This document shows, piece after piece, positions 1 to 64,000 of a DNA stretch of 64,000 bases. The position numbers and the translations under genes are program-made. Origin of the DNA: Kutzneria buriramensis (GTDB taxonomy: Bacteria > Actinomycetota > Actinomycetes > Mycobacteriales > Pseudonocardiaceae); contig NZ_QUNO01000013.1 in the NCBI RefSeq assembly GCF_003387475.1, forward strand, positions 186,001-250,000. The letters run 5' to 3'. The notes beneath the pieces are model-generated. The model did not search any database. It was not told the origin of the DNA and saw nothing but the letters and a program-made list of their open reading frames with translations. How positions within the stretch are numbered: the stretch's first letter is position 1; each line of letters starts with the position of its first letter.

Positions 1-131
1 AGACCCGGCAGCAGCGACACGCACAGGCCGACCGCCAGCAGCGTCAACTGCGGCGGCAGCCTCAGCTTCGAGGCGACGGTCCGCACCGCGAGGGCGCCGA
101 CCACCAGCGCCACCAGAACCGGGGGTGTCAC
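1..131 (-). CDS. Na+/H+ antiporter-like protein, N-terminus only (partial)
   Basis: Reading leftward from a GTG at 131, the frame stays open to the window edge and gives about 43 residues. They form a hydrophobic helix (VLVALVVGALAV), a short basic stretch (SKLRLP) and a second hydrophobic run. This resembles the first helices of CPA-type cation/proton antiporters, where a helix is followed by a 'LRLP' loop. The GTG overlaps the TGA of the P450 gene by four bases (GTGA), so the two are probably translationally coupled. Only the N-terminus is visible, so any other polytopic membrane protein remains possible. Confidence 0.5.
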   Translation of the reverse strand, partial: MTPPVLVALVVGALAVRTVASKLRLPPQLTLLAVGLCVSLLPG

Positions 132-1282
132 ACCGGCTTCTCCGGCACGACGAGCACGAATCCGCTCCGCGGCCGGGCCGGCACGCGGCGCAGCGAGATC
201 GTCAGATCCTGGTGCGGCACCTCGTAGTCCAGCCGCGCCAACCGTTCCGACAGGGCAGCCAGCACGGAGACGGCGATGCCCTCGCCCGGGCAGCGGTGCC
301 CGTCGTCGGCCCAGCCCGCGCCCTGCGGCACGAGTTCGAACGGGCCGATCGCGCGGTCGAGGAACCGCCCCGGCGAGAACGCGTACGGGTCGGGCCACAG
401 CTCGGGGTCATGGTTGTGCCCGTGGATGTCCAGCAGCACCAGGCTGCCCTCGGGGATCTCCTCCCCCAGCCAGTCCAGGTCCCGGGCGGCCAGGCCCGCG
501 AGGAACGGCACGAACGGGTAGAACCGCCGCACCTCGTGCGCGAACGCCACGGCGTAGTCCCCGCCGGCGGCAAGGCTCTCGCGGTGTTCGGGCCAGCGGT
601 GCAGGGCGTGCGCCGCGAAGGTGACGAACCAGCTCAGCGCCGCCGTCGGCCGGATCACGTTGAGCAGCTCGACCGCCCGCACGTGCGGGTCCTCGATGTG
701 CTTTGCCACCACGTCAACCACCGCCCCATCGGCGACGCGGGCGAGCCACTTCTCCCGCCGCCGCCGGGCGATGCGGGCCTTGAGGTGCCGCGGGCCGGCG
801 GTGGCGAAGCCGTCGACCATTGCGATCAGGTCCGCGGCCAGCGCCGGCAGGTCGGCGGGCGCGACCCGGATGCCGGCCCAGTCGCACACCGCTTCGGTCA
901 GCACCCGGCCGGCCTCGTCGAACAGGACCATCCGACCGGGTCGCAGCGTCTGGTCCCAGACGTCGACCACCCGCTCGGTCAGGTCGGCGACGCCGGCCGG
1001 GTCCATGATGGACAGGAACATCTCCTTGCGGGAGCGGTGTTCCTCGCCGTCCAGAGTGTGCACGGCGCCGCGGCCGAACAGCGTGCTCAGCACCGGCTCC
1101 GGCAGCGCGCCGTGCCGACGGACGTTCTCCTCGTCGTAGAAGTACCGCGCGGCGCCCACTCCCCCGATGCACCAGGCGCGGCGCCCCAGCAGCCGGGTGC
1201 GGACGGTGGGCGTGCGGCGACGGCGGTCCGGGAGCCAGGCGTAGCCCTCGGTCAGCAGCGACACCGTCTCGTCGACGGGCAT
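128..1282 (-). CDS. CYP152-type cytochrome P450 (fatty-acid peroxygenase-like)
   Basis: This 384-residue P450 has its heme-ligand cysteine at C331 in the motif GHRCPGE. Several features match the CYP152 peroxygenases (P450-BS-beta, OleT) rather than monooxygenases: an RP pair at 211-212 where CYP152 enzymes bind the substrate carboxylate, the segment VRRFYPFVPF at 251-260, and no AG-x-[ED]-T oxygen-activation motif. Family members use hydrogen peroxide to hydroxylate or decarboxylate fatty acids. The ATG at 1282 overlaps the upstream SDR stop (TGATG), so a longer upstream start is unlikely. At 384 residues it is somewhat shorter than the usual 410-420. The substrate and the peroxygenase chemistry are inferred. 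Confidence 0.8.
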   Translation of the reverse strand: MPVDETVSLLTEGYAWLPDRRRRTPTVRTRLLGRRAWCIGGVGAARYFYDEENVRRHGALPEPVLSTLFGRGAVHTLDGEEHRSRKEMFLSIMDPAGVADLTERVVDVWDQTLRPGRMVLFDEAGRVLTEAVCDWAGIRVAPADLPALAADLIAMVDGFATAGPRHLKARIARRRREKWLARVADGAVVDVVAKHIEDPHVRAVELLNVIRPTAALSWFVTFAAHALHRWPEHRESLAAGGDYAVAFAHEVRRFYPFVPFLAGLAARDLDWLGEEIPEGSLVLLDIHGHNHDPELWPDPYAFSPGRFLDRAIGPFELVPQGAGWADDGHRCPGEGIAVSVLAALSERLARLDYEVPHQDLTISLRRVPARPRSGFVLVVPEKPV

Positions 1283-1911
1283 CACTCGACGGAACCCGCG
1301 ACCTTCTCGTCGGCCATCATCGCCTCGTAGCCCTGTTTGGCCACCGCCTCCGGGTCGTCCGTTTCGGGTATCAGGGCGGTGACGGTGACGCCGCTGTCCC
1401 ACAGCTCCTCGCGCAGCGACTCCGCGAACGCCCGCAGGAACGCTGTGGCGGCATTGCCGACCGTCCGGAACGGGCCGGCGGCGATCGAGGACGTGAACAG
1501 GACCCGGCCGCTGCCACGGGCGGTCATGGTGGGCACCAGGCGCTTGGTCAGGTGCACCGCGGAGCGCACGTTCAGGTCGACCGCGGTGAGCTGCTCGTCC
1601 AGCGTCGACTCGGCGACGAACGGCCCGGGCACTGCGCCGCCGGTGTTGACCACCAGCGCCTCGACCGGCCGTCCGGTCATGGTCACGCGGCCGACGAGCT
1701 GCTCCACGCGTTCCGGCCGGGAGAGATCGCCGCGCACGGCCTCCACGGCGACGTTGCTGGCGCGCAGCGCGTCGGCGGCCAGCGGGAGCCCGTCGTCCTC
1801 CGCGCTGACGACCAGGTCGAAGCCGTTCTCGGCGAGCTGGTGAGCGAGCTCCAGCCCGATGCCGCCGGACGCTCCGGTCACCACGGCGAGCGGGTTGAGG
1901 GGTGTGCTCAC
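1282..1911 (-). CDS. SDR-fold protein lacking the catalytic Tyr/Lys
   Basis: A 209-residue short-chain dehydrogenase-like protein. The cofactor motif TGASGGIG is at 12-19 and a serine pair is at 141-142. The expected YxxxK catalytic pair is replaced by N153 and A157, and NAG of the family is NTG at 89-91. It is also short, since classical SDRs are about 250 residues and this one ends soon after the active-site helix. The start is GTG at 1911, preceded by GGAGGAG. It is the first gene of a coupled set with the CYP152 P450 and the antiporter. A binding or regulatory role is more likely than ordinary oxidoreductase activity, but that is inference. Confidence 0.75.
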   Translation of the reverse strand: MSTPLNPLAVVTGASGGIGLELAHQLAENGFDLVVSAEDDGLPLAADALRASNVAVEAVRGDLSRPERVEQLVGRVTMTGRPVEALVVNTGGAVPGPFVAESTLDEQLTAVDLNVRSAVHLTKRLVPTMTARGSGRVLFTSSIAAGPFRTVGNAATAFLRAFAESLREELWDSGVTVTALIPETDDPEAVAKQGYEAMMADEKVAGSVE

Positions 1912-2011
1912 GTCTCCTCCTTCGGTCCGGACGCGGGTCCACCTTCGGCATTACCCAGCCTCGCGACGGTTATGCCGGAATCGATCCCGCGGAACGGGGT
2001 ATTCCGGCGGC

Positions 2012-2980
2012 ATGCGGTTGAGACGGAGCCGGCTGGCCGGCGAGTGCATCACGCGGCGCCGGCGCGGCCGGGGTTTCGCCTACCACCACGACGACGGGTC
2101 GCCGGTGACCGACGCGGCGACCGTGGACCGGATCCGGGCGCTCGCGATTCCGCCGGCGTGGCGGGACGTGTGGATCTGCCCGTGGCCCAACGGCCACATC
2201 CAGGCCACCGGCACCGACGACGCGGGCCGCAAGCAGTACCTGTACCACGCACAGTGGCGGGAGGACCGGGACCGCGCGAAGTTCGAGCGGGTCCGCAAAC
2301 TGGCCCGAAAGCTGCCGGCGTTCCGACGTGAGGTGGCCACCGACGTGACCAGCCGCGGGCTGGCCAAGCAGCGGGTGACCGGGGTCGCCCTGCGCATGCT
2401 GGAGCAGGGGGTCTTCCGCGTCGGCAACGACGAGTACGTGGAGTCCAACGGCACGTACGGGGTCTCGACGCTGCTGCGTGAGCACGTCACGGTCCGCCGC
2501 GACCGGGTGGAGTTCCGCTTTCCGGCCAAGGGGCAGAAGGAGCGGCGGGTGGCGCTGTCGGATCCGGAGCTGGCCAAGGCGGTGACCTCGCTGAAGCGGT
2601 CCCGCACCGGCAGCGACCGGCTGCTGATGTACCGGAGCGGGCGGGAGTGGCGGCCGCTGGACGCCCAGGACGTGAACGAGCGCCTGCACGAGCTCGTCGG
2701 CGACGACTACACCGTGAAGGATCTCCGCACCTGGAACGCGACCGTGCTGGCGGCGGTGATCCTGGCCGGCAGCACGGGCGGCAAACGGGTGGCGGTCCGG
2801 GAGATGTTCAAGGAGGTGGCGCACCACCTGGGCAACACGCCGGCCATCGCCCGAAAGTCCTATGTGGATCCACGGGTGGTCGACGCGTTCGAGGAGGATC
2901 GGACGATCCGACCGTCGACCGACCTGGAACGGGTGGAGCGGGCGGTCGCGCGGCTGCTGGGGCGCGTCGACGCCGACTAG
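2012..2980 (+). CDS. DNA topoisomerase IB
   Basis: This 322-residue enzyme matches the small bacterial/poxvirus-type topoisomerase IB, which relaxes supercoiled DNA through a 3'-phosphotyrosyl intermediate. The catalytic set is visible: R136 (FRVGNDEY), K173 (AKGQK), R239 (DLRTWNAT), His at 271-272 and nucleophile Y284 in ARKSYVDP. The ATG at 2012 begins directly before the conserved N-terminal basic segment; an in-frame start upstream would add about 50 low-complexity residues unlike the family. It stands alone, divergent from the SDR/P450 set and convergent with the decarboxylase. Confidence 0.9.
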   Translation: MRLRRSRLAGECITRRRRGRGFAYHHDDGSPVTDAATVDRIRALAIPPAWRDVWICPWPNGHIQATGTDDAGRKQYLYHAQWREDRDRAKFERVRKLARKLPAFRREVATDVTSRGLAKQRVTGVALRMLEQGVFRVGNDEYVESNGTYGVSTLLREHVTVRRDRVEFRFPAKGQKERRVALSDPELAKAVTSLKRSRTGSDRLLMYRSGREWRPLDAQDVNERLHELVGDDYTVKDLRTWNATVLAAVILAGSTGGKRVAVREMFKEVAHHLGNTPAIARKSYVDPRVVDAFEEDRTIRPSTDLERVERAVARLLGRVDAD

Positions 2981-3076
2981 CGGCTCCTTCCGGTTCGGAC
3001 GGTCCGGCCGGGTTATCCGCAGCCGTGACCGCCTTCGAGGAGCGGCTGCCCACCGCACGCGTCCGGTCGTAGCCGC

Positions 3077-4546
3077 TCACGCCGGATCCTTGACCACCCG
3101 GACCGAGTCCAGCTGGGAGTCGGCCGGATCGGGCAGCTGCATGCCGGCGGCCAGGCCGCTGCGCAGGTACTCCAGCATCTCCCTGGTGATCACCTCGCCG
3201 GGCACCAGCGCGGGCGCGCCGGGCGGGTAGGGGCTGATCATCTCGGCCGCCACCCGGCCGACCGCCTTGTCCGCGGCCACCTGCTCGGTCTCGCCGAAGA
3301 ACGCGTCGCGCGGCAGCATCACCGTGCGCAGCTCCAGGTCGCCCGGGCGGGGCAGGTCGACCTGCGGCGGCCGCTCCATGCCCTTGGCGGCCGCGACGAG
3401 GTCCCGCAGCGCCGACACCAGCGCCGAGGCGGTCTGCTCGTCGTCGGCGACGGTGATCATCGCAACGATCCGCCGGTGGTCGGACAGGCCGACGGTCACC
3501 CGCCGGCTCGAGCGCAGCCAGTCCGACGCCTGGTAGCCGCTGATGCCCAGCTCGGCCAGGTCGACGACGACCTTGAGCGGGTCGAAGGACGCCGCCAGGT
3601 CGGGGCCGACGAACTCGCGCTCCCCCATCACCCGCAGCCCCGGCAGGCCGTCGATCTCGGTCCGCACGCGCTCGGCCAGCGACAGCGCGGTCGACAGCAG
3701 CTTGTCGCCCTGCTCGACCATCTGCCGGCGCCAACCGTCCACAGTGGCATAGACCAGCGACGACGCGCTGGTCGTGCCGAGGATGTCCTCACGGGCCTTC
3801 AGCACCGCCGGGTCGACCCGGCTGCCCTGGAGGTGGAACACCGAGCTCTGCTCCACGGCCACGCCCATCTTGTGCACGCTCGTCACGCACAGATCGGCGT
3901 CGGCGTCCATCGCCCACGGCGGCAGGTCCGGATGGAACGGCAGGTGCGCGCCCCACGCCTCGTCCACGATGAGAGGCTTGTCGAACTCGTGGCACACCTC
4001 GGCGATCGCCTTGATGTCGCCACAGGTCCCGTAGTCGGTCGGCGTCACCAGCAGCATGCCCTTGGCCTCGGGCTCTGCCTCGAACGCCCGGCGCACCTCG
4101 TCCGGGCCGGGTGGGTGCGACAGGTGCCGCTCCCCGTCCCAGTGCGGATGCACCCAGACCGGCGACACGCCGCTGATGATCAGGCCGGAGATCACCGACT
4201 TGTGCGCGTGCCGCACCACGATCAGCTTCTCGTGCGGCCCAGCCACCGCCAGCATCGCGGACTTGACCGACAGCGAGCTGCCACAGGTGGAGAAGAACGT
4301 GTGGTCCGCGCCAACCGCGTCGGCCATCAACTCCTGGGCCTGCTGGAGCACGCCGTGGCGCAGCAGCCGGTCGTCCAGGCCGTTCGGCCCCAGCACGTCG
4401 CTGGTGAACACGCCCTCGCCCACCACGTCGACGACCCTGGGGTCCGCCCCGCGCCCCTGCTTGTGGCCGGGCGGAGTGAACGGCACGATGCCCTGCTCGT
4501 GGAACTCGGCCAGGGCTTCGAGCACAGGTGCCTTGCTGTGGTCCAT
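3077..4546 (-). CDS. Orn/Lys/Arg decarboxylase family protein (PLP-dependent)
   Basis: About 489 residues of the fold-type I amino acid decarboxylase family, in the short form that lacks the N-terminal wing domain. The PLP lysine is K226 in SVHKMG, and the pocket aspartate is D195 in VDEAWG. The N-terminal FTPPGHKQG (TPGHK-like) is characteristic of the family. Members decarboxylate lysine, ornithine or arginine to polyamine precursors; the substrate cannot be told from sequence. ATG 4546 is preferred because AAGGGA precedes it. A GTG at 4570 adds eight residues but has no ribosome binding site. It lies 33 bp after the GCS2 gene on the same strand. Confidence 0.85.
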   Translation of the reverse strand: MDHSKAPVLEALAEFHEQGIVPFTPPGHKQGRGADPRVVDVVGEGVFTSDVLGPNGLDDRLLRHGVLQQAQELMADAVGADHTFFSTCGSSLSVKSAMLAVAGPHEKLIVVRHAHKSVISGLIISGVSPVWVHPHWDGERHLSHPPGPDEVRRAFEAEPEAKGMLLVTPTDYGTCGDIKAIAEVCHEFDKPLIVDEAWGAHLPFHPDLPPWAMDADADLCVTSVHKMGVAVEQSSVFHLQGSRVDPAVLKAREDILGTTSASSLVYATVDGWRRQMVEQGDKLLSTALSLAERVRTEIDGLPGLRVMGEREFVGPDLAASFDPLKVVVDLAELGISGYQASDWLRSSRRVTVGLSDHRRIVAMITVADDEQTASALVSALRDLVAAAKGMERPPQVDLPRPGDLELRTVMLPRDAFFGETEQVAADKAVGRVAAEMISPYPPGAPALVPGEVITREMLEYLRSGLAAGMQLPDPADSQLDSVRVVKDPA

Positions 4547-4579
4547 GCGGACGGTTTCCCTTCGTGCCACCGACGAAAC

Positions 4580-5662
4580 TCACGTCGGCCAGGCCAGCAG
4601 GTCCAGCACGTCCGCCATTCGGGCGGCCCCGTCGTGGGCGGCCCGCTGGCGCTGCGCGCCGTTGCCCGCCGCTCGCACCTGGTCCAGGGCATGCGCCGCG
4701 AAGTCGGCATCGTCGTTGGCCCGCAGCCAGGGTTCCAGGTCCGCCACGAGATCGTTCACGACCTGCCAGGCCGGCACGAGTCTTCCCGTGCGCGGGGCCA
4801 CGCAGCGCCCGGTCAGGCCGTCACGGGCGGAACGCCACAACCAGGCCCGCAGCACCTCCGGCGGCGGGATCGCGGCCGGGGTGTCGGTGTCCAGGGCCTG
4901 CGCGGCCAGGCCCCGTACCAGGACGGCGAGCAGGGCGGCCTCGGTCGGGGTCGGGAGGACGTCGGCGATGCGCACCTCGACCGTGGGCTGGTGGGCGGAA
5001 AGCCTTACGTCCCAATAGATCATGCCCCGATCGAAGGCGGCACCGGCGACGGTCAGGGCATCGACCCGCGACTCGTACTCGTCCACGGAATCGAAGTGCG
5101 GCGGCGGGCCGGCCGACGGCCAACGCTGCCACAACAGGTGCCGCGCACTCGCGTAGGCGGTGTCCTCGCCGTTGCGGTACGGGGAGTTGGCGGTCAGCGC
5201 CAGCAGCACCGGCAGCCAGGGCCGGACGTGGTTGCTGATGTGCAGCCCGGTCGCCGCGTCGGGGATCCCCACGTGCACGTGGCAGGCGCACGTCAGCGAC
5301 GCCAAGGCGATCGCCCCGAACTCCCGCGCCATCCGGTGGTAGCGGACGTCCGGGGTGAACCGCGCCGGGCGGTCGTCGGCCATCGGCGCGGTGCCGCTGG
5401 CCAGCAGCCGCAGGCCCTGCTCGGCCGCCTCCGCGGCCAGCCGGTCGCGCAGCCCGCGCAGGCCGTCGACCACCTCCTCGGCCGTCTCGCACACGTCGGT
5501 GGCCGATTCCACCTGGCAGCGTCGCAACTCGTGCTCGACCTGCCCGTCCTCGTCGGACACCTGCTCGGAGATCTCCGGCCCCGCGGCCGCGAGCCGGCCG
5601 TCCCCGTCGACCAGCAGGAACTCCTCCTCGACGCCCAGCGTCAACGCCGATCTGCCACTCAT
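4580..5662 (-). CDS. Carboxylate-amine ligase, GCS2 (YbdK-like) family
   Basis: The 360-residue protein opens with the GCS2 signature GVEEEFLLVD (residues 10-19). It retains the later conserved cluster of the glutamate-cysteine ligase type 2 fold, including HVHVG and the arginine/valine-rich strand VEVRIADV. In actinobacteria several paralogues of this family exist, and most have weak or unknown carboxylate-amine ligase activity. Mycothiol organisms do not make glutathione by this route, so glutathione synthesis is not implied. Its ATG overlaps the upstream hydrolase stop by four bases (ATGA), indicating coupling to that gene. Confidence 0.85.
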   Translation of the reverse strand: MSGRSALTLGVEEEFLLVDGDGRLAAAGPEISEQVSDEDGQVEHELRRCQVESATDVCETAEEVVDGLRGLRDRLAAEAAEQGLRLLASGTAPMADDRPARFTPDVRYHRMAREFGAIALASLTCACHVHVGIPDAATGLHISNHVRPWLPVLLALTANSPYRNGEDTAYASARHLLWQRWPSAGPPPHFDSVDEYESRVDALTVAGAAFDRGMIYWDVRLSAHQPTVEVRIADVLPTPTEAALLAVLVRGLAAQALDTDTPAAIPPPEVLRAWLWRSARDGLTGRCVAPRTGRLVPAWQVVNDLVADLEPWLRANDDADFAAHALDQVRAAGNGAQRQRAAHDGAARMADVLDLLAWPT

Positions 5663-6315
5663 ATCGGGAATATGCCCCTTCGTCTGGGCGGTTCAAACGC
5701 GCCCAGCGCGAGGCGCGCGAAGGCGTCGGGCACCTGGTACGGGAACGCGTGCGGCAGGCCGGGGACGGTGACCAGCTCATCGCCGAGCGAGGCCGCCCAG
5801 GCCGGTGTGCACATCGGGTCCCGCTCGCCGCGCACCACCGTGACCGGGCACGTCACGCCGGCGAGGAGATCCTCCAGCGGATGCCGCAGCATCGAGCGCA
5901 GCAGCACCCAGATCCGCCGGAGGCCGGCCCGCCGCCACTCGGGAAACTCCTGCCGCCCCAGGGAGGACGGCTCTCGCGTGCTGTCGATGAGCCACCGCGC
6001 CACCACCCGCGGCACGGAGCGGTACGCGGGATCGATGGTCGGGCTGCCGAGCACCAGCCGTGTCACGGGCGCCTCGCGAGCCGCCATGGCGGCGACCTGC
6101 GTGCCGGACGAATGGCCCACCAGCACGACGTCACGGCCACGGACACGATCGGCCACCAGCGTGGCGTACTGCGGGACCGTCAGCAGCGGCCCCGTGGTCG
6201 GCAGGCGGACGAGCTCGCAGTCCGCCCCTGCGTGCACGACGCACCGGACGGTCGGCTCCAGGTACCGCGCCACGGCGAGGCCCGGCACGACGATGACGTC
6301 AGGCGGTGCGCGCAT
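5659..6315 (-). CDS. Alpha/beta-fold hydrolase
   Basis: A 218-residue single-domain alpha/beta hydrolase. The nucleophile elbow is GHSSG with S69, the acid is D166 in GERDPM and the histidine is H189 in LPHAF, giving a complete triad. There is no signal peptide, so it is probably cytoplasmic. It overlaps the upstream 452-residue gene by 17 bases and the downstream GCS2 gene by four, so the three appear co-translated. The substrate is unknown; the protein is at the small end for the fold, with a short cap. Confidence 0.8.
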   Translation of the reverse strand: MRAPPDVIVVPGLAVARYLEPTVRCVVHAGADCELVRLPTTGPLLTVPQYATLVADRVRGRDVVLVGHSSGTQVAAMAAREAPVTRLVLGSPTIDPAYRSVPRVVARWLIDSTREPSSLGRQEFPEWRRAGLRRIWVLLRSMLRHPLEDLLAGVTCPVTVVRGERDPMCTPAWAASLGDELVTVPGLPHAFPYQVPDAFARLALGAFEPPRRRGIFPI

Positions 6316-7657
6316 GGCCGAGTTGCTCGAGGATCTTCCGCACGCTGACCCGCAACTGCCGGTCGCCGGTCGGGATGGCCGACGAATACGTTGCTAAGGC
6401 GGCGAAATCCGCCGGATAGCGGGCGGTGTCGGTGGCGGGCAGGCGCACGCTGCGGCCGTACTCGCGCAGGCCGAGCCAGTCGTCGGGGCCGGCGATGCCG
6501 GCCGAGTTCACGCCGTGCGGGAACAGCAGCACGTCGACGTCGGTGTAGTGCCGGTCCTGGAGGTACTCGGTCACGGCGCGCAGCGCGTCCCGGACCGGGA
6601 AGGCCGTCCAGAACGGCACGATCCCCCCCTCGTTGACGCCGACGGGATCCACCAGCACGAACGACTCCACCAGCAGCCGACGGGCCGGCCGGTCGGCGGC
6701 GCGCAGCCAGCCCCGGTGCATGTCGGCGACCGTGGCGGACAGCCCGTGCGGGTCCGGAAATCTGATCCGGTACACCGGATGCCCGTGCGCCGCCGCCCAG
6801 CGGTCGATCGAATCCCCCAGTGCCGGCGCGAACCCCCACTCGGCCTCCGGCGCGTGGGAGTCCGCGGCCGGGGCATCGAAGGCGCTCAGCGGCGAGCCCT
6901 GTGCGGCCAGGAACTCCGCCACGCGTGGGCTGCCGCCGAGGTACTCGTCGGGCCGGAGGCCGCCGTAGGCGCCGGTCTGGAACACGTGGCGGTCGCCGAT
7001 GCGCGTCACCGGCCAGGACAGCCCGCAGTCCACGACGATGATCGGTCCGCCGGGCATCACCCGGGTGGCCAGGAACTCCTCGTACGCCCGGGGCAGCTGC
7101 CGCCACTTGAGCCGGAAGTACGTCATCAGGTCGATCATCAGGCGGTCCTGGTTGCCGTCGTGCATATGGTGCAGGACGACGTCAGGGTTGTTGGCCAGCA
7201 ACGGTTGCGCCGCGGCGGCCCCGAAGTCGGCCGCCCGCGCGGGACGGTCGGGGTCGTTGCCGGCCCACCGGACCGGCACCAGCATCGTCTGCGGCAGCCA
7301 GGGAATTCCCCCCGCCGCGCACAGATGCGCCATCGCGCCGTTGCTGGAGCCGATCACCGCGGCCGGGTACTGCGGCGGCCATTCGCCGTAGTGGCCGACC
7401 ATCCACGCCGCCACCTGCTGCATGTCGATGGACGCCAGCATCTCCGGCGTCACGCCCTCGGCGGCGCCGGAAATGCGGTACAGCTGCGTGCGCAGCCCCT
7501 CCGGCAGCAGGCGCGACAGGCGCAGCGGCACGGCCGCCAGCCGACCCTGGCCCAGCACCTCGAACCTCTTGCCCCGCAAGGCGAGCGAGACCGCGCGCAG
7601 CAGGGCGGTGGCGGAGTCGAACCCCGCCACCGCCCGCTTCGGTGCGACAGTGGACAT
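6299..7657 (-). CDS. Uncharacterised 452-residue protein with a GxSxG-like elbow
   Basis: I do not recognise this protein with confidence. It is 452 residues, soluble and without a signal peptide. At 103-107 it has GSSNG after a hydrophobic strand (AAVI), which would fit the nucleophile elbow of an alpha/beta hydrolase or acyltransferase with S105. The rest lacks a clear acid/histidine pair. It starts immediately after the TAG of the YaaH-like carrier (no spacing) and overlaps the hydrolase downstream. This suggests a three- or four-gene unit acting on a carboxylate or ester. The function is not assigned. Confidence 0.7.
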   Translation of the reverse strand: MSTVAPKRAVAGFDSATALLRAVSLALRGKRFEVLGQGRLAAVPLRLSRLLPEGLRTQLYRISGAAEGVTPEMLASIDMQQVAAWMVGHYGEWPPQYPAAVIGSSNGAMAHLCAAGGIPWLPQTMLVPVRWAGNDPDRPARAADFGAAAAQPLLANNPDVVLHHMHDGNQDRLMIDLMTYFRLKWRQLPRAYEEFLATRVMPGGPIIVVDCGLSWPVTRIGDRHVFQTGAYGGLRPDEYLGGSPRVAEFLAAQGSPLSAFDAPAADSHAPEAEWGFAPALGDSIDRWAAAHGHPVYRIRFPDPHGLSATVADMHRGWLRAADRPARRLLVESFVLVDPVGVNEGGIVPFWTAFPVRDALRAVTEYLQDRHYTDVDVLLFPHGVNSAGIAGPDDWLGLREYGRSVRLPATDTARYPADFAALATYSSAIPTGDRQLRVSVRKILEQLGHARTA

Positions 7658-8395
7658 CTACTGCCCGACCTTGACCCCGGGCTCGCCGAACTCGTACTGG
7701 ATGCCGGACCGGACCTCCTTGCGCGGCTTGCCCACCGGCAGGACCGGGCGGCCGAACGTGCTGTGCAGCATCATCGCCGAGGCGGTGTAGAACGCCAGCG
7801 CGGCCGAGGCCACCAGCACGATGCCGCCGATCGGCACCAGGAACTTCATCGACGCCACCCAGCCGATGGCCAGCAGCGTCACGCCGCCGGCCAGGGTCAC
7901 CAGCACCGAGGTCAGGGCGGCGTTCGCGGCCATCGCCGCCAGCGCGCCCACCCAGGTGATGGCGCCGAGCACGATGAACCAGTAGCCGAACGTCACCTGG
8001 GCCGCGTGCGACGCCGCCGGCGCCGGCACCACCTTGGTCGCGATCAGCAGGTTGTACAGGCCGTAGGCCAGCCAGAACGAGCCCCACATGCCGTGCATGG
8101 CGGTGGCCAGGCCGTCCCGGGCGCGGTAGGACCACATGCCGGCCAGGAACTGCGCCACGCCGCCGAACATCACCGCGAACGGGAACAGCACGAGCGGCGT
8201 GGTGCTGTCGTCGCCGTACCAGCCGGCCAGGTGCGCCGCGACCATGAAGGTGGAGGCCGCGAAGCCGAACAGGCCGAGGATGGACGGGGCGGCGACCGGT
8301 TGGAGCGAGATCTGTGTGTGCGTCCGCCAGTAGGACAGGTCCGCACCCTCGTCGAGGACGCGGCCGCCGTTGACGGCGTCGGATTTGTGCGTCAT
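7658..8395 (-). CDS. GPR1/FUN34/YaaH (SatP) family acetate/succinate carrier
   Basis: About 245 residues with six hydrophobic segments. It shows family motifs: APSILGLFGFA at the start of helix 1 (variant of NPxPLGL), FGGVAQFLAGMW and GMWGSFWLAYGL. Family members move acetate or other short monocarboxylates across the cytoplasmic membrane. The ATG at 8395 is chosen because GAAGG lies just upstream; a longer reading to 8461 adds 22 poorly conserved residues. It heads the leftward unit with the 452-residue protein, the hydrolase and the GCS2 ligase. A second, more divergent family member lies at 22318-23007. Confidence 0.85.
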   Translation of the reverse strand: MTHKSDAVNGGRVLDEGADLSYWRTHTQISLQPVAAPSILGLFGFAASTFMVAAHLAGWYGDDSTTPLVLFPFAVMFGGVAQFLAGMWSYRARDGLATAMHGMWGSFWLAYGLYNLLIATKVVPAPAASHAAQVTFGYWFIVLGAITWVGALAAMAANAALTSVLVTLAGGVTLLAIGWVASMKFLVPIGGIVLVASAALAFYTASAMMLHSTFGRPVLPVGKPRKEVRSGIQYEFGEPGVKVGQ

Positions 8396-8476
8396 GTCGA
8401 CCTTCTCGAACGAAGGAATGGAACGGTGACCCCAGGGAGTCACCTGCCACTTCCGCGACATGGCGCAGTGATACCC

Positions 8477-8498
8477 GCCGTTCGACCGGTCAAACGGC
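8477..8498 (-). terminator. Possible terminator hairpin after the hemerythrin gene
   Basis: GCCGTT and AACGGC form a 6-bp stem around a 10-base loop in the 108-bp gap between the hemerythrin stop and the carrier start. There is no U-tract, so this is a weak call. Confidence 0.3.
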
Positions 8499-8503
8499 TG
8501 TTT

Positions 8504-8983
8504 TCAGGCGTGCGCGCTCTGCACGGCCAGCGGGTCGCTCGGCGCGTCCTTCTTGGCCGCGGCCATCCGTTCCCCCAGCTCCTGCAGCCGCTTGCGGCCC
8601 ATGGCCTTGCGGACCTGCGGGAACCACTCCTGTTCCTCCTCCTCGACATGGTGGCGGACGTTCTCGATGAGCACCGTCACCTTCGCCTCGAAGTTCTCCG
8701 CCGTCGGCTCCAGCTTGGCCAGCTCGGACAGCATCCACATCACGACGTGGTGCTCCTCGACGCTCTCCAGCACGTGGTCCTCGGTCTGCGGCACCGCCTC
8801 GCGCGCCTCCGGGTAGAAGATCGCCTCCTCGATGTAGGCGTGCGTGGTCAGCTCCTTGATGATCGACTCGACCAGTCGCCGCCTGGTGGCGTGGGCCCGG
8901 TCGCCGGTCCGCTCGAACTTCTTGAACAACTGCTCGACGGTCTTGTGGTCTTCCTTCAGCAGCACGATGGCGTCGGTCGACAC
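8504..8983 (-). CDS. Hemerythrin HHE-domain protein
   Basis: A 159-residue four-helix hemerythrin-like protein with candidate di-iron ligands H13 (KEDHKT), H48 and E52 (THAYIEE), H78/H79 (EEHHVV), H111/H112 and E116 (RHHVEEE). Such proteins bind oxygen or nitric oxide or buffer iron in stress responses. GTG 8983 is chosen because GGAGGAG sits a few bases upstream and the residues before it are unlike the family. It is divergent from the ChaB gene across 134 bp that must hold both promoters. Confidence 0.85.
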   Translation of the reverse strand: MSTDAIVLLKEDHKTVEQLFKKFERTGDRAHATRRRLVESIIKELTTHAYIEEAIFYPEAREAVPQTEDHVLESVEEHHVVMWMLSELAKLEPTAENFEAKVTVLIENVRHHVEEEEQEWFPQVRKAMGRKRLQELGERMAAAKKDAPSDPLAVQSAHA

Positions 8984-9117
8984 GGGGTCACTCCTCCCGG
9001 CACGGACAACACGAGACACCCACGGATACCCGTCCCCACCTGCGACAAACGCGGTTTTCGGACCGGCCCCGGCGAGGTACACCGGGTGTGTCCGATATCG
9101 ACAGTGGAGGAAAGACC

Positions 9118-9513
9118 ATGCCCGGCGCCAAGGAACTCCCCAGCACGCTCAAGCGCTCCTCGCAGAAGGCCCAGCGCACCTGGATCAAGGCGCACGACTC
9201 GGCCGTCGACGAGTACGGCGAGGGCCGGCGCTCGCACCAGACCGCGTTCGCGGCGCTCAAGCACGGCTTCGAGAAGGTCGGCGACCACTGGGAGGCCAAG
9301 AGGAACAAGGGCCCGTCGGATCGACAGGCCGCGCAGAGCAACCGCGCCAAGCCGCGGAAGACGGCCGGCGGCGTCGACGCGAACGCCAGCAAGAGCCACC
9401 TGTACGACGTGGCCAAGAAGCTGGACGTGCCGGGACGCTCGTCCATGACCAAGCAGCAACTGGTGCAGGCCATCCAGAAGGCCAACACCCGCAAAACCGC
9501 CCGGTCCCGCTGA
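9118..9513 (+). CDS. ChaB-domain protein with a C-terminal Rho-N/SAP-like domain
   Basis: 131 residues. The first 60 match ChaB (KELPSTLKRSSQKAQRTW... followed by ALKHGFEKVGDHW), a small fold of unclear function often found near stress genes. After a basic linker, residues 97-129 (HLYDVAKKLDVPGRSSMTKQ...) resemble the helix-extended-loop-helix of Rho N-terminal or SAP nucleic-acid-binding domains. ATG 9118 follows GGAGGAAAGACC. The same leader occurs before the small protein at 26875. The stop is two bases from a long palindrome. Confidence 0.85.
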   Translation: MPGAKELPSTLKRSSQKAQRTWIKAHDSAVDEYGEGRRSHQTAFAALKHGFEKVGDHWEAKRNKGPSDRQAAQSNRAKPRKTAGGVDANASKSHLYDVAKKLDVPGRSSMTKQQLVQAIQKANTRKTARSR

Positions 9514-9514
9514 C

Positions 9515-9640
9515 CGAACCCCCGTGAGTCGCGCTCACAGACACACCGAATGCAGGTTTCGGGCAGATCCAGGACCTCGGTCTCGGATCTGCCCGAAACC
9601 TACATTCGGTATGCCCCAGAGCGCGACTCGCGGGGGTTCG
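9515..9640. repeat. 126-bp near-perfect palindrome (MITE/REP-like)
   Basis: The left arm 9515-9570 (begins CGAACCCCCGTGAGTCGCGC) and the right arm 9585-9640 (ends GCGACTCGCGGGGGTTCG) are reverse complements at 49 of 56 positions. The central 14 bases carry a further GACC/GGTC pairing. It starts two bases after the ChaB stop. Its right edge runs directly into the middle of an SDR coding frame whose first part is missing. It could fold as one long hairpin and end ChaB transcription, but its size and position at a gene break suggest a non-autonomous mobile or REP-type element. Confidence 0.85.
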
Positions 9641-10184
9641 CGGCGTCGACGTGCTGGTGAACTGCTCCGGCACGGGCATCCGCCGGCTCGCCATGGAGCT
9701 GGACTTCGACACCTGGCGGCAGGTGCTGTCGGTGGACCTGGACGGCGTCTTCGTCTGCGCGCAACGGGCCGCCAAGCACACGATCCGCGGCGGGCGGATC
9801 ATCACGATCACCAGCGTGCACGAGCACGCGCCGCGGGTCGGCACCGGCCCGTACTGCGCGGCCAACGCGGGCGTCGGCATGCTGACCCGGGTGCTGGCCC
9901 TGGAACTGGCCGAACACGGCATCACGGTCAACGCCGTGGCGCCGGGCGAGATCGCCACGGCGATGACGGGCCAGGAGGACGTGGATCCGCACACGCAGCG
10001 CCGACCCGGCATCCCGCTGGGCCGCCCGGGCGCGGCGAGGGAGGTCGCGGCCGCGGTCGCGTTCCTCGCCACGCCCGCCGCGGGCTACGTCACCGGCGCC
10101 TCGCTGGTGGTCGACGGGGGGATGCTCCAGATGGGGCCACAGGCCGGCTCGCACCTGACGAGCGACGACTGGCGCACGCCGTGA
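9633..10184 (+). pseudogene. SDR oxidoreductase, 5'-truncated at the palindrome
   Basis: The frame encodes the C-terminal two-thirds of a short-chain dehydrogenase: VDVLVNCSGTG (the NNAG region), a catalytic-loop segment ITITSVHEHAP, YCAAN, NAVAPGEI and the C-terminal YVTGASLVVDGG. The N-terminal Rossmann motif TGxxxGIG and about 70-80 residues are absent, because upstream sequence is the palindrome and then the ChaB gene. YxxxK is also altered to YCAAN, so the lysine is missing. A GTG at 9651 could start a 177-residue product, but it could not bind NAD(P) normally. Best read as a remnant. Confidence 0.8.
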
Positions 10185-10190
10185 GGAACC

Positions 10191-10349
10191 TCAACGCCGC
10201 AACGCCTCCCGCTTGACCCAGCCGACCACGGCGGTGGCCACGAACAACACGACGCCGAGGATCAGCAGCCACACCAAGCCCTTCACGACCGCGCCGACGA
10301 CGGCGCAGACGAGCCAGATCACCAGCAGCAGTCCGATCAGACCGAGCAT
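10191..10349 (-). CDS. Small hydrophobic membrane protein (52 residues)
   Basis: A 52-residue protein made almost entirely of two hydrophobic stretches (LGLIGLLLVIWLVCAVVGAV and LVWLLILGVVLFVATAVVGW) separated by one lysine, with a basic C-terminal VKREALRR. ATG 10349 is preceded by AGGAGG. Similar short hydrophobic proteins are common in actinobacteria and have no known function; it may be a helical hairpin in the cytoplasmic membrane. It lies between the truncated SDR and the large hybrid kinase and is divergent from the latter. Confidence 0.75.
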   Translation of the reverse strand: MLGLIGLLLVIWLVCAVVGAVVKGLVWLLILGVVLFVATAVVGWVKREALRR

Positions 10350-10465
10350 GAGACACCTCCTGTGCAAGGGTGTCTTTTCATACCCGCTGCCCGACTCCGT
10401 CAAACGAGACGACCGCTGCGTTGCCGGACGGCCGAACCTGAAGCAAGCTGGAGTCCTCCAGTCCA

Positions 10466-13400
10466 GTGGCAGAGAGGCCGGCACGGTCGGTGAGCGACGT
10501 CTTCCCGGGCAGCAGCGAGATGGCCACGCGCATGCGCGCCTTCGACTGGGCCGCGTCCGCGCTCGGCGAGCCGGCGGACTGGCCGGAGACGATGCGCGCC
10601 GCCGTCCGCATCTGCCTGACCTCGCGGTTCCCGATGATCCTGTGGTGGGGCCCGGAACTGCGCTTCCTCTACAACGACGCGTACCTGCCGCTGCTGGGCT
10701 CGAAGCACCCGGCGCTGGACAAACCCGGCCGCCAGGTGTGGTCGGAGATCTGGCACATCATCGGGCCGATGCTGGACAGCGTGCTGGCCACCGGCGAGGC
10801 GACCTGGTCCGACGACCTGCTGCTGCCGATGAACCGGCACGGGTACTGGGAGGAGACGTACTGGACGTACTCCTACAGCCCGCTGCTGGACGAGGCCGGC
10901 GCGGTGGTCGGCGTGTTCACGGCCGTTGCCGACACCACCGCCCGGGTGGTCGGCGGCCGGCGGATGGCCGCGCTCCAGGACCTGAGCGCGCAGGCCGGCG
11001 GGACGACCGTGGCCGAGGCGTGCGACCGCATCCAGGGCTGGGCCGCCCGGCACGGGGCGGACGTCCCCCACGTGCAGATAGCGCTGGGCCGAACGGGTGA
11101 CGACCGCTGGCCGCTCGCGCAGGTGATCCGTGACGGCGAACCGCTGGTGGTCGGCGACGTGACCGGCCTGCCGACGGGCGGCTGGGCGACGCCGCCGACC
11201 GAGGCGATGGTGCTGCCGCTGCGCAACGACGCCGGCGACGAGCCGCTGGGGGCCGTCGTGCTGGCGGCCAGCGGTGGCCGGGCCCTGGACGAGGACTATC
11301 AGGCGTTCCTGCGGCTGGTCGCCGACCAGATCGCGGCGCTGGTCAACGGCGCGATGGCCTACCAGGCGCAGCAACGCCGGGCGGAGGAGCTGGCCGAGCT
11401 CGACCGCAGCAAGACGGTGTTCTTCTCCAACATCAGTCACGAGTTCCGCACGCCGCTGACCCTGATCGCCGGGCCGCTGCGGGAGCTGCGGGAAACCGCG
11501 CCGCCGGCCGTGGACGAACAGCTGTCCATGATCGAGCGCAACGCGATGCGGCTGGGCAAGCTGGTGAACGCGCTGCTGGACTTCTCCCGCATCGAGGCCG
11601 GCCGCGTGCAGGCCCGCTACGAGCCGGTCGACCTCGGCGCGCTCACGACCGAGCTGGCCAGCGTGTTCCGGGCCGCGATGGAGAAGGCCGGCCTGGACCT
11701 GCGCGTGGACTGCGGCACGCTGGACCGGCCGGTGCACGTGGACCGCGAGATGTGGGAGAAGGTGGTGCTCAACCTGCTGAGCAACGCCTTCAAGTTCACC
11801 CTCGCCGGTTCCGTGACGGTCACGCTGCGGGCCGACGGCGACCATGCGGTGTTGTGCGTGCGCGACACCGGCGTGGGCATCCCGGAGCCGGAGATGGCGC
11901 GGCTGTTCGAGCGGTTCCACCGGATCGAGCAGCCCCGCGCGCGGTCGACCGAGGGCAGCGGCATCGGCCTCGCGCTCGTACGGGAACTCGTGCGCCTGCA
12001 CGGCGGTTCGATCGAGGCCGAGAGCGTCGCCGACGAGGGAACCTGTTTCACCGTGAGGATCCCGTTCGGCGACGGGCACCTGCCGGCGGCGAAGGTCGCG
12101 CCGTCGGCCGAGGCCGCCACGCCGTACCTGGAGGAGGCGCTGCGCTGGCTGCCGCCGGACGTGCCGTCGGGCGGGCCGTTCGACCAGGGTCCCGGTTACG
12201 TGCTCGTCGCCGACGACAACGCCGACATGCGCGACTACCTGGCCCGGCTGCTGGGCGCCAGGCACACCGTGCAGACGGTCGGCGACGGCGCCCGCGCGCT
12301 GGACCTGGTCCGATCGGACCCGCCGGACCTGCTGATCAGCGACGTGATGATGCCGGGTCTGGACGGGATCAGCCTGGTGCGGGAGCTGCGGTCGGATCCG
12401 CGGACGGCCCGCCTGCCGGTGCTGCTGCTGTCGGCCCGGGCCGGTCAGGAGGCCGCCGCCGAGGGGCTGCGGGCCGGAGCCGACGACTACCTGGTCAAGC
12501 CGTTCGCCGCCGGTGAGCTGCTGGCCCGCGTGAACACGCACGTCCGGCTGGGCCGGGTCCGCCGCCAGGGCGAGGAGCGGTTCCGCACCATGGCCGACGT
12601 CGCGCCGGCGCTGATCTGGGCGTCGGACCGGGACGGCCGGCGGGTGCTGACCAACCGCGGCTGGCACGAGTTCACCGGCCAGGACGGGCTGGGCGAGCAG
12701 TGGCAGGCGGCGCTGCACACCGACGACCGCGACCGCTACCTGGGCACGTTGCGGCGGGCCACCGAGACCGGCGAGCCGTTCGACATCGAGTACCGGCTGC
12801 GCCGCGCCGACGGGGCGTACCACTGGGTGCTGGAACACGCGGTGCCGATCGGCAGCGGCGAGGAGTTCAACGGCCACGTGGCCAGTTGCGTGGACGTGAA
12901 CGAGCGCTACCGGGAGGCCGAGCGGCAGCGGCTGTTGGCCCAGGTCGGCCTGGCGTTGGACGCCGAACCCGGTGTGCGGCACCGGATGGAACGGCTCACC
13001 GCGCTGCTGATCGACGCCCGGCTGGCCGACACGTGCACGGTCAGCCACATCACCGACGCCGGCCTGCCGGCGGTGCTGGCCAGCGCCGGCGCGCCGGAGA
13101 TTCCGCCCACCGTGGCGTCGATCGACGAGCCGACCCTGGTCGACGGCGGCATGATGGTGCTGCCGCTGCGCGCTCGCGGCGAGTTGCTCGGCGTGCTGAG
13201 CATGCACCGCTCGGCGGACGGCCCGCCGTACCAGGAGAACGACCTGCTGACGGCGGCGAAGATCGCCGACCGGGCCGGCGTGGCGCTGGACAACGCATTG
13301 CTGCTGGCGGAGGAGCAGGCCACCGCGCGCCGGCTGGCCCTGTTGCAGGAAGCCACTTCCGACTTCTCCGCCGCCACGACGCCGCACCGCGTCGCGGAAA

Positions 13401-14938
13401 CCGCCGTGGCGCACGGGAAGCGGCTGCTGCTGGACCACGAGTACGCCGTCTTCGAGCAGCGCGACCCGCAGCGGCTGGAGCCGCTGGCCGTGCGCGGCCA
13501 GCGGCACGGACGCAACCGGGTGGACCTGAGCGAGCCCTCCCCCGTCGCGGAGGCGATCGCCTGCCGGTCGCCGATCTGGCTGGATCGCCTCGCGGACCTG
13601 CGGGACTCCTACCCGGGTTTCATCGACGAGGCGATGTCCGCCGGCTTCCGCTCCGGCGCGGTGATTCCGTTGCTGGCCAACGGAAAGTGCATCGGCGTGC
13701 TGGCGCTGGCCAGCCGCCGCGAGTTCCCGCTGACCGACGGCGACAAGCGCGCCGCGCTGGCGTTGGCCGAGCAGTGCGCGCAGGCGCTGGACCGGGCCCG
13801 CCTGTACCAGGCCGAGCACGAGATCGCCGAGACGTTGCAACGGAGTCTGCTGCCGGCGCGGCTGCCGGTGCTGGACCGTCTCGCGCTGGCCGCCCGCTAC
13901 CTCGCCGGGGCGGCCTTCAGCCAGGCCGGCGGCGACTGGTACGACGTGCTTCCGCTGGACGACGACCGGGTCGCGCTGATCGTCGGGGACGTCGTCGGCC
14001 AGGGGCCGCGGGCGGCCGCCGCCATGGGCCAGCTGCGCAGCACGCTCGCCGCGTACCTGCTGGAGGGGCACCCGCCGGCCAGCGCCCTGGCGCGGCTGGA
14101 CGAGTTCGCCGCCCGCATCCCCGACGCCCTGGCGTCCACGGTGGTGTGCGTGGTGGTCGACTGCGCGGCGGCGGAGCTGCGCTGGGCGCGCGCCGGGCAC
14201 CTGCCGCCGTTGGTCATCATGGACGGTCGCACCGAGTTCCTGAGCGGTGCTCGCGGACCGGTGCTGGGTCTGGGCACCGGCATGAAGTTCACCGAGGAAC
14301 GCTGCTCGCTGTCGCCGCGCGCCGGCATCGTGCTGTACACGGACGGCCTGGTCGAGCGGCGGGACGCCGACCTGGACGCCGACCTCGCGCGACTGGCCGA
14401 GACGGCGACGGACCTGCCGCCCGAGGACCTCGCGGTCTGGCTGGTCGACCACCTGCTGACCGACGAGGGCCCCAGCGACGACGTGGCGCTGGTGGTCGCG
14501 CGGCTGATGCCCGAGCCGCTGCTCCGCACGCTGCCGGCCCGGCCCGACCAACTGGCCGTGTCCCGGGCCGACATCGCCGAGTGGGCGCGGCGGATCGGGC
14601 TGCCCGGCCCGCTGACCGAGGACCTGCTGCTGATCTCCGGTGAGGCCACGGCGAACGCCATCGAGCACGCCTACCGGGACCGCCCGCCCGGCGAGTTCAG
14701 CTACGACCTGCGCTGCACGCCCGACGGCGGCATCGCCGGCGTGGTCAGCGACAACGGCTGCTGGCGTCCGCCGCCCGCCGACAACGGCAGCCGGGGTCGC
14801 GGCCTGTCCATGATCCGGGCCGCCTCCACCCGTTCGGACGTGCACGGCTCGGCCGCCGGCACGCGCGTCGAATTCACGCTCCCGCCCGCGGTTGCCGGCC
14901 CCGGTGGGGCTGGCTATGGTCGGGTTCATGGGCGCTGA
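10466..14938 (+). CDS. Hybrid sensor kinase / SpoIIE phosphatase / anti-sigma kinase-like multidomain protein
   Basis: 1490 residues read as PAS (about 40-160), GAF (170-305), HisKA with H325 in NISHEFRTP, HATPase (about 425-545), receiver with acidic pair D582/D583 and phosphoacceptor D626 in ISDVMMPG, PAS (about 705-825), GAF, GAF, SpoIIE-type PP2C phosphatase (about 1125-1345, GGDWYD at 1155-1160), and a C-terminal RsbW-like HATPase (SGEATANAIEHA). The protein can thus phosphorylate, receive phosphate, dephosphorylate STAS antagonists and bind as an anti-sigma-type kinase. The STAS gene follows with overlap and is the obvious partner. GTG 10466 or GTG 10490 may be the start; neither has a strong ribosome binding site. 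Confidence 0.9.
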   Translation: MAERPARSVSDVFPGSSEMATRMRAFDWAASALGEPADWPETMRAAVRICLTSRFPMILWWGPELRFLYNDAYLPLLGSKHPALDKPGRQVWSEIWHIIGPMLDSVLATGEATWSDDLLLPMNRHGYWEETYWTYSYSPLLDEAGAVVGVFTAVADTTARVVGGRRMAALQDLSAQAGGTTVAEACDRIQGWAARHGADVPHVQIALGRTGDDRWPLAQVIRDGEPLVVGDVTGLPTGGWATPPTEAMVLPLRNDAGDEPLGAVVLAASGGRALDEDYQAFLRLVADQIAALVNGAMAYQAQQRRAEELAELDRSKTVFFSNISHEFRTPLTLIAGPLRELRETAPPAVDEQLSMIERNAMRLGKLVNALLDFSRIEAGRVQARYEPVDLGALTTELASVFRAAMEKAGLDLRVDCGTLDRPVHVDREMWEKVVLNLLSNAFKFTLAGSVTVTLRADGDHAVLCVRDTGVGIPEPEMARLFERFHRIEQPRARSTEGSGIGLALVRELVRLHGGSIEAESVADEGTCFTVRIPFGDGHLPAAKVAPSAEAATPYLEEALRWLPPDVPSGGPFDQGPGYVLVADDNADMRDYLARLLGARHTVQTVGDGARALDLVRSDPPDLLISDVMMPGLDGISLVRELRSDPRTARLPVLLLSARAGQEAAAEGLRAGADDYLVKPFAAGELLARVNTHVRLGRVRRQGEERFRTMADVAPALIWASDRDGRRVLTNRGWHEFTGQDGLGEQWQAALHTDDRDRYLGTLRRATETGEPFDIEYRLRRADGAYHWVLEHAVPIGSGEEFNGHVASCVDVNERYREAERQRLLAQVGLALDAEPGVRHRMERLTALLIDARLADTCTVSHITDAGLPAVLASAGAPEIPPTVASIDEPTLVDGGMMVLPLRARGELLGVLSMHRSADGPPYQENDLLTAAKIADRAGVALDNALLLAEEQATARRLALLQEATSDFSAATTPHRVAETAVAHGKRLLLDHEYAVFEQRDPQRLEPLAVRGQRHGRNRVDLSEPSPVAEAIACRSPIWLDRLADLRDSYPGFIDEAMSAGFRSGAVIPLLANGKCIGVLALASRREFPLTDGDKRAALALAEQCAQALDRARLYQAEHEIAETLQRSLLPARLPVLDRLALAARYLAGAAFSQAGGDWYDVLPLDDDRVALIVGDVVGQGPRAAAAMGQLRSTLAAYLLEGHPPASALARLDEFAARIPDALASTVVCVVVDCAAAELRWARAGHLPPLVIMDGRTEFLSGARGPVLGLGTGMKFTEERCSLSPRAGIVLYTDGLVERRDADLDADLARLAETATDLPPEDLAVWLVDHLLTDEGPSDDVALVVARLMPEPLLRTLPARPDQLAVSRADIAEWARRIGLPGPLTEDLLLISGEATANAIEHAYRDRPPGEFSYDLRCTPDGGIAGVVSDNGCWRPPPADNGSRGRGLSMIRAASTRSDVHGSAAGTRVEFTLPPAVAGPGGAGYGRVHGR

Positions 14939-15305
14939 TCGAGATTTCCCGACGCCCGCGGACGCGACGCCACCGGCCCTGGCCGCGGTCGACATCCTGG
15001 GACCGGTCGCCGTCATCCACGTCAGCGGCGAGATCGACATGACCAGCCGCGACGCCGTCGAGCGGGTGCTCACCCGAACGGTCGACGGCCGGCCCGACAC
15101 GGTGGTCATCGACCTGTCCGACGTCACCTTCTTCGGCTCGTCCGGATTGCAGATGCTGGCCGAGGCGCGGTCCCACGCCGCCGCCAACCGGGTGACGCTG
15201 CGGCTGGTCGCCAGCAGCCGGAAAGTGTTGCGGCCCTTGGAGATCACCGGAATGACGGCGGCCTTCCCGGTCTACGCCTCCGTCACCGAGGCGGTCTCGG
15301 CCTGA
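14916..15305 (+). CDS. STAS-domain anti-sigma factor antagonist
   Basis: About 129 residues of the RsbV/SpoIIAA type, with strand IHVSGEIDM and the phosphorylatable serine in FFGSSGLQML. The unphosphorylated form normally binds an anti-sigma kinase and frees a sigma factor. The gene overlaps the end of the hybrid kinase, whose SpoIIE domain is expected to dephosphorylate it. The start is uncertain between ATG 14916 and ATG 14928; both lie inside the upstream gene. No sigma factor gene is in the window, so the final target is elsewhere. Confidence 0.85.
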   Translation: MVGFMGADRDFPTPADATPPALAAVDILGPVAVIHVSGEIDMTSRDAVERVLTRTVDGRPDTVVIDLSDVTFFGSSGLQMLAEARSHAAANRVTLRLVASSRKVLRPLEITGMTAAFPVYASVTEAVSA

Positions 15306-15308
15306 CCG

Positions 15309-15329
15309 TTCGGCGGCTGGCCCGCCGAA
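15309..15329 (+). terminator. Hairpin terminator after the STAS gene
   Basis: TTCGGCGG and CCGCCGAA form a perfect 8-bp stem with a five-base loop, four bases after the STAS stop. A second short hairpin (CCCGT/ACGGG) follows near 15340-15355. There is no U-run, which is common for actinobacterial terminators. Confidence 0.5.
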
Positions 15330-15399
15330 TCCGTTTCGCCCGTCCCCGAACGGGCAGCCCGCTGCCGTCCCCGATCCGACACGAGGAGGGCAGGCAGCG

Positions 15400-15720
15400 A
15401 TGACCAGCAGGAGGATTCTCCCCGACGCCGCCGCCTGGGCGTGGCAGCGGCGCGCCGCCTGCCGCGGCGTGCCGGAGACGATGTTCTTCCACCCCGACCT
15501 GGAGCGCGGCTCGGCGCGGCGGGCCCGCGACGCGAAGGCCAAGGCGGTGTGCGCCGGCTGTCCGGTGATCCTGGAGTGCCGGCGGCACGCGATCGCCGCC
15601 GAGGAGCCCTACGGCGTGTGGGGCGGCCAGGACGAGGACGAGCGCCGGCAGATCATCGTCCGGCGGCGCCGGCAGGCCCGCCGCTCGATCGAACTAGGCC
15701 GCATGGTGCAGGACGTGTGA
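15400..15720 (+). CDS. WhiB-family iron-sulfur transcriptional regulator
   Basis: 106 residues with the four cluster cysteines C21, C51, C54 and C60 in the family spacing (C...CxxCxxxxxC) and the turn GVWGG at 72-76, followed by a basic C-terminal tail. WhiB proteins bind a [4Fe-4S] cluster and usually act with the principal sigma factor in redox, developmental or stress control; they are restricted to actinobacteria and their phages. GAGGAGGG lies upstream of ATG 15400. It sits between the STAS gene and the CheB operon, apparently as its own unit. Confidence 0.9.
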   Translation: MTSRRILPDAAAWAWQRRAACRGVPETMFFHPDLERGSARRARDAKAKAVCAGCPVILECRRHAIAAEEPYGVWGGQDEDERRQIIVRRRRQARRSIELGRMVQDV

Positions 15721-15780
15721 TTCGGGCTCCGAGGGGTAGCCTCCAATACAGAGAACCGATCCGTCGAAGAAGGTGACGGA

Positions 15781-16623
15781 ATGCCGCAGCACCGCGACGT
15801 GGTCGTGGTCGGCGCATCCGCCGGCGGAGTCGAGGCGTTGCGCGAACTGCTGTCGGCACTGCCCGCGGACCTGCCCGCCGCCGTGCTGGTGGTGTTGCAC
15901 ATGCCCACCGGCGGCACAAGTGCGCTGCCGGCGATCCTGCGCCGAGCCGGCCGTCTGCATGTGCAGCCGGCCGCGAACGGGGCGTCGCTGCGGCATGGCC
16001 ACGTGTACACGGCGGTGCCCGATCACCACCTGCTGGTGGTGGGCGACGTGATGGCGCTGTCGCGGGGTCTTACCGAGAACGGGCACCGGCCGGCGGTGGA
16101 CGTGCTGTTCCGGTCGGCGGCGCACACGGTCGGCCCGCGCGCCATCGGCGTCGTGTTGTCCGGCAGCCTCGACGACGGCGCCGCCGGCCTGATGTCGATC
16201 GCCGCCCATGGCGGGGCGGCGGTGGTGCAGGAGCCGGTCGACGCGATCTGCGCGGGCATGCCGGCGAACGCGCTGCGCGAGGTGCCGACGGCCCGCGTCG
16301 CGCCGATCGCGCAGCTGGCCGACGTGATCACCGAGCTCACCGCCGAACGGGTCGGTGGCCAGCCGGTCGGCCACGACTGGACCGAGGAGGCACTGGCCGT
16401 GCGGAAGGACGACGCGCTGGAGCGCGCGCTGTGGACGGCACTGCGTACCCTGGACGAGAAGATCAGCCTGGGCCACCGGATGGAGCAGACGGCCATGCAG
16501 CGCGGCAACGGCTACGGCGCCCGCTGGTACGCCGCGTCGGTCGCCGAGGCGACGCAGGCCGCGGACGTGCTGCGGCACTTCATCCGCGACGACGTCCTCG
16601 CCCAGGAGGGGACGGCGCGGTGA
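15781..16623 (+). CDS. Orphan CheB-type methylesterase (no receiver domain)
   Basis: 280 residues. The first 190 form a CheB methylesterase domain with catalytic S13 (GASAGG), H40 (VLHMP) and D132 (SGSLDDG). There is no N-terminal receiver domain. The C-terminal 90 residues are helical (RTLDEKISLGHRMEQTAM) and match the tail of CheB proteins that work with CheR-PAS proteins. No chemoreceptor, CheA, CheW or flagellar gene is present, so a non-chemotactic role is likely. AAGAAGGTGA precedes ATG. The stop overlaps the next GTG (GTGA). Confidence 0.85.
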   Translation: MPQHRDVVVVGASAGGVEALRELLSALPADLPAAVLVVLHMPTGGTSALPAILRRAGRLHVQPAANGASLRHGHVYTAVPDHHLLVVGDVMALSRGLTENGHRPAVDVLFRSAAHTVGPRAIGVVLSGSLDDGAAGLMSIAAHGGAAVVQEPVDAICAGMPANALREVPTARVAPIAQLADVITELTAERVGGQPVGHDWTEEALAVRKDDALERALWTALRTLDEKISLGHRMEQTAMQRGNGYGARWYAASVAEATQAADVLRHFIRDDVLAQEGTAR

Positions 16624-17369
16624 CCATCCGTACGAACCTGGACATCGACGTCAGCCCGCGGGGCAAGGCGCTGCTGGTCCGGTTGGTGGGCGACCTGGGC
16701 CTGGCGACCGTCACCGACGTGCGCAACGCGCTGCTCAAGTGCGTGGCGGACGAGCCGTCCGGGGTCATCGTCCAGCTCGACCGGACGACGGTCCTCACCC
16801 CGCTGGCGCTGAGCGTCTTCGGGGTGGTGGCGCGCAAGGCCAGCGACTGGCCCGGTGTGCAGGTCGTGCTCGTCGCCCGGCCCGGCCACACCCGGGAGCT
16901 GCTGCGCCGCGGCGCCGTCGACCGCTTCGTGCCGACGTTCGCCCTGGTCGCGGAGGCGGTTCGGGCGCTGCACGACACCCCGGCGCGCCAGCTCGCCACG
17001 CTCGAACTCCCGCCGGCCGCCGGCAGTGCCGCCGCCGCCCGCCGCTTCGTCACCGACACCCTGACCGGCTGGGGACTCGACGCCCTGGTGGAGGACGCCT
17101 GCCTGATCGCGTCCGAGCTGGTGGAGAACGCCGTCGAGCACGCCCGCTCGGTGGCGAAGGTGCGGCTGGAGCTGCGCCGCGGCCTGCTCACCGTCGCGGT
17201 GCGTGACGCCAGCGCCGCGAGGCCGGCGCGGCTGGAGCCGGGCGCCGTGGTGAACGGCGGTCGCGGCATCTTCATCGTCGACACCCTGTCCAAGGCGTGG
17301 GGCACGACCCCGACGTGGGACGGCGGCAAGGTGGTGTGGGCCGCGCTCGCCGTGGCGGCCGGTGCCTGA
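16620..17369 (+). CDS. STAS domain fused to an RsbW-like HATPase
   Basis: 249 residues: an N-terminal STAS-like fold (about 1-115, with the phospho-Ser region LTPLALSVFG changed from the usual SSG) and a C-terminal GHKL ATPase (about 130-245) with N-box ELVENAVEHA (E166, N170) and GGRGIFIVD. A fusion of antagonist-like and anti-sigma-kinase-like domains in one chain is unusual. Because the STAS serine is not recognisable, that half may be a docking module. It is coupled by GTGA to the CheB gene and overlaps the CheR-PAS gene. Confidence 0.8.
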   Translation: MTIRTNLDIDVSPRGKALLVRLVGDLGLATVTDVRNALLKCVADEPSGVIVQLDRTTVLTPLALSVFGVVARKASDWPGVQVVLVARPGHTRELLRRGAVDRFVPTFALVAEAVRALHDTPARQLATLELPPAAGSAAAARRFVTDTLTGWGLDALVEDACLIASELVENAVEHARSVAKVRLELRRGLLTVAVRDASAARPARLEPGAVVNGGRGIFIVDTLSKAWGTTPTWDGGKVVWAALAVAAGA

Positions 17370-19254
17370 GGCGCTGGGCCGAGTACGGTTCCGTGCTGTG
17401 GTGGACAAGACCTCCGGCGACAGCGTGGACGTGGGCTTCGAGGCGGTTCTGCTGTACCTCAAGGAGGCCCGGGGCTTCGACTTCACCGGGTACAAGCGGA
17501 CCAGCCTGTCCCGGCGCGTGCGCCGGCGGATGAGCCAGGTCGGCATCGACGACTACGCCGAGTACATCGACTTCCTCCAGGTCAACGCGGACGAGTTCGC
17601 CGCGCTGTTCAACGTGCTGCTGATCAACGTGACGAGCTTCCTGCGCGACCCCGAGGCGTGGCAGCACCTGCGCGACGAGGTGCTGCCCAAGCTGCTCGAC
17701 GAGGTCGGGCCGGACGGGCCGATCCGGGTGTGGAGTGCCGGCTGCGCCTCCGGCCAGGAGGCCTACAGCCTGGCCATCCTGCTCACCGAGGCGCTGGGCG
17801 TGGACGCGTTCCGGCAGCGGGTGAAGATCTACGCCACCGACGTCGACGAGGAGGCGCTGGCCCAGGCCCGGCAGGCCGGCTACGGGGAGCGCGAGGTCGA
17901 GGGCGTGCCGCCGGAGCTGCTGGAGCGCTACTTCGAGCACCACGCCACCCGGTACGTGTTCCGGCAGGACCTGCGCCGCTCGGTGATCTTCGGCCGCAAC
18001 GACCTCGTGCAGGACGCGCCGATCTCGCGGATCCACCTGCTGGTCTGCCGCAACACGCTGATGTACTTCAACGCCGAGACCCAGGGCAAGATCCTGGCCC
18101 GGCTGCACTTCGCGCTGCTGCCGCATGGCGTGCTGTTCCTCGGCAAGGCCGAGATGCTGCTCAGCTACGACAACCTGTTCACGCCGGTCGACCTCAAGCG
18201 GCGGCTGTTCCGCAAGGTGTCGAGCCCGGCGGTCGCGCCGGGCGCCCTGTTCGCGCACCCGGTGCACGCCGACCGCCGCCCCGAGCCGAACACCACCGAC
18301 GAGCTGCGCGAGCACGCGTTCTCGGCGGCGCCGGTGGCGCAGGTGGTGATCAACAGCGACGACCAGGTCTCGCTGATCAACCAGCAGGCCGAGGCGATGT
18401 TCGGGCTCGGCCCCCGCGACGTCGGCCGGCCGCTGCGGGACCTGGAGCTGTCCTACCGGCCGGTGGAGCTGCGGGCCCAGGTCGAGCGGGTCAAGCTCGA
18501 ACGGCGGACGTTGCGGCTGCGGGACATCGAGTGGCAGCGCGGTCCGAACGACACGGTGTGGCTGGACGTGCACCTCAACCCGCTCACCAACGAACGCGAC
18601 CTGCTGGGCGTCTCGGTGGTGTTCCACGACGTGAGCGCGGCCCGGCGGCTGCTGGACGAGCTGGAGCACGCCAACCGCCGGCTGGAGTCGGCGTACGAGG
18701 AGCTCCAGTCCACCAACGAGGAACTGGAGACGACCAACGAGGAACTCCAGTCCACGGTGGAGGAGCTGGAGACCACCAACGAGGAACTCCAGTCCACCAA
18801 CGAGGAACTGGAGACGATGAACGAGGAGCTCCAGTCCACCAACGACGAGCTCCAGACGATCAACGACCGGCTCAGCGAGCGGTCGGTGGAGTTGGACGAC
18901 CTGAACAACTTCCTGGAGTCGATCCTCACCTCGCTGCGCTCCGGGGTGATCGTGGTGGACCCGGAGATGCGGGTCATCGTGTGGAACCGGGGCTCGGAGG
19001 AGCTGTGGGGGCTACGGCGGGACGAGGCCGACGGGCAGCACCTGCTCAACCTCGACATCGGCCTGCCGCTGGCCGAGCTGCGGCCGCTGGTGCGCAGCGC
19101 GCTGGTCGACGCGGATCCGATGCGCGAGACCACGCTCGCCGCCGTGAACCGCAAGGGCCGCACCGTCTCGGTGCGGGTCGTGGCCAGCCCGCTCAAGGGC
19201 CGCGACGGCGCGACCGAGGGCGCGATCCTCGTACTGGAGGAGAACCGCAGCTGA
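17362..19254 (+). CDS. CheR methyltransferase-PAS-coiled-coil-PAS protein
   Basis: Up to 630 residues. CheR N-terminal helices (KRTSLSRRVRRRM) and a SAM-dependent CheR domain with motif I VWSAGCASGQEAYSLA and CRNTLMYF occupy about 15-285. A PAS domain follows (about 320-430), then a coiled coil of eight near-identical heptads (residues 446-501) and a second PAS (about 515-625). No kinase domain follows, unlike many CheB/CheR-PAS-kinase fusions. The start may be GTG 17362 (8-bp overlap) or GTG 17398/17401. With the orphan CheB it forms a methylation/demethylation pair; the methylated target is unknown. Confidence 0.85.
   Translation: MPEALGRVRFRAVVDKTSGDSVDVGFEAVLLYLKEARGFDFTGYKRTSLSRRVRRRMSQVGIDDYAEYIDFLQVNADEFAALFNVLLINVTSFLRDPEAWQHLRDEVLPKLLDEVGPDGPIRVWSAGCASGQEAYSLAILLTEALGVDAFRQRVKIYATDVDEEALAQARQAGYGEREVEGVPPELLERYFEHHATRYVFRQDLRRSVIFGRNDLVQDAPISRIHLLVCRNTLMYFNAETQGKILARLHFALLPHGVLFLGKAEMLLSYDNLFTPVDLKRRLFRKVSSPAVAPGALFAHPVHADRRPEPNTTDELREHAFSAAPVAQVVINSDDQVSLINQQAEAMFGLGPRDVGRPLRDLELSYRPVELRAQVERVKLERRTLRLRDIEWQRGPNDTVWLDVHLNPLTNERDLLGVSVVFHDVSAARRLLDELEHANRRLESAYEELQSTNEELETTNEELQSTVEELETTNEELQSTNEELETMNEELQSTNDELQTINDRLSERSVELDDLNNFLESILTSLRSGVIVVDPEMRVIVWNRGSEELWGLRRDEADGQHLLNLDIGLPLAELRPLVRSALVDADPMRETTLAAVNRKGRTVSVRVVASPLKGRDGATEGAILVLEENRS
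18697..18864 (+). repeat. Eight 21-bp in-frame repeats encoding coiled-coil heptads
   Basis: Eight consecutive 21-bp units encode EELQSTN / EELETTN-type heptads. Alternate units are nearly identical at DNA level (GAGGAGCTCCAGTCCACCAA and GAGGAACTGGAGACGACCAA). The repeats set the length of the helical spacer between the two PAS domains and could expand or contract by slippage or recombination. Confidence 0.9.
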
Positions 19255-19257
19255 GGG

Positions 19258-19563
19258 TCAGTGCAGCGTGCCGTCGGCCGTGCCGACACCGACGACCAGC
19301 GCCCCCGGCAGCAGGTCGACGGTCCGGTCGGGACGCAGCACCGGCGCCCACCAGTCCCCCGTGCGCGGGTCGATGATCTCGGGACCGGTCGCGACCCCGC
19401 GCTGGAACGACGCCGGGCCGTCGGGGCTGGGGTCGAAGTAGACGAGCACGTCGCCAGCGGTCATGCGCGTGTCGTCGACGCCTGACGGCTCCTCGATGGG
19501 CCGGGGAACCGGTCTCCGGGCCGCCGCACGCGGGCGGTTCTCCTCAGAACGCTTCGGTGTCAT
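19258..19563 (-). CDS. Hypothetical protein, 101 residues
   Basis: The N-terminal 35 residues are basic and low in complexity. From about residue 34 the protein looks globular (MTAGDVLVYFDPSPDGP..., TGDWWAPVLRPD...). No family was recognised. The start may be ATG 19563 (GGGG 13 bases upstream) or the internal ATG 19464, which would give 68 residues. It is convergent with the CheR-PAS gene (3 bp gap) and divergent from the DMT carrier. Confidence 0.5.
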   Translation of the reverse strand: MTPKRSEENRPRAAARRPVPRPIEEPSGVDDTRMTAGDVLVYFDPSPDGPASFQRGVATGPEIIDPRTGDWWAPVLRPDRTVDLLPGALVVGVGTADGTLH

Positions 19564-19621
19564 GGCATCGAGTACCCCGCAGTTGCACGCGCAATCTCCG
19601 GGTTTGCGGGTATCCGATCGC

Positions 19622-20476
19622 ATGCTCGGTGTCCTGTTGGCGGTCGCGGCGGCCGCCATGAACGCGGCGGCGTCGGTGTTGCAGCGCAAGGCCGACCGCG
19701 ACGAGCCGACCCGTCTGGCCTTCTCGTTCCGCATGTTCTTCGACCTGGTCCGGCGGCCGGCGTGGCTGGCCGGCATCGGCGCGGTGGTGGTCGGCTTCGT
19801 GCTCCAGGCCGTCGCGCTGGCCGTCAGCGCCATCTCGGTCGTGCAGCCGCTGCTCGTCAGCGAGCTGCCGCTGACCCTGTTGCTGGCCTCGCTCGTGTTC
19901 CATCGGCCGATCGCCGCCCGGGACTGGCGGGCGGTGGCGGCGATGGCCCTCGGCCTGGCGGTGTTCTCGTTCTGCCTACAACCCAGCGGCGGTCACCCGC
20001 TGCAGCGGCCGTTGTGGGCATGGATCGTGGGTCTGGCGGCCTGCGTGGCCATCATGGGCGCCCTGGTCGCCGCCGGCCGGCGCGCGAAGGGCGGCCGGCG
20101 GGCCGGGCTGTTCGGGCTGGCCACCGGCGTCGGGTTCGGCACGACGGCGGTGCTGGTGGCCGCCGCCGGCACGGCTGCCGACCAGGGCCTGGGGACGATG
20201 CTGCACACCTGGCAGACGTACGCCATCGTGGTGATCGGTCCGCTGTCGTTCTTCCTGCTCCAGAACGCCTTGCAGGCCGGCACGCTCGTCGCGTCCCAGC
20301 CGGGCATGACGCTGAGCAACCCGCTGCTGGCGATGGTCTGGGGCTTCACACTGTTCGGCGAGCACGCCCGCGGCGGCGGCTGGGTGGCCGGCGAGCTGGT
20401 CGGCGCGGCGCTCATCGGCCTCGGCACGCTGAGCCTGGTGCGGTCGCCGGTGCTGAACTCGTCGGGGGATGCCTGA
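19622..20476 (+). CDS. DMT/EamA-like multidrug or metabolite carrier
   Basis: 284 residues with about nine to ten hydrophobic helices in two halves, typical of the drug/metabolite transporter superfamily in the NIPA/EamA-like actinobacterial branch. Visible features are an N-terminal LAVAAAAMNAAASVLQRKA, SVVQPLLVSELPLTLLLA and a C-terminal LVASQPGMTLSNPLLAMVWG. The substrate is unknown. ATG 19622 gives a signal-like first helix; ATG 19562 would add 20 hydrophilic residues and would overlap the start codon of the opposite gene. It precedes the alcohol dehydrogenase by 66 bp. Confidence 0.8.
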   Translation: MLGVLLAVAAAAMNAAASVLQRKADRDEPTRLAFSFRMFFDLVRRPAWLAGIGAVVVGFVLQAVALAVSAISVVQPLLVSELPLTLLLASLVFHRPIAARDWRAVAAMALGLAVFSFCLQPSGGHPLQRPLWAWIVGLAACVAIMGALVAAGRRAKGGRRAGLFGLATGVGFGTTAVLVAAAGTAADQGLGTMLHTWQTYAIVVIGPLSFFLLQNALQAGTLVASQPGMTLSNPLLAMVWGFTLFGEHARGGGWVAGELVGAALIGLGTLSLVRSPVLNSSGDA

Positions 20477-20542
20477 GACGCGTTTGTCCGGCGACACCCC
20501 GGGTACACGCGCCTCGACCGCCATTTCCGAGCTGGGGAGCCG

Positions 20543-21748
20543 ATGATGAAGGCGATCGTGTGGCACGGCACCGGCGACATCCGCCTCGACACCGTGGACG
20601 ATCCCAAGATCGAGGAACCGACGGACGCGGTGATCCGGGTGACCCGCGGCGCGATCTGCGGCACCGACCTGCACCTGGTCCGCGGCACGATGCCGGGCAT
20701 GCGCCCGGGCACGGTGCTGGGCCACGAGGCGGTCGGCGTCGTGACGGAGGTCGGATCCGCCGTGCGGGGGTTCACGCCGGGCGACCGGGTGGTGGTGTGC
20801 TCCACCATCGGGTGCGGCACGTGTTCCTACTGCCGGGCCGGTTACTACGCGCAGTGCGACACCGCCAACCCGAACGGCCCGGCGGCCGGCACCAGTTTCT
20901 TCGGCGGACCGGAGACCACCGGCCCGGTCGACGGGTTGCAGGCCGAGTACGCGCGGATCCCGCACGCCATGACCACCCTGGTCCCGGTGCCGGAGAACGT
21001 CACCGACGACCAGGCCGTCCTGGTGTCGGACATCTACCCCACCGCCTGGTTCGGGGCCCGGCTGGCCGAGATCGGCGACGGCGACACGGTGCTGGTGATG
21101 GGCGCCGGCATCGTCGGCCAGTTCGCGGCGCTGTCGGCCCGGCAGCAGGGCGCGAGCCGGGTGCTCGTCGTGGACGGCGTCGAGTCCCGTTTGGACGCCG
21201 CCCGCGCACAGCACGCCGAGCCGATCGACTTCAACCGGGAGGACCCGGTCGAGGCCGTCCGCGAGCTCACCGGCGGCATCGGCGCGGACCGGGTGATCGA
21301 CGCCGTCGGCGTGGACGCGCAGCGGCCGATCTCCGGCCCGGTGGCGGATCAACCCGCCGAGCAGTTCGACCGGGAGCGCGACGAGGCGGCGCCGGAAGCC
21401 CGGCCGCGCAACGGACAGTGGGTGCCCGGCGACGCGCCGAGCCTGGCGGCCCGCTGGGCGATCGAGGCGGTGGCCAAGGCCGGCTCCATCGGCGTGATCG
21501 GCGTCTACCCGCCCGGCTTCGACCACTTCCCGCTGGGCGAGGCGATGAACAAGAACCTCACCGTCAAGCTGGGCAACTGCAACCACCGCCGGTACGTGCC
21601 GAAGCTGCTCGACATGGTCGCCGCCGGCACCGTCGACCCGGCGAAGTTCATCACCCGGCGGGCCGAGCCCGAGTCCGCGATCGAGGCGTACCGGACCTTC
21701 GACCGGCGCGAGGAGGGCTGGCTCAAGACCGTGCTCGACGTCTCCTGA
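20543..21748 (+). CDS. Zinc-dependent alcohol dehydrogenase (formaldehyde dehydrogenase-like MDR)
   Basis: 401 residues of the medium-chain dehydrogenase family. Catalytic zinc ligands are C39, H61 and E62 (GHEAVG). Structural zinc cysteines C91, C94, C97 and C105 are all present, and a Rossmann GAGIVG motif follows. The insert near residues 270-295 (QFDRERDEAAPEARPRNG) is typical of glutathione-independent formaldehyde dehydrogenase-like enzymes. The likely reaction is NAD-dependent oxidation of an alcohol or aldehyde adduct. The DUF2231 gene follows after 14 bp on the same strand. Confidence 0.85.
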   Translation: MMKAIVWHGTGDIRLDTVDDPKIEEPTDAVIRVTRGAICGTDLHLVRGTMPGMRPGTVLGHEAVGVVTEVGSAVRGFTPGDRVVVCSTIGCGTCSYCRAGYYAQCDTANPNGPAAGTSFFGGPETTGPVDGLQAEYARIPHAMTTLVPVPENVTDDQAVLVSDIYPTAWFGARLAEIGDGDTVLVMGAGIVGQFAALSARQQGASRVLVVDGVESRLDAARAQHAEPIDFNREDPVEAVRELTGGIGADRVIDAVGVDAQRPISGPVADQPAEQFDRERDEAAPEARPRNGQWVPGDAPSLAARWAIEAVAKAGSIGVIGVYPPGFDHFPLGEAMNKNLTVKLGNCNHRRYVPKLLDMVAAGTVDPAKFITRRAEPESAIEAYRTFDRREEGWLKTVLDVS

Positions 21749-21762
21749 ACCGGAGGTGTGCC

Positions 21763-22314
21763 GTGTATCGCTCGATGGAGGACGCGAAGCGTCCCCGCAC
21801 CGCCCTGGCCGGCCCGTACGGCCACCCCTTCCACCCGATCGCCGTGACGATCCCGATCGGCGCGTGGACGTCCGCGCTGGTGTTCGACGTCGGGGCGCTG
21901 TTCGTGCAGCCACCGGACTTCCTGGAGGCCAGCGCGACCTGGCTGATCGCCATCGGCTTCGTCGGCGGCGTGCTGGCGGCCGCGCTGGGGCTGCTGGACT
22001 TCCTACGCCTGCACCAGGGCGATCCGGCCTTCCGGGTCGCCGCGATCCACCTGGTGCTCAACGCGCTCGTGCTGGTCTGCTGGGGAGTGAGCTTCTACCT
22101 GCGCTACTACGGCGAGTTCGCCGATTCGCGCAGCTGGACCGTGGTGTCGGACGTGGTGCTGCTGGCGATCCTGGGCGTGTCGGGATATCTGGGCGGGATG
22201 CTCGCGTACCGGTACGGCGTACGGGTCGCGACGGAGGCCACGCAGCGCGAGGGCTTCGACCCCGCGCAGGACTCGCCGCGTCCCGACCCGCATGGCCGCC
22301 AATACAAGACGTGA
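21763..22314 (+). CDS. DUF2231 membrane protein
   Basis: 183 residues with four hydrophobic segments and the family signature GHPFHPIAVTIPIGAW at 20-35. The C-terminus is hydrophilic. DUF2231 proteins are quinone/heme-associated-looking membrane proteins without an assigned function. GTG 21763 is preceded by CGGAGG, 14 bp after the dehydrogenase stop, so they likely form one transcript. It is convergent with the next gene, with only three bases between stops. Confidence 0.85.
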   Translation: MYRSMEDAKRPRTALAGPYGHPFHPIAVTIPIGAWTSALVFDVGALFVQPPDFLEASATWLIAIGFVGGVLAAALGLLDFLRLHQGDPAFRVAAIHLVLNALVLVCWGVSFYLRYYGEFADSRSWTVVSDVVLLAILGVSGYLGGMLAYRYGVRVATEATQREGFDPAQDSPRPDPHGRQYKT

Positions 22315-22317
22315 GGC

Positions 22318-23007
22318 TCACAGCTGGCGGCGGACGCCCGGCTCGTGCGGCGCCTCGGCGAACTGGTCGTGCGGCTCGTCGGTCAGCGCCTGCCGGGCGG
22401 GGCCGCGCCGCAGCGTCAGCCCGCTGCCGCCCCGGAAATCCTCCACCATGAACACGATCCCCGCGTAACAGCCCAGGACCACCAGCAGCAGGGCGGACAC
22501 GCCGCTGGCGGTGTTCGTCCAGTGCGGCGCGCCGAGCTCGTACACGGCCTGAAACACCGCGCGGATCACCGAGACGGTGAGCACCACCGCCAGCAGCGCC
22601 TTGCCGAAGAACGCGCCGACCGTCAGCGGGATCAGCACCACGGCGAACGCCGCGAGGAACATCCCGACGGCGTGGCTGGTCTGCTGGGTCGGATGCAGCG
22701 CGTAGAGCACACCGAGCGTCATCCAGGACGTCGAGTACAGGCCGAGGGTCGTCGCGGCGGCGGTGTCGCGCGTCAGGATGGCGAACACGGTGGACATCAG
22801 TTCCAGCGGGAACACGAACAGCGCCATGATCGTGCCCACGGTGGTGAGATCGGCGCGGCCGAGCCAGCCCAGCGCGACGCCGGCGACCAGCACCATGCCG
22901 ATCACGAAGGCGAAGAACCCGAGCGGCAGCGGGCTCGCATAGGGCCGCAGCACCACGCGTGTCCGGGTTTCGCCCCGTCGCGGCGCGTCCGGTGTCGGTC
23001 CCGTCAT
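22318..23007 (-). CDS. GPR1/FUN34/YaaH-like membrane protein (divergent)
   Basis: 229 residues with six hydrophobic segments. The first helix is entered through RPYASPLPLGFFAF, resembling the NPxPLGL entrance of acetate carriers, and helix 2-3 has FVFPLELMSTVFAI. Later family motifs are weak, so it is a divergent paralogue of the carrier at 7658-8395 rather than an equivalent. AGGTGG upstream decides ATG 23007. It follows the glycosyltransferase gene by 10 bp on the same strand and may be the last gene of that cassette. Confidence 0.65.
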   Translation of the reverse strand: MTGPTPDAPRRGETRTRVVLRPYASPLPLGFFAFVIGMVLVAGVALGWLGRADLTTVGTIMALFVFPLELMSTVFAILTRDTAAATTLGLYSTSWMTLGVLYALHPTQQTSHAVGMFLAAFAVVLIPLTVGAFFGKALLAVVLTVSVIRAVFQAVYELGAPHWTNTASGVSALLLVVLGCYAGIVFMVEDFRGGSGLTLRRGPARQALTDEPHDQFAEAPHEPGVRRQL

Positions 23008-23017
23008 CGTTACCACC

Positions 23018-23644
23018 TCAGGCAGATCGTTGCTCACGGAGCAGGTCGGCCAGCCCGCCGCGGGCCCGGCCGTGGACGCGGCCACTCGTCCGCACCGGCG
23101 CGTCCGGCGTCGTCACGGTTCGGTAGCCGGCGAGTTTGATGCGGTCCCACAGGTGTTGGTCCTCGCCGGTGGACAGCGGCCCGAAGCCGCCGACCGCGCG
23201 GTAGACGTCGCCGCGGACGCCGAGGTTCGCGCCGTAGATCCGTTCGCGGCGACTGTGGTCCCGGCCCCAGCCGTCGATCTCCACATCCCCGGCGACCGCG
23301 TGCGCGCCCTGGTCGGCGAGGCGGAGGTGGGCGCGGATCCAGTCCCGTGGGACCACGGAGTCGGCATCGGTGTTGAGAATCCAGCACTCCTCGGCCGGAT
23401 CGGTCAGGAGTCTTCGAACGCCAAGGTCCCTGACCGTGCCGAGTGGACGGTTCGCGTTGCTCACGAGCACCTCCGGCCAGGCGATGTCGGCGGTGTCGTC
23501 GCAGCACTGATCCGCCACCACGCACACGCCGGATCTGATCGACGGCGGCAGGGCCCAGATCGCCGCGTGCACGGCCCGCAGGCACTCGCCGACCGTCTCC
23601 TCCTCGTCACGGGCCGGCACGACCACTGCCACCGACCGGATCAC
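23018..23644 (-). CDS. Family 2 glycosyltransferase
   Basis: 208 residues with the GT2 fold: N-terminal VAVVVPARDEEETVGECL, a DxD-type motif NTDADSVVP and a GEDQHLW motif near the C-terminus (general-base region). It lacks membrane helices. GTG 23644 overlaps the stop of the PIG-L/methyltransferase gene (GTGA), so synthesis of the two is coupled. It presumably transfers an activated sugar to a product built with its neighbours. Acceptor and donor are unknown. Confidence 0.85.
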   Translation of the reverse strand: MIRSVAVVVPARDEEETVGECLRAVHAAIWALPPSIRSGVCVVADQCCDDTADIAWPEVLVSNANRPLGTVRDLGVRRLLTDPAEECWILNTDADSVVPRDWIRAHLRLADQGAHAVAGDVEIDGWGRDHSRRERIYGANLGVRGDVYRAVGGFGPLSTGEDQHLWDRIKLAGYRTVTTPDAPVRTSGRVHGRARGGLADLLREQRSA

Positions 23645-24909
23645 CGGCGCCTCAACACGTGCAGCAGGAACTCCTCGTCCCGGTGGGTGATCAGGGTCCG
23701 CAGCTCCGGTCGGGCGGCGACGAGTTCGTGCGCCTCGGCGGCGTCGCGGGTCGCCTCCGGCGCCCATCGACGCCAGTGCACCAGCACCAGATCGCCGCCG
23801 GACTCCAGGCCGGTGATCGCGTTGTCGACGGTCTTGTTCAGGTCCTCGTCGGCCAGGTAGTAGAGGATCTCGCTCAGCACCACCAGATCGGCCGGCTCGT
23901 CCGGAAATCCCAATGGCAGCACGGCTTCCGTAACGGTGATGCCGCTCCGACGCGCGGCGCGAACCGCCGCCGGCACCGCGTCGAAGGCGTGCACGCGGTC
24001 GGCCCGCGCGGCGAGTTCCGCGGTGAGGGCGCCGAGGCCGCAGGCGGGTTCGACGGCCAGCCGGTAATGCTCACGAGGCAGCGCCGCGAGCAGGATGGCT
24101 CGCTTGCGTCGTTCGTACCAGCTGTCCGCGGTGTGCCAGGGATCCTTGGAGACCTCGTACAGTGCCTCGAAGCGGGCCAGCGGGGTGCTCGTCCGGCGCG
24201 GTTCGCGGAACAGGACCTCGCTGTCGCGGTGGAAGTGTTCCAGCACATCGGCCGGCAGGATCGGGTCGCAGTCGCCCGGGCCGCGCTCCAGCTGGGACAC
24301 GAAAGCCCCGATGCCGGCCGCTTTCCGGTGGCGGTGGTTGGCGGTCAGCTCATGACCGTAGGCGTGCCGCCATGGGATCTCCGCGGAGTTCTCGGCGGTC
24401 CAGTGCCACATCCAGATCGGGTACGACCAGCAGTGCGCGGTGACCGGCGCGGCCGACAGGACGCAGTGCCCGACGGTGCTGTGATCGGGGTGCGGGTCGC
24501 GCGGCCAGGGCAGCAGGCAGCAATCGGCGTCCTCTAGCAGCTCCCGCAGCGCCGCTGTGATGTCGTCGGCGTGCTGGGTGAGTCCCGAGTCCGGCAACCC
24601 GAGCCAGTGCACGGCCGTGTCGCCAAGCCCTTGCCGACGCAGGGATTCCGTGAGCTCGTCCCACCGGCGACGACCGAGTTCCGCCCGTTCCCTCTGCCCC
24701 AGCTGTGGAAACGCCGCCTCGCCGTCGCTGGCGACGACCAGCTCCACCTGGCATCCGTTGTCGTGCAGCGCTTGCAGGCAGCCGCCGATGCCGAGGGTCT
24801 CGTCGTCGGGATGCGCCGCCACGGCCACCGCGCGCCGGTAACCGTCGGTGTCGAAGGCGGGCAGCGCTGCCAGCCGGTCGGCCCAGCGCCGTTCGACCTG
24901 GGACGTCAC
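23641..24909 (-). CDS. Bifunctional PIG-L deacetylase / SAM-dependent methyltransferase
   Basis: 422 residues in two domains. Residues 25-215 are a PIG-L (LmbE) zinc deacetylase with AAHPDDE (H33, D35, D36) and DPHPDHST (H140, D142, H143). Residues 255-420 are a NodS-like methyltransferase with SAM motif EPACGLGALT at 287-296 and the lead-in WYERRKRAILLAALP. PIG-L enzymes remove N-acetyl groups from sugars, as in mycothiol or glycolipid synthesis. The fusion implies deacetylation and methylation of one metabolite. GTG 24909 overlaps the acyl-CoA dehydrogenase stop. Confidence 0.9.
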   Translation of the reverse strand: MTSQVERRWADRLAALPAFDTDGYRRAVAVAAHPDDETLGIGGCLQALHDNGCQVELVVASDGEAAFPQLGQRERAELGRRRWDELTESLRRQGLGDTAVHWLGLPDSGLTQHADDITAALRELLEDADCCLLPWPRDPHPDHSTVGHCVLSAAPVTAHCWSYPIWMWHWTAENSAEIPWRHAYGHELTANHRHRKAAGIGAFVSQLERGPGDCDPILPADVLEHFHRDSEVLFREPRRTSTPLARFEALYEVSKDPWHTADSWYERRKRAILLAALPREHYRLAVEPACGLGALTAELAARADRVHAFDAVPAAVRAARRSGITVTEAVLPLGFPDEPADLVVLSEILYYLADEDLNKTVDNAITGLESGGDLVLVHWRRWAPEATRDAAEAHELVAARPELRTLITHRDEEFLLHVLRRR

Positions 24910-25871
24910 GCCACCACCTCCCGGCCGATGGCGGCGAGGTCCTTCTCGGCGTGGTGCTGGCGCACGTACACCTGGAGGTCGGCCAGCCGCTGGGCGAAGC
25001 GCGGGTCCCGGCACATCGGCGTCGGGCCCGTGATCCGCGGCACCCGGTCCAGCACCTCCCACGCCGCCCGCTCCGCCGCCGACCGGCAGATCCAGGCCAG
25101 CATGTGGTTGTCCCCCAGCGGATCTTCGTCCACTATGGATGCCGCCTGGTCGAACAGCGCGTCGGTGGCCCGGATCGCCGTGTGCAGCGCGCCGACGTGC
25201 GCCAGCTGGTGGTCGTCCGGATCGGACAGTCCGGCCAGCACGTCGTCCAGCACGCCGGCCGCGCCGCCCAGCCAGACCGCCCCGACGCCGATGCCGCCCA
25301 ACCAGAATCCCGGCCGGTCCAGGTAGAACCCCGGCTCGCCGACGATCATGTCGGGGGTCACCTCGATGTCGCCGAGCAGGATGTCCGGGCTGTCCGAGGC
25401 GTCCATGCCCAGCGGCAGCCACGTGCCCGGCACGGTCACCACCCGCTCGTCGGCGAGGTCGACCTCGACCAGCACGCTCCGGCGCTCCTCGTCGAGGGCG
25501 GCGATCAGCGCCCGGTCCAGGCGGTGCGCCCCCGAGCAGAACCGCACGGTTCCACTCAGCACGCCGTCGCGCAGCTCCGCTCCCGTGCCACCGGAACGGG
25601 CCGCCCACACCCCGTACAGGGCCGTGGAAAACGGCTTCCGACCGGCTTCCCACAGGATCGTGACCGCGTCCGTGTGGCCCTCGGCCAGCCGGGCCAGCGC
25701 CAGGTCGCGCCGGCCGAGGCGGGCCAACGCCGCCCACCGCTCCGGCGTCTCGCCGCCGCCGGGCAGCGGCAGGTCCAGATCGCCGACGGCCGCGAGGGTG
25801 CGCAGCTCGGTGACGACCGTGTCGACATCTCGGGGCCAGGAGATCCTCGGTGATGGCTGGGCATCGAGCAT
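24906..25871 (-). CDS. Acyl-CoA dehydrogenase-like flavoprotein
   Basis: 321 residues, shorter than the usual 380. It has the mid-domain strand FCSGAHRLDRALIAA and C-terminal helical bundle segments (GALHTAIRATDALFDQAASIV) typical of acyl-CoA dehydrogenases. The canonical catalytic glutamate region is not clear, and the N-terminal domain is reduced, so its chemistry may differ. It is the first gene of a coupled three-gene cassette with the PIG-L/methyltransferase and the glycosyltransferase. The same three families occurring together suggests a small conserved biosynthetic unit. Confidence 0.75.
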   Translation of the reverse strand: MLDAQPSPRISWPRDVDTVVTELRTLAAVGDLDLPLPGGGETPERWAALARLGRRDLALARLAEGHTDAVTILWEAGRKPFSTALYGVWAARSGGTGAELRDGVLSGTVRFCSGAHRLDRALIAALDEERRSVLVEVDLADERVVTVPGTWLPLGMDASDSPDILLGDIEVTPDMIVGEPGFYLDRPGFWLGGIGVGAVWLGGAAGVLDDVLAGLSDPDDHQLAHVGALHTAIRATDALFDQAASIVDEDPLGDNHMLAWICRSAAERAAWEVLDRVPRITGPTPMCRDPRFAQRLADLQVYVRQHHAEKDLAAIGREVVA

Positions 25872-25880
25872 GGCACCGGA

Positions 25881-26172
25881 TTACCCGTCCCGGCCGCGTC
25901 CAATCAGTAGTCCAATCAGTATCCGCTCAGCAGCGCTCGAAGTCGGCCCGGCGCCTGCTGGCCGGCCTGGCTGTGGCAGCGCTGCGCGTCGGCCGGACGT
26001 CGGCCCCACAGCAGCAGCGCCGAGCACCCGGCCCAGATCCTCGGCGTTGCCGGCCTGGTGGACCAGGATGTCGCGCACCGTCCAGCCCTCGCACCAGGTG
26101 CCGGCGGGCCTGCGCCGTGTGCGCGAAGCTCTCCCACTCCGCAAGCGCGGTGTCGATCCTTGCGGAAACCAT
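25881..26172 (-). pseudogene. DinB/maleylpyruvate isomerase-type protein, frameshifted remnant
   Basis: From ATG 26172 the frame gives MVSARIDTALAEWESFAHTA. Near 26100-26110 the family continuation switches frame to TWCEGWTVRDILVHQAGNAE, the helix that precedes the metal-binding histidine in DinB/TIGR03083 proteins. The homologous reading then fades within 40 codons, so most of the usual 200 residues are missing. One short direct repeat (CCAATCAGTA twice within 25 bp) lies near its 3' end at 25899-25923. I read it as a degraded gene between the acyl-CoA dehydrogenase and the flavin reductase. Confidence 0.6.
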
Positions 26173-26241
26173 CAACTCCTCCTTCCGCGCACCCCCCATT
26201 CGACCAGTTTGGGCGGCCGTCCGCGGGGTAGCCGTCCCCAC

Positions 26242-26856
26242 ATGACCTCAGCGAAGCAACTGCGAGCGCTGGCATTGGTGTGCACGCTGACGCCCTCGCC
26301 GGGCGACTCCAGCAGCGATCTGCTGGCCCAGCAGGTGATGGACCAGTTCGCCGCGAACGACGTCAAGGGCGACATCGTCCAAGTGGTCGACCACAGCGTG
26401 AAACCCGGCGTCGCGGTGGACATGGGCGGCGGCGACGCGTGGCCGGGCATCCGGTCCCAGCTGCTGGAGGCCGACATCCTGCTGCTGGCCACGCCGATCT
26501 GGCTGGGCCACCCGTCGAGCATCGCCCAGCGTGTGCTGGAGCGACTGGACGGCGAGTTGTCTGAGACCGACGACAACGGCCTGCCGCACATGTACAACAA
26601 GGTCGCGACGGTGGCGGTGGTGGGCAACGAGGACGGCGCGCACAAGGTGAGCGCCGACCTGTTCCAGGCGCTGGACGACATCGGCTTCACGATCCCGGCC
26701 GGCGGCGCCACCTACTGGGTCGGCGAGGCCATGCACGGCACCGACTTCAAGGACCTGGACGAGGTTCCGGACTCCGTCGCCCAGACCACCAAGCGCCTCG
26801 CGACCAACGCCACGCACCTCGCGCGGGCGCTGCAGACCTCCCCCTACCCGGCCTGA
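26242..26856 (+). CDS. Flavodoxin/NADPH-dependent FMN reductase-like protein
   Basis: 204 residues of the flavodoxin fold: a first strand LRALALVCTLTPSPGDSSSD forming a phosphate loop, then LLLATPIWLGHPSSIAQRVLERLDG, typical of NAD(P)H-dependent FMN reductases, and VATVAVVGNEDGAH for flavin contact. The likely role is reduction of flavin, quinone or azo substrates with NAD(P)H. There is no strong ribosome binding site before ATG 26242. The next gene, a 58-residue protein, begins 18 bp after the stop. Confidence 0.85.
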   Translation: MTSAKQLRALALVCTLTPSPGDSSSDLLAQQVMDQFAANDVKGDIVQVVDHSVKPGVAVDMGGGDAWPGIRSQLLEADILLLATPIWLGHPSSIAQRVLERLDGELSETDDNGLPHMYNKVATVAVVGNEDGAHKVSADLFQALDDIGFTIPAGGATYWVGEAMHGTDFKDLDEVPDSVAQTTKRLATNATHLARALQTSPYPA

Positions 26857-26874
26857 CCACTGGAGGAAAGACCC

Positions 26875-27051
26875 ATGTCGCTGACCAGGGACATCGCCCG
26901 GCCGTCGCTGGTGATGAACGACAATCCGCCGGAGCAGCGGCGCCTGGCCGCCCGGCACATCGCCAGCCGCGCGCGGGACGCGAAGGAGTGCGCCGAGCTG
27001 CTGTCCATGCTGGGGCTGAGCCCGGACGACGGCCTCACGCGCGAGGAGTGA
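26875..27051 (+). CDS. Small helical actinobacterial protein (58 residues)
   Basis: 58 residues, start ATG 26875 behind GGAGGAAAGACCC, which nearly matches the leader of the ChaB gene. The sequence has a helical core (RRLAARHIASRARDAKECAELLSML) and ends GLSPDDGLTREE. Short proteins with this RDAxxCAxLLxMLGL pattern accompany stress and redox genes in actinobacteria; no function is known. It lies six bases before the epimerase gene, so the three genes from 26242 to 28062 are probably one operon. Confidence 0.75.
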   Translation: MSLTRDIARPSLVMNDNPPEQRRLAARHIASRARDAKECAELLSMLGLSPDDGLTREE

Positions 27052-27057
27052 CAGGAC

Positions 27058-28062
27058 ATGCGAGTCGTGGTGGTCGGCGGCTCCGGCAACATCGGGACCG
27101 CCCTGCGACATGCCCTCGACAGGACTCCGGACATCGACGTCGTCGGCGTGTCCCGGCGCGCGCCGGACGTGGCGACGCCGTGGCACGAGATCGACATCTC
27201 GCTGCCGGCGTCGGACGTGCTGTTGCGGGCCGCGTTCGCCGGCGCCGACGCCGTGGTGCACCTGGGCTGGCTTCTCCAGTCCAGCCACGACGTCGTCAAG
27301 CTCGCCCGGACCAATGTGGACGGTAGCCGCCGCGTGTTCGAGGCCGCGGTGGCCGCCGGCGTCTCGCATCTGGTGTACCTGTCGTCCATCGGCGCGTACT
27401 CCCCCGGGCCCGAGGACCGCGCCGTCGACGAGACGTGGCCGGTGGACGGCGTGCCGTCGTCGACGTACAGCACGCAGAAGGCCACTGTGGAGCGGATGCT
27501 CGACCGTATCGCGGCGGGTGACCCGGAAATGACGGTTACTCGGTTCCGTCCGGGCCTGGTGCTGCAACACGATGCCGCCAGCGAGATCCAGCGGTACTTC
27601 ATCGGCGGCCTGGCGCCGCACATCGTCTTCGACTGGGCCGCGCGCGGTCGCCTACCGCTGGTGCCGCTGCCCAGCGGCATGCGGCTCCAGTTCGTGCACG
27701 CCGACGACGTCGCCGACGCGATCGTGCTGGCGCTACGGGGCGGCGTGGCCGGGCCGATCAACCTGGCCGCCGGACCGGCGCTCACCCCGTACAAACTGGC
27801 GCGTCTGCTCGGCGGCCTGCACGTGCCGGTGCCCGCTTCGGCGCTGCGTGCCCTCGCCGCGGCGAGCTGGCGGCTGCGGCTCCAGCCGACCGAGCCGGGC
27901 TGGATCGACCTGGCGCTGGCCATCCCCGAGATGAGCACCTCCCGGGCCGCCGACGAACTCGGCTGGGAGCCGAAGCACACCGCGCAGGAGACGATCGTCG
28001 CCCTGCTGCGCGGGTTGGCGGAAGGAGCCGGCGCGCCGACTCCCCCGCTCCTGCCCCGCTGA
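27058..28062 (+). CDS. NAD-dependent epimerase/dehydratase (extended SDR)
   Basis: 334 residues. The dinucleotide motif GGSGNIG is at 7-13, the catalytic S110 is in YLSSIG, and Y137 with K141 form an intact YxxxK. Extended SDRs of this kind act as sugar epimerases, dehydratases or atypical reductases. The C-terminal region (MSTSRAADELGWEPKHTA) is standard. The substrate is not assignable. It is last in the reductase / small-protein operon and is convergent with a secreted lectin-like gene, with 10 bp between stops. Confidence 0.85.
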   Translation: MRVVVVGGSGNIGTALRHALDRTPDIDVVGVSRRAPDVATPWHEIDISLPASDVLLRAAFAGADAVVHLGWLLQSSHDVVKLARTNVDGSRRVFEAAVAAGVSHLVYLSSIGAYSPGPEDRAVDETWPVDGVPSSTYSTQKATVERMLDRIAAGDPEMTVTRFRPGLVLQHDAASEIQRYFIGGLAPHIVFDWAARGRLPLVPLPSGMRLQFVHADDVADAIVLALRGGVAGPINLAAGPALTPYKLARLLGGLHVPVPASALRALAAASWRLRLQPTEPGWIDLALAIPEMSTSRAADELGWEPKHTAQETIVALLRGLAEGAGAPTPPLLPR

Positions 28063-28072
28063 TGGCGAGGCG

Positions 28073-28612
28073 TCAGAAATGCCAGGTGGCACGCTGCAAC
28101 TCCACGTGGTTGCAGGCCTGCTCGGTGATCTCGTCGGTCGAGCCGCCGAGCCGCCGGCTCAGACAGAGCTGACCGTTGCTCTCGGCGTTCACGAGTTCGA
28201 AGGAATCGCCGGGATTGTCGAACCCCTGGAGGATCCAGGTCTGCCCGCCGCCGGGCGGCCCGCACGGCTCCTGCCGGACGAACGACATCGGCACCGGACC
28301 GGTCTTCGGATCCGGTGACAGGCAGAGGTTGTCGGCGTTGAGGATCTCGTACGTGCCGAACCGCGTCAGCTCGAACCGCCACTGCTGCGCGGGCGTGCCG
28401 TTGCACTTGAAGACCTGCACGAAGGCCCCGGCGCTGTGCGATCCGCCCTGCACGTCGAGGCACGGGAAGCCCTCGTCGGGGTCGTCGATGAAGTTGTCGA
28501 CGACCCCGGTCAGCCCGGACGGTGGCGGAATCGCCGCCGAGGCCGTGCCCGTGACCCCGGCGGCGAGTCCCACGGCCGCCGGCACAGCGACGGCCAGTCG
28601 CATCATTCTCAT
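28073..28612 (-). CDS. Secreted ricin-B-like (beta-trefoil) protein
   Basis: About 179 residues with a signal peptide (LAVAVPAAVGLAAGVTGTASA) and a lectin-like domain. It shows CLDVQGGSHSAG, FKCNGTPAQQW (the QxW motif) and LCLSRRLGG, each flanked by cysteines likely to form disulfides. Ricin-B domains bind carbohydrates. It is a single domain with no attached enzyme, so a sugar-binding exported protein is inferred. ATG 28612 or 28606 could be the start. Confidence 0.7.
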   Translation of the reverse strand: MRMMRLAVAVPAAVGLAAGVTGTASAAIPPPSGLTGVVDNFIDDPDEGFPCLDVQGGSHSAGAFVQVFKCNGTPAQQWRFELTRFGTYEILNADNLCLSPDPKTGPVPMSFVRQEPCGPPGGGQTWILQGFDNPGDSFELVNAESNGQLCLSRRLGGSTDEITEQACNHVELQRATWHF

Positions 28613-28641
28613 GCCCCACAACTACGTTGCGGGGTTACTAC

Positions 28642-29097
28642 CTACGGGCGGGGCTCGCCCAGCGTCGGCTCCTTCGGCGGCTGCGGCGCCATGCCGGCCG
28701 ACGGGTCGTTGGTGACCTCGTACTCGTTTGCCTGCCGCTCGTGCCGCAACTCCCGTACCTGCGCGTCGAAATCGGTGACGACAGCCTCCTCCTTGCGCCT
28801 GGTCAGCATGCGCAGCGCGACGGCGTAGGCGGTGCCGACGAGGATCAGCACGAGGCCGATCCGGATCAGGAACACCTGCGTCTGGCTGCCGCCGAAGGGA
28901 ATCGCCGCGAGCAGCGCGGTCAGGCCCAGCGTCACCAGGTGGAACAGCACCGCGACGAGCGCGGCCACCGATCCGGCCTGGGTGGGCCCGCTCTCCGGGC
29001 CGGCGAGGTAGCGCTTCCCGCTGTACGCGAGCAGCCGTCCGACGATGACCACCGCGATCACCGCGACGACGAGGAAGTACATCGTTCCGGCGTCCAC
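28642..29097 (-). CDS. Hypothetical membrane protein, 151 residues
   Basis: Three hydrophobic segments (MYFLVVAVIAVVIVGRLLAY, VAALVAVLFHLVTLGLTALL, IGLVLILVGTAYAVALRML) followed by a charged cytoplasmic tail rich in Glu/Arg and ending PKEPTLGEPRP. No family was recognised. GTG 29097 is favoured by GAGAGGTGG upstream. It lies after the DUF47 remnant and BrkB gene on the same strand. Confidence 0.65.
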   Translation of the reverse strand: MDAGTMYFLVVAVIAVVIVGRLLAYSGKRYLAGPESGPTQAGSVAALVAVLFHLVTLGLTALLAAIPFGGSQTQVFLIRIGLVLILVGTAYAVALRMLTRRKEEAVVTDFDAQVRELRHERQANEYEVTNDPSAGMAPQPPKEPTLGEPRP

Positions 29098-29157
29098 AAG
29101 ACCACCTCTCTCCTGGTTGTCGGAGGAATACCCACCGGACACACCGCCGAAAACGCC

Positions 29158-29332
29158 TCATCCGAGGGCGACGTGCTCCAGCCGGCGCATCTGTTCGGCC
29201 GGCGACGCCCGCTCGGCGGCCTCGGCCCGTACGAACCGGCCGAGGAACTCGACGGCCGCGGCGATGGTGGTCGCGATGTCGGTGAGCAGGTCGTAGAACC
29301 CGGGCGTCGCGCGGCGCCGGGCGAAGCCTCAC
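29158..29332 (-). pseudogene. DUF47/PhoU-like protein, frameshifted and truncated remnant
   Basis: A GTG at 29332 overlaps the BrkB stop and begins VRLRPAPRDA, as in Pit-accessory DUF47 proteins. After a one-base shift at the CCCGGG run the family reading continues as GFYDLLTDIATTIAAAVEFL, then ...EQMRRLEHVALG and a stop. Intact DUF47 proteins are about 205 residues; only about 57 codons remain here. DUF47 proteins regulate low-affinity phosphate transporters, but no pit gene is nearby. A sequencing slip in the CCCGGG run could explain the shift but not the missing C-terminus. Confidence 0.6.
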
Positions 29333-30210
29333 TGGGCCGCCTCCCGCCGGCCGCGGGCCAACTCGGCGTCGAACGACGCTCCGAGCAGCACCGCGAGGTT
29401 GCTGATCCACAGCCACACGAGGAACACGATGATGCCGGCCAGCGAGCCGTAGGTCTTGTTGTACGAGGCGAAGTTGGCCACGTAGATGCCGAAGCCCAGC
29501 GACGCCACCAGCCACAGCACCACGGCCAGCACGCTGCCGGCGGTGATCCAGAGGAACCGGGGCTTGGGCTCGTGCACGTTCGGCGCGGCCCAGTACAGCA
29601 GGCAGATCGCCAGGCTGACCAGGATGATGATCACCGGCCACTTGGCGATGCCCCAGATCAGCAGCCCGGTGGTCCCGATGCCGACCCACTGGCCGACCTG
29701 GTCGGCGATCGGCCCGGACACCGCCAGCCCGAGCGCGCTGGCCGCGAGCATCAGCATCATCGCCACGGTCAGCCCGATCTGGAGCGGGATCGTCTTCCAC
29801 AGTGGACGGTCCTCGGTCACGCCGTAGAGGGCGTTGTTGGCGCGCATGAAGCCGCCGAGGTAGCCGGTGGCCGCCCACAACGCGCCGAGCAGACCGATGA
29901 TCGCCAGCGGCCCGGCGGCGGTGTGCGCGTTCTCGATCGCGCCGACCAGCAGGTCGCGGCCCTGCCCGATCTGGACGGAGTTGATGCTGTCCGTCAGCAT
30001 GCGCGTGGCGTCGGGGCCGAGCAGGCCGACGATCGCCGTGAGCACGATCAGGCCGGGAAACACCGACAGCACCGCGTAGTAGGTCAGCGACGCCGCCCAG
30101 TCCATGATCCCGTTCTCCGGCACGGCCTTGACCGTGCGTTTCAGGGCCGCCCACCATACGTGGCCAGGCAGGTCGGCGGGCGTCGCATGGGCGTGCGCGG
30201 TAGTCGCCAT
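29329..30210 (-). CDS. YihY/BrkB-family membrane protein
   Basis: 293 residues with six transmembrane helices. It shows the family motifs MDWAASLTYYAVLSVFPGLIVL near the N-terminus, LWAATGYLGGFMRANNALYGV in the middle, and KTYGSLAGIIVFLVWLWISN near the end. These inner-membrane proteins were once called ribonuclease BN; their real role is unknown and may concern envelope or lipid transport. The stop overlaps the start of the DUF47 remnant. Confidence 0.85.
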   Translation of the reverse strand: MATTAHAHATPADLPGHVWWAALKRTVKAVPENGIMDWAASLTYYAVLSVFPGLIVLTAIVGLLGPDATRMLTDSINSVQIGQGRDLLVGAIENAHTAAGPLAIIGLLGALWAATGYLGGFMRANNALYGVTEDRPLWKTIPLQIGLTVAMMLMLAASALGLAVSGPIADQVGQWVGIGTTGLLIWGIAKWPVIIILVSLAICLLYWAAPNVHEPKPRFLWITAGSVLAVVLWLVASLGFGIYVANFASYNKTYGSLAGIIVFLVWLWISNLAVLLGASFDAELARGRREAAQ

Positions 30211-30242
30211 GATCCCGGATTCCCCGGGCGCGACCGGTGAAA

Positions 30243-30992
30243 CTACAGGCGCTTGAGCCTCAGCTCGGCATCGCGCAGCGCCTTGCCCCGCCGCTCTGCC
30301 TCCCGTTTCGCCTGCTTGACGTCCTCGGCGACGGCATCGCGATCACCGCGTGCCTCGGCCAGCTCCGTCTGCAGCAACTCCACCCGTTCGGTCCACATGC
30401 GCAGGCCGTCCTCGGCCTCGGACAGCGCCCGATGGGCCTCGGCCTCCGCCGCCGTGGCCTCGTCGACCGCCGCCTGCGCCTTCTTCCGCGCCTCGTCCCG
30501 CTTGAGGTCGCGCTTCGGCTCGGGCTTCGGTTCCGGCTTCGAGGCGCGCTTCGGCTTCGGCGTCGGCATCGGGGCCGACAGGTCGAAGCCCCAGCCGCCA
30601 CCCTCCGGCGCCGTCACCAGCCGGCCGGCGAGCAGGTCGTCGGGCGCGTCCACCGCCGCCGTCTCCAGCAGCTCCCGCAGGCCGGCCGCGGCATCGCCGT
30701 CGACGAGTTCGTCGAGGGCCTCCGCGCGTCGACGAGACAGTCTGCGCAGCTCCTGGCCGTCCAGGGCCTGCTGGGCGGCGCGCAGGTCCTCGCCGATCTT
30801 CACCAGCGCGCCGACGTCTTCGGCCCGCTTGCGGGCAAGCTGATTGGCCTCCCAGGCCGCGACGGTGGGCTTGCGCAGTTTGCGGATCCGGTCGGCCAGC
30901 GTCGGCTCGGCCTTGGCCAGCTTGTCGCGTTCCGCGATGAACTGGTCCCGGGGCATCCCGTAGAGCAGGTCGACCGCGCCGTCGAAGTCCAC
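30243..30992 (-). CDS. Hypothetical charged coiled-coil protein
   Basis: 249 residues without membrane helices. The N-terminal half (DFDGAVDLLYGMPRDQFIAERD) is helical. Residues 135-165 form a Pro/Lys linker (PKPKRASKPEPKPEPK), and the C-terminal third is a long Ala/Glu/Arg coiled coil. This layout is common in actinobacterial proteins of unknown function that may bind DNA or the cell pole. GTG 30992 is the likely start, although its ribosome binding site is weak. It lies 32 bp upstream of BrkB on the same strand. Confidence 0.7.
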   Translation of the reverse strand: MDFDGAVDLLYGMPRDQFIAERDKLAKAEPTLADRIRKLRKPTVAAWEANQLARKRAEDVGALVKIGEDLRAAQQALDGQELRRLSRRRAEALDELVDGDAAAGLRELLETAAVDAPDDLLAGRLVTAPEGGGWGFDLSAPMPTPKPKRASKPEPKPEPKRDLKRDEARKKAQAAVDEATAAEAEAHRALSEAEDGLRMWTERVELLQTELAEARGDRDAVAEDVKQAKREAERRGKALRDAELRLKRL

Positions 30993-31163
30993 GGCAGAGG
31001 GTAACCCGCCCGGCGATTGCCCGCAGCGTCCCCTGCCGTGCCCGCCGTCACGCCGCGGCCCAAGCCGGGTCATCCACTCGATCGAGGCCGCCCTGGCCCA
31101 CGCTGACGCTCCGGTCCGCGGACCGCGCTGCAAGGCGTGCTCAACGGCTGCTGATGACTCGCG

Positions 31164-31190
31164 AGGCCGGCTCCCGCCCGGAGCCGGCCT
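31164..31190 (+). terminator. Strong hairpin upstream of the secreted hydrolase gene
   Basis: AGGCCGGCTCC and GGAGCCGGCCT form a perfect 11-bp stem with loop CGCCC. It lies in the 274-bp gap between two divergently read genes, so it is not placed as a normal end-of-operon terminator. It could be an attenuator or the end of a short unrecognised transcript. Confidence 0.5.
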
Positions 31191-31266
31191 TCGCCGGCGG
31201 ATAGGGTGATCAGGTGGCGACGATCTACGACCTGGCGCCGGCCGGGCTCATCGTTCGTGAGACGAC

Positions 31267-32244
31267 GTGACCGTCCGAATCCCGCTGGCCCTCGCCACAG
31301 TCGTCGCCTTGTTGCTGCTCGTCCAGTCCGACGCCCTGCCCGCGCTGCTCGGCAAGCCCCTCGCCGCCGGCGGATCCAACTACGACTTCTACAGCCTGGA
31401 CGGCTGTGATCGTGAGCAGTACGGCGTCATCGGCAGCTTCTCCAAGGGCCGCAGCACCATCGAGTCTCAGTTGGCCGCCATGTACGCCAACGGCCAGCGG
31501 CGGCTGCGGATCGGCATCTTCCACCAGCATGCGCCCGATTCCGGCGCCACCATGGATTCCAGCACCGGCGACCTCTCCCCGGCCAACCGTTCCCAGCTCA
31601 GCGGGCTACTCGCCGCCGTGAAGGCCGCCGGTTTCGTCGAGATCGAGGTCGCCTTCTTTCCCATCGGCTCCGACGACCCCCACGGCTGGGACGACTGGCA
31701 GGAGAGCTCCTACGAGGAGGACTGGTCCGTCATCCAGAACCTGCGCCCCCTCATCGCCGCCGCCGGCATTCCCTACCGGATCGACCTTCTCAACGAGGGC
31801 ATCCCCACTCCCTCGGAACCCGTCCTGCTGCGCTACTCCCACACCCTCTGGGCCGCCTACACACAGGCTTTCGGCGCCACCGACTCCGTCGGCTTCTCCA
31901 TGACCGTCCCCCTCGCCGACCGCGTTCCCCAGCTCCCGGCCGTCTACGGGCCCCATCCCCCCGCCGTCTTCGACGTGCACCTCTACAGCAGCCTTTGGCA
32001 CGGCGACGAATACCAGCAGTTCCTCGACGCCGACGCCGCCATGACCCAGCTCGGCTACCACCAGCCCTGGATCATCGGCGAGACCTGGTTCGACGACCCC
32101 GACGCCGCCACCGGCATCGACCTCGCCATAGCCCGCACCGCCCGCCCCGTCCGCTACCTCACCCAGTGGCCCCTCACCCGCGCCGCCACCTGCCCCGACG
32201 TCGACGTCCCCGCGCCCATCGCCTTCCAGCACTACAAGTCCTAG
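31267..32244 (+). CDS. Exported TIM-barrel glycoside hydrolase-like protein
   Basis: 325 residues. An N-terminal hydrophobic segment (PLALATVVALLLLVQ) acts as signal peptide or anchor. The rest has strands typical of a (beta/alpha)8 barrel, with DLLNEGIP placing E177 as likely acid/base and WIIGETWF placing E272 as likely nucleophile, the clan GH-A arrangement. DVHLYSS before strand 7 also fits. The family and substrate cannot be given. GTG 31267 overlaps the stop of an 18-codon upstream frame (31214-31270). Confidence 0.65.
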   Translation: MTVRIPLALATVVALLLLVQSDALPALLGKPLAAGGSNYDFYSLDGCDREQYGVIGSFSKGRSTIESQLAAMYANGQRRLRIGIFHQHAPDSGATMDSSTGDLSPANRSQLSGLLAAVKAAGFVEIEVAFFPIGSDDPHGWDDWQESSYEEDWSVIQNLRPLIAAAGIPYRIDLLNEGIPTPSEPVLLRYSHTLWAAYTQAFGATDSVGFSMTVPLADRVPQLPAVYGPHPPAVFDVHLYSSLWHGDEYQQFLDADAAMTQLGYHQPWIIGETWFDDPDAATGIDLAIARTARPVRYLTQWPLTRAATCPDVDVPAPIAFQHYKS

Positions 32245-32459
32245 CCGGCCAGAGCCGTCCGGAGTCATCGGTGTCGCGCACGCTGTGGGCCCTCGGTGGC
32301 CCCCCTCGTCGCCAACACGCCGACATGGCGACCTGGCCGCCATCGAGCGGGAGCTGTCCGACCTGGCGACCACCCGTGCCGGCCGGTGCCGGTCTGCGTT
32401 TGGTACGAAAGTGGCCTCGACCGTGGTGACCACCGGTGACGGACCGGTCGAATCGGCGC

Positions 32460-33512
32460 ATGACGCGTTCATCACTGAGAGCCGTGCTCGTAGCCGCCGC
32501 GCTGGTCACGGGTTCCACCATCGGTGGGCACTCCGTCGCCGTCGCCGCAACCGGGCAGGACACGATGCTGGTGTCCAACGCCAGCCACAAGTTCGTCACC
32601 GCCGAGGTCGGCCGCAGCGGCGACGCATTCGGCACGTCCCGCGCCCGCGCCGACGCACCCGGACCGTACGAGCATTTCACGCTCGTGCCGACCGGCAACC
32701 CCAACTCGTTCTACCTGTGGTCCAACCAGGCCAAGAACTACGTCTCCGCCGAGTTCGCGCGAACCGGCGACCAACGCGGCGTCCTACGAGCTCGGCAGAC
32801 CCCGACCGCACCCGGTCCGTGGGAGACGTTCTACTACCTGCCCAACTCCGACGGAACCACCAGCATCGCCGTCTACGACTCGTCCGGCACCCGGTGGTAC
32901 GTATCCGCCGAGAACGGGTGGACCGGCGACGACTACGGCACCCTGCGCGCCCGCAGCACATCCCCCGGCCCATGGGAGAAGTTCGTCTTCACCAGCAGGT
33001 ACGTCTCCGGCTACGACGACTTCCCCACCCTGTGGCGCAACAGCAAGCTCGACCAGTTCTACGTCGATCCGTGGGGCTGGAACCGCGAATGCGTCGTGTT
33101 CGCGGCGTGGAAGATCTACGAGAACAGCGGCGGCACGCAGCAGCCGAACGGGCAGAACGCGCCCAACGACTGGGCGAGCCACTCCATCGACGTCAACAAC
33201 AACTGGGGCTTCGCCAAGGACTGGTACGCGTACGCGGTCAACCACAAGGTCCGGAACGACGACTCGCCGACGGTCGGCTCGATCGCCCAGTGGGTCAGCA
33301 ACCAGGGCTGGTTCGCGGCGCACGGACACGTCGCCGTGGTGACCGCGGTCTTCCCCGACGGCTCGATCCTGGTGTCGGGCTACAACGGGCACGCCGAGGG
33401 CGAGTACCGCACGTGGTACTTCCCGCACCACCAGACGATCACCGACTCGTACGACGGCAAGAATCTCCCGATCGTGTGGCCCGAGCACTTCCTCCACATC
33501 AACGGGCTCTAG
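32460..33512 (+). CDS. Secreted fascin-like beta-trefoil + CHAP amidase/endopeptidase
   Basis: 350 residues. A signal peptide (about 1-30, ending VAVAA) is followed by a fascin-like beta-trefoil with three similar blocks at 36-78, 84-128 and 134-178, each marked KFVTAEVGRSGD, YVSAEFARTGD or YVSAENGWTGD and then a GPxE-F motif. Residues 195-345 form a CHAP domain with C211 (RECVVFAAW) and H290 (HGHVAVV). CHAP enzymes cleave peptidoglycan peptide bonds. The fascin part probably binds a surface or polymer. This domain pair is unusual. The upstream neighbour is an exported glycosidase. Confidence 0.75.
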   Translation: MTRSSLRAVLVAAALVTGSTIGGHSVAVAATGQDTMLVSNASHKFVTAEVGRSGDAFGTSRARADAPGPYEHFTLVPTGNPNSFYLWSNQAKNYVSAEFARTGDQRGVLRARQTPTAPGPWETFYYLPNSDGTTSIAVYDSSGTRWYVSAENGWTGDDYGTLRARSTSPGPWEKFVFTSRYVSGYDDFPTLWRNSKLDQFYVDPWGWNRECVVFAAWKIYENSGGTQQPNGQNAPNDWASHSIDVNNNWGFAKDWYAYAVNHKVRNDDSPTVGSIAQWVSNQGWFAAHGHVAVVTAVFPDGSILVSGYNGHAEGEYRTWYFPHHQTITDSYDGKNLPIVWPEHFLHINGL

Positions 33513-33515
33513 CGC

Positions 33516-33552
33516 GGCTGGCCGTGGGCCTCGACGCCCGCGGCCATCAGCC
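33516..33552. terminator. Bidirectional terminator-like hairpin
   Basis: GGCTG-GCCGTGGGC pairs with GCCCGCGGCCATCAGCC with one bulge and one mismatch. It sits between convergent stops at 33512 and 33547 and slightly overlaps the end of the regulator gene. Confidence 0.4.
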
Positions 33553-35814
33553 GGCCGGCAGGTCCGACAGTGCCGCCAGCGCCCGCAGAGCAGCCGCCTG
33601 AAAGCTGTTGTCCCGGAGCTCTCCGAAGGCATCGACGGCAACGGTGAGTTCCCGGACGGCGTCCTCCTGCCGGCCGGCCGCGGTCAGCACCCGTCCAAGC
33701 ACGAGCCGGGCGTTGGCGACGCCCCAGCTGTCGTCCTGCTCACGGAAGGATTCCATCGCGCAGCGGCACCGGTCGGCCGCCTCGGCCAGGTCGCCGCGGG
33801 CCAGCAGCACGTCGGCCTGCGCGCAGAGGGTCATCGCCCGCGAGCGGACCGCGCCGAGCTCGGCGAACTCGGCCATGGCCTGCTCGAACGCGGCCTCGGC
33901 CGCGGCCGATTCGCCCAGAGCACTCAACGCCTCTCCGAGATGCCGCCGGGCCGTCGCCGACGACCAGCGCTCATCCAGCTCTTCGTTGAGCCGGATGGCC
34001 TCGGTGAACAGGGACACGGCCTCCCTGTGCTCGCCGGTGTCGCCGAGCACGCAGCCCAGGCGGTCCAGGGCGCCGGCCTCTTCGTCGACGGAACCGATTC
34101 GGCGCGCCAACCGGACCGCCGCCCGGCCGTGGCTGATAGCCGCCGTGGCATCGCCGACCGACCGCAGCGCGATGCAGAGACCGTTCAGCGCGATCACCTG
34201 GTGCAGACCGTCGTCGACCCGTACGGCCAGCTCGTGCGCGCAGCGGTTGATCTCCTGCCATTCGTCCCAGCGGCACCGCAGATCCCAGTACCACGGCAGC
34301 GCCACCAGCAACGGGAACACCAGGTCCGTCAAGCCCAGTTCGGCGGCGCGCCGGACCGCCGCCGGCAGGCACCGGTGCTCCGCGTCCAACCACCGTACTG
34401 CCTGATCCCGCCCGGTGAACGGGGTGCCGGGCCGGGGCACCGCGTAGCCGGACGGGTCGAGCGCGGCGCCGGCGTCGAAGGCCGTGCCGAGCAACCCGCC
34501 GAGCACCGCCCGCTCGGCGGACGTCCGGTCCTCCGGACGATCGTCGTGCCCGAGGCGGTCCTCCGCGAACAACCTGAGCAGATCATGCATCCGGTACCGG
34601 TGCGCGCGGTCGGACACCTGGACCATGCCCCGCCGAAGCAGCTCCTCCAGTGCTGCGTCCACGCTGTCGCCGGGCACCGCCCAGGCCGCCGTCCGCACGC
34701 CGAAGTCGGGACCGGGCAGCAGGGGCACCCGGCGGAACATCGTCCGCGCGGACACGGACATCGCGCGATAGCTCAACTCGAAGACCGTGTCCACGCCTCG
34801 GTCCCCGATCCTCAGCCGGCCCAGGCGCCTGGTCCGGTCGGCCAGGTCGTCTGCCCAGTCCCGGATGGCGCTCTGTGGCCACGTGGCGACGCTCGCCGCG
34901 GCCAGTCGCGTCGCCAGCGGAAGATAGCCACAGCACGCGACGACCTGCCGGCTCTCGTGCAACTCCGCGGCGACGCGATCAGGCCCGGCGACCCGCCGGA
35001 ACAGCTCGAGCGCCGCGTCCGGAGCGAAGACGTCGAGCCGAACGTGACGCACGCCGTCCAGCGCGGCCAGCGGTCCGCGCGAGGTGATGAGCACCAGTGT
35101 CGTGTCGTCGCCCGGCAGGGCGGCACGCACCTGGGCCTCGTCCGAGGCATCGTCCAGCACGATCAGCACGCGCCGGTTGGACAGGGTCGACCGCAGCAGC
35201 GCCGCCCTGCTGTCCAGGTCGCCGGGCAGCTCCTGACCTGGAAACCCCATGGCGCCAAGCAGTCGCGCGACCACCGCTCCTGGCGCGACCGGCTCCGGAC
35301 CGGCGCCGTGCAGTTCGAGGAACACCTGGCCGTCCGGATAGTCGGCACGCATGCGGTGGGCGATCCGCAGCGCGAAGCTCGACTTCCCGACACCGGGTTG
35401 ACCGGAAATCACCACGACCCTCGGTCCCGCCGGCCGCCGCACCCATGCCAGCACCTCGATCAACTCGTCGTCTCGGTCCACGAAGTCGACGAGGTCCGCT
35501 GGCAGCTGCGCGACGGCCTCGCCTCGACATGGATCGATGGCGAGGCCATCGGCGCGAGCCGTCAGCACGGCCTGCCAGAGCCGGGTCAGGTCACCGGCGT
35601 TCTCGGGAGCCACCCTGTGGTACAGGGCGAGCAGGTCGGCCGGAATCAGTCGCCGGCCGTGCTCGAAGTCCACCAACGTGCTGTGCCCGACACTGCCGAG
35701 CCGACGGGCCATGCCGCGCAGAGACAGACCCCGCTCGATCCTGATCCGTTTCAGCCGCGCCCCCAGGGCACCCAACGCAGCCGTTTCCGCTGGCCGCTGG
35801 GCCTCCCCCGCCAC
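33547..35814 (-). CDS. XRE-NB-ARC-TPR (STAND) regulatory protein
   Basis: 755 residues. Helix-turn-helix of XRE type at 14-62 (LGARLKRIRIERGLSLRGMA), an NB-ARC ATPase with P-loop GQPGVGKSS at 138-146 and Walker B VLIVLDD, then TPR-like repeats over the last 250 residues. Such STAND proteins are signal-dependent regulators, often near specialised-metabolism genes in actinobacteria; ligand and targets are unknown. GTG 35814 is chosen since GGGGAGGGGA lies just upstream, and earlier codons give low-complexity sequence. It could also be a defence-type NTPase, but no effector domain is visible. Confidence 0.8.
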   Translation of the reverse strand: MAGEAQRPAETAALGALGARLKRIRIERGLSLRGMARRLGSVGHSTLVDFEHGRRLIPADLLALYHRVAPENAGDLTRLWQAVLTARADGLAIDPCRGEAVAQLPADLVDFVDRDDELIEVLAWVRRPAGPRVVVISGQPGVGKSSFALRIAHRMRADYPDGQVFLELHGAGPEPVAPGAVVARLLGAMGFPGQELPGDLDSRAALLRSTLSNRRVLIVLDDASDEAQVRAALPGDDTTLVLITSRGPLAALDGVRHVRLDVFAPDAALELFRRVAGPDRVAAELHESRQVVACCGYLPLATRLAAASVATWPQSAIRDWADDLADRTRRLGRLRIGDRGVDTVFELSYRAMSVSARTMFRRVPLLPGPDFGVRTAAWAVPGDSVDAALEELLRRGMVQVSDRAHRYRMHDLLRLFAEDRLGHDDRPEDRTSAERAVLGGLLGTAFDAGAALDPSGYAVPRPGTPFTGRDQAVRWLDAEHRCLPAAVRRAAELGLTDLVFPLLVALPWYWDLRCRWDEWQEINRCAHELAVRVDDGLHQVIALNGLCIALRSVGDATAAISHGRAAVRLARRIGSVDEEAGALDRLGCVLGDTGEHREAVSLFTEAIRLNEELDERWSSATARRHLGEALSALGESAAAEAAFEQAMAEFAELGAVRSRAMTLCAQADVLLARGDLAEAADRCRCAMESFREQDDSWGVANARLVLGRVLTAAGRQEDAVRELTVAVDAFGELRDNSFQAAALRALAALSDLPAG

Positions 35815-36232
35815 GTCCCCTCCCCGTTCACCGACCGTAGTCGACGGTACACAGGACGGTCCCCCGGCGCACTCCCCTTCGCGGACGAGCCCAGCAGCCG
35901 GTCGGCGCATTCGCGTCGTCCGGCGACTGACCGGCTCTCACTCCACACGTACCTCCATCTCCGCGGCCGCGGCGGCCAGGATCTTGGCAGCCTGGTGGGG
36001 GTACCGACGCCGGCTGCTGCCGGTCCTCGTGGCCGAGGCCGCCGTGTTCGCCGTGATCACGCTGGTAGTCACGACGGTGACGGCGTTCGTGGCGTTCTTC
36101 CTCGGCCAGCACCTGCAGAGCTTGCACCACATCGAGACCACCATCGGGGCCTGCCGACCGAGTGGGCGACGAACATCGACCCCTGTCTGCCCGGCGCCGC
36201 CGAGACGCCTGACTGCACGCGGCAGAGAAAGG
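35815..36232. other. Intergenic region with a possible membrane-protein fragment
   Basis: No complete gene is seen. On the plus strand, from a TTG at 35984, a frame encodes a single hydrophobic helix (LPVLVAEAAVFAVITLVVTT) with third codon positions almost all G or C, ending near HHIETTIG at about 36160. After that the reading loses coding character. It may be a remnant or a small membrane protein without a good start. The rest holds the STAND promoter at the left edge and nothing else recognised. Confidence 0.3.
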
Positions 36233-36265
36233 GGCGCTGCGCCGTCGACACGACGGCGCAGCGCC
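36233..36265 (-). terminator. Strong terminator after the ABC importer operon
   Basis: A perfect 14-bp stem (GGCGCTGCGCCGTC / GACGGCGCAGCGCC) with a five-base loop lies five bases beyond the stop of the substrate-binding protein gene on the minus strand. Confidence 0.75.
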
Positions 36266-36270
36266 TGCGT

Positions 36271-37311
36271 TCACTTGGCGGCCTGCACGAACTTGTCCGT
36301 GTAGGTCTTGCTCAGGTCGATCGACTTGCCCTTGACGTCCGGATTGAACGCCTGCAACACCTTCAGGTTGGTGCTCGGACCGTTGGGCGGCATGATCCCG
36401 GTCGGGTTGTAGATGCCCTTCTCGCTGTCGAACGCCTTGACGTACGCGTCCTTTCCGGAGCCGGCGTAGTAGTCCGCCGGCATCTGAGCGGCCACGTCGG
36501 CGCCGGTGTGGTCCTGGATCCACTTGAGCGTCTTGACGTAGGCGTTGACCAGCTTCTGCACGATGTCCGGGTGCTTGGTGACGTAGTCGGTGGTCATGTA
36601 CAGCGAGGTCGCCGGATACTCGCCGCCGAGCTGCTTGGCGGTGCCGGCGGCGGTGCGCATGTCGAGCAGGACGTAGGCGTCACCGGTGGCCAGCAGCGTG
36701 GAGACCGTCGGCTCGGTGGTCATGGCGCAGTCCACGTTGCCGTGCTGCATGGCGCCGATCAGCGTGGCGCCGGACTGGACACCGACGCGGTGTGTGCTGG
36801 CCGGGTCGACGCCGTTCTTCTGCGCCAGGAACTGCGTCAGGAAGTCAGTCGACGAGCCGACGTCGGTGATGCCGAGGTTGTGGCCCTTCCAGTCCGCCGG
36901 CGAGTGGATCTGGTCCTTGACCTCGTTGCGGCACAGCTCGACCTCGCCAGGCGTGGTCAGCATGGACACCACCGATTCCAGCTGCTGCCCGAGGCCCTGC
37001 ATGGCGATCGTGTGGTCGTAGAAGCCGCCCACGCCGTCCACCTTGCCGGCGACCATGTCGGTGGTGGCGTCGACGCCGGCGCCCTCGTCCTGGAGCGTGA
37101 CGTCGAGGCCCTGGTCCTTGTAGTAGCCCAGCCGCTGGGCGAGCATGAAGGGCAGGTAGATCTGCTTGTTCAGACCACCGACCATGATCGACACCTTGTC
37201 GCCCGGACCGCCGGACGACGAGCCACCGCTCGCGGTCTGCGACGCGTTGTTCGCGCACCCGGCCAGCACCAGCGCGGCGGCCGCAAGCCCGACCCACGAC
37301 TTCTTCAACAC
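36271..37311 (-). CDS. ABC importer substrate-binding lipoprotein (NMT1/SsuA-like)
   Basis: 346 residues with a lipoprotein signal peptide ending LAGC (C19) and a Ser/Gly linker. The body is an NMT1/THI5- or SsuA-type periplasmic fold: LNKQIYLPFMLAQRLGYYKDQGL at the N-lobe, DLGITDVG-like GHNLGITDVGSSTDF and DCAMTTEPTVS in the hinge region. Ligands of this family include sulfonates, nitrate, pyrimidine precursors and aromatic acids. GTG 37311 is fixed by AAAGGAGAT. It is last in the ATPase-permease-binding protein operon. Confidence 0.85.
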   Translation of the reverse strand: MLKKSWVGLAAAALVLAGCANNASQTASGGSSSGGPGDKVSIMVGGLNKQIYLPFMLAQRLGYYKDQGLDVTLQDEGAGVDATTDMVAGKVDGVGGFYDHTIAMQGLGQQLESVVSMLTTPGEVELCRNEVKDQIHSPADWKGHNLGITDVGSSTDFLTQFLAQKNGVDPASTHRVGVQSGATLIGAMQHGNVDCAMTTEPTVSTLLATGDAYVLLDMRTAAGTAKQLGGEYPATSLYMTTDYVTKHPDIVQKLVNAYVKTLKWIQDHTGADVAAQMPADYYAGSGKDAYVKAFDSEKGIYNPTGIMPPNGPSTNLKVLQAFNPDVKGKSIDLSKTYTDKFVQAAK

Positions 37312-37355
37312 AGCGATCTCCTTTGACGGCGGGACAGCGTTAACAGGTCGGGTGC

Positions 37356-38213
37356 TCACAGGTCGGGGCCGGCCAGCTGGGCCGGACGCCAGCGCAACAG
37401 CCGGTTCTCCAGTCGGGTGATGAGCCACTCGGCGGCCAGCGCGACGACGGCCATGATCACCATCGCCGCCCAGACGCCGTTGGCGTCGAACGTGCCCTCG
37501 GCCTGTTTGATCAGGACCCCGAGGCCCGAGGTGGCGCCGAGGAACTCGCCGACGATCGCGCCGATCAGCGCGAAGCCGAAGCTGACGTGCAGGCTGGCGA
37601 TGATCCAGGTGAACGCCGAGGGCAGCACCACCTGGCTGGTCACCTGCCAGCGCGACGCGCCGAGGATGCCGGCGTTGGCGATGAAGTTGCGGTCCACCTC
37701 GCGGGTGCCCTGGAAGGCGTTGAAGAACACGCCGAAGAACACCAGCACGATCACCAGCAGGATCTTGGACTCGATACCGAGGCCGAAGGCCAGCACGAAC
37801 ACCGCGCCGAGCACGATGCGCGGGATGGCGTTGAGCACCTTGATGAACGGGCCGAACACCTCGGACAGAAACCGCACCCGCCCCAGCGCCACACCGCACA
37901 CGATGCCCAGCGCGGTGCCGATCGCGAACCCGATCAGCGCCTCTTCCAGGGTCGTCGCGATCTGGTCGCCCAGCGAGCCGATCGCGGTGCCCTCGGTGAC
38001 CCACGTCGTCAGCCGGCCCAGGATGCCCGAGGGCACGCCGTAGAGGATCACGCTGCGCGGGTTGTCCTGGACGGTCAGCTGCCAGCCGCCGAGCACGACC
38101 ACCAGCACGGCCAACTGCGTCAGGTGCACCAGAACCCGATGCCGACGCGCGGCCCGGCGGTGCGCCGACTCCACCGCAGTCACCTCAACCTGTGCCTCCT
38201 GCGCGGTCATCAC
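37356..38213 (-). CDS. ABC importer permease (SsuC/TauC-like)
   Basis: 285 residues with six helices and the coupling loop GASRWQVTSQVVLPSAFTWI (the EAA motif). After a cytoplasmic N-terminus, helix 1 ends GGWQLTV. This is the permease of a nitrate/taurine/sulfonate-type importer, probably a homodimer. The start is GTG 38213 or ATG 38210; both overlap the ATPase stop. A gap of 44 bp with a ribosome binding site separates it from the binding protein. Confidence 0.85.
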   Translation of the reverse strand: MMTAQEAQVEVTAVESAHRRAARRHRVLVHLTQLAVLVVVLGGWQLTVQDNPRSVILYGVPSGILGRLTTWVTEGTAIGSLGDQIATTLEEALIGFAIGTALGIVCGVALGRVRFLSEVFGPFIKVLNAIPRIVLGAVFVLAFGLGIESKILLVIVLVFFGVFFNAFQGTREVDRNFIANAGILGASRWQVTSQVVLPSAFTWIIASLHVSFGFALIGAIVGEFLGATSGLGVLIKQAEGTFDANGVWAAMVIMAVVALAAEWLITRLENRLLRWRPAQLAGPDL

Positions 38214-39046
38214 GACGCCCTCCGGTCGTCGTCCAGCCGGGTGCTCTGCGAGTAGGCGATGTCCACCTCAGTGCGCAGGGCGTCCCAGATCTGGTGGTAG
38301 ATGTCCAGGAACCGCGGATCGAACCGGATCTCCTGGACGACCCGGGGCCGGGGCAGGTCCACCCGGAACCGGGCCTTGATCGTGGCGGCCGGCCCGGCGG
38401 TCAGCACGACCACCGTGTCGGCCAGCGCGATGGCCTCCTCCAGGTCGTGCGTGACGAACACGACCGCCGGCCGGGTCAGATCCCACAGGGCCAGCAGCTC
38501 GTCGGACATCTTGGCCCTGGTCTGCACGTCCAGCGCGGAGAACGGCTCGTCCATGAGGATGACCCGCGGCTCGTTGATCAGGTTCTGGGCCAGCGCGACG
38601 CGCTTGCGCATGCCGCCGGAGAGCTGGTGCGGGAAGCGGTCCTCGAACCCGGCCAGGCCCACCCGCCTGATCCAGTCGCGAGCCGACTCCAACGCCTCTT
38701 TCTTCGGCACGCCGCGAAACCGCGGGCCGGCGGAGACATTGTCCACAACGGACTTCCACGGCAGGATCGCGTCGGTCTGGAACATGAAACCGACCCCCGG
38801 CGTGATGCCGTCCACCGGTCGGCCGTGCACGGCCACCGACCCAGCCGACGGCCGCTCCAGACCCGACACCAGGGTCAGCGTCGTCGACTTGCCGCAGCCG
38901 GTCGGCCCGACGACCGCGCAGAACTCCCCCTCGTCCACGGTGAGGTCGAGGTCGCGCAGCGCCGTGTACGGGGCGCCGCTGTCGGTGGTGAACCGCTTGG
39001 TCACCCGCCGAAGCTCGATGGCGGGCGGTGATTTCTCTGCGCGCAC
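38210..39046 (-). CDS. ABC importer ATPase (SsuB/TauB-like)
   Basis: 278 residues with Walker A GPTGCGKST at 46-54, Q-loop FQTDAILPW, signature LSGGMRKR, Walker B VILMDEPFSALD and the switch histidine in VTHDLEEA. The DAILPWKSVVDNV motif is typical of nitrate/taurine importer ATPases. GTG 39046 is preceded by GGAGGG; an upstream frame extends further but is not conserved. First gene of the operon, divergent from a CitA/CitB-type two-component system that may control it. Confidence 0.9.
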   Translation of the reverse strand: MRAEKSPPAIELRRVTKRFTTDSGAPYTALRDLDLTVDEGEFCAVVGPTGCGKSTTLTLVSGLERPSAGSVAVHGRPVDGITPGVGFMFQTDAILPWKSVVDNVSAGPRFRGVPKKEALESARDWIRRVGLAGFEDRFPHQLSGGMRKRVALAQNLINEPRVILMDEPFSALDVQTRAKMSDELLALWDLTRPAVVFVTHDLEEAIALADTVVVLTAGPAATIKARFRVDLPRPRVVQEIRFDPRFLDIYHQIWDALRTEVDIAYSQSTRLDDDRRAS

Positions 39047-39283
39047 GGTAGGATTCCCTCCGTCACTGCCGGCGTGTTTCGTTCTGGTTGCCGCAGGACG
39101 GTAGGCAGGCCGGAGGCGGGCCGACATATTGAGCTCGATACCCGTCGAGGAGTGCTTTTCGAGGGGTTTTGCTCATTCCGTTCAGTCGCGATTGCCGCAA
39201 AACGGACCGATGGCTTGGCATCGGTGTTTCAGCGTGATGTCATGCGCCAACGCCCCGACGAGACGTGGCAGATCGGAGTGGCC
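39047..39283. promoter_or_regulatory. Divergent promoter region with a 14-bp direct repeat
   Basis: This 237-bp region separates the ABC operon from the sensor kinase. TTGCCGCAGGACGG at 39088-39101 and TTGCCGCAAAACGG at 39192-39205 match at 12 of 14 positions in the same orientation. One lies near each start, as expected for binding sites of the response regulator. No clear -10/-35 pair was fixed. Confidence 0.45.
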
Positions 39284-40876
39284 ATGTGGCGTACCCGTCC
39301 GCTGGCGACCCAGATCTTGCTCTGTGTGCTGGCGATCCTGCTGGTGACGAGCGCGGCCGGCGCCGTGCTCTACGCCAACCTCACCGACAAGACCCTCGAC
39401 GGTGAGTACAAGCAGCGCGCCACTGACATCGCGTACACGGTCGCGCAGATCCCTGCGATCGCCGACGCCCTGGCTCACAAAGATCCCGACCACCGCATTC
39501 AGGCGCTGGCCGAACAGGTCCGCAAGAACACCAGCGCCAGCTACGTCGTGGTGGCCGACCGGGACGGCGTGCGGTACTCGCATCCCACACTGTCGCTGAT
39601 CGGCCAGCGCCTCGAGGAACCCGTTGTCGCGCTGGACGGAAACGTCCACACCGGAATCGACCCCGGCAGCCTCGGCAACTCCGCCAACGCCAAGGTGCCG
39701 CTGCGCGCGTCGGACGGCGCGATCATCGGCGAGGTTTCCGTCGGCATCCCGGAGGAGCGGGTCAGCAGCCAGATCAGCACCCAGATCATGGACATCGCGC
39801 TGTACTCGCTGCTCGCGCTGGGCATCGGCGTGCTGGCCTCCTGGTTGCTCGCCCGCGCCCTCAAACGCGTGACATTCGGGCTGGAGCTGTCCGAGATCGC
39901 CACGCTGTTGCAGGAACGGGAGGCGATGCTGCACGGCATCAGGGAAGGCGTCGTCGGCATCGACGCCAAGGGCTGCGTCAACGTGATCAACGACGAGGCC
40001 CGCCGGCTGCTGGGCATCCGCCGTGCCGGCACTGGCCGCCCGGTCTCGGAGTTGCTGCCGGCGGGCCGGCTGCGGGATCTGCTCGCGGACGGCCCGCTGG
40101 GCAGCGACGAGGTCGTGGTGACCGACGATTTCCTGTTGGTGGTCAACAGAATGCCGGTTGTCCTGGCCGGCCGCCCGGGCGGGCACGTGGTGACCCTGCG
40201 GGACCGCACCGAGCTGGAGGGCCTGATGCGGGAACTGCATGCGCTGACCGGACTCACCAACGCCCTTCGCGCCCAGGAACACGAATTCACCAACCGGCTG
40301 CACGTGCTGTCGGGCCTGCTCGGACTGGGCGAGATCGACGAGGCCGCCCGCTACCTCGCCGAAGTCGCCGGCGGCGCGACGGCACAGGCGGGCGACATCC
40401 AGGCCCGGATCGCGCCGGCCGAGCTCGCCGCACTTCTGGTGGCGAAGGTGACCACGGCCGCCGAGTCCGGCGTGCGGCTGATCCTCGACCCGGAATCGGA
40501 GCTGGACCGCCCGTACGGGGAGACCGGGCCGCTGCTCACCGTGCTGGGCAACCTCATCGACAACGCCGTGGACGCGGCGGCCGGTGCGGCACAACCCGGC
40601 ACGGTGACCGTTCGGATCACCGACATCGACGACGTGGCCCACGTGGTCGTCAGCGACACCGGCCCGGGCATCTCCCAACCCGACATCGAGAAGATCTTCC
40701 TCGACGGCTACTCGACCAAGTCGACGCGGGACGGCATGCGTCGTGGGCTGGGACTGGCCCTGGTACGTCGGCTGGTGGTGCGGGCGGGCGGCACGATCGA
40801 CGTCACGCCCGGACCCGGCGCGCGGTTCGACATCAGACTTCCATTGCACACGAACGAACTGGAGGCCGCGAAATGA
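39284..40876 (+). CDS. CitA/DcuS-type sensor histidine kinase
   Basis: 530 residues: TM1 (ILLCVLAILLVTSAAGAVLY), an extracytoplasmic PASTA-free PAS-like sensor (about 35-165), TM2 (YSLLALGIGVLASWLLA), a cytoplasmic PAS (about 210-310), an H-box with H333 in AQEHEFTNRLH, and a HATPase with NLIDNAVDAA and DTGPGI. This is the layout of kinases that sense citrate or C4-dicarboxylates. ATG 39284 follows GGAGTGG. The response regulator overlaps its end (ATGA). The ligand is unknown and may be the substrate of the divergent importer. Confidence 0.85.
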   Translation: MWRTRPLATQILLCVLAILLVTSAAGAVLYANLTDKTLDGEYKQRATDIAYTVAQIPAIADALAHKDPDHRIQALAEQVRKNTSASYVVVADRDGVRYSHPTLSLIGQRLEEPVVALDGNVHTGIDPGSLGNSANAKVPLRASDGAIIGEVSVGIPEERVSSQISTQIMDIALYSLLALGIGVLASWLLARALKRVTFGLELSEIATLLQEREAMLHGIREGVVGIDAKGCVNVINDEARRLLGIRRAGTGRPVSELLPAGRLRDLLADGPLGSDEVVVTDDFLLVVNRMPVVLAGRPGGHVVTLRDRTELEGLMRELHALTGLTNALRAQEHEFTNRLHVLSGLLGLGEIDEAARYLAEVAGGATAQAGDIQARIAPAELAALLVAKVTTAAESGVRLILDPESELDRPYGETGPLLTVLGNLIDNAVDAAAGAAQPGTVTVRITDIDDVAHVVVSDTGPGISQPDIEKIFLDGYSTKSTRDGMRRGLGLALVRRLVVRAGGTIDVTPGPGARFDIRLPLHTNELEAAK

Positions 40877-41544
40877 TCAGGACGCTCGTCGTCGACGACG
40901 ACTATCGAGTGGCCCGAATCCACGCCGCCAGCGTCGAACGCATCCCCGGCTTCACCTGCGTCGGCGAGGCGCACACCGTGGCCGAGGCCAGACGGGCGGT
41001 CGAGGAAACCGGACCGGACCTGCTCCTCCTCGACTTCTACCTGCCCGACGGCGACGGCCTCTCCCTCCTGCGGGATCTGAACTCCGCCGACGGCACCGCG
41101 CCGGACTGCATCGTCATCACGGCCGCGCGAGACCTCGCAACCGTGCGGTCCGCCATGCATCTGGGCGCGGCCTACTACCTGGTCAAGCCATTCGGGCTGA
41201 CGCAGCTGCGTCGCCAACTCGACGCCTACCGGCTCTGGCGGACGCAGACCAGCGGGGCCGGGGAAGCCGACCAGGACACCGTGGACGCTCTCTACACGCT
41301 GCTGCGAGGCGCGGCCTCGCCACCATCTTCCGACAGCATGATGCCCCCGACGATGCGCAAGATCCTCGACGCCGTGCGAGTGTCCGCCGAGCCGGTCGGG
41401 GCGTGCACCCTCGCCGACCGGCTCGGCGTGAGCCGGCCGACGGCGCAGCGGTACCTGAGCGAGCTGCACCGTCGCGGCGCCGTCCAGCTGCACCTCGAGT
41501 ACGGCCGCGCCGGACGCCCTGTCCACCGCTACGCCGCTAGCTGA
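40873..41544 (+). CDS. CitB/DcuR-type response regulator
   Basis: 223 residues. Receiver with acidic D8-D10, phosphoacceptor D54 in LLLDFYLPDG and K105 in YYLVKPFG. The C-terminal part has a winged-helix HTH (CTLADRLGVSRPTAQRYLSEL at about 178-198), as in the CitB/DcuR group. Overlaps the kinase by four bases. It probably regulates the divergent ABC operon and itself. Its last 16 bases overlap the end of an opposite-strand hypothetical gene. Confidence 0.85.
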   Translation: MIRTLVVDDDYRVARIHAASVERIPGFTCVGEAHTVAEARRAVEETGPDLLLLDFYLPDGDGLSLLRDLNSADGTAPDCIVITAARDLATVRSAMHLGAAYYLVKPFGLTQLRRQLDAYRLWRTQTSGAGEADQDTVDALYTLLRGAASPPSSDSMMPPTMRKILDAVRVSAEPVGACTLADRLGVSRPTAQRYLSELHRRGAVQLHLEYGRAGRPVHRYAAS

Positions 41545-41807
41545 AGCTCGCCGGTGGCAATCCGACACCATGCGTCGACGTCACCGCCCGGCACCGTGAC
41601 GTCGACTCGGAAACGGGGCTTGCCATCGGCCGCGGTGATCTGCGCACCTTCCGGAAGCTGGTTCAGGTAGACCCACACCTGCGCTCGGAAGAAGTCGTTG
41701 TCTGGAGCGCCTTCCCACTTCGGCAGGGCGCTGGCGAGGGTGGCCTGGAACAGTGGCGGCGCCGTCGTTTCCCCACTTCGAAGGGTTCCACGACCGGCGC
41801 CGATCAC
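41529..41807 (-). CDS. Hypothetical protein, about 92 residues
   Basis: Read from GTG 41807, eight bases after the maleylpyruvate isomerase-like stop. The C-terminal 65 residues look like a compact domain (EGAPDNDFFRAQVWVYLNQL..., KPRFRVDVTVPGGDVDAWC). No family was recognised. It may be a real small cytoplasmic protein or the tail of a larger gene. It overlaps the response regulator end by 16 bases. Confidence 0.4.
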   Translation of the reverse strand: MIGAGRGTLRSGETTAPPLFQATLASALPKWEGAPDNDFFRAQVWVYLNQLPEGAQITAADGKPRFRVDVTVPGGDVDAWCRIATGELQLAA

Positions 41808-41814
41808 AGGCCGC

Positions 41815-42591
41815 TCAGAACCCGGGGAACACCCGCCGCAGGTCGTCCAAGGTCGTGTCGCCGTCGACGGTGGCACCGGCCAGGTGCGGCTCCTTGAGCC
41901 GCCCGCTCACGAGCCGCACGAAGGCGCCGGCGGAACCGTGGAACGTCGCGGACGGGGACTCCGGCCGGGCGACGAGGCTCACCGTGTCGGCGATCACCAG
42001 TCCGGCCTCCGGCACCGCGACCGTGACCGGCCCGGACGCCTCGGCCGGCTTCGCCTGGAAGCCCAGCATGAAGCCGAGCGGCCCGGCGTACAGGTCCAGC
42101 AGGACCGCGGCCGAGCCCGCGTCGACCTCGGCGTCCGGGTCGACACCGACCCGGACGTCCCACGAGTGGTTGGCCACCTCGCTGAGCCTCATGCCCAGCG
42201 CGGTCACCAGCGGCACCGGCTCGGGCAGGAATCCCAGATCGACGGTCAGCGAGGAACGCTGCTCGGGCGTCAGCGCCTCGACGAGCTCGAGCCAGCGGGT
42301 GTTGTGTTCGACGAAGCCCGCGGCCTGGTCGGCCGGGGCGGCGGCGTCCCAGCGAGCCCAGATCGTCTGGTTGTCCTCGGCCTGAACCTGTTCGCCGGCA
42401 GCCCGGGCGATCGGCGCCCGCCCGATCTCGGCACCACTGCCCAGGTGCGAGTAGACCTGCGCAATCGTCCACTGGTCCGCGCCGCTGCGCGCGGACAGCC
42501 CTTCGCCGTCGCCGATGCTCCCGAGCAGCGCCACCAGGGCGTCGTGCTCGGCACGCAGGGCCGTGACCGTACGGTCCACGAGTTCGCTCAT
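41815..42591 (-). CDS. Maleylpyruvate isomerase / DinB-like (mycothiol-dependent enzyme family)
   Basis: 258 residues. The N-terminal MDMPI/DinB domain has DQWTIAQVYSHLGSGAEI (first metal-ligand helix) and VANHSWDVRVGVD (the second His motif). The C-terminal half is the SCP2-like MDMPI C-domain. Enzymes of this group use mycothiol, or act as mycothiol S-transferases, in actinobacteria. ATG 42591 starts with the conserved helix. It lies downstream of the oxidoreductase pair on the same strand, consistent with a thiol/quinone detoxification role, which is inference. Confidence 0.75.
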   Translation of the reverse strand: MSELVDRTVTALRAEHDALVALLGSIGDGEGLSARSGADQWTIAQVYSHLGSGAEIGRAPIARAAGEQVQAEDNQTIWARWDAAAPADQAAGFVEHNTRWLELVEALTPEQRSSLTVDLGFLPEPVPLVTALGMRLSEVANHSWDVRVGVDPDAEVDAGSAAVLLDLYAGPLGFMLGFQAKPAEASGPVTVAVPEAGLVIADTVSLVARPESPSATFHGSAGAFVRLVSGRLKEPHLAGATVDGDTTLDDLRRVFPGF

Positions 42592-42697
42592 GCCTGCCGC
42601 AACCACCTCGCCGCCGAGTATGTTCCGACGGGGCGCCGAACCGCCCCTACCTGCATGTTCGTTCGTCCGACACGGCTCGGCGACGCCGTCGCCGTCC

Positions 42698-43642
42698 TCA
42701 CGGGCGAACGCGGATGACCGTCTTCCCCTTGACCCGCTCGGTCGGGTTGAGGGCGGCGACGGCATCGTCCAGGGTCGCGGTGGTGCCGATGTTCGTCCGC
42801 AGTCGTCCGTCCCGCACCCACTGGACGATCTCACTCAGTTGGGCGCGGTCGGGCACGACGACGAAGTCGACCGCGAGGCCGTCGGCGGGCCGAGCCTCGG
42901 GCGGCCCGGTGACGGTCACCAGTGTTCCTCCGGCTCGGATCAGGCCCGCGGACCACTTCTGGATTTCTCCGCCGAGGACGTCGAACACCAGATCGACGCC
43001 TCCGACCTCGTCCAACGAGTCGCTCTGAAGGTCGATGAACTCGTGCGCGCCGAAATCGAGCGCGATCTGCCGACCGGCGGCACGTCCGGTGCCGATGACG
43101 TGCGCGCCGGCCTCACGGGCGAGCTGGGCTGCCATTGATCCGACTGCGCCAGCCGCACCATGCACCAGGACGCTCTGCCCCGCCTGGAGGCGGCCGTGTT
43201 CGAACAGACCCTGCCACGCCGTCAAGCCCGACATCACGAGGCCGGCGCCCACCGTGAAGTCGACGTCACCCGGCAGCGGCGCGAGGTTGCGCGCCTCGAC
43301 GACCGTGTACTCCGCCAGCGTGCCGTCGCGAGTCCAGTCCGTGAGGCCGAACACCCGCTGACCCACCGACAGCCCCGTCGTGCCATAGCTGAGCGCGGTG
43401 ACGACTCCCGCCAACTCGTGCCCGGGAATCGACGGCGTCCGATCACGGCCGAGGCGGTCTGTCCAGGTCGAGGGCCATTCCAGCTCATTCCCGGTGAATC
43501 CCGACGCGTGAACCTCTACGACGACATCGCCGTAGCTTGCGCCCGAGAGGCCGGCGAGCCTGGCCGCATCCGGGTCCGGCCGCTCCGACAGCGTCATCCC
43601 GGCTGTCCCGGCGTCCCGGTCCGTCACCACGATCGCCTTCAT
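42698..43642 (-). CDS. NADP-dependent quinone oxidoreductase-like MDR, copy 1
   Basis: 314 residues of the zinc-free medium-chain reductase family: N-terminal MKAIVVTD, GHELAGVV, and cofactor motif LVHGAAGAVGSMAAQLA. No structural zinc cysteines are present, as in quinone oxidoreductases and enoyl reductases. ATG 43642 follows GAGGGATCCAC. It is a tandem duplicate of the gene at 43747: over the last 136 residues only 16 differ. It has a nine-residue insertion near residue 30 (LAGLSGASY) that copy 2 lacks. Confidence 0.85.
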   Translation of the reverse strand: MKAIVVTDRDAGTAGMTLSERPDPDAARLAGLSGASYGDVVVEVHASGFTGNELEWPSTWTDRLGRDRTPSIPGHELAGVVTALSYGTTGLSVGQRVFGLTDWTRDGTLAEYTVVEARNLAPLPGDVDFTVGAGLVMSGLTAWQGLFEHGRLQAGQSVLVHGAAGAVGSMAAQLAREAGAHVIGTGRAAGRQIALDFGAHEFIDLQSDSLDEVGGVDLVFDVLGGEIQKWSAGLIRAGGTLVTVTGPPEARPADGLAVDFVVVPDRAQLSEIVQWVRDGRLRTNIGTTATLDDAVAALNPTERVKGKTVIRVRP

Positions 43643-43746
43643 GTGGATCCCTCGCTGTATCGGTCCGCGCCTGCCCGGCTCTCGAGTCCGGCTCATTTTC
43701 CGTGCTGGCTCGACCAGCTGGCCATACCTCGTTGTTCGCGGAGTCC

Positions 43747-44664
43747 TTATGGACGAACGCGGATGACCGTCTTTCCCTTGACCCGCTCGGTCGGGTTGAA
43801 GGCGGCGACGGCATCGTCCAGGGTCGCGGTGGTGCCGATGAGTGTCCGCAGTCGTCCGTCCCGCACCCGCTGGGCGATCTCACTCAGTTGGGCGCGGTCG
43901 GCCTCGACGACGAAGTCGATCGCCAAGCCGTCGGCGGGCCGAGCCTCCGGCGGGCCGGCGATGGTCACCAGTGTTCCTCCGGCTCGGATCAGGCCCGCGG
44001 ACCGTTTCAGGATCTCTCCGCCGAAAATGTCGAACACCAGATCGACGCCGCCGACCTCGTCCAACGAGTCGCTCTGAAGGTCGACGAACTCGTGCGCGCC
44101 GAAATCGAGCGCGGTCTGCCGGTCGGCGGCACGTCCGGTGCCGATGACGTGCGCGCCGGCCTCGCGGGCGAGCTGCGTCACCACTGAACCGACTCCACCG
44201 GCAGCGCCGTGCACCAGGACGCTCTGCCCCGCCTGGACACGGCCGTGCACGAACAATCCCTGCCACGCGGTCAGGCCCGAGATCGGAAGGCTGGCGCCCA
44301 CCGTGAAGTCGACGTCACCCGGCAGCGGCGCGAGGTTGCGCGCCTCGACGGCCACGTACTCGGCAAGGGTGCCGTCGCGGGTCCAGTCCGTGAGGCCGAA
44401 CACCCGCTGCCCCACCGACAAGCCGGTTGTCCCATAGCCGAGAGCGCTGACCACTCCGGCCAGCTCGTGCCCGGGAATCGACGGCGTCCGGTCACGGCCG
44501 AGACGATCGACCCAGGTCGGGTCCCACTCCAGCTCGCCGGTCGTGAACCCGGACGCATGAACCTCAACCAGCACATCGTTCCCCGCAGCCGCGGGCCGGG
44601 GACGTTCCGCCAGCGTCATCCCGGCCAGTCCCGCGGCCTGATCCGTCACCACGATCGCCTTCAT
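43747..44664 (-). CDS. NADP-dependent quinone oxidoreductase-like MDR, copy 2
   Basis: 305 residues, same family as copy 1, with GHELAGVVSAL and LVHGAAGGVGSVVTQLA. ATG 44664 follows GGGAGGCGCC. It is separated from copy 1 by 103 bp. Upstream, a TGGAC-N6-GTCCA dyad at 44715 and a sequence shared with two other intergenic regions suggest control by the TetR protein at 47307. MocR, the next gene upstream on the same strand, is the alternative regulator. The likely reaction is NADPH-dependent reduction of quinones or enones. Confidence 0.85.
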   Translation of the reverse strand: MKAIVVTDQAAGLAGMTLAERPRPAAAGNDVLVEVHASGFTTGELEWDPTWVDRLGRDRTPSIPGHELAGVVSALGYGTTGLSVGQRVFGLTDWTRDGTLAEYVAVEARNLAPLPGDVDFTVGASLPISGLTAWQGLFVHGRVQAGQSVLVHGAAGGVGSVVTQLAREAGAHVIGTGRAADRQTALDFGAHEFVDLQSDSLDEVGGVDLVFDIFGGEILKRSAGLIRAGGTLVTIAGPPEARPADGLAIDFVVEADRAQLSEIAQRVRDGRLRTLIGTTATLDDAVAAFNPTERVKGKTVIRVRP

Positions 44665-44714
44665 CCGGCGCCTCCCTGTATCCAGTCCTCGCGACCACGC
44701 CCGGGACGGCTCTG

Positions 44715-44730
44715 TGGACCATGGAGTCCA
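44715..44730. promoter_or_regulatory. Putative operator O1, TGGAC-N6-GTCCA
   Basis: Perfect 5-bp arms with a 6-base spacer, 50 bp upstream of the copy 2 oxidoreductase. It matches the same dyad at 48108 exactly and near-matches at 47250 and 47987. All four lie beside TetR, SDR or oxidoreductase genes. Confidence 0.6.
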
Positions 44731-44820
44731 TTCCGACGGACCACGCTAACCCGGTTTCGGCCCGAGATCTGGGTCCACTTGACACCCGCGAACGGGAACC
44801 AGTTCACCGAAGAGTGCGAA
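44731..44820. repeat. Intergenic module copy S1
   Basis: Core CTGGGTCCACTTGACACC (44769-44786) followed by GCGAACGGGAACCA. The same block occurs at 47138-47213 (same orientation) and 48009-48104 (inverted). Its right end covers the last codons and stop of the MocR gene. Confidence 0.75.
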
Positions 44821-46216
44821 CCAGGGCGTCCAACGCACCCGCCCAGGCACTGGGGGACGGCGCGGCGAAGCCGATGGCCACGCCGTCACGGTCCGATGTG
44901 GACTCGGGGTGCCGGAAGAAGTCGAGGGGCTCGACCGTGACCTGTTCGCGCGCCGCGCGGCGCACGAGTTCGGCACCGGTTCGACCGGGCTGGTCGAGCA
45001 CGATGTGCAGTCCGGCGGACATCCCGGTCACGCGCGCGGTCGGCGCGTGCCGGCCGATCGTCTCGACCAGCTGCTGACGTCGCCGGCGGTACTGCGCACG
45101 CATCGCGCGGATGTGCCGGTCGTACGCGCCCGACTCGATGAACTCGGTCATCGCCAACTGGTTGACGAACCCTACGGTCTCCTCGGTTTCCCCCTTCTGC
45201 TCGGCGACCGCGCCGACCAGGCGGTCCGGCAGGACGAGCCAGCCCAGGCGCAGTCCCGGCGCCAGCGACTTGCTCGCGGTGCCCAGGTAGATCACGTGAT
45301 CGTGATCCAGACCCTGCAACGCGCCCACCGGCGACCGGTCGTAGCGAAACTCGCCGTCGTAGTCGTCCTCGATGATCAACGCACCCCGCCGCCGCGCCCA
45401 GTCCACGACCGCCGCCCGCCGGTCGGAGTGCAGCGCCACGCCCAACGGGAACTGGTGTGACGGCGTGAGCAGCACCGCGCCCGGACTCGGCGCCTGGTCG
45501 AGCGCCGAGAGGTCCGCGCCGTCGGAGTCGACCGGGAGCGAGACGGTGTCGATCCCGGCTTTCACCAACGCCTCGCGCTGGGTCGGCAGACCGAACTCCT
45601 CGACCGCCACCGTCGTGGCGCCGGCCTTCGCCAGCGCGGCGGCGACGAGCCGCAAACCCTCCGCGGCCCCGCTGCACACGACGACGCTGTCCGCTCGCAC
45701 ACGCAGTCCCCGGGCGCGAGCCAGGTAGCGGGCGACGGCCTCACGCAGTTCACTCCGGCCGTGCGGATCGGTGTACCCGAACGCTTCGAACGGCGCCGTG
45801 CTCACCGTCCGCTTCACCGCCCGAATCCACTCGTCCCGCGGGAACGACGACAGATCCGGCTGCCCGGGCCGCAGATTGTGCACCAGCTGCGGGCGTGCGA
45901 CCGGCGGCCGCGGCCGTTCCCGTTCGGCCACGGGCTCCGGCGAACGCTGCGCCACCTCCGTGCCGGAACCGTGCACCCCGGTCAGCCATCCTTCGCTGAT
46001 CAGCTCCGAGTACACACGGACGACCGTGTTCCGGCCCAGCCCGAGATCGGCGGCCAGCACACGACTCGAGGGCAGCCTCGTCCCCGGCGCCAGCCGGCCG
46101 GTGCGGATCGCCTCGCGGAACGCATCCATGAGCCCCGCTCGCACATTGCGGCCGATATGGCCCAGATGCAGGTCGAGGCCGGACGTCCGAGTACCGCCAG
46201 CCGCTTGCTCGGTCAT
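44804..46216 (-). CDS. MocR/PdxR-type GntR regulator
   Basis: 470 residues: an N-terminal GntR winged helix (about 22-90, RLPSSRVLAADLGLGRNTVV) joined by a linker to a fold-type I aminotransferase-like domain (about 115-465) with PLP lysine K316 in GTASKSLAPGLRLGW and IIEDDYDGEFRY. MocR regulators sense PLP or amino compounds; typical targets are PLP synthesis or amine metabolism genes. ATG 46216 begins at the conserved domain, though no clear ribosome binding site precedes it. Its 3' end is part of the repeated intergenic module. Confidence 0.9.
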   Translation of the reverse strand: MTEQAAGGTRTSGLDLHLGHIGRNVRAGLMDAFREAIRTGRLAPGTRLPSSRVLAADLGLGRNTVVRVYSELISEGWLTGVHGSGTEVAQRSPEPVAERERPRPPVARPQLVHNLRPGQPDLSSFPRDEWIRAVKRTVSTAPFEAFGYTDPHGRSELREAVARYLARARGLRVRADSVVVCSGAAEGLRLVAAALAKAGATTVAVEEFGLPTQREALVKAGIDTVSLPVDSDGADLSALDQAPSPGAVLLTPSHQFPLGVALHSDRRAAVVDWARRRGALIIEDDYDGEFRYDRSPVGALQGLDHDHVIYLGTASKSLAPGLRLGWLVLPDRLVGAVAEQKGETEETVGFVNQLAMTEFIESGAYDRHIRAMRAQYRRRRQQLVETIGRHAPTARVTGMSAGLHIVLDQPGRTGAELVRRAAREQVTVEPLDFFRHPESTSDRDGVAIGFAAPSPSAWAGALDALVRTLR

Positions 46217-46266
46217 GTCGGACAACGATACGGACCGGTCGCGCAACTGTGCCGTCGGCACAGGAC

Positions 46267-46716
46267 TCACGAGTGAGGATCGTTGGCTTGGAGCGGGTCT
46301 CCGGTGTTGGAGACATAGACGACCAACAGCTTGGCCCGTTCGGTCGGGCTGGGATTCGCGGCGACGACGTGGTGGGCGCCCGGCTGTTCGAACCAGTTCT
46401 CGCCTTGGTGGTACGTGGTCGCGGGCTTGTCGTCGACCTGGCTTCGCACAGCGCCTTGCAGCACGTAGGCGTACACGAAAGCCTGACCGTGCCGGTGCGG
46501 CGGCGCAGCCGCACCTGGCGGGAAGTCCACGATCTGCGAGGTGAACGTCTTGCCCTCAGCGTTCGGAAGCGCTTGCTGGAGCAGGACACTCACCTGGGGC
46601 GGCGACGAGGTGGCCGTGCTCGCCGCGGGCATGCTCTCGTTGGCAGAGCCACAGGCTGTTGCGCCGGCCAGCGCGGCAATGGCCAGAAGACGACCGACGA
46701 TGTGCGATGGAACCAT
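46267..46716 (-). CDS. Cupin-domain lipoprotein
   Basis: 149 residues with a lipoprotein signal peptide (AIAALAGATAC, lipobox cysteine at about residue 22) and a single cupin-2 barrel: PPHRHGQAFVYAYVLQG (metal-binding HxH and following strand) and GENWFEQPGAHHVVAAN. An exported cupin of this type could bind a metal or small ligand. ATG 46716 follows GTGGGAG. It lies downstream of the DoxX remnant on the same strand, suggesting a former DoxX-cupin operon. Confidence 0.8.
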   Translation of the reverse strand: MVPSHIVGRLLAIAALAGATACGSANESMPAASTATSSPPQVSVLLQQALPNAEGKTFTSQIVDFPPGAAAPPHRHGQAFVYAYVLQGAVRSQVDDKPATTYHQGENWFEQPGAHHVVAANPSPTERAKLLVVYVSNTGDPLQANDPHS

Positions 46717-46779
46717 GAGTGCTCCCACTTGCGGTCTGTTGACGAGGTGGATTCGGCGTTGCTCGACCTGATCGTTTGC

Positions 46780-47042
46780 TCACTGTCGACAGTTCGGTCG
46801 ACGCAGAGGGCGAACGTGTCCACGGGCACGAGAGCCAGCGACGAAGACGCCCCACACGACCGACGCGATGTGCGGCGGGCCCCAGCAGCCGAACCGATCG
46901 GCGACGGCCGAGAGGAACCCAGCGCCAACGCCAGGAGCGCAAGCCCGGTCGCGACCGACCACACACGCTCCCGCAGGGCGACGGCCGTCAAGGACAGCTC
47001 CCTCGAGCGTCCCCCTTCCCCGCCAGCCATTGGCCCGCACAA
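46780..47042 (-). pseudogene. DoxX-family membrane protein, frameshifted remnant
   Basis: The frame from 47042 encodes RERVWSVATGLALLALALG. A one-base shift then continues as FLSAVADRFGCWGPPHIASV and VVWGVFVAG, which is the signature region of DoxX-like quinone-associated membrane proteins (GFLSAVADRFGLWGPP). The reading ends soon after, so the remaining helices are lost. The module S2 and a degenerate half operator (TGGAC at 47069) lie upstream, so it was probably part of the same regulon. Confidence 0.65.
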
Positions 47043-47137
47043 CCATCAGATCTCCCCTGGTAGACGCCTGGACGGGCGCGTTGCGCTCCGTGCCGAGTCG
47101 ACGCGGCCGGCAACCGACGCGGCTCCGAAACTAGTCC

Positions 47138-47213
47138 GTTTTCGGCTCGGAACCTGGGTCCACTTGGCATCCGGGTACGGGAACCAATCGCGCGGGCGAA
47201 CTCAGCGAAGAGC
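47138..47213. repeat. Intergenic module copy S2
   Basis: Core CTGGGTCCACTTGGCATCC (47154-47172) followed by GGGTACGGGAACCA. Over the 33-base block from CTGGG to ACCA it differs from copy S3 at two positions and from S1 at four. Located between the DoxX remnant and the TetR gene. Confidence 0.75.
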
Positions 47214-47249
47214 GCTGCCCGAGGAGGACGCGCGGTCCGATGGCCGAAC

Positions 47250-47265
47250 AGGACCGTGCAGTCCA
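47250..47265. promoter_or_regulatory. Putative operator O2, AGGAC-N6-GTCCA
   Basis: One mismatch from the TGGAC-N6-GTCCA dyad, ending 41 bp before the TetR start. This position suits autoregulation. Confidence 0.5.
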
Positions 47266-47306
47266 ATGCGGCAGCGGCTGTGATCAAATGGGGTAGCTTG
47301 AGACCC

Positions 47307-47936
47307 GTGAGCACGCCGGAGGACGCACAGCCGGCGCGGAGGCTGACGCCACGTGGCGCCGCCACCCGCGCGCGCATCGTGGCGGCTGCTGTCGAGCTGA
47401 TGTACGTGAAGGGCGTGAACGCGACCACGCTGGACGACGTCCGGGCCGCGAGCAATACCAGCAAGTCCCAGCTCTACAACCACTTCCCGGACAGGGAGGA
47501 ACTGGTCCGGGCCGTCGTCGCCGCGCGTGCCGCGCAGGTCCTCGAGCGTGAACGCGGCTACCTTCAGCGCCTGAAGTCGTTCCGCGGTCTGGTCCGCTGG
47601 CGCGACGCGCTGGTGCAGCGAAACGCTTTGCAGAACGGCGCTTACGGCTGCGGGCTGGGCTCAATGGCCAGCGAGCTGGCGGACCAGGACGACCAGGCCC
47701 GCGCCACGCTCGCCGAGTCGTTCATGGAATGGGAAGGGCTGCTCGCCGCCGGCCTGCGGCGGATGCGGGAGAGCGGGACGCTCAGGCCGGACGCCGACCC
47801 GGCCAAGCTTGCCACGGGTCTGATGGCGGCCTTGCAAGGTGGGTACCTCCTCGCCGAGACCGCACACGACATCAAGCCCATGGAAATCGCCCTCGACATG
47901 GCGCTTGACCACGTGAAGTCGCTCCTCACGGCGTGA
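47307..47936 (+). CDS. TetR-family transcriptional regulator
   Basis: 209 residues. The N-terminal TetR domain runs from about 12 to 65 (RGAATRARIVAAAVELMYVKG, then TTLDDVRAASNTSKSQLYNHFPDREEL), with the recognition helix at SKSQLYNHF. The C-terminal ligand domain ends LALDMALDHVKSLL-like. GTG 47307 puts the HTH near the N-terminus. Dyads O2 upstream and O3/O4 downstream suggest it controls itself, the SDR and the oxidoreductase genes. TetR regulators of this LmrA/YxaF-like group respond to flavonoids or other small aromatics, but the ligand here is unknown. Confidence 0.85.
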   Translation: MSTPEDAQPARRLTPRGAATRARIVAAAVELMYVKGVNATTLDDVRAASNTSKSQLYNHFPDREELVRAVVAARAAQVLERERGYLQRLKSFRGLVRWRDALVQRNALQNGAYGCGLGSMASELADQDDQARATLAESFMEWEGLLAAGLRRMRESGTLRPDADPAKLATGLMAALQGGYLLAETAHDIKPMEIALDMALDHVKSLLTA

Positions 47937-47986
47937 CGGCATGGGTCCGGACGCGGCCGGGCGGCGATGTCCAGGGCAGCGATTAT

Positions 47987-48002
47987 TGGACTAAATAGTC
48001 CC
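47987..48002. promoter_or_regulatory. Putative operator O3, TGGAC-N6-GTCCC
   Basis: The dyad extends outward as ATTGGACTA / TAGTCCCAAT with AA between. It has an A/T-rich centre unlike the surrounding DNA. It lies 50 bp after the TetR stop, in the region upstream of the SDR. Confidence 0.55.
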
Positions 48003-48008
48003 AATAGC

Positions 48009-48104
48009 GTTCGCAGTCTTCGGTGAACGCACCCACCCGAGTGGTTCCCGTTCCTGGATGCCAAGTGGACCCAGAATCCGAGCCGAAGCCGGTTAGCCTG
48101 AACC
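48009..48104. repeat. Intergenic module copy S3 (inverted)
   Basis: Reverse-complement copy of S1/S2. It includes TTCGCAGTCTTCGGTGA, which resembles the last codons of the MocR gene, so the copied segment seems to have included a MocR 3' end. TAGCCT at 48094-48099 could serve as a -10 element for the SDR. Confidence 0.75.
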
Positions 48105-48107
48105 AAC

Positions 48108-48123
48108 TGGACTGACGCGTCCA
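48108..48123. promoter_or_regulatory. Putative operator O4, TGGAC-N6-GTCCA
   Basis: Perfect arms, extended by one further pair (CTGGAC/GTCCAG). It lies just downstream of the possible -10 in S3 and 138 bp before the SDR start, as a repressor site would. Confidence 0.6.
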
Positions 48124-48261
48124 GAGACGTCTGGCGTGACGTCGACCGGAAGGCCTCGGCGGTCAGCGACCGCCGGCAAGTTCCCCTTGCCACTGGCCAG
48201 GAATCGACGCGACGCCACTGAGCTGTCCGATCAAGGCGACAACCCCAGTGGAGTGATCACC

Positions 48262-49008
48262 ATGTCGGCACGTACAGCCCTGATCACCGGCGGTACCAGC
48301 GGGATCGGGAAGGCGACCGCCGAGATTCTGCACAACCGCGGTTACCGCGTCGCTGTCACCGGACAACGTCCGGAGAACGTCGCTCGGGCGCGGGCGGAAC
48401 TGCCCGAAGATGTCCTGGTCCTGGCGGCTGACGCGCGCTCGCTCGCTGACACCGACCAGGTCGTGTCCGAAGTCGGAGCACGATTCGGAAGTCTGACGAC
48501 GCTGTTCCTGAACGCCGGCGTCAGCCGTCCGATGAGGCTCGACACCTGCGACGAAGCCGCTTACGACGAGGTGTTCGCCGTCAACACCAAAGGGCAGTTC
48601 TTCACGCTGGTCAAGGCGCTGCCGCTGCTGGCCGACGGCGCTTCGGTCATTGTCACCGTGGGTATCGGAGCGACGCGTAGCCTGACCGGCAACAGCGTCA
48701 CGGCCGGGTCACACGGCGCGTTGCTGGCCATGATCCCAACACTTGCCCTCGAACTCGCTCCCCGCCGCATCCGAGTCAACGCGGTCAGCCCGGGATTCAC
48801 CGACACGCCCATGACGCGGACCTCGCTCCGCACGGTTTCCGATGACGTCGCGGCGACGATGGCGGCCATGGCGGAGAGGAACCCGTTCGGCCGCCTCGGC
48901 GTGCCTGCGGACATCGCCGGGACGGTCGCGTTCCTGGCTTCGGACGATGCCGCGTACGTCACGGGGCAAGAGATCGTGGTTTCCGGGGGCGCCGGGCTGG
49001 CCATCTGA
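48262..49008 (+). CDS. SDR-family protein lacking the catalytic Tyr/Lys
   Basis: 248 residues with a good cofactor motif GGTSGIG (10-16), LNAG (83-86) and the C-terminal YVTGQEIVVSGG. The expected catalytic YxxxK is T147...H151 and the serine position is glycine-like (VTVGIGAT), so normal SDR catalysis is unlikely. Similar variants exist in actinobacteria beside TetR genes. GGAGTG upstream supports ATG 48262; an in-frame GTG at 48136 would add 42 residues of poor quality. Located behind module S3 and dyads O3/O4, so TetR control is likely. Confidence 0.8.
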   Translation: MSARTALITGGTSGIGKATAEILHNRGYRVAVTGQRPENVARARAELPEDVLVLAADARSLADTDQVVSEVGARFGSLTTLFLNAGVSRPMRLDTCDEAAYDEVFAVNTKGQFFTLVKALPLLADGASVIVTVGIGATRSLTGNSVTAGSHGALLAMIPTLALELAPRRIRVNAVSPGFTDTPMTRTSLRTVSDDVAATMAAMAERNPFGRLGVPADIAGTVAFLASDDAAYVTGQEIVVSGGAGLAI

Positions 49009-49164
49009 CCACACACGACATGGTCAATTCTCGACGGCCGGCGTGGCGTCACGCTGCCCGAGTGCACGTCCGCCGCAATGCCGGCACCGCCACAGCACGG
49101 TCGGGTGTGGTCCAGCGCGTGGGCGATGCTGACTGCCGGCACGGCAGCGCCGAGAATTCGGCCG

Positions 49165-49560
49165 TCAGCGTGCCGGCCAGCGAGCGGCCGCCGCTATGTT
49201 CGCCACGATGGTGATGACGCCGTCGAGCGCGGCGACCTGGATCGGACGCCACACACGCTGGTTGTCCCCGACCACCACACACAGACGGCTGCCCAACGCG
49301 GCGCAGAGTTGATCATGTTCGACCAGAATCGCCAGTCCTACCGAGCCGAGGAAGGTGACTTGGCTCAGGTCGAGCACTACTACTGCGGGTGGAGCGGCTA
49401 CGGCCACGGCTTCGGCGGCACGCAACTGCTCGGCCGCGTGCTCGGCGGTGGCCAGGTCGATCTCACCGACCAGGCGGACCACCACAGCCGTGTCCATGTC
49501 ACCGTCGTGCATACGCGCGGCAGCGGCGTCGGCGTCCGAAAGACCTTCAGAGTCGGTCAC
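49165..49560 (-). CDS. STAS-domain anti-sigma factor antagonist
   Basis: 131 residues with strand VVVRLVGEIDLATA and the phospho-serine motif FLGSVGLAIL. A short acidic N-terminal extension precedes the domain. GTG 49560 follows GGGAGG. It belongs to the same class as the STAS protein at 14916 but is a separate locus. It stands 27 bp downstream of the DUF1345 gene on the same strand. Confidence 0.85.
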   Translation of the reverse strand: MTDSEGLSDADAAAARMHDGDMDTAVVVRLVGEIDLATAEHAAEQLRAAEAVAVAAPPAVVVLDLSQVTFLGSVGLAILVEHDQLCAALGSRLCVVVGDNQRVWRPIQVAALDGVITIVANIAAAARWPAR

Positions 49561-49587
49561 CGAAAGTCCTCCCTTGTGAACGCAGGG

Positions 49588-50235
49588 CTACTTGCCGAGC
49601 CCCGCCACGAGATTGATCACCGTGGCGATGATGACCGCGCCGAACAGGTAGGACAACAGCGCGTGACGCAGCGCGGTCCGACGGATCTCCCTGGTGGTCA
49701 GATCGGTGTCCGACACCTGGAAGGTCATGCCGATGGTGAACGCCAGGTACGCGAAATCACCGTACGAGGGCGGTTCGTCCTCGTTGAAGTCGACCCCACC
49801 CGCCGTGTCGCTGTAGTACAGACGCGCATACCTGGTCGTGAACACAGTGTGCACGGCAGCCCAAGCCACGCCCACCGCGCCGATGCTGACCAACGCCTGC
49901 ACGGTCTCCGCCCCGGCACCCCCACCACCGGCCGACAGCAAAGCCCCCACGGCCACCAAGCTCGCCACCGCCGCCGCGAGCACCACCACATTGGCCACTG
50001 CCCGCCCCGGATCTTCACGCACCGCATGAGACTTGGTGCGCTCGGCCGACATCGGCCAGATGATCACCCACAGCCACAGCACGAACGTCCCCGCACCCGC
50101 GAGCCATCCGACGAGAAGGCCGTACCGCCACCCGGCGAACACCGTGCAGACCACGCCGACAATCGCCCCGAGCACGACCGAGGCGAGCGTTCGTATCCCA
50201 GCCGGCACATCGCTCCCACGTGGACCAGTCCGCAT
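49588..50235 (-). CDS. DUF1345 membrane protein
   Basis: 215 residues with five hydrophobic segments and the family motif DFAYLAFTIGMTFQVSDTDL near the C-terminus, followed by RRTALRHALLSYLFGAVIIA. DUF1345 proteins have no assigned function. ATG 50235 is preceded by GGGAGG. It may be co-transcribed with the STAS gene. Confidence 0.85.
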   Translation of the reverse strand: MRTGPRGSDVPAGIRTLASVVLGAIVGVVCTVFAGWRYGLLVGWLAGAGTFVLWLWVIIWPMSAERTKSHAVREDPGRAVANVVVLAAAVASLVAVGALLSAGGGGAGAETVQALVSIGAVGVAWAAVHTVFTTRYARLYYSDTAGGVDFNEDEPPSYGDFAYLAFTIGMTFQVSDTDLTTREIRRTALRHALLSYLFGAVIIATVINLVAGLGK

Positions 50236-50537
50236 CTGGCCTCCCGTCTCTGATGGGCACGCCGACGTCCGCACGAAGCACCGGCCCAGTGCGAGGCCGG
50301 AACTACACCCGCCCAGGGTTCCCACCATCGCTGGCAGTGAAACTGCCGGAGCGACTTCGGACGTCACTCGGCGGAAGGTGCTGTGAACCGCCGGCCACCG
50401 GTTCAGCATGATCAAGCACGGGTTGCTGGTTGAGCCAGTCTCATGTTCTGACCGTCGACCTGTCGGGCCTGCGGATTCGCCGACAGGTCGAACGGGCACT
50501 CTCCCGGCGTGGAGAACCGTGCGGCGCAGGAGGAGAC
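50236..50537. other. Intergenic region, 302 bp
   Basis: This holds the divergent starts of DUF1345 and the holin-like gene. A dyad CGACCTGTCGG...CCGACAGGTCG is readable near 50456-50488 with several mismatches outside. No gene or other signal was recognised. Confidence 0.3.
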
Positions 50538-50858
50538 ATGCCGGATGACGAACTGCCGCTGGCAAAACGCTTGATCCCATGGGCGTCGGCGCTGGTGCGG
50601 GCGGAGGTCGCCAGAAGGAAGGCCACGGCGCAGATAACGGAGGTGGGCGTCGGTGTCGTGGGCTGCGCTGCAGCGCTCGGCCTGAGCGCGCTGATCACCT
50701 ATGCCGCGATGACGCTCGTTCAGCTCCTGGCGCCGTGTGTCGCCGTCTTGGTGGTCGCGATGGTGGTGCCGCTGAAGAAGGCGGATCAGCCGGTTGAGAC
50801 CTCGGTGGGCGAAGGTGATGCCCGGGCAGGCGCCGGTGCCTCAGCAGGCGCGGCTTGA
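50538..50858 (+). CDS. Holin-like DUF1469 small membrane protein
   Basis: 106 residues: an N-terminal amphipathic helix ([19 protein letters not shown]), as in Phage_holin_3_6/DUF1469 proteins, then two hydrophobic helices ([20 protein letters not shown] and [14 protein letters not shown]). The C-terminal tail ([15 protein letters not shown]...) is read antisense through a phosphoketolase fragment, so the native 3' end was probably lost by rearrangement. AGGAGGAGAC precedes ATG. These proteins are chromosomal in actinobacteria and not evidence of a prophage. Confidence 0.65.
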
Positions 50859-50961
50859 GGTGCTCGGCGCGGAGTGGTTCCCGCAGGAGCACGTTGTCCC
50901 ACAGGTAGATCATCGCCGCCGCGAGGTAGTCGGCGGCCCGCCGGTACCGGTCCGCGGTCAC
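50790..50961 (-). pseudogene. Phosphoketolase (XFP) 5' fragment, frameshifted
   Basis: From GTG 50961 the frame gives [21 protein letters not shown] and [10 protein letters not shown], closely resembling phosphoketolase N-termini (ANYLSVGQIYL.DNPLLREPL..EHIKPRLLGHWG). After a frameshift it continues as [20 protein letters not shown] (family: GTTPGLNFIYAHLNR). Only about 60 of some 800 residues remain. It overlaps the end of the SRPBCC gene by four bases and lies antisense to the holin-like gene tail. Confidence 0.75.
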
Positions 50962-51488
50962 GACAACCCGCTGAAGTTCGCCGGCGCGACACCCTCCATG
51001 TCACCGAGGGCCGGATCGGGCTGCACCGGCTGTCTCGGCAGGTCCAGGTTGATCTGGCCGGTCGGCGACGCGGCCTCGCCCCTCGCCTCGGCGCCGTGCT
51101 GTTCGATCAACGCCTTGAAGCGGGTGAGGTTGCCGCCGATCCGTACGGGCCCAGTCGCCCCGGCGGCCGCACCCGGGCCGTACCGCATCACCAGCGTCAC
51201 TCGCGTAACGGTCTGGTTGATGGGCTGGAATACGACCACGCCGCCGTGCGGCACCCCGTCGACGGCGACCCAGGCCACCAGCTCGTCCGGGTGTTCGGCG
51301 ATGATCTGGACATCGAACTCCCGCTCGACACCGGCGATCCTGGTCACCCAGTGAACCAGCGTGTCGTCGACTTGATCCACATGCTCGACGCCGTCCATGA
51401 AGGCCGGAAAGGACTCGAACCGTGTCCACTGGGTATAGACGGTCCGCACCGGCACATCAACGTCGATGAACTTCGCGATCGTGGTCAT
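50958..51488 (-). CDS. SRPBCC-fold (polyketide cyclase-like) protein
   Basis: 176 residues. The domain reads [28 protein letters not shown], typical of the coenzyme-Q-binding/SRPBCC group, and continues to about residue 145. A Pro/Gln-rich tail follows. These fold into a hydrophobic cavity that binds lipids or aromatic compounds. ATG 51488 has no ribosome binding site; upstream, in the same frame, is a fragment of a LigD polymerase gene, so the native promoter may be gone. Confidence 0.7.
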
Positions 51489-51632
51489 GTAGTGCGGATA
51501 CCCGGCGCGAACCCGCTGAACCAGGCAGTCCGCGCGGAGGGTCGCGCTCTCGACGTCGTCGGTCCGCCCGACCGCAAGCTGCGGAACATGCAGTTCCAGC
51601 GCGGCCAGGTTCGCCGCCCATGCCAGAGCTGG
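51489..51632 (-). pseudogene. LigD polymerase-domain fragment
   Basis: In frame with the SRPBCC gene, the 47 codons upstream read WAANLAALELHVPQLAVGRT and then DDVESATLRADCLV. This matches the conserved LigD primase-polymerase segment (VWAANLAALELHVPQW.V...R...LVFDLDPG). There is no start codon, and the usual DLDPG does not follow. It is an isolated piece of a non-homologous end-joining ligase gene. Confidence 0.65.
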
Positions 51633-53342
51633 CTACCTGGTCAGCGTCGCGATGGCGGCCGCGTAGCCGCCGTCGGTGGCGGTCAAGGTGACCGATGTCC
51701 AGTTGCCGGTCGGGGTGGTGTAGGTGAACGAGGGCGAGGTGGCCGGTCCCGTTGCCGGGACGGTAAGGGTGGCGACCGTCGCAGCGCTGTTGTCGCGGAC
51801 CGTGATGGTGCCGCCGGCGTTGTTCACCGTGTTGCCCAGCGCGTCGGTCACGCTCACCTTGGCGTTGAACGACTTGTTAGGGCCGATACCGCTCACCGTG
51901 CAGGTGAACAGGCACGATTGCGACACTGTTCCGTTGGTTGCCGATACCGATGTCCAGGCCAGGTTGGCTGGGGCGCCGGGGGAGACGGTGATGCTGGCGG
52001 TTGTCGCGGTGAGTGTCCCGTCGCTGACCTTCAGCGTCGTGGTCTCGGCGCTCACCAGTGTGATCGACACGGTCGCGGTGCCGTTGGCGGCGAAGGTGAC
52101 CGGGTTGGCTGGATAGCTGGGTTTCTGTCCGGCGGGCGCGGCGTTCGGCCCTGAGAACGTCAGCGTTTTCGCGCCGCTGTAGCCGGTGGCCTGGTTCTGA
52201 TAGGCGTCCAGCGCGCTGACCGTCAGGGCGAACGCGGTGCCGGCGGTCGGCGATCCGGGCTGCGTCATGGCCAACTGGGTCGCGGCCGCGCCCTGCACGG
52301 TGAACGGCGCCGACGTCCCGGTGTTGGTGCCGTCGCGCACAGTGAGCGTGACGGTCTGCGCGAGAAAGCAGGTGATCGGGAGGTTGGACGCGATACCGGC
52401 GGTGAACGTGACCGGGTTGGCCGGATAGCTGGGGACCTGGCCGGTCAGCGCGGTGCCCGGCCCCGACCAGGTGAGGGTCTTGGTCCCGCTGTAGCCGGTG
52501 GCGGTGTTCTGGTAGGCGTCCTGCGCGGTGACGGTCACCGGTTGCGGTGTGCCGGCTGTGCGTGTCGAACCCGTGGACACTGCGAAGCCGCTTGCGTTGC
52601 CGGGGTTCACGGTGAGCGCGATGCTGCCGGACGCGTTGGGCCCGGACACGGTCAGCGTCGGCGTTTCCGCCCGGAACAGCGTCATCGGCACCGAGGCCAC
52701 GCCACCCGTGAACGTCACGGACGTGTTCCCGTTGGCGTAGAGGGGAACCGTGCCGTTGGGCGCGGTTCCGGGGCCGCTGAACACCAGCGTCTTCGCTCCA
52801 CTGTAGACGGTGTCGGTCTGACCGGCCGTCGTCGCGGTGATGGTCACGGTGCTGGCCGTGCCGGCGGTGAGGGTGGTGCCGCCGGAGGGTGTCAGCGTGA
52901 ACGTGTCGGTGGCGGTGATCGCATTGGCGCGGGGACTTTCCGGGCCGTGCCACGCGGCCAGCACCGGGGTGACCGTGTAGTACCACGTGCCGGCCGGCAC
53001 CGCGGTCTCGGTGCACGATGTGGCGGCGACCGGGACGGCCGCGCAACCGCCGTGGGCGGCGGCGACCGCGGTTCCGCCGGTGGCCGTCGGGTATCGGTTG
53101 ATCAGGTAGCCGGAGACCTGGCGGCCGCCCACGGTGGTGGCCGCCGCCCAGGTCACGGTCGCGGTGCTGCCGGCCAGGTTGGCCGTGGGCTGCGCGCCCG
53201 TGGCGACCGAGTCCGCGCGGGACACCGCCGGCACATTGGCCGCCTGCGCCGTCCAGTACGCCCATGCCGCGCCGGCCAGCGTGAACAGGCCCAGCCCGAT
53301 GCCGGCGGCCAGCAGCACGATCCTTTTGTTGATCGACATCAT
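51633..53342 (-). CDS. Exported protein with Ig-like repeats and AYW signal peptide
   Basis: 569 residues. The signal region ends LAGAAWAYWTAQA. A fibronectin-type III-like domain (about 50-140) precedes at least three Ig-like repeats of about 110 residues, each containing YSG-K-L-FSGP and YPANPVTF-like segments. The C-terminal part (about 455-569) is another beta-sandwich with two cysteines. No catalytic motif is seen, so it is probably a surface or matrix protein. It overlaps or abuts three further exported proteins in the same direction. Confidence 0.75.
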   Translation of the reverse strand: MMSINKRIVLLAAGIGLGLFTLAGAAWAYWTAQAANVPAVSRADSVATGAQPTANLAGSTATVTWAAATTVGGRQVSGYLINRYPTATGGTAVAAAHGGCAAVPVAATSCTETAVPAGTWYYTVTPVLAAWHGPESPRANAITATDTFTLTPSGGTTLTAGTASTVTITATTAGQTDTVYSGAKTLVFSGPGTAPNGTVPLYANGNTSVTFTGGVASVPMTLFRAETPTLTVSGPNASGSIALTVNPGNASGFAVSTGSTRTAGTPQPVTVTAQDAYQNTATGYSGTKTLTWSGPGTALTGQVPSYPANPVTFTAGIASNLPITCFLAQTVTLTVRDGTNTGTSAPFTVQGAAATQLAMTQPGSPTAGTAFALTVSALDAYQNQATGYSGAKTLTFSGPNAAPAGQKPSYPANPVTFAANGTATVSITLVSAETTTLKVSDGTLTATTASITVSPGAPANLAWTSVSATNGTVSQSCLFTCTVSGIGPNKSFNAKVSVTDALGNTVNNAGGTITVRDNSAATVATLTVPATGPATSPSFTYTTPTGNWTSVTLTATDGGYAAAIATLTR

Positions 53343-53815
53343 TTCCGCACCGTCACCGTGACTGGAAGGGAGAACGACTGACCCTGGCAGGTGGTGGCCG
53401 ATGTCGTGTCCATCGACACCGCGCCGGCCAGGTCGAGCACCGTGGACTGGCTGGGGGGCAACGTGAACTGCGCGGCGCTGAAGTCGGTGGGCGCGGTGAA
53501 CACGATGCCGGTGGGTGCGCAGTTGTTGGCGGCCTGTGCCGGGCCGGTCGCGGCGATCGCGATGACCTGCACGGGATAGCCGTTGGGGTTGTTCACCTTC
53601 ACGACCGCGTCGGCCGTCCCGCCGGGATAGAGCGTGTTCTGGGCGGTTTCGCCGGTCAGGGCGGCGGCATTGATCGTCATCGTGCCGGTGCTGGCGGCGC
53701 CGGACCCGGCGGCGGCGGTGCTCCAGTAGGCGTAGGCGATTCCGGTGCCGGCCAGCGACGCTGCGGTCGCCACGAGCAGGACACGTACCGCGCGGTGGCC
53801 GGCCATCGAGGTCAC
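53339..53815 (-). CDS. Small exported protein with AYW signal peptide
   Basis: About 158 residues. The signal peptide ends TGIAYAYWSTAAAG, followed by a beta-rich domain with two cysteines (NNCAPTG, TTCQGQ) and ending LPVTVTVRK. GTG 53815 overlaps the previous stop (GTGA), and its own stop overlaps the start region of the large repeat protein. It resembles TasA/camelysin-type exported fibre proteins in its overall plan, but no sequence proof is available. Confidence 0.7.
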   Translation of the reverse strand: MTSMAGHRAVRVLLVATAASLAGTGIAYAYWSTAAAGSGAASTGTMTINAAALTGETAQNTLYPGGTADAVVKVNNPNGYPVQVIAIAATGPAQAANNCAPTGIVFTAPTDFSAAQFTLPPSQSTVLDLAGAVSMDTTSATTCQGQSFSLPVTVTVRK

Positions 53816-54306
53816 GATCCCTGTCCCTGTCCGGTGCCGGTGTATGCCAGGGACACCGTCACGTTCCGGCACCTGTCCTGGTTGACCGGTCGGTCGATCA
53901 TGCCGATTCGGGGCAGCGCGGTGGCCGCCACACCCAGCTGGGTCAGCGACGCGGTCTGGTTCGCGCCGATGGTCAACGGATAGCTGCCGGCGTACTGGGT
54001 GGTGCTGAAATTGGACGCGTCGCAGGCCGTGCCCGCGCTGGAACCGGTGACCGCCACGGTCAGGACGCTGATCGCGATCGCCTGGTTGTTGGTGTTGCGC
54101 AGGGTCAGGTTCAGCGGCAGCGGCGGACTGCCGGGGGCGAGCTTGCCGGCCAGGTCGCCGGAGATCACGAACGGCTGGTGCCCGGGGTTCGCCGACTGCT
54201 GGCCGCCGGCCGCCGTAGCCACCGCGACCGTGCCGCCGGCGATCAGGCCACCGGCCAGCGCGCACGATGCGACCAGGATGACGTTGCGGCGGCTCGCGCT
54301 GCGCAT
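53812..54306 (-). CDS. Small exported beta-rich protein
   Basis: About 164 residues with an N-terminal hydrophobic segment (NVILVASCALAGGLIAGGTVAVATA) and a domain holding CDASNFSTTQY and CRNVTVSLAYTG. The cysteine-flanked motifs match those in the protein at 54404 (CDATDYTLS, CKGATVNLAY), so the two are homologous. It lacks the AYW end. ATG 54306 or GTG 54309 starts it. Coupled to the next gene by GTGA. Confidence 0.7.
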   Translation of the reverse strand: MRSASRRNVILVASCALAGGLIAGGTVAVATAAGGQQSANPGHQPFVISGDLAGKLAPGSPPLPLNLTLRNTNNQAIAISVLTVAVTGSSAGTACDASNFSTTQYAGSYPLTIGANQTASLTQLGVAATALPRIGMIDRPVNQDRCRNVTVSLAYTGTGQGQGS

Positions 54307-54332
54307 CACTTGTCCCCGTTCGGTTCGGTTTG

Positions 54333-54362
54333 ATGGGCGACGCCTGAATGGGCGACGCCTGA
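54333..54362. repeat. Two tandem 15-bp repeats
   Basis: ATGGGCGACGCCTGA occurs twice without spacing in the gap between two exported-protein genes. It ends next to a terminator hairpin. Confidence 0.9.
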
Positions 54363-54363
54363 G

Positions 54364-54394
54364 GGGTGGGGCCGGCCGGAGGGCTGCCCCACCC
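54364..54394 (-). terminator. Terminator hairpin after the 54404 gene
   Basis: GGGTGGGGC / GCCCCACCC, a perfect 9-bp stem with a 13-base loop, lies nine bases beyond the stop on the minus strand. It could uncouple the first gene from the next three. Confidence 0.6.
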
Positions 54395-54403
54395 GGACGG
54401 CGG

Positions 54404-54886
54404 TCAGTTGGTGCTGTAGGCCAGGTTCACGGTCGCGCCCTTGCAGGCGTCCTGGTTGCTGGCGGTCTTGTCGTTGAAGCCCAAGGTCGCGCCGGTGAAC
54501 GTGATGGTCTGCCCCGGCGTCAGGTCCGTGTTGACCGTCATGGCCGGGTTGGACAGCGTGTAGTCGGTCGCGTCACACGTGCCCGCGGCGGCGCCCGCCG
54601 CCTTGGTCACCGACGCGATGGACACCGTGACGGTGTTGACGTAGGCGTTGTTGGCGGCGGTGTTCTTCACCGTGCCGCTGATCGGTTCGGCCGCCACGCC
54701 CGGCGCGAGGTCGGTCGGCGCGCTGGTCTGGGTGACGGTCAGGCTGCTGGCGCCGCTGGAGGTCGATCCGGTGCCGGTGCCGCTGCCGGTGGTGGACCAG
54801 TACGCGAACGCGACACCGCCGCCCAGCGCGGTCATGACCACGGCCCCCGCCGCGACGAGCTTGGCCCTCCTGCTGAACTTGCTCAT
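54404..54886 (-). CDS. Small exported protein with AYW signal peptide
   Basis: 160 residues. The signal peptide ends LGGGVAFAYWSTTGSG, then a Ser/Gly/Thr linker and a beta-rich domain with CDATDYTLS and CKGATVNLAYSTN. ATG 54886 follows AGGGAG. It is first of four exported proteins in the same direction. The terminator after it may make it the most abundant product, as seen for major matrix proteins, which is inference. Confidence 0.75.
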   Translation of the reverse strand: MSKFSRRAKLVAAGAVVMTALGGGVAFAYWSTTGSGTGTGSTSSGASSLTVTQTSAPTDLAPGVAAEPISGTVKNTAANNAYVNTVTVSIASVTKAAGAAAGTCDATDYTLSNPAMTVNTDLTPGQTITFTGATLGFNDKTASNQDACKGATVNLAYSTN

Positions 54887-55554
54887 GCGAGAACTCCCTG
54901 AATAGCCGGATTTGTGTTCGTCCCTCGGCGGTGTGCGCTGCGAGGCGCCTGTCGTCCGCTGCCAGGGACATCGCGCATTCGGGCGACCGCGCACCGGTTG
55001 AGCGGGGTTATGAACCGAACGACGACACGACTGCGAGCGATCGGCCGACACTGTCGGCCGATCGACCTACACGCGGCGCCCAGGCACGTCAGGGACGCGG
55101 GCCGGGTCTGCGGTCCGGACCGAGCACACGGATTCGGTCGCCGAGCAGTTCCTCGATGGCAGCGCCAAACCGGTGCCACGGGTTTCCGCGACCGGCGCGA
55201 CACGATGTGACGGATGATGAGCCCCAGACACACCATCCATAGTGGACGCACCGCCGGACCGAACTCCGCGACAGGATCATCCCCGCTGCGCTCTGGGCCG
55301 AGCCGGCCGCCACGGTGCGGTCGACGCCTGCCGCGCATGAACGTGGACCTGAGCGTGGCTGGCCAGACGGTGGTAGGCGGCGACGACTTGACGCGCCGTC
55401 TCGTAGCTGACCCATCGGTCCCGCGGCGGTGAGTGGGCCATTTTACGACGCTGACGTCATGTGGGCAGGCGGCCGCGTGTGCGGCCTCTTATTCGGGCAA
55501 CTCCCTCCGATGAAGAATCGGTTTCGTGCTCGACAGAAATTCGGAGGAGAGGCA
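54887..55554. other. Intergenic region, 668 bp
   Basis: No supported gene. It contains a 27-bp palindrome at 55038-55064 and the promoters of the exported-protein genes and the 55555 gene. Short frames on both strands (for example 55089-55415 minus) lack codon bias and family motifs. Confidence 0.5.
55038..55064. repeat. Perfect 27-bp palindrome
   Basis: CGATCGGCCGACA and TGTCGGCCGATCG are exact reverse complements around a single C. It lies 152 bp upstream of the first exported-protein gene, where it could be an operator; a terminator for an unseen transcript is the alternative. Confidence 0.7.
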
Positions 55555-55917
55555 GTGCCAGGAACCCGTCGTGTGACGTCGCGGCGTACTGAAACCGTCA
55601 AGCAGGAGAAGGAAAGTGGCACCTCCCTGCGCGTTCCCGTGCCGATCGTGGGCATGCGGGTGACCGATGTGCATCTGCCCCCGTTGCCGGGTGAGGACGC
55701 CCTTGCGAAAGTCCGTTCGGCGCTGCCCTCACCGCCGAGCCTGGCGTTCATCGCCGGCCTCGCCGTCATGGGCATCCTCAGCATCCTGGAGTGGCCGGTG
55801 GTGGTGGTCGCCGTGGCCGGCGTGACGCTGACCGACCGGATGGCGCGCAAGCAGGCCCACATCCAGCAGCAGCCTGAAGGCCCCGAGGGTTCCGCCAGCG
55901 ACGCGGGCGATGAGTGA
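55555..55917 (+). CDS. Hypothetical single-helix membrane protein
   Basis: 120 residues. A basic N-terminus (TRRVTSRRTETVKQEKE) is followed by a short beta-like segment (RVTDVHLPPLPGEDALAK) and a transmembrane region (SLAFIAGLAVMGILSILEW then VVVVAVAGVTL), with a hydrophilic Gln/Glu-rich tail. GTG 55555 is fixed by GGAGGAG. No family was recognised. Confidence 0.65.
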   Translation: MPGTRRVTSRRTETVKQEKESGTSLRVPVPIVGMRVTDVHLPPLPGEDALAKVRSALPSPPSLAFIAGLAVMGILSILEWPVVVVAVAGVTLTDRMARKQAHIQQQPEGPEGSASDAGDE

Positions 55918-56001
55918 TGAACAGTCGGCTGTACGCGGCCTCCGTCGACCACGTCGTCCTGTGAGACTGACCATGTGCCCGCGTCGCGAAAGGCGGCGAG
56001 G

Positions 56002-56574
56002 GTGACAACGATCGGGCAAGCCGTGGGCGCGTTCATCGCGACCAACATCGACGGCTTCTTGGTGCTGCTGCTGCTTGTGGCCCGCGCCGCCGGCCGGGCC
56101 GGCGGTCTCGCCAAGGTGTTTTTCGGTCAGTTTCTGGGATTTGCCGGCATCCTCGTCCTGTCGGGCGTGGCCGCGCTGGTGATCAGCGGACTACCGGACG
56201 ACGTGCGTCCGTGGCTTGGCTTGCCGGCAATCGCACTCGGGATCCGAGCCGCGTTGCAACTGCGTCGGGGCCAAGGCAGTCCGGCACTGGCCGCGGGTCC
56301 CAGCGTGCTGAGTGCCGCCACCATCACGTTCACCAAGGGCGGTGACAACATCAGCGTGTACGTCCCGATCTTCGCGGTGGTCGGCTTGACCGCAACCTGT
56401 ACGTACGTTGTGGTCTTCCTGGTGCTGCTCGCCCTGATGTGCGGAGCCGGGTGGTTGATCGCTACGAAGACGGTCGTCGCACCGCTGCTGGCGCAGTGGG
56501 GGCCCGTGCTGCTGCCCGCCGTCCTGATCGGGGCTGGAGTCCTGGTGATTGCCCAGGAGTTGTGGTTTGACTAG
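56002..56574 (+). CDS. CadD-like cadmium resistance / LysE-superfamily transporter
   Basis: 190 residues with five to six hydrophobic segments and the family features TNIDGFLVLLLL near the N-terminus, FFGQFLGF, and FTKGGDNISVYVPIFA in the middle. These match CadD cadmium-resistance proteins. It may export Cd(II) or an organic cation. GTG 56002 is the likely start; GTG 55975 adds nine residues. It is apparently single. Confidence 0.8.
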   Translation: MTTIGQAVGAFIATNIDGFLVLLLLVARAAGRAGGLAKVFFGQFLGFAGILVLSGVAALVISGLPDDVRPWLGLPAIALGIRAALQLRRGQGSPALAAGPSVLSAATITFTKGGDNISVYVPIFAVVGLTATCTYVVVFLVLLALMCGAGWLIATKTVVAPLLAQWGPVLLPAVLIGAGVLVIAQELWFD

Positions 56575-56759
56575 GTGGCAGCCGACGTTCGCCTGGGTTG
56601 GGAGACAGGAGAGCATCCCCGTCTGTGACAGCCGCGCCATGCGAACTCCCGCACTCGCTCGACAGCCCTGGTCCCGCCGGCGCCCACGACCAGCACGACT
56701 GTCACAAACTCCCCCGCTGTCCGGTCTTCGCTGGTGACGACGACCGTGAGGAGATTTCA

Positions 56760-57179
56760 GTGACAGAACGGTTTCCAGCGCCGGAGCAGGGTCTGATCGT
56801 GACGCACTTCCTGACCGTGCGCGACGTCCGGGTCTCGCGCGAGTTCTACGCCGACGTCTTCGGCGGGCACGTCGTGCTGGCCGAGAACCCCGCCACCGTG
56901 CGCGTCGCCAACACGTGGATCATCATGAACCCCGGCGGCGGCCCCACCCCGGACAAGCCGGACGTGACCCTGACCGCACCCGAGCCCGGCGACCCGGTGT
57001 CGGCGTTCCTCAACGTCCGCGTGGCCGACATCGCGGAGTTCCACGCCCAGGCCCGCGCGAAGGGCGCAGAGTTCCTGACCGAGCCGCAGGACCGCGGGGC
57101 CGAGGTGCGGTGCTACCTCCGCGACCCGGACGGCTATCTGATCGAGATCGGCCAGACCACCGGTCTGCTCACCAGGTGA
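56760..57179 (+). CDS. VOC-family (glyoxalase-like) protein
   Basis: 139 residues of the vicinal-oxygen-chelate fold: THFLTVRDVRVSREFYADVF at the first module and CYLRDPDGYLIEIGQ at the last, the usual metal-ligand glutamate position (YLIEI). Members include glyoxalases, extradiol dioxygenases and resistance proteins. GTG 56760 follows GAGGAGATTTCA. Convergent with the cupin remnant across a 31-bp hairpin-bearing gap. Confidence 0.85.
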   Translation: MTERFPAPEQGLIVTHFLTVRDVRVSREFYADVFGGHVVLAENPATVRVANTWIIMNPGGGPTPDKPDVTLTAPEPGDPVSAFLNVRVADIAEFHAQARAKGAEFLTEPQDRGAEVRCYLRDPDGYLIEIGQTTGLLTR

Positions 57180-57181
57180 AC

Positions 57182-57205
57182 GCCGGCGGGCTCGCACCCG
57201 CCGGC
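57182..57205. terminator. Bidirectional terminator hairpin
   Basis: GCCGGCGGG / CCCGCCGGC, a perfect 9-bp stem with a six-base loop, between the convergent VOC gene and the cupin remnant. Confidence 0.65.
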
Positions 57206-57210
57206 AGCCG

Positions 57211-57613
57211 TCAGTCCATGAAGTACGAGTCGTGCCGGTCGAGGAAGTCGGCGCGCTCGTCCGCCGAGATCGGGCCGATCTTCTCGAAGTACTCCTCGCG
57301 GCGCGCCAGGCGTGAACAGCAGCAGCATCTCGGCCGGAGAGTCGGCGTCGTCGCGGAAGGCGTGCAGCCCGCCCTGCGGCATGTGGAGGAAGTCGCCGGC
57401 CTGGCCCTCGATCCACTCCTGCCCGTCGAACAGCCGAACCGTGCCGTCGAGGATGTAGAAGGACTCCGAGATCGTCCGATGAAAATGCGTGCTCGGCCCA
57501 CCGGCCCGCGGCTTCATCATCACGCGGTACAGGCCGAACTCGCCGCGCGTCAGCTCGGTGGTCGCCAGGTAGTGCATGCCGTCCCCGGGCGCGCCGAGGT
57601 CGGGTGGGGTGTC
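57211..57613 (-). pseudogene. Cupin-domain protein, frameshifted and 5'-truncated
   Basis: The reading TPPDLGAPGDGMHYLATTEL begins at about 57613 without a start codon, followed by a cupin core (THFHRTISESFYILDGTV, GDFLHMPQGGLHAF) and MLLLFTPGAP. Near 57308 a frameshift is needed to continue as EEYFEKIGPISADERADFLD to the stop at 57211. An internal ATG at 57577 could start a product with a wrong C-terminus. The 5' end abuts a tetR fragment on the other strand. Confidence 0.7.
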
Positions 57614-57618
57614 GGCCG

Positions 57619-57819
57619 CGCGGCGCGTACGAGGAGGAGATCGCCAAGGCCTTCACGGACACGCTGCGCGAGCTGGCACACCCGGACCCGGAGGCGGCCG
57701 CCCGGACGATTTCCCTGCTTGTCGACGGGTCCGTGGCGCACTCGATCGTCTACGGCGACTCCACGCCCATCAAGGACGCGCGCCGCATGGTGGAGATGTT
57801 GCTGGACCGTTCGTCCTGA
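57619..57819 (+). pseudogene. TetR-family regulator, C-terminal fragment
   Basis: The frame gives AYEEEIAKAFTDTLRELAHP, then DPEAAARTISLLVDGSVAHS and ARRMVEMLLDRSS, as at the end of TetR-type ligand domains (LLxDGAxxxA). The DNA-binding half is absent. The fragment begins within about 10 bp of where the cupin remnant loses its N-terminus, so both were cut by the same event. Confidence 0.65.
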
Positions 57820-57918
57820 TCGGGTCAGGCGAAGCTGTAGCCGATGGATCCTGGTTCCCGCAGCGGTGTCGCGAGGAGAATCCCTGTATCCCGAAGCGAA
57901 GAGCAGGGACAGGAGACC

Positions 57919-59121
57919 ATGGCTGACACCTCGACCCTGACGGCTTTCCCGTTCACGACGCCACCGAGCCTGAGCACGGACCCCGACGGCCTACGCCTGC
58001 TCGCCGAGGGCGCCATGGCCAGAGCGCGGATGACCAACGACGGCCAACAGGTGTGGCTGGCACTCGGCTACCACGCCAATCGCCAATGCTTGGGCGATCC
58101 CCGTCTGCTGCGCGAGCCGGCCACCCGACCGGGCAGTCCGGTCACGATTCCGTCGGTGGTCGGCGTCACCGATGTGCTCGCCGTGATGGACCCGCCCCGG
58201 CACACCCGAGTCCGCCGACTCCAGGCGGCCGCGTTCACCCCGCGCACGGTCGAACGCCTGACACCCCGCATCCAGACGCTGCTCGACCAACTGCTCGACG
58301 AACTGGCCGCCCAGGACGGCCCGGTCGACCTGATCCCCGCGTTCATCGCTCCCCTGCCGATCACCGTCATCGGCGAACTGCTCGGCATTCCCGAGTCCGA
58401 CCGCTCCCGGCTGCGCGGCTGGGCGGCCACGCTGATGAGCGACCTGCCGTTGGAGGAGGTCGGCCGGGCACACCAGGAGGTCGCCGCCTACCTGGCCGAA
58501 CTGATCGCCCGCAAGCGCGTCGAACCCGGCGAGGACCTGACCACCGCGCTCGTCACCGTGCACGACGAGGACGGCGACCGGCTGACCGAGCCGGAGCTGA
58601 TCATCAACCTCCAGACACTGATGATGGCCGGCCACGAGACCACCCTCAACCAACTCGCCAACGGCATCGTGGCGCTGTCGCGCAACCCCGACCAGCTCGA
58701 CCTGCTGCGCTCGGACCCGTCGTTGGCCGGCAACGCGGTCGAGGAGCTGTTGCGCTACGACAAGCTGCTCCACTCGATCATGCCGAAGATCGCGGGCGAG
58801 GACCTGGAGATCGAGGGCTATCCGATCCGCGAGGGCGAGGCGGTGATCTGCGTCCCGAACATCGCCAACCGGGACCCGGCCGTGTTCGAACGGCCGAACC
58901 AGCTCGACGTCACCCGGGCCAACGCGTCCGCCCACCTCAGCTTCAGCCACGGCGTGCACTTCTGCCTCGGCGCCAACCTGGCCAGGACCGAGCTGCAGGC
59001 GGCGCTCACCGCGTTGGTCACGCGTCTGCCCGGCCTGCGCCTCGCGGTCCCCGACGACGAACTACGGTGGCGGGAGGGCGCACTCACCCGGACCCTGCTG
59101 AGTCTGCCCGTGACCTGGTGA
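57919..59121 (+). CDS. Cytochrome P450 monooxygenase (class I bacterial)
   Basis: 400 residues with a complete P450 motif set: oxygen-activating AGHETT at 237-242, ExxR at 276-279 (EELLR), and the heme loop FSHGVHFCLG with C349. The length is normal. Bacterial P450s of this kind hydroxylate or epoxidise natural products and need separate ferredoxin and reductase partners, none of which is nearby. ACAGGAGACC fixes ATG 57919. It is a single gene ending at a strong shared terminator. Confidence 0.9.
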   Translation: MADTSTLTAFPFTTPPSLSTDPDGLRLLAEGAMARARMTNDGQQVWLALGYHANRQCLGDPRLLREPATRPGSPVTIPSVVGVTDVLAVMDPPRHTRVRRLQAAAFTPRTVERLTPRIQTLLDQLLDELAAQDGPVDLIPAFIAPLPITVIGELLGIPESDRSRLRGWAATLMSDLPLEEVGRAHQEVAAYLAELIARKRVEPGEDLTTALVTVHDEDGDRLTEPELIINLQTLMMAGHETTLNQLANGIVALSRNPDQLDLLRSDPSLAGNAVEELLRYDKLLHSIMPKIAGEDLEIEGYPIREGEAVICVPNIANRDPAVFERPNQLDVTRANASAHLSFSHGVHFCLGANLARTELQAALTALVTRLPGLRLAVPDDELRWREGALTRTLLSLPVTW

Positions 59122-59130
59122 TCCGTCGTC

Positions 59131-59182
59131 CCGACGATGCCGACGTCACCCCGGATCGGCGGGGCGACGTCGACATCGTCGG
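59131..59182. terminator. Strong bidirectional terminator
   Basis: A 22-bp stem with 20 matched pairs (left arm begins CCGACGATGCCGACGTCACC) around loop GGATCGGC lies exactly between the convergent P450 and phosphoesterase stops. Confidence 0.75.
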
Positions 59183-59190
59183 CGACGGGG

Positions 59191-61065
59191 TCAGGACACC
59201 GAGAGACTGGCGTCGTCGAGCACGAACGACGTCTGCAGGCCGGAATCCTCGACGCCGGTGAACTTGACGGTGATCGCCTTGCCGGCGTACGCCGACAGGT
59301 CGTAGGTGTGCTGGACGTAGCCGGTGCCGTGGTCGAGGTTGGAGAAGGTCGCCAGGGTGCCGAGCACCGCGCCGGAGCTGCCCAGGACCTGCGCGGTCAG
59401 CTTGTCGTACTGGGTGGACGTGGTGGTCTCGGCGGTGTCGACGTGCAGCCAGAAGCCGAGCCGGTAGGTGGCGCACCCGGTCGGCAGCGTGACGGTCTGC
59501 GCCAGCGTGTCGGTGTGGGAGCTGCCATACCCGTCGAGCCAGGCGTACCAGGATCCGCCGTGCGGGGATTCGCCGCTGTCGTTGGAGACCACGCCGGAGG
59601 TCGCGGTCCACGGGGTGGCGACGCCGGTCTCGAAGCCGGGGTTGCCGAGCAGCTGCGCTGCGGTGCAGCCGCCGGAGGCGGGGCTGACCGTCCAGCTGAA
59701 GGTGGTCGAGCCGCTGGCATGCGTGGTGTCGGTGGCGGTGACGGTCACGCTGCTGGTGCCGGCCGTCGTCGGGGTGCCGGAGATCAGGCCGGTGGACGAG
59801 TTGATCGACAGGCCCGACGGGAGGCCGGTGGCGGTGTAGGTCAGCGTCTGGCCGGACGCGGAGTCGGTGGCCGAGATCGGCAGACTCGCGGCGGCGCCGA
59901 CGGTTCCGTTCTGATTGCCCGGATTCGTCACGGTCACGGTGTTCCCGGCGACCGGATTGACCGTCCAGCCGAAGGTGGTGGATCCGCTCGGGCCGGTCGA
60001 GTCGGTCGCGGTGACGGTCACGGTGCTGGTGCCGGCCGTGGTCGGGGTGCCCGAGATCAGGCCGGTCGACGAGTTGATCGACAGGCCCGCGGGCAAACCC
60101 GTCGCGGCGTAGGAAAGAGTGCCGGTGGCGGTGTCCGTCGCGGAGATCTGGACGCTCGCGGCGGAGCCGACGGTTCCGGTCTGGTTGCCGGGGTTGGTCA
60201 CGGTCACGCTGCCGGTCTGGCCGGCGAAGATGTCGGTGATCGGCGTCGCCGAGGCGCTGGCGCCGGCCCGCGGCAGGCCGTAGGCGTCCTCCAGCGTGCG
60301 CAGGACGTTGTAGTGGTTGATCGTCTCGCTGTAGCTGCCCGCGGTCACGCCGGCGCCGGTGATGATCGTCGGGATCTGGTTGTTCGCGCTGTTGTCGTCC
60401 TCGTCCCAGGTGACGACGAGCAGGCTGTTGTGCGTCTTCGCCCACTGGGCATAGGTGTCGATGTGGCTGCGCAGCCAGGTGTCGCCCTGCTGCACGGTGC
60501 CGTCGTGCATGTCGTCCTGGAGGTTGGGGACCACGAACGACACCGTCGGCAGCGTGCTGAAGTCGCTGGGGAAGCTGGTGAACGGCTGGTTGGAGGCCGC
60601 CGGCACGCTGGGGAAGTTCACCCACGGGTTGTGCTTGCGGGCGTAGTTGCCGCTGGTGCAGCCGGTGTAGCCGGCCGAGGGCATCGACTCCGAGTAGCCG
60701 GTGAAGGTCAGGCCGGCGGCGATCGCCTCCTGGCCGAGGTTGGCGCCGCTGAAGGTGTGCGGGCACGAGTCGTCGGACAGGCCCTGCGTCGAACCGGAGA
60801 AGATGGCCAGGTAGTTCGGCTCGCTCGGGTGGGTGACCGCGAACGACTGGCTGAACGACGCGCCGCCCGCGGCCAGCGAGTTGATGTAGGGCGCGCTGGA
60901 GCTGCCGATGACGTCGCCGAACGAGTGGTTCTCCTCCATCACCACGACGACGTGGTCCGGGCGGGGAATCGCGGTCGGGGCGGCCGGCAGGGCCGGCGCG
61001 GCCCCGGCCGTGAACCCGACCAGCGCGGTCGCCGCGCACGCCGCGACCAACAGCCGTCTGAGCAT
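59191..61065 (-). CDS. Secreted phosphoesterase with He_PIG repeats and C-terminal binding domain
   Basis: 624 residues. Signal peptide (LLVAACAATALVGFTAGAAPA), then a PF04185-type phosphoesterase (phospholipase C/AcpA-like) domain from about 38 to 290: HVVVVMEENHSFGD, HPSEPNYLAIFSGS and VVTWDEDD. Two putative Ig (He_PIG) repeats follow (about 300-385 and 390-475, each with GLPxGLSINSSTGLISGTPT). The C-terminal 150 residues are a carbohydrate-binding-like beta-sandwich (LGNPGFETG). ATG 61065 follows AAGGAG. The enzyme probably acts on phospholipids or phosphoesters outside the cell. Confidence 0.85.
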   Translation of the reverse strand: MLRRLLVAACAATALVGFTAGAAPALPAAPTAIPRPDHVVVVMEENHSFGDVIGSSSAPYINSLAAGGASFSQSFAVTHPSEPNYLAIFSGSTQGLSDDSCPHTFSGANLGQEAIAAGLTFTGYSESMPSAGYTGCTSGNYARKHNPWVNFPSVPAASNQPFTSFPSDFSTLPTVSFVVPNLQDDMHDGTVQQGDTWLRSHIDTYAQWAKTHNSLLVVTWDEDDNSANNQIPTIITGAGVTAGSYSETINHYNVLRTLEDAYGLPRAGASASATPITDIFAGQTGSVTVTNPGNQTGTVGSAASVQISATDTATGTLSYAATGLPAGLSINSSTGLISGTPTTAGTSTVTVTATDSTGPSGSTTFGWTVNPVAGNTVTVTNPGNQNGTVGAAASLPISATDSASGQTLTYTATGLPSGLSINSSTGLISGTPTTAGTSSVTVTATDTTHASGSTTFSWTVSPASGGCTAAQLLGNPGFETGVATPWTATSGVVSNDSGESPHGGSWYAWLDGYGSSHTDTLAQTVTLPTGCATYRLGFWLHVDTAETTTSTQYDKLTAQVLGSSGAVLGTLATFSNLDHGTGYVQHTYDLSAYAGKAITVKFTGVEDSGLQTSFVLDDASLSVS

Positions 61066-61368
61066 GGTTTCTCCTTGTGGGAAGCCGAATCCGGTGGGTG
61101 TGCCGGCAGGCAGCGTAAGTGTCGTCGGCGATAACTTCGACAGTCGTGTAGTAGTCGACGACCGAATGGAGCATCGCCCGCTTTTCACCGTTGACGGCGA
61201 GCACGCACTGTTCAGCAGCGCCACGCCTGGAGTTCTCCCGGTGGCACGGCGGCGGACAGCTGGGGTCGAGCGCGCCGAGCACTCCCCCGCCGCGACACGA
61301 GGAGGGCTCGCGCCGGTCGACACGGTCCTGGACCGCCCGGCCTGGTCAGCTGGTCCGGCGCCGACGGC
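61066..61368. other. Intergenic region, 303 bp
   Basis: Promoter side of the phosphoesterase gene and downstream side of the DUF1801 gene. A weak dyad (TCGAC-N12-GTCGA) is at about 61137-61158. Nothing else was recognised. Confidence 0.3.
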
Positions 61369-61737
61369 TCACGAGGTGAGGTCGATATCGACGCCGATCT
61401 GCCGCAGCCGGGCGCGGATCAGCTTCCGCACGAGCGCCTTAAGCAGCGGTTGGTCGTGGGAGAAGTGCAGCGAGCTCTTGGTGTGTTCGTAGTCGGCGAG
61501 GTCGTCGCCGAGTTCGGCCAGCACCGAGCCGCTGTGGGGAAGGTAGCTGAGGTGCTTGGTGAAGGCCGCGAACCCGGCGACGACCCGGCCGTCGACCTTG
61601 AACGCGGGCATGCCGTAGGAGATGCACTCCTGGGCGTCGGGCAGTAGCCCTCGAATGTCCGACCGCAGCCGCTGCAGCGTCCGCCGCTGCGGTTCGGCGA
61701 GTTCGGCCAGGTAGGCGTCGATATCGGCGGCTGCCAC
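61369..61737 (-). CDS. DUF1801 (YdhG-like) protein
   Basis: 122 residues matching DUF1801: DIDAYLAELAEPQRRTLQRL at the start, ISYGMPAFK, FAAFTKHLSYLPHSG, and a C-terminal ALVRKLIRARLRQ. The fold is a small YdhG-like one of uncertain role, sometimes called an iron chaperone on limited evidence. GTG 61737 starts it. It is divergent from the MerR gene, with a shared 72-bp region that holds a perfect dyad. Confidence 0.85.
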   Translation of the reverse strand: MAAADIDAYLAELAEPQRRTLQRLRSDIRGLLPDAQECISYGMPAFKVDGRVVAGFAAFTKHLSYLPHSGSVLAELGDDLADYEHTKSSLHFSHDQPLLKALVRKLIRARLRQIGVDIDLTS

Positions 61738-61774
61738 ACCTCACCATACGGCCGATCCCGACAGCGGGCTCACG

Positions 61775-61806
61775 TTGACACTGTCATATAACAGTGTCAG
61801 TATCGA
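61775..61806. promoter_or_regulatory. MerR-type promoter with a perfect operator dyad
   Basis: TGACACTGT-CATATA-ACAGTGTCA (61776-61799) is a perfect 9-bp inverted repeat. TTGACA at 61775-61780 could be a -35 element, with a possible -10 (CAGTAT or TATCGA) after an over-long spacer of 18-20 bases. That spacing is the pattern MerR proteins act on. The MerR start at 61810 is so close that its mRNA would be leaderless. Confidence 0.6.
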
Positions 61807-61809
61807 CTC

Positions 61810-62400
61810 GTGCCGGATGACGGGTTGTGGACGATCGACGAGCTCTCGGCCGGGGTGGCCGAGGCGTTGACGGCCGACTACCCCGGGCAGGCGAACGGAC
61901 GGGTGCGGGAGGTGCCCGACCGCCGCACGATCCGCTGGTACACCACGATCGGGCTGTTGGACCGGCCGGCGGCCATGCGGGGCCGCACGGCGCTGTACAG
62001 CCGCCGCCACCTGCTGCAGATCGTTGCCATCAAACGACTTCAGGCCGTCGGCAACACCCTCGCCGAGGTACAGCGGCAACTGGTCGGCGCCACCGCGGCG
62101 ATGCTGGAGGACATCGCTCGACTGCCGGACGGCGCGCCGAGCCCTCCCCCGGCGCCGCGACCCGCACCCGCCAGGGCGAAGTTCTGGGCCGACGCCCCCG
62201 CGGCGCCGGTCGCGCCGACCGACCCCGGCCCGGTGGTGGTGCCCGGGATCCGGCTCGGCACGGGCGCGACGCTGCTGCTCGGCGCCGCGACCCACGCCCC
62301 CGACACCGAAGAACTGGCCGCCATCGAGGCCGCGGCCAGACCCCTGCTGGAGACGTTGCGCCGGCTCGGGTTGGACCTGTCCGCCGACCGAGAGGGATGA
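61810..62400 (+). CDS. MerR-family transcriptional regulator
   Basis: 196 residues. The N-terminal MerR winged helix is variant: WTIDELSAGVAEALTADYPG, then DRRTIRWYTTIGLLDRP and YSRRHLLQIVAIKRLQAVGNTLAEVQ. A Pro/Ala linker and a C-terminal domain (LLLGAATHAPDTEELAAIEA) follow. No ribosome binding site precedes GTG 61810, in keeping with a leaderless transcript. The VIT/VWA gene starts three bases after its stop, so the two are likely co-transcribed and autoregulated through the upstream dyad. Confidence 0.8.
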   Translation: MPDDGLWTIDELSAGVAEALTADYPGQANGRVREVPDRRTIRWYTTIGLLDRPAAMRGRTALYSRRHLLQIVAIKRLQAVGNTLAEVQRQLVGATAAMLEDIARLPDGAPSPPPAPRPAPARAKFWADAPAAPVAPTDPGPVVVPGIRLGTGATLLLGAATHAPDTEELAAIEAAARPLLETLRRLGLDLSADREG

Positions 62401-62403
62401 CCC

Positions 62404-64000
62404 GTGCGCGTGCAGCTGACGAACGACGACGACGGACCGACCGAGGACGCCGGCATCGCGGTGCTGCGCACCGAACGCGGCAACCTGCCGCTCGACGAGA
62501 TCGACCTGACCGCGGCGATCACCGGCCTGGCCGTGCGAACCGAGCTCGCCCAGGGGTTTCGCAACCCGTTCGACGAGCCGCTGGAGGCGACCTACGTCTT
62601 CCCGCTGCCCGACCGCGCCGCCGTGACCACGCTGCGGATGGAGGCGGGCGGCCGGGTCGTCGAGGGCGTGCTCAAGGAGCGCGGCGAGGCGCGGGCCGAC
62701 TACGACCAGGCGATGGCCGCCGGCAAACGGGCCTCGATCGCCGAGGAGGAGCGGCCGGGCGTGTTCACCATGCGCGTCGGCAACATCATGCCGGGCGAGC
62801 GGGTCACCGTGCGGATCGGCCTCGCCGGCCTACTGCCGTACGAGGACGGCGAGGCCACGTACCGGTTCCCGCTGGTGGTCGCGCCGCGCTACATCCCGGG
62901 CGCCCCGCTGGCCGGGCCGCCGGTCGGCGACGGCGTCGCGCCCGACACCGACGCCGTGCCCGACGCCTCGCGGATCAGCCCACCGGTGCTGCTGCCCGGT
63001 TTTCCCAATCCGGTCCGGCTTTCCGCGCTCATCGACATCGACCCGGCGGGTCTGCCGCTGACCGACCTGCGCTCCACGCTGCCGGTCGTCAGCGAGCCGG
63101 CCGACGGCGTGACCCAGCGGCTCCGGCTGGCGCCGGGCGAACGGCTCGACCGCGATTTCGTGCTGCGGCTACGGCTCGGCGCCGATGCGGCGGTGACGAC
63201 GTCGCTGGCGACCCGGCCGGACGCCGACGGTGGCACGTTCACGCTCACCGTGCTGCCGCCGGTGGCGACCGTGCCACCGCGGCCTCGCGATGTCGCGCTG
63301 GTGCTCGACCGGTCGGGCAGCATGGGCGGCTGGAAGATGGCCGCCGCACGGCGCGCGGCGGCACGCATCGTCGACACCCTCACGCCGACCGACCGGTTCG
63401 TGGTCCTGGCCTTCGACAACGTCGTGGAGACCTCGCCGGAGTTACCGCCGGGGCTGACCGCCGCGACCGACCGCAACAGGTTCCGCGCAGTGCGCCATCT
63501 GTCCGCTGTGGACGCCCGGGGCGGCACCGACATGCTGCCGGCCCTGCAGCGTGCCGCGACGGCCCTGGCCGGTGATGATCAGCGGGACCGTGTCCTGGTC
63601 CTGGTCACCGACGGCCAGGTCGGCAACGAGGACCAGATTCTCCAGGCGCTCGCGCCCACGCTCGGTTCCGTCCGCGTGCACACCGTCGGCATCGACACCG
63701 CCGTGAACGCGGCGTTCCTGCGCCGGCTGGCAACGCGGTCCGGCGGCCGGTGCGAGCTGGTGGAGTCCGAGGACCGGCTGGACGAAGCCATGCGGCACAT
63801 CCATCACCGCATCGGCACGCCGCTGGTCACCGATGTGGCCGTCCGGTCCGCCGGGCTCCAGGTGGACGAGCGCAGCCTCGCACCGGCCCGGTTGCCCGAC
63901 CTGTTCGCCGGCGCGCCGGTCGTGATCAGCGGCCGGTACTCCGGCGACAGCGCCGGCGCGGTCCGGGTCGACGGTCGCCTCCCGGACCGGACCGAGTGGC
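62404..64000 (+). CDS. VIT/von Willebrand factor A domain protein (partial)
   Basis: Open to the window edge; 532 codons seen. The VIT domain occupies about 25-140 (FRNPFDEPLEATYVFPLPD, then LKERGEARADYDQAM). The VWA domain runs from about 297 to 465 and carries the MIDAS DxSxS as DRSGS, plus the acidic VTDG strand. VIT-VWA proteins resemble the inter-alpha-trypsin inhibitor heavy chain and poly-ADP-ribose polymerase VIT part; in bacteria they are of unknown role. No signal peptide is visible at this GTG, so it may be cytoplasmic. It is coupled to the MerR gene. Confidence 0.85.
   Translation, partial: MRVQLTNDDDGPTEDAGIAVLRTERGNLPLDEIDLTAAITGLAVRTELAQGFRNPFDEPLEATYVFPLPDRAAVTTLRMEAGGRVVEGVLKERGEARADYDQAMAAGKRASIAEEERPGVFTMRVGNIMPGERVTVRIGLAGLLPYEDGEATYRFPLVVAPRYIPGAPLAGPPVGDGVAPDTDAVPDASRISPPVLLPGFPNPVRLSALIDIDPAGLPLTDLRSTLPVVSEPADGVTQRLRLAPGERLDRDFVLRLRLGADAAVTTSLATRPDADGGTFTLTVLPPVATVPPRPRDVALVLDRSGSMGGWKMAAARRAAARIVDTLTPTDRFVVLAFDNVVETSPELPPGLTAATDRNRFRAVRHLSAVDARGGTDMLPALQRAATALAGDDQRDRVLVLVTDGQVGNEDQILQALAPTLGSVRVHTVGIDTAVNAAFLRRLATRSGGRCELVESEDRLDEAMRHIHHRIGTPLVTDVAVRSAGLQVDERSLAPARLPDLFAGAPVVISGRYSGDSAGAVRVDGRLPDRTEW

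Follow-up and report, generated by a model that had tools for sequence, protein, structure and literature searches.

The closest described relatives of the system considered here are the MocR regulons of PdxR, TauR and GabR (Suvorova & Rodionov 2016, PMC5320631), whose regulators have the same combination of a GntR-type winged helix-turn-helix (wHTH) and an aminotransferase-like domain, the SK lysine motif and TGG boxes. That article describes MocR operators as mostly carrying TGG or TGT boxes, typically two to four, with a spacing of typically one or several helical turns (section 9), and reports that PLP shifts the preference of the Bacillus clausii PdxR between direct and inverted repeats. 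Activation has been described for several of the characterised members, and some of the regulons contain oxidoreductases, as we propose for the locus below. This locus differs from the regulons described there in that no pdx, gab or tau gene is among those identified in the cluster; the proposed target genes encode an MDR oxidoreductase, an SDR, DoxX and a cupin protein, and a TetR-type operator shares the promoters. The main text of PMC5320631 mentions neither quinone nor DoxX, and neither AAAGTGG nor GTGG was found in the passages of PMC4944035 that were searched. Judged by title and the start of the abstract, no paper describing this cluster was found, which does not by itself prove absence from print.

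The second related group is that of the LmrA/YxaF-type TetR repressors (PF21993; YxaF structure 1sgm), with which the TetR protein of the locus shares the C-terminal domain family and a dyad near its own start, whereas the dyad here is TGGAC-N6-GTCC and the promoters are shared with a MocR. In sequence, this TetR resembles YxaF only weakly (phmmer E 7.8e-8). Promoters can also be duplicated and placed before other genes, a phenomenon known as putatively mobile promoters, promoter propagation or horizontal regulatory transfer; promoter propagation is reportedly the subject of a 2012 NAR paper. The present case differs in that some copies bear a fossil of the 3' end of a regulator gene and that the spread is within one cluster. 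Sequence seldom reveals how bacterial regulators gain new targets; in this case, several operators have out-of-place regulator-gene sequence attached to them, from which their origin can be read.

Genes of the cluster

The following genes were identified in the window, i.e., the whole 64-kb stretch of DNA that was analysed:

43747..44664, minus strand: OxR2, MDR-family quinone-type oxidoreductase, target of S1
44804..46216, minus strand: MocR-type regulator (GntR wHTH and aminotransferase domain), PdxR-like; the ORF extends to 46270 and the start at 46216 is a guess
46267..46728, minus strand: cupin-domain protein; its gene precedes MocR in the same orientation
46780..47046, minus strand: DoxX/MauE-like remnant with an internal deletion and indels
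47307..47936, plus strand: TetR regulator with a TetR_C_13 / LmrA-YxaF-like C-terminal domain
48262..49008, plus strand: SDR-family oxidoreductase, target of S3

The MocR protein has an N-terminal GntR-type wHTH (PF00392, E 7.2e-14, above the cut-off) and a C-terminal fold-type-I aminotransferase domain (PF00155, E 8.7e-22), and it matches GabR (4n0b) over residues 51-470 with E 1.6e-58. Its SKSLAPGLR segment aligns with SKSLLPGLR of GabR, with SK kept in 28/28 homologues compared; the lysine of this motif is presumably the PLP-binding lysine. Against the PdxR equivalog profile NCBIfam NF052282 the protein scored 396.8 bits (cut-off 320), and there is no pdx gene among the identified genes of the cluster, where the only three modules of the genome (see below) lie. 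The TetR protein matched PF00440 (TetR_N HTH, 4.2e-12), PF16925 (4e-14) and PF21993 (1.7e-12).

The DoxX gene, which the preliminary description had called dead, indeed shows a large internal deletion and frame-changing indels compared with an intact homologue of 173 aa. The accompanying statement that a DoxX-cupin operon had "formerly" been controlled was too strong, because DoxX is followed, in the same orientation, by cupin and MocR genes whose frames are open.

A 33-bp module at a fixed distance from a -10 hexamer

Three similar promoter blocks, S1 to S3, had been reported in this region, and self-comparison of the window confirmed them: positions 44746-44801 and 47131-47186 are 80% identical over 56 nt, 47136-47211 and the inverted 48017-48092 are 82% identical over 76 nt, and 44751-44801 and the inverted 48042-48092 are 82% identical over 51 nt. 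A further match (44802-44821 and the inverted 48009-48028, 95% over 20 nt) consists of the MocR gene end and its copy. Each block contains a module of 33 bp in total, with the layout TGGTTCCCGT-N13-AGTGGACCCAG, followed by a -10 hexamer:

44769..44801, minus strand: S1 module, proposed MocR site in the promoter of OxR2, 2 nt past the MocR stop codon
44743..44748, minus strand: S1 -10 hexamer TAGCGT, 20 nt after the module
47154..47186, minus strand: S2 module, facing the DoxX-cupin-MocR operon
47128..47133, minus strand: S2 -10 hexamer TAGTTT
48042..48074, plus strand: S3 module, facing SDR
48094..48099, plus strand: S3 -10 hexamer TAGCCT, 19 nt after the module

The cassette consists of the module, 20 nt and a TAGNNT -10 box, sometimes preceded by a fossil of the MocR 3' end, and in S1 and S3 a TGGAC-N6-GTCCA dyad is added around the transcription start. 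In a table of 32 sites from several genomes, the TAG of the -10 box begins exactly 20 nt past the module in 30 copies (read from the site sequences, letters from offset 20), and TGG is invariant at module positions 1-3 and 25-27 in all 32. The distance between the two TGG is 24 bp, on the plainest reading no whole number of helical turns, the box borders being uncertain.

A search of the whole genome for the 33-bp core with up to three mismatches returned exactly S1, S2 and S3 and nothing for the control pattern. That one locus holds several copies whose flanks are homologous might also suggest a mobile, MITE-like repeat without any regulatory role, but the presence of only three copies in 12 Mb, the fixed distance to a -10-like hexamer and the association with orthologous genes across species make this scarcely credible. 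A recent duplication confined to the window was rejected as well, since the module recurs at orthologous genes throughout the genus and also outside it, in other genera.

The module accompanies MocR genes

The preliminary description had assigned the module to TetR, and this assignment did not hold in a comparison of 386 genomes of the family. A close MocR, defined by at least 75% identity, was found in 15 of them (16 genes), and the module with up to three mismatches in 16 (32 places, 30 of them with up to two mismatches); 14 genomes were common to both sets. The reversed control pattern matched in 9/386 genomes, once in each. A looser pattern, replaced by this stricter one, had matched 92 of 390 genomes, but its reversed control also matched widely and its hits were taken as mostly chance. 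With up to 6 mismatches in 27 positions, the module was present at all 16 MocR loci of at least 75% identity, at none of 16 loci around TetR homologues lacking such a MocR in the stretch, and nowhere in 1.75 Mb of reversed sequence; TGGAC dyads persist at the TetR-relative loci that have no module. Among 77 loci of MocR homologues at 49-58% identity, mostly from Streptomyces, the module was absent at up to 7 mismatches, and five had it at 8 mismatches, the level of reversed sequence. The helix NTVVR[VA]YSEL occurs in 16/16 module-linked MocR proteins and in 0/12 others. One genome (G246) has the module at an OxR2 homologue, yet no MocR at E 1e-180. The single match with three mismatches in G369, near which no related gene was found and which has 6 mismatches to the full module, was regarded as a chance hit and does not figure among the 32 tabulated sites.

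If TetR alone bound both module and dyads and ran the whole set, MocR would be a bystander. This would fit the location of the TetR gene, which is part of the cluster both in the window and in the genomes G001, G002 and G004, and the dyads that accompany S1 and S3; however, six genomes have MocR and the module without a TetR of 60% identity (none at 1e-30 in G163 and G236; best TetR E 1.2e-31 in G229, 40% in G003, 47% in G297 and 56% in G322), and G227, G047 and G049 have a TetR at 86-88% identity with neither the module nor a close MocR. This dissociation of motif and regulator led us to reject TetR as the module binder, and sole control by TetR is very unlikely. Since the module accompanies MocR genes and is absent from the TetR-only loci compared, it probably belongs to MocR.

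TGGAC/GTCC dyads

Four dyads lie in or next to the promoter blocks:

44715..44730, no strand: S1 dyad TGGACCATGGAGTCCA, which lies shortly after the -10 and is proposed to be a TetR operator
47250..47265, no strand: proposed operator for TetR autoregulation, a dyad 56 nt ahead of the TetR start
47987..48002, no strand: dyad TGGACTAAATAGTCCC, probably an operator orphaned by the loss of a gene pair
48108..48123, no strand: S3 dyad TGGACTGACGCGTCCA, which lies shortly after the -10

An exact search for TGGAC-N6-GTCC in the window recovered all four previously noted dyads among five places (39633, 44715, 47251, 47987 and 48108), four of which fall within 3.4 kb. With one mismatch, 52 matches were obtained, compared with 30.2 (sd 6.6) in 100 shuffles, none of which reached 52. 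This local clustering is not paralleled by enrichment in the genome, where TGGAC-N6-GTCCA occurs at 44 places in 11.97 Mb and the reversed control pattern at 129. At S1 and S3 the order is module, dyad, gene, as had been described; the dyad at S2 lies on the opposite side, upstream of TetR. The dyad at 47987 is probably no part of the SDR promoter but the leftover operator of a gene pair that is present in relatives and lost here.

Across genomes, 35 strict dyads were counted in 15 TetR loci and one in reversed sequence; nine MocR loci without TetR in the stretch had none. This count excludes the loci L219 and L220 (G131 and G107), in which MocR and dyads occur and a TetR of about 65% identity is located some 15-32 kb away. 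TetR genes of at least 86% identity have a dyad 44-59 nt upstream in 8/9 cases, relatives at 62-76% identity in only 5/14. No dyad was found within 650 nt of the OxR2 orthologues in five TetR loci without the module, nor past the -10 in the DoxX copies of the cassette. G003 and G297 have a dyad at OxR2 although they lack a close TetR; some such dyads may therefore be remnants or may serve a different protein, conceivably MocR.

These two genomes could be accommodated if MocR could take two forms, one binding the module and the other the TGGAC inverted repeats, with TetR acting on itself only. The TGGAC of the dyad halves recurs in the module box TGGACC, and a PLP-dependent shift of this kind is the one reported for the B. 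clausii PdxR (PMC5320631). Nevertheless, TetR loci without a close MocR are rich in dyads, dyads occur at TetR promoters, the SDR gene of G131 is preceded by a dyad without a module, and six of the 14 module copies at a MocR 3' end (13 adjacent ones and that of G163) have no dyad after the module. We consider dual binding by MocR unlikely.

Proposed two-input control

We propose that S1 to S3 are copies of one cassette in which MocR activates from the module and TetR represses from the dyads, and estimate the probability of this reading at roughly 75%. It builds on the sequence conservation, the association of each motif with its regulator, the fixed -10 spacing and the MocR-tail fossils at some copies, from which we infer protein binding, activation, repression, the copying route and the inducers. 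MocR (44804-46216) would bind the 33-bp module and, because this sits at the -35 position, would most likely be an activator. As S2 precedes the operon of dead DoxX, cupin and MocR, MocR probably controls itself through this site. TetR would act on its own gene by binding the dyad 56 nt upstream and, from the dyads past the -10, would block RNA polymerase at OxR2 and SDR; the earlier proposal that it controls itself, OxR2 and SDR is probably correct. OxR2 and SDR would have two inputs, being switched on by MocR and off by TetR, and the DoxX-cupin-MocR operon would receive the MocR input alone. The enzymes suggest quinone or electrophile stress as the source of inducers. The preliminary description was probably right about copying and about TetR acting through the dyads, but it gave the module to TetR and overlooked MocR as a regulator despite S2 in front of its operon. 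With this reading, a group of PdxR-like MocR proteins that is so far uncharacterised gains a candidate site and regulon, and the two-input promoter lends itself to direct testing.

Probable copying of the promoter with the MocR 3' end

Sequence resembling the end of the MocR gene was found in front of the other two modules:

44804..44821, minus strand: MocR gene 3' end, source of the fossil copies
48009..48028, plus strand: S3 fossil of the MocR 3' end, 17/18 over the last 18 nt, ending 15 nt before the module
47202..47219, minus strand: S2 possible fossil of the MocR 3' end, 14/18 and weak, ending 15 nt before the module

That a promoter segment once lying beside a MocR 3' end was copied, as previously suggested, is supported by such fossils at some copies. 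Among copies not adjacent to MocR, matches over 30 nt reached 28 at OxR2 of G004, 27 at SDR of G224, 26 at DoxX of G004 and 25 at DoxX of G002, and only one in 60,000 background draws reached 25/30. The other 15 of the 19 copies not directly after MocR, S2 and S3 included, were at background in this 30-nt test; S3 and, weakly, S2 pass only in an 18-nt test devised after they had been seen, in which the 17/18 match of S3 has a background fraction of 2e-5. The fossils end 13-15 nt before the module, except at OxR2 of G004, where the spacing is 5 nt, the same as at the MocR gene of G004 itself.

The likeness of the blocks could instead be due to gene conversion or to selection for a common operator, with no segment copied: the module itself is under selection, and most copies show no 30-nt fossil above background. 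On the other hand, MocR 3' coding sequence precedes several copies outside its gene at similar spacing, and the similarity extends well past the module (e.g., 115/150 columns between G000 S3 and G002 OxR2), so that this explanation is quite unlikely.

In the copying scheme that we prefer, the original cassette would have been located between MocR and OxR2, and duplicated segments with the MocR tail would have brought the SDR and DoxX promoters under MocR. We see even odds that the MocR tail, the MocR site and the promoter, with or without the TetR operator, were a spreading unit that landed before genes which in other genomes are part of the TetR circuit, such as SDR, and so merged two separate regulons into a single two-input circuit. 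If so, the surviving coding-sequence fossil would mark the copying step, and the copied cassette may show how bacteria recruit new genes into an existing control circuit. Natural genomes supply all three states at the same SDR gene: its promoter has the dyad only in G131, the module only in G003, and both in G000, G001, G002 and G004.

The gene cluster and its repeated promoter elements

The window cluster comprises OxR1, OxR2, a MocR-type regulator (GntR-type with an aminotransferase domain), a cupin protein and a DoxX remnant on the minus strand, and TetR and SDR on the plus strand. OxR1 and OxR2 are MDR oxidoreductases and tandem paralogues (83%). The MocR protein matched GabR structures (E 1.6e-58) and scored above the curated cut-off of the NCBIfam PdxR model. 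Its open reading frame extends to 46270 and 15 homologous genes align only from residues 5-25 onward; our guess is a start at 46216, about 50 bp past the cupin stop. The window DoxX lacks a large internal part of an intact 173-aa homologue and carries frame-changing indels. S2 thus stands before a cupin-MocR pair whose frames remain open.

Three repeated blocks and four TGGAC-N6-GTCC-type dyads were found where the preliminary description had placed them. The shared part of the blocks is a 33-bp module, TGGTTCCCGT-N4-GGNTGNCAAGTGGACCCAG, with 27 fixed letters. The two oxidoreductase genes and the three modules lie as follows:

42698-43696, minus strand: OxR1
43747-44664, minus strand: OxR2
44769-44801, minus strand: module S1, before OxR2
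47154-47186, minus strand: module S2, before the DoxX-cupin-MocR operon
48042-48074, plus strand: module S3, before SDR

The pattern TGGTTCCCGT-N9-CCAAGTGGACCCAG (up to 3 mismatches) matched exactly S1, S2 and S3 in the 11.97-Mb genome, and its reversed control matched nowhere. OxR1 has no module upstream; only its tandem paralogue OxR2 does. The dyads had been proposed as TetR operators; as a plain pattern TGGAC-N6-GTCCA is not enriched genome-wide, because its 44 places are fewer than the 129 of the reversed control, although its clustering within 3.4 kb is notable. A perfect TGGAC-N6-GTCCA palindrome at 39633-39648, within a long open frame upstream of a response-regulator gene, is probably due to chance.

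The module accompanies MocR

Within the genus, five of the seven genomes searched (G numbers denote genomes, G000 being that of the window; L numbers denote fetched loci) had 2-3 modules (up to 2 mismatches), every set within one cluster and upstream of orthologous OxR2, DoxX and SDR genes. Across the wider family, the module (up to 3 mismatches) occurred in 16 of 386 genomes, at 32 places, 30 of these with at most 2 mismatches; the reversed pattern matched once each in nine of the 386. Except in G369, where the match is probably a chance one, every inspected module preceded a homologue of OxR2, DoxX or SDR, or else a small cupin gene ahead of OxR2.

Fifteen of the 386 genomes encode a close MocR (E at most 1e-180). 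Together they hold 16 such genes, 75-100% identical, and the G229 gene has an in-frame TGA. Fourteen of these genomes were among the 16 with modules, and the fifteenth (G297) had a 5-mismatch copy beside its MocR; the two module genomes without a close MocR were G369 and G246, and in the latter the module stands ahead of an OxR2 homologue. Allowing up to 6 mismatches in 27 letters, the module was found at all 16 MocR loci (G297 needs 5, G322 needs 6). At the same tolerance it was absent from the 16 stretches retrieved around TetR homologues of 40-90% identity that hold no such MocR, and from all 77 loci whose MocR homologue is at 49-58%; 1.75 Mb of reversed sequence gave no match below 8 mismatches. 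Six of the 15 MocR genomes had no TetR of 60% identity: the best TetR was at 40% in G003, 47% in G297 and 56% in G322, G229 had a match at E 1.2e-31 (identity not listed), and G163 and G236 had none at 1e-30. G227, G047 and G049 have TetR at 86-88%, yet neither a close MocR nor the module. The earlier proposal that TetR owns the module is thus unsupported, since the module occurs with MocR also where a TetR of 60% identity is missing.

All 16 module-linked MocR proteins, and none of 12 others (out of some 80 at hand), contained NTVVR[VA]YSEL, which we take for the recognition helix. The module is thus a predicted MocR site, by association and co-variation in sequence. G222 carries two close MocR genes at separate loci (L210, L211), and at both a module stands ahead of an OxR2 homologue. 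L076 and L077 (Mycobacteriaceae) lack the 33-bp module; their MocR (62-64%) has DoxX, cupin and TGGAC dyads nearby, and the genes are ordered differently.

Promoter geometry

In 32 module copies, G369 being left out, TGG (positions 1-3), CC (6-7), GTGG (24-27), C (29), C (31) and G (33) were invariant. TAG starts exactly 20 nt past the module in 30 of the 32 and at 19 in S3, and L247 has TGGTTT there. If TAGNNT is taken as the -10 element, the second module box extends to the -35 position, where activators that contact RNA polymerase usually bind; by eye, no TTGACA-like letters lay 17-18 nt upstream of the -10. This position suggests that the module is an activator site. In the OxR2-side copy of G004, in G222b and in G229, the ATG of the small cupin gene lies 13 nt after the start of TAGCGT, a distance compatible with a leaderless transcript. 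The S1 and S3 dyads begin just beyond the -10, where a blocking repressor usually sits, and by position would be repressor operators.

The dyads accompany TetR

Strict dyads were counted in four sets of loci (L219 and L220 excluded). Fifteen TetR loci lacking a close MocR (211 kb) held 35, against 1 in the reversed control, and five loci with both TetR and MocR held 13 (reversed 0). Nine MocR loci whose fetched stretch has no TetR (145 kb) gave none (reversed 1), and the 77 other loci gave 6 (reversed 7). The strict pattern overlooks TGGACTACCGCGTCCA-form dyads, one of which is at OxR2 in G222, with TetR (90%) about 34 kb off. Eight of nine TetR genes that are at least 86% identical have a dyad 44-59 nt ahead of their start; at 62-76% identity, five of 14 have an upstream dyad. 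Among 29 distinct module copies examined, 11 had a dyad starting 34-39 nt past the module; none of the eight DoxX copies had one after the module. Nine of the 11 were in genomes with TetR of at least 86% identity and two (G003, G297) were not, which makes a strict TetR-dyad rule doubtful.

SDR orthologs occurred with the dyad and no module (G131), with the module and no dyad (G003) or no intact dyad (G224), and with both (G000, G001, G002, G004). In G003, with no TetR in the cluster, about 2.5 kb of other sequence splits SDR (L042:11530-12102 and 14676-14861). OxR2 orthologs (at least 83%) had the module and no dyad by the pattern used in G236, G163, G297 and G322, both in G000-G004, G222 and G224, and neither within 650 nt in L191, L221, L222, L223 and L227. 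Merging of the two elements is therefore clear for SDR; the same survey does not show it for OxR2.

Probable copying from the MocR 3' end

In 13 of 16 MocR loci the module starts 1-15 nt past the MocR stop, whereas it overlaps the end of the gene in G163 and lies farther downstream, still before OxR2, in G222b; the MocR-OxR2 gap is therefore its common home. In G322, the MocR-linked module faces DoxX and a second copy on the same contig faces OxR2.

Four of 19 tested copies not directly after MocR (G163 included) follow a stretch that matches a MocR 3' end at 25-28 of 30 nt (G004 OxR2, 28; G224 SDR, 27; G004 DoxX, 26; G002 DoxX, 25), a score of 25 being reached by one of 60,000 random 75-nt stretches. 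The other 15 were not separated from this background (S2 and S3, 18 each). A test of the last 18 nt, designed after viewing these sequences and run on nine copies not directly after MocR, gave 17/18 for S3 (2e-5), 14/18 for S2 (0.0025) and the same four copies again (2e-5 to 2e-4); G001 DoxX, G001 SDR and G002 SDR gave no signal (0.69). Most of these out-of-place MocR ends share a 13-15 nt spacing to the module with the MocR-adjacent copy of G224. The similarity of S3 to the G002 OxR2 promoter (115 of 150 columns alike, dyad included) runs past the module. The coding remnants at several copies support the earlier suggestion of a copied promoter segment, which may have spread through tandem duplication and loss or in some other way.

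In our best reading, these promoters would form a MocR activator cassette, partly joined with TetR operators and enlarged by copying from the MocR 3' end. Suvorova and Rodionov (PMC5320631) describe MocR motifs of two to four boxes, mostly holding TGG or TGT, and several characterised members as activators; the module fits in its TGG boxes and proposed activator role, but its 24-bp box spacing, not whole helical turns, departs from the general statement on MocR boxes there. Judged by title and the opening of the abstract, no paper found on promoter duplication, regulatory transfer, MocR regulons or combinations of MocR, TetR and DoxX described this arrangement.

An additional dyad and a TetR-like protein

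G002 and G004 have a dyad resembling the one at 47987. It precedes, by about 41 nt, a gene whose 165-aa product is TetR-like and has no HTH. This gene is arranged tail-to-tail with TetR, and in G002 it has a divergent acetyltransferase gene as its neighbour. Between TetR and S3 the window lacks both genes and still has a dyad. Mainly the operator core aligns with the relatives, with scores inside the random range, so it is the gene order that suggests a leftover operator of lost genes. The L041 copy of the protein (8781-9278), likewise tail-to-tail with TetR and preceded by a dyad, has the TetR C-terminal domain alone and no HTH by Pfam. Homologues occur in L043, L185, L186, L187 and L189 and are missing from the window cluster; the protein is possibly an anti-repressor or dimer partner.
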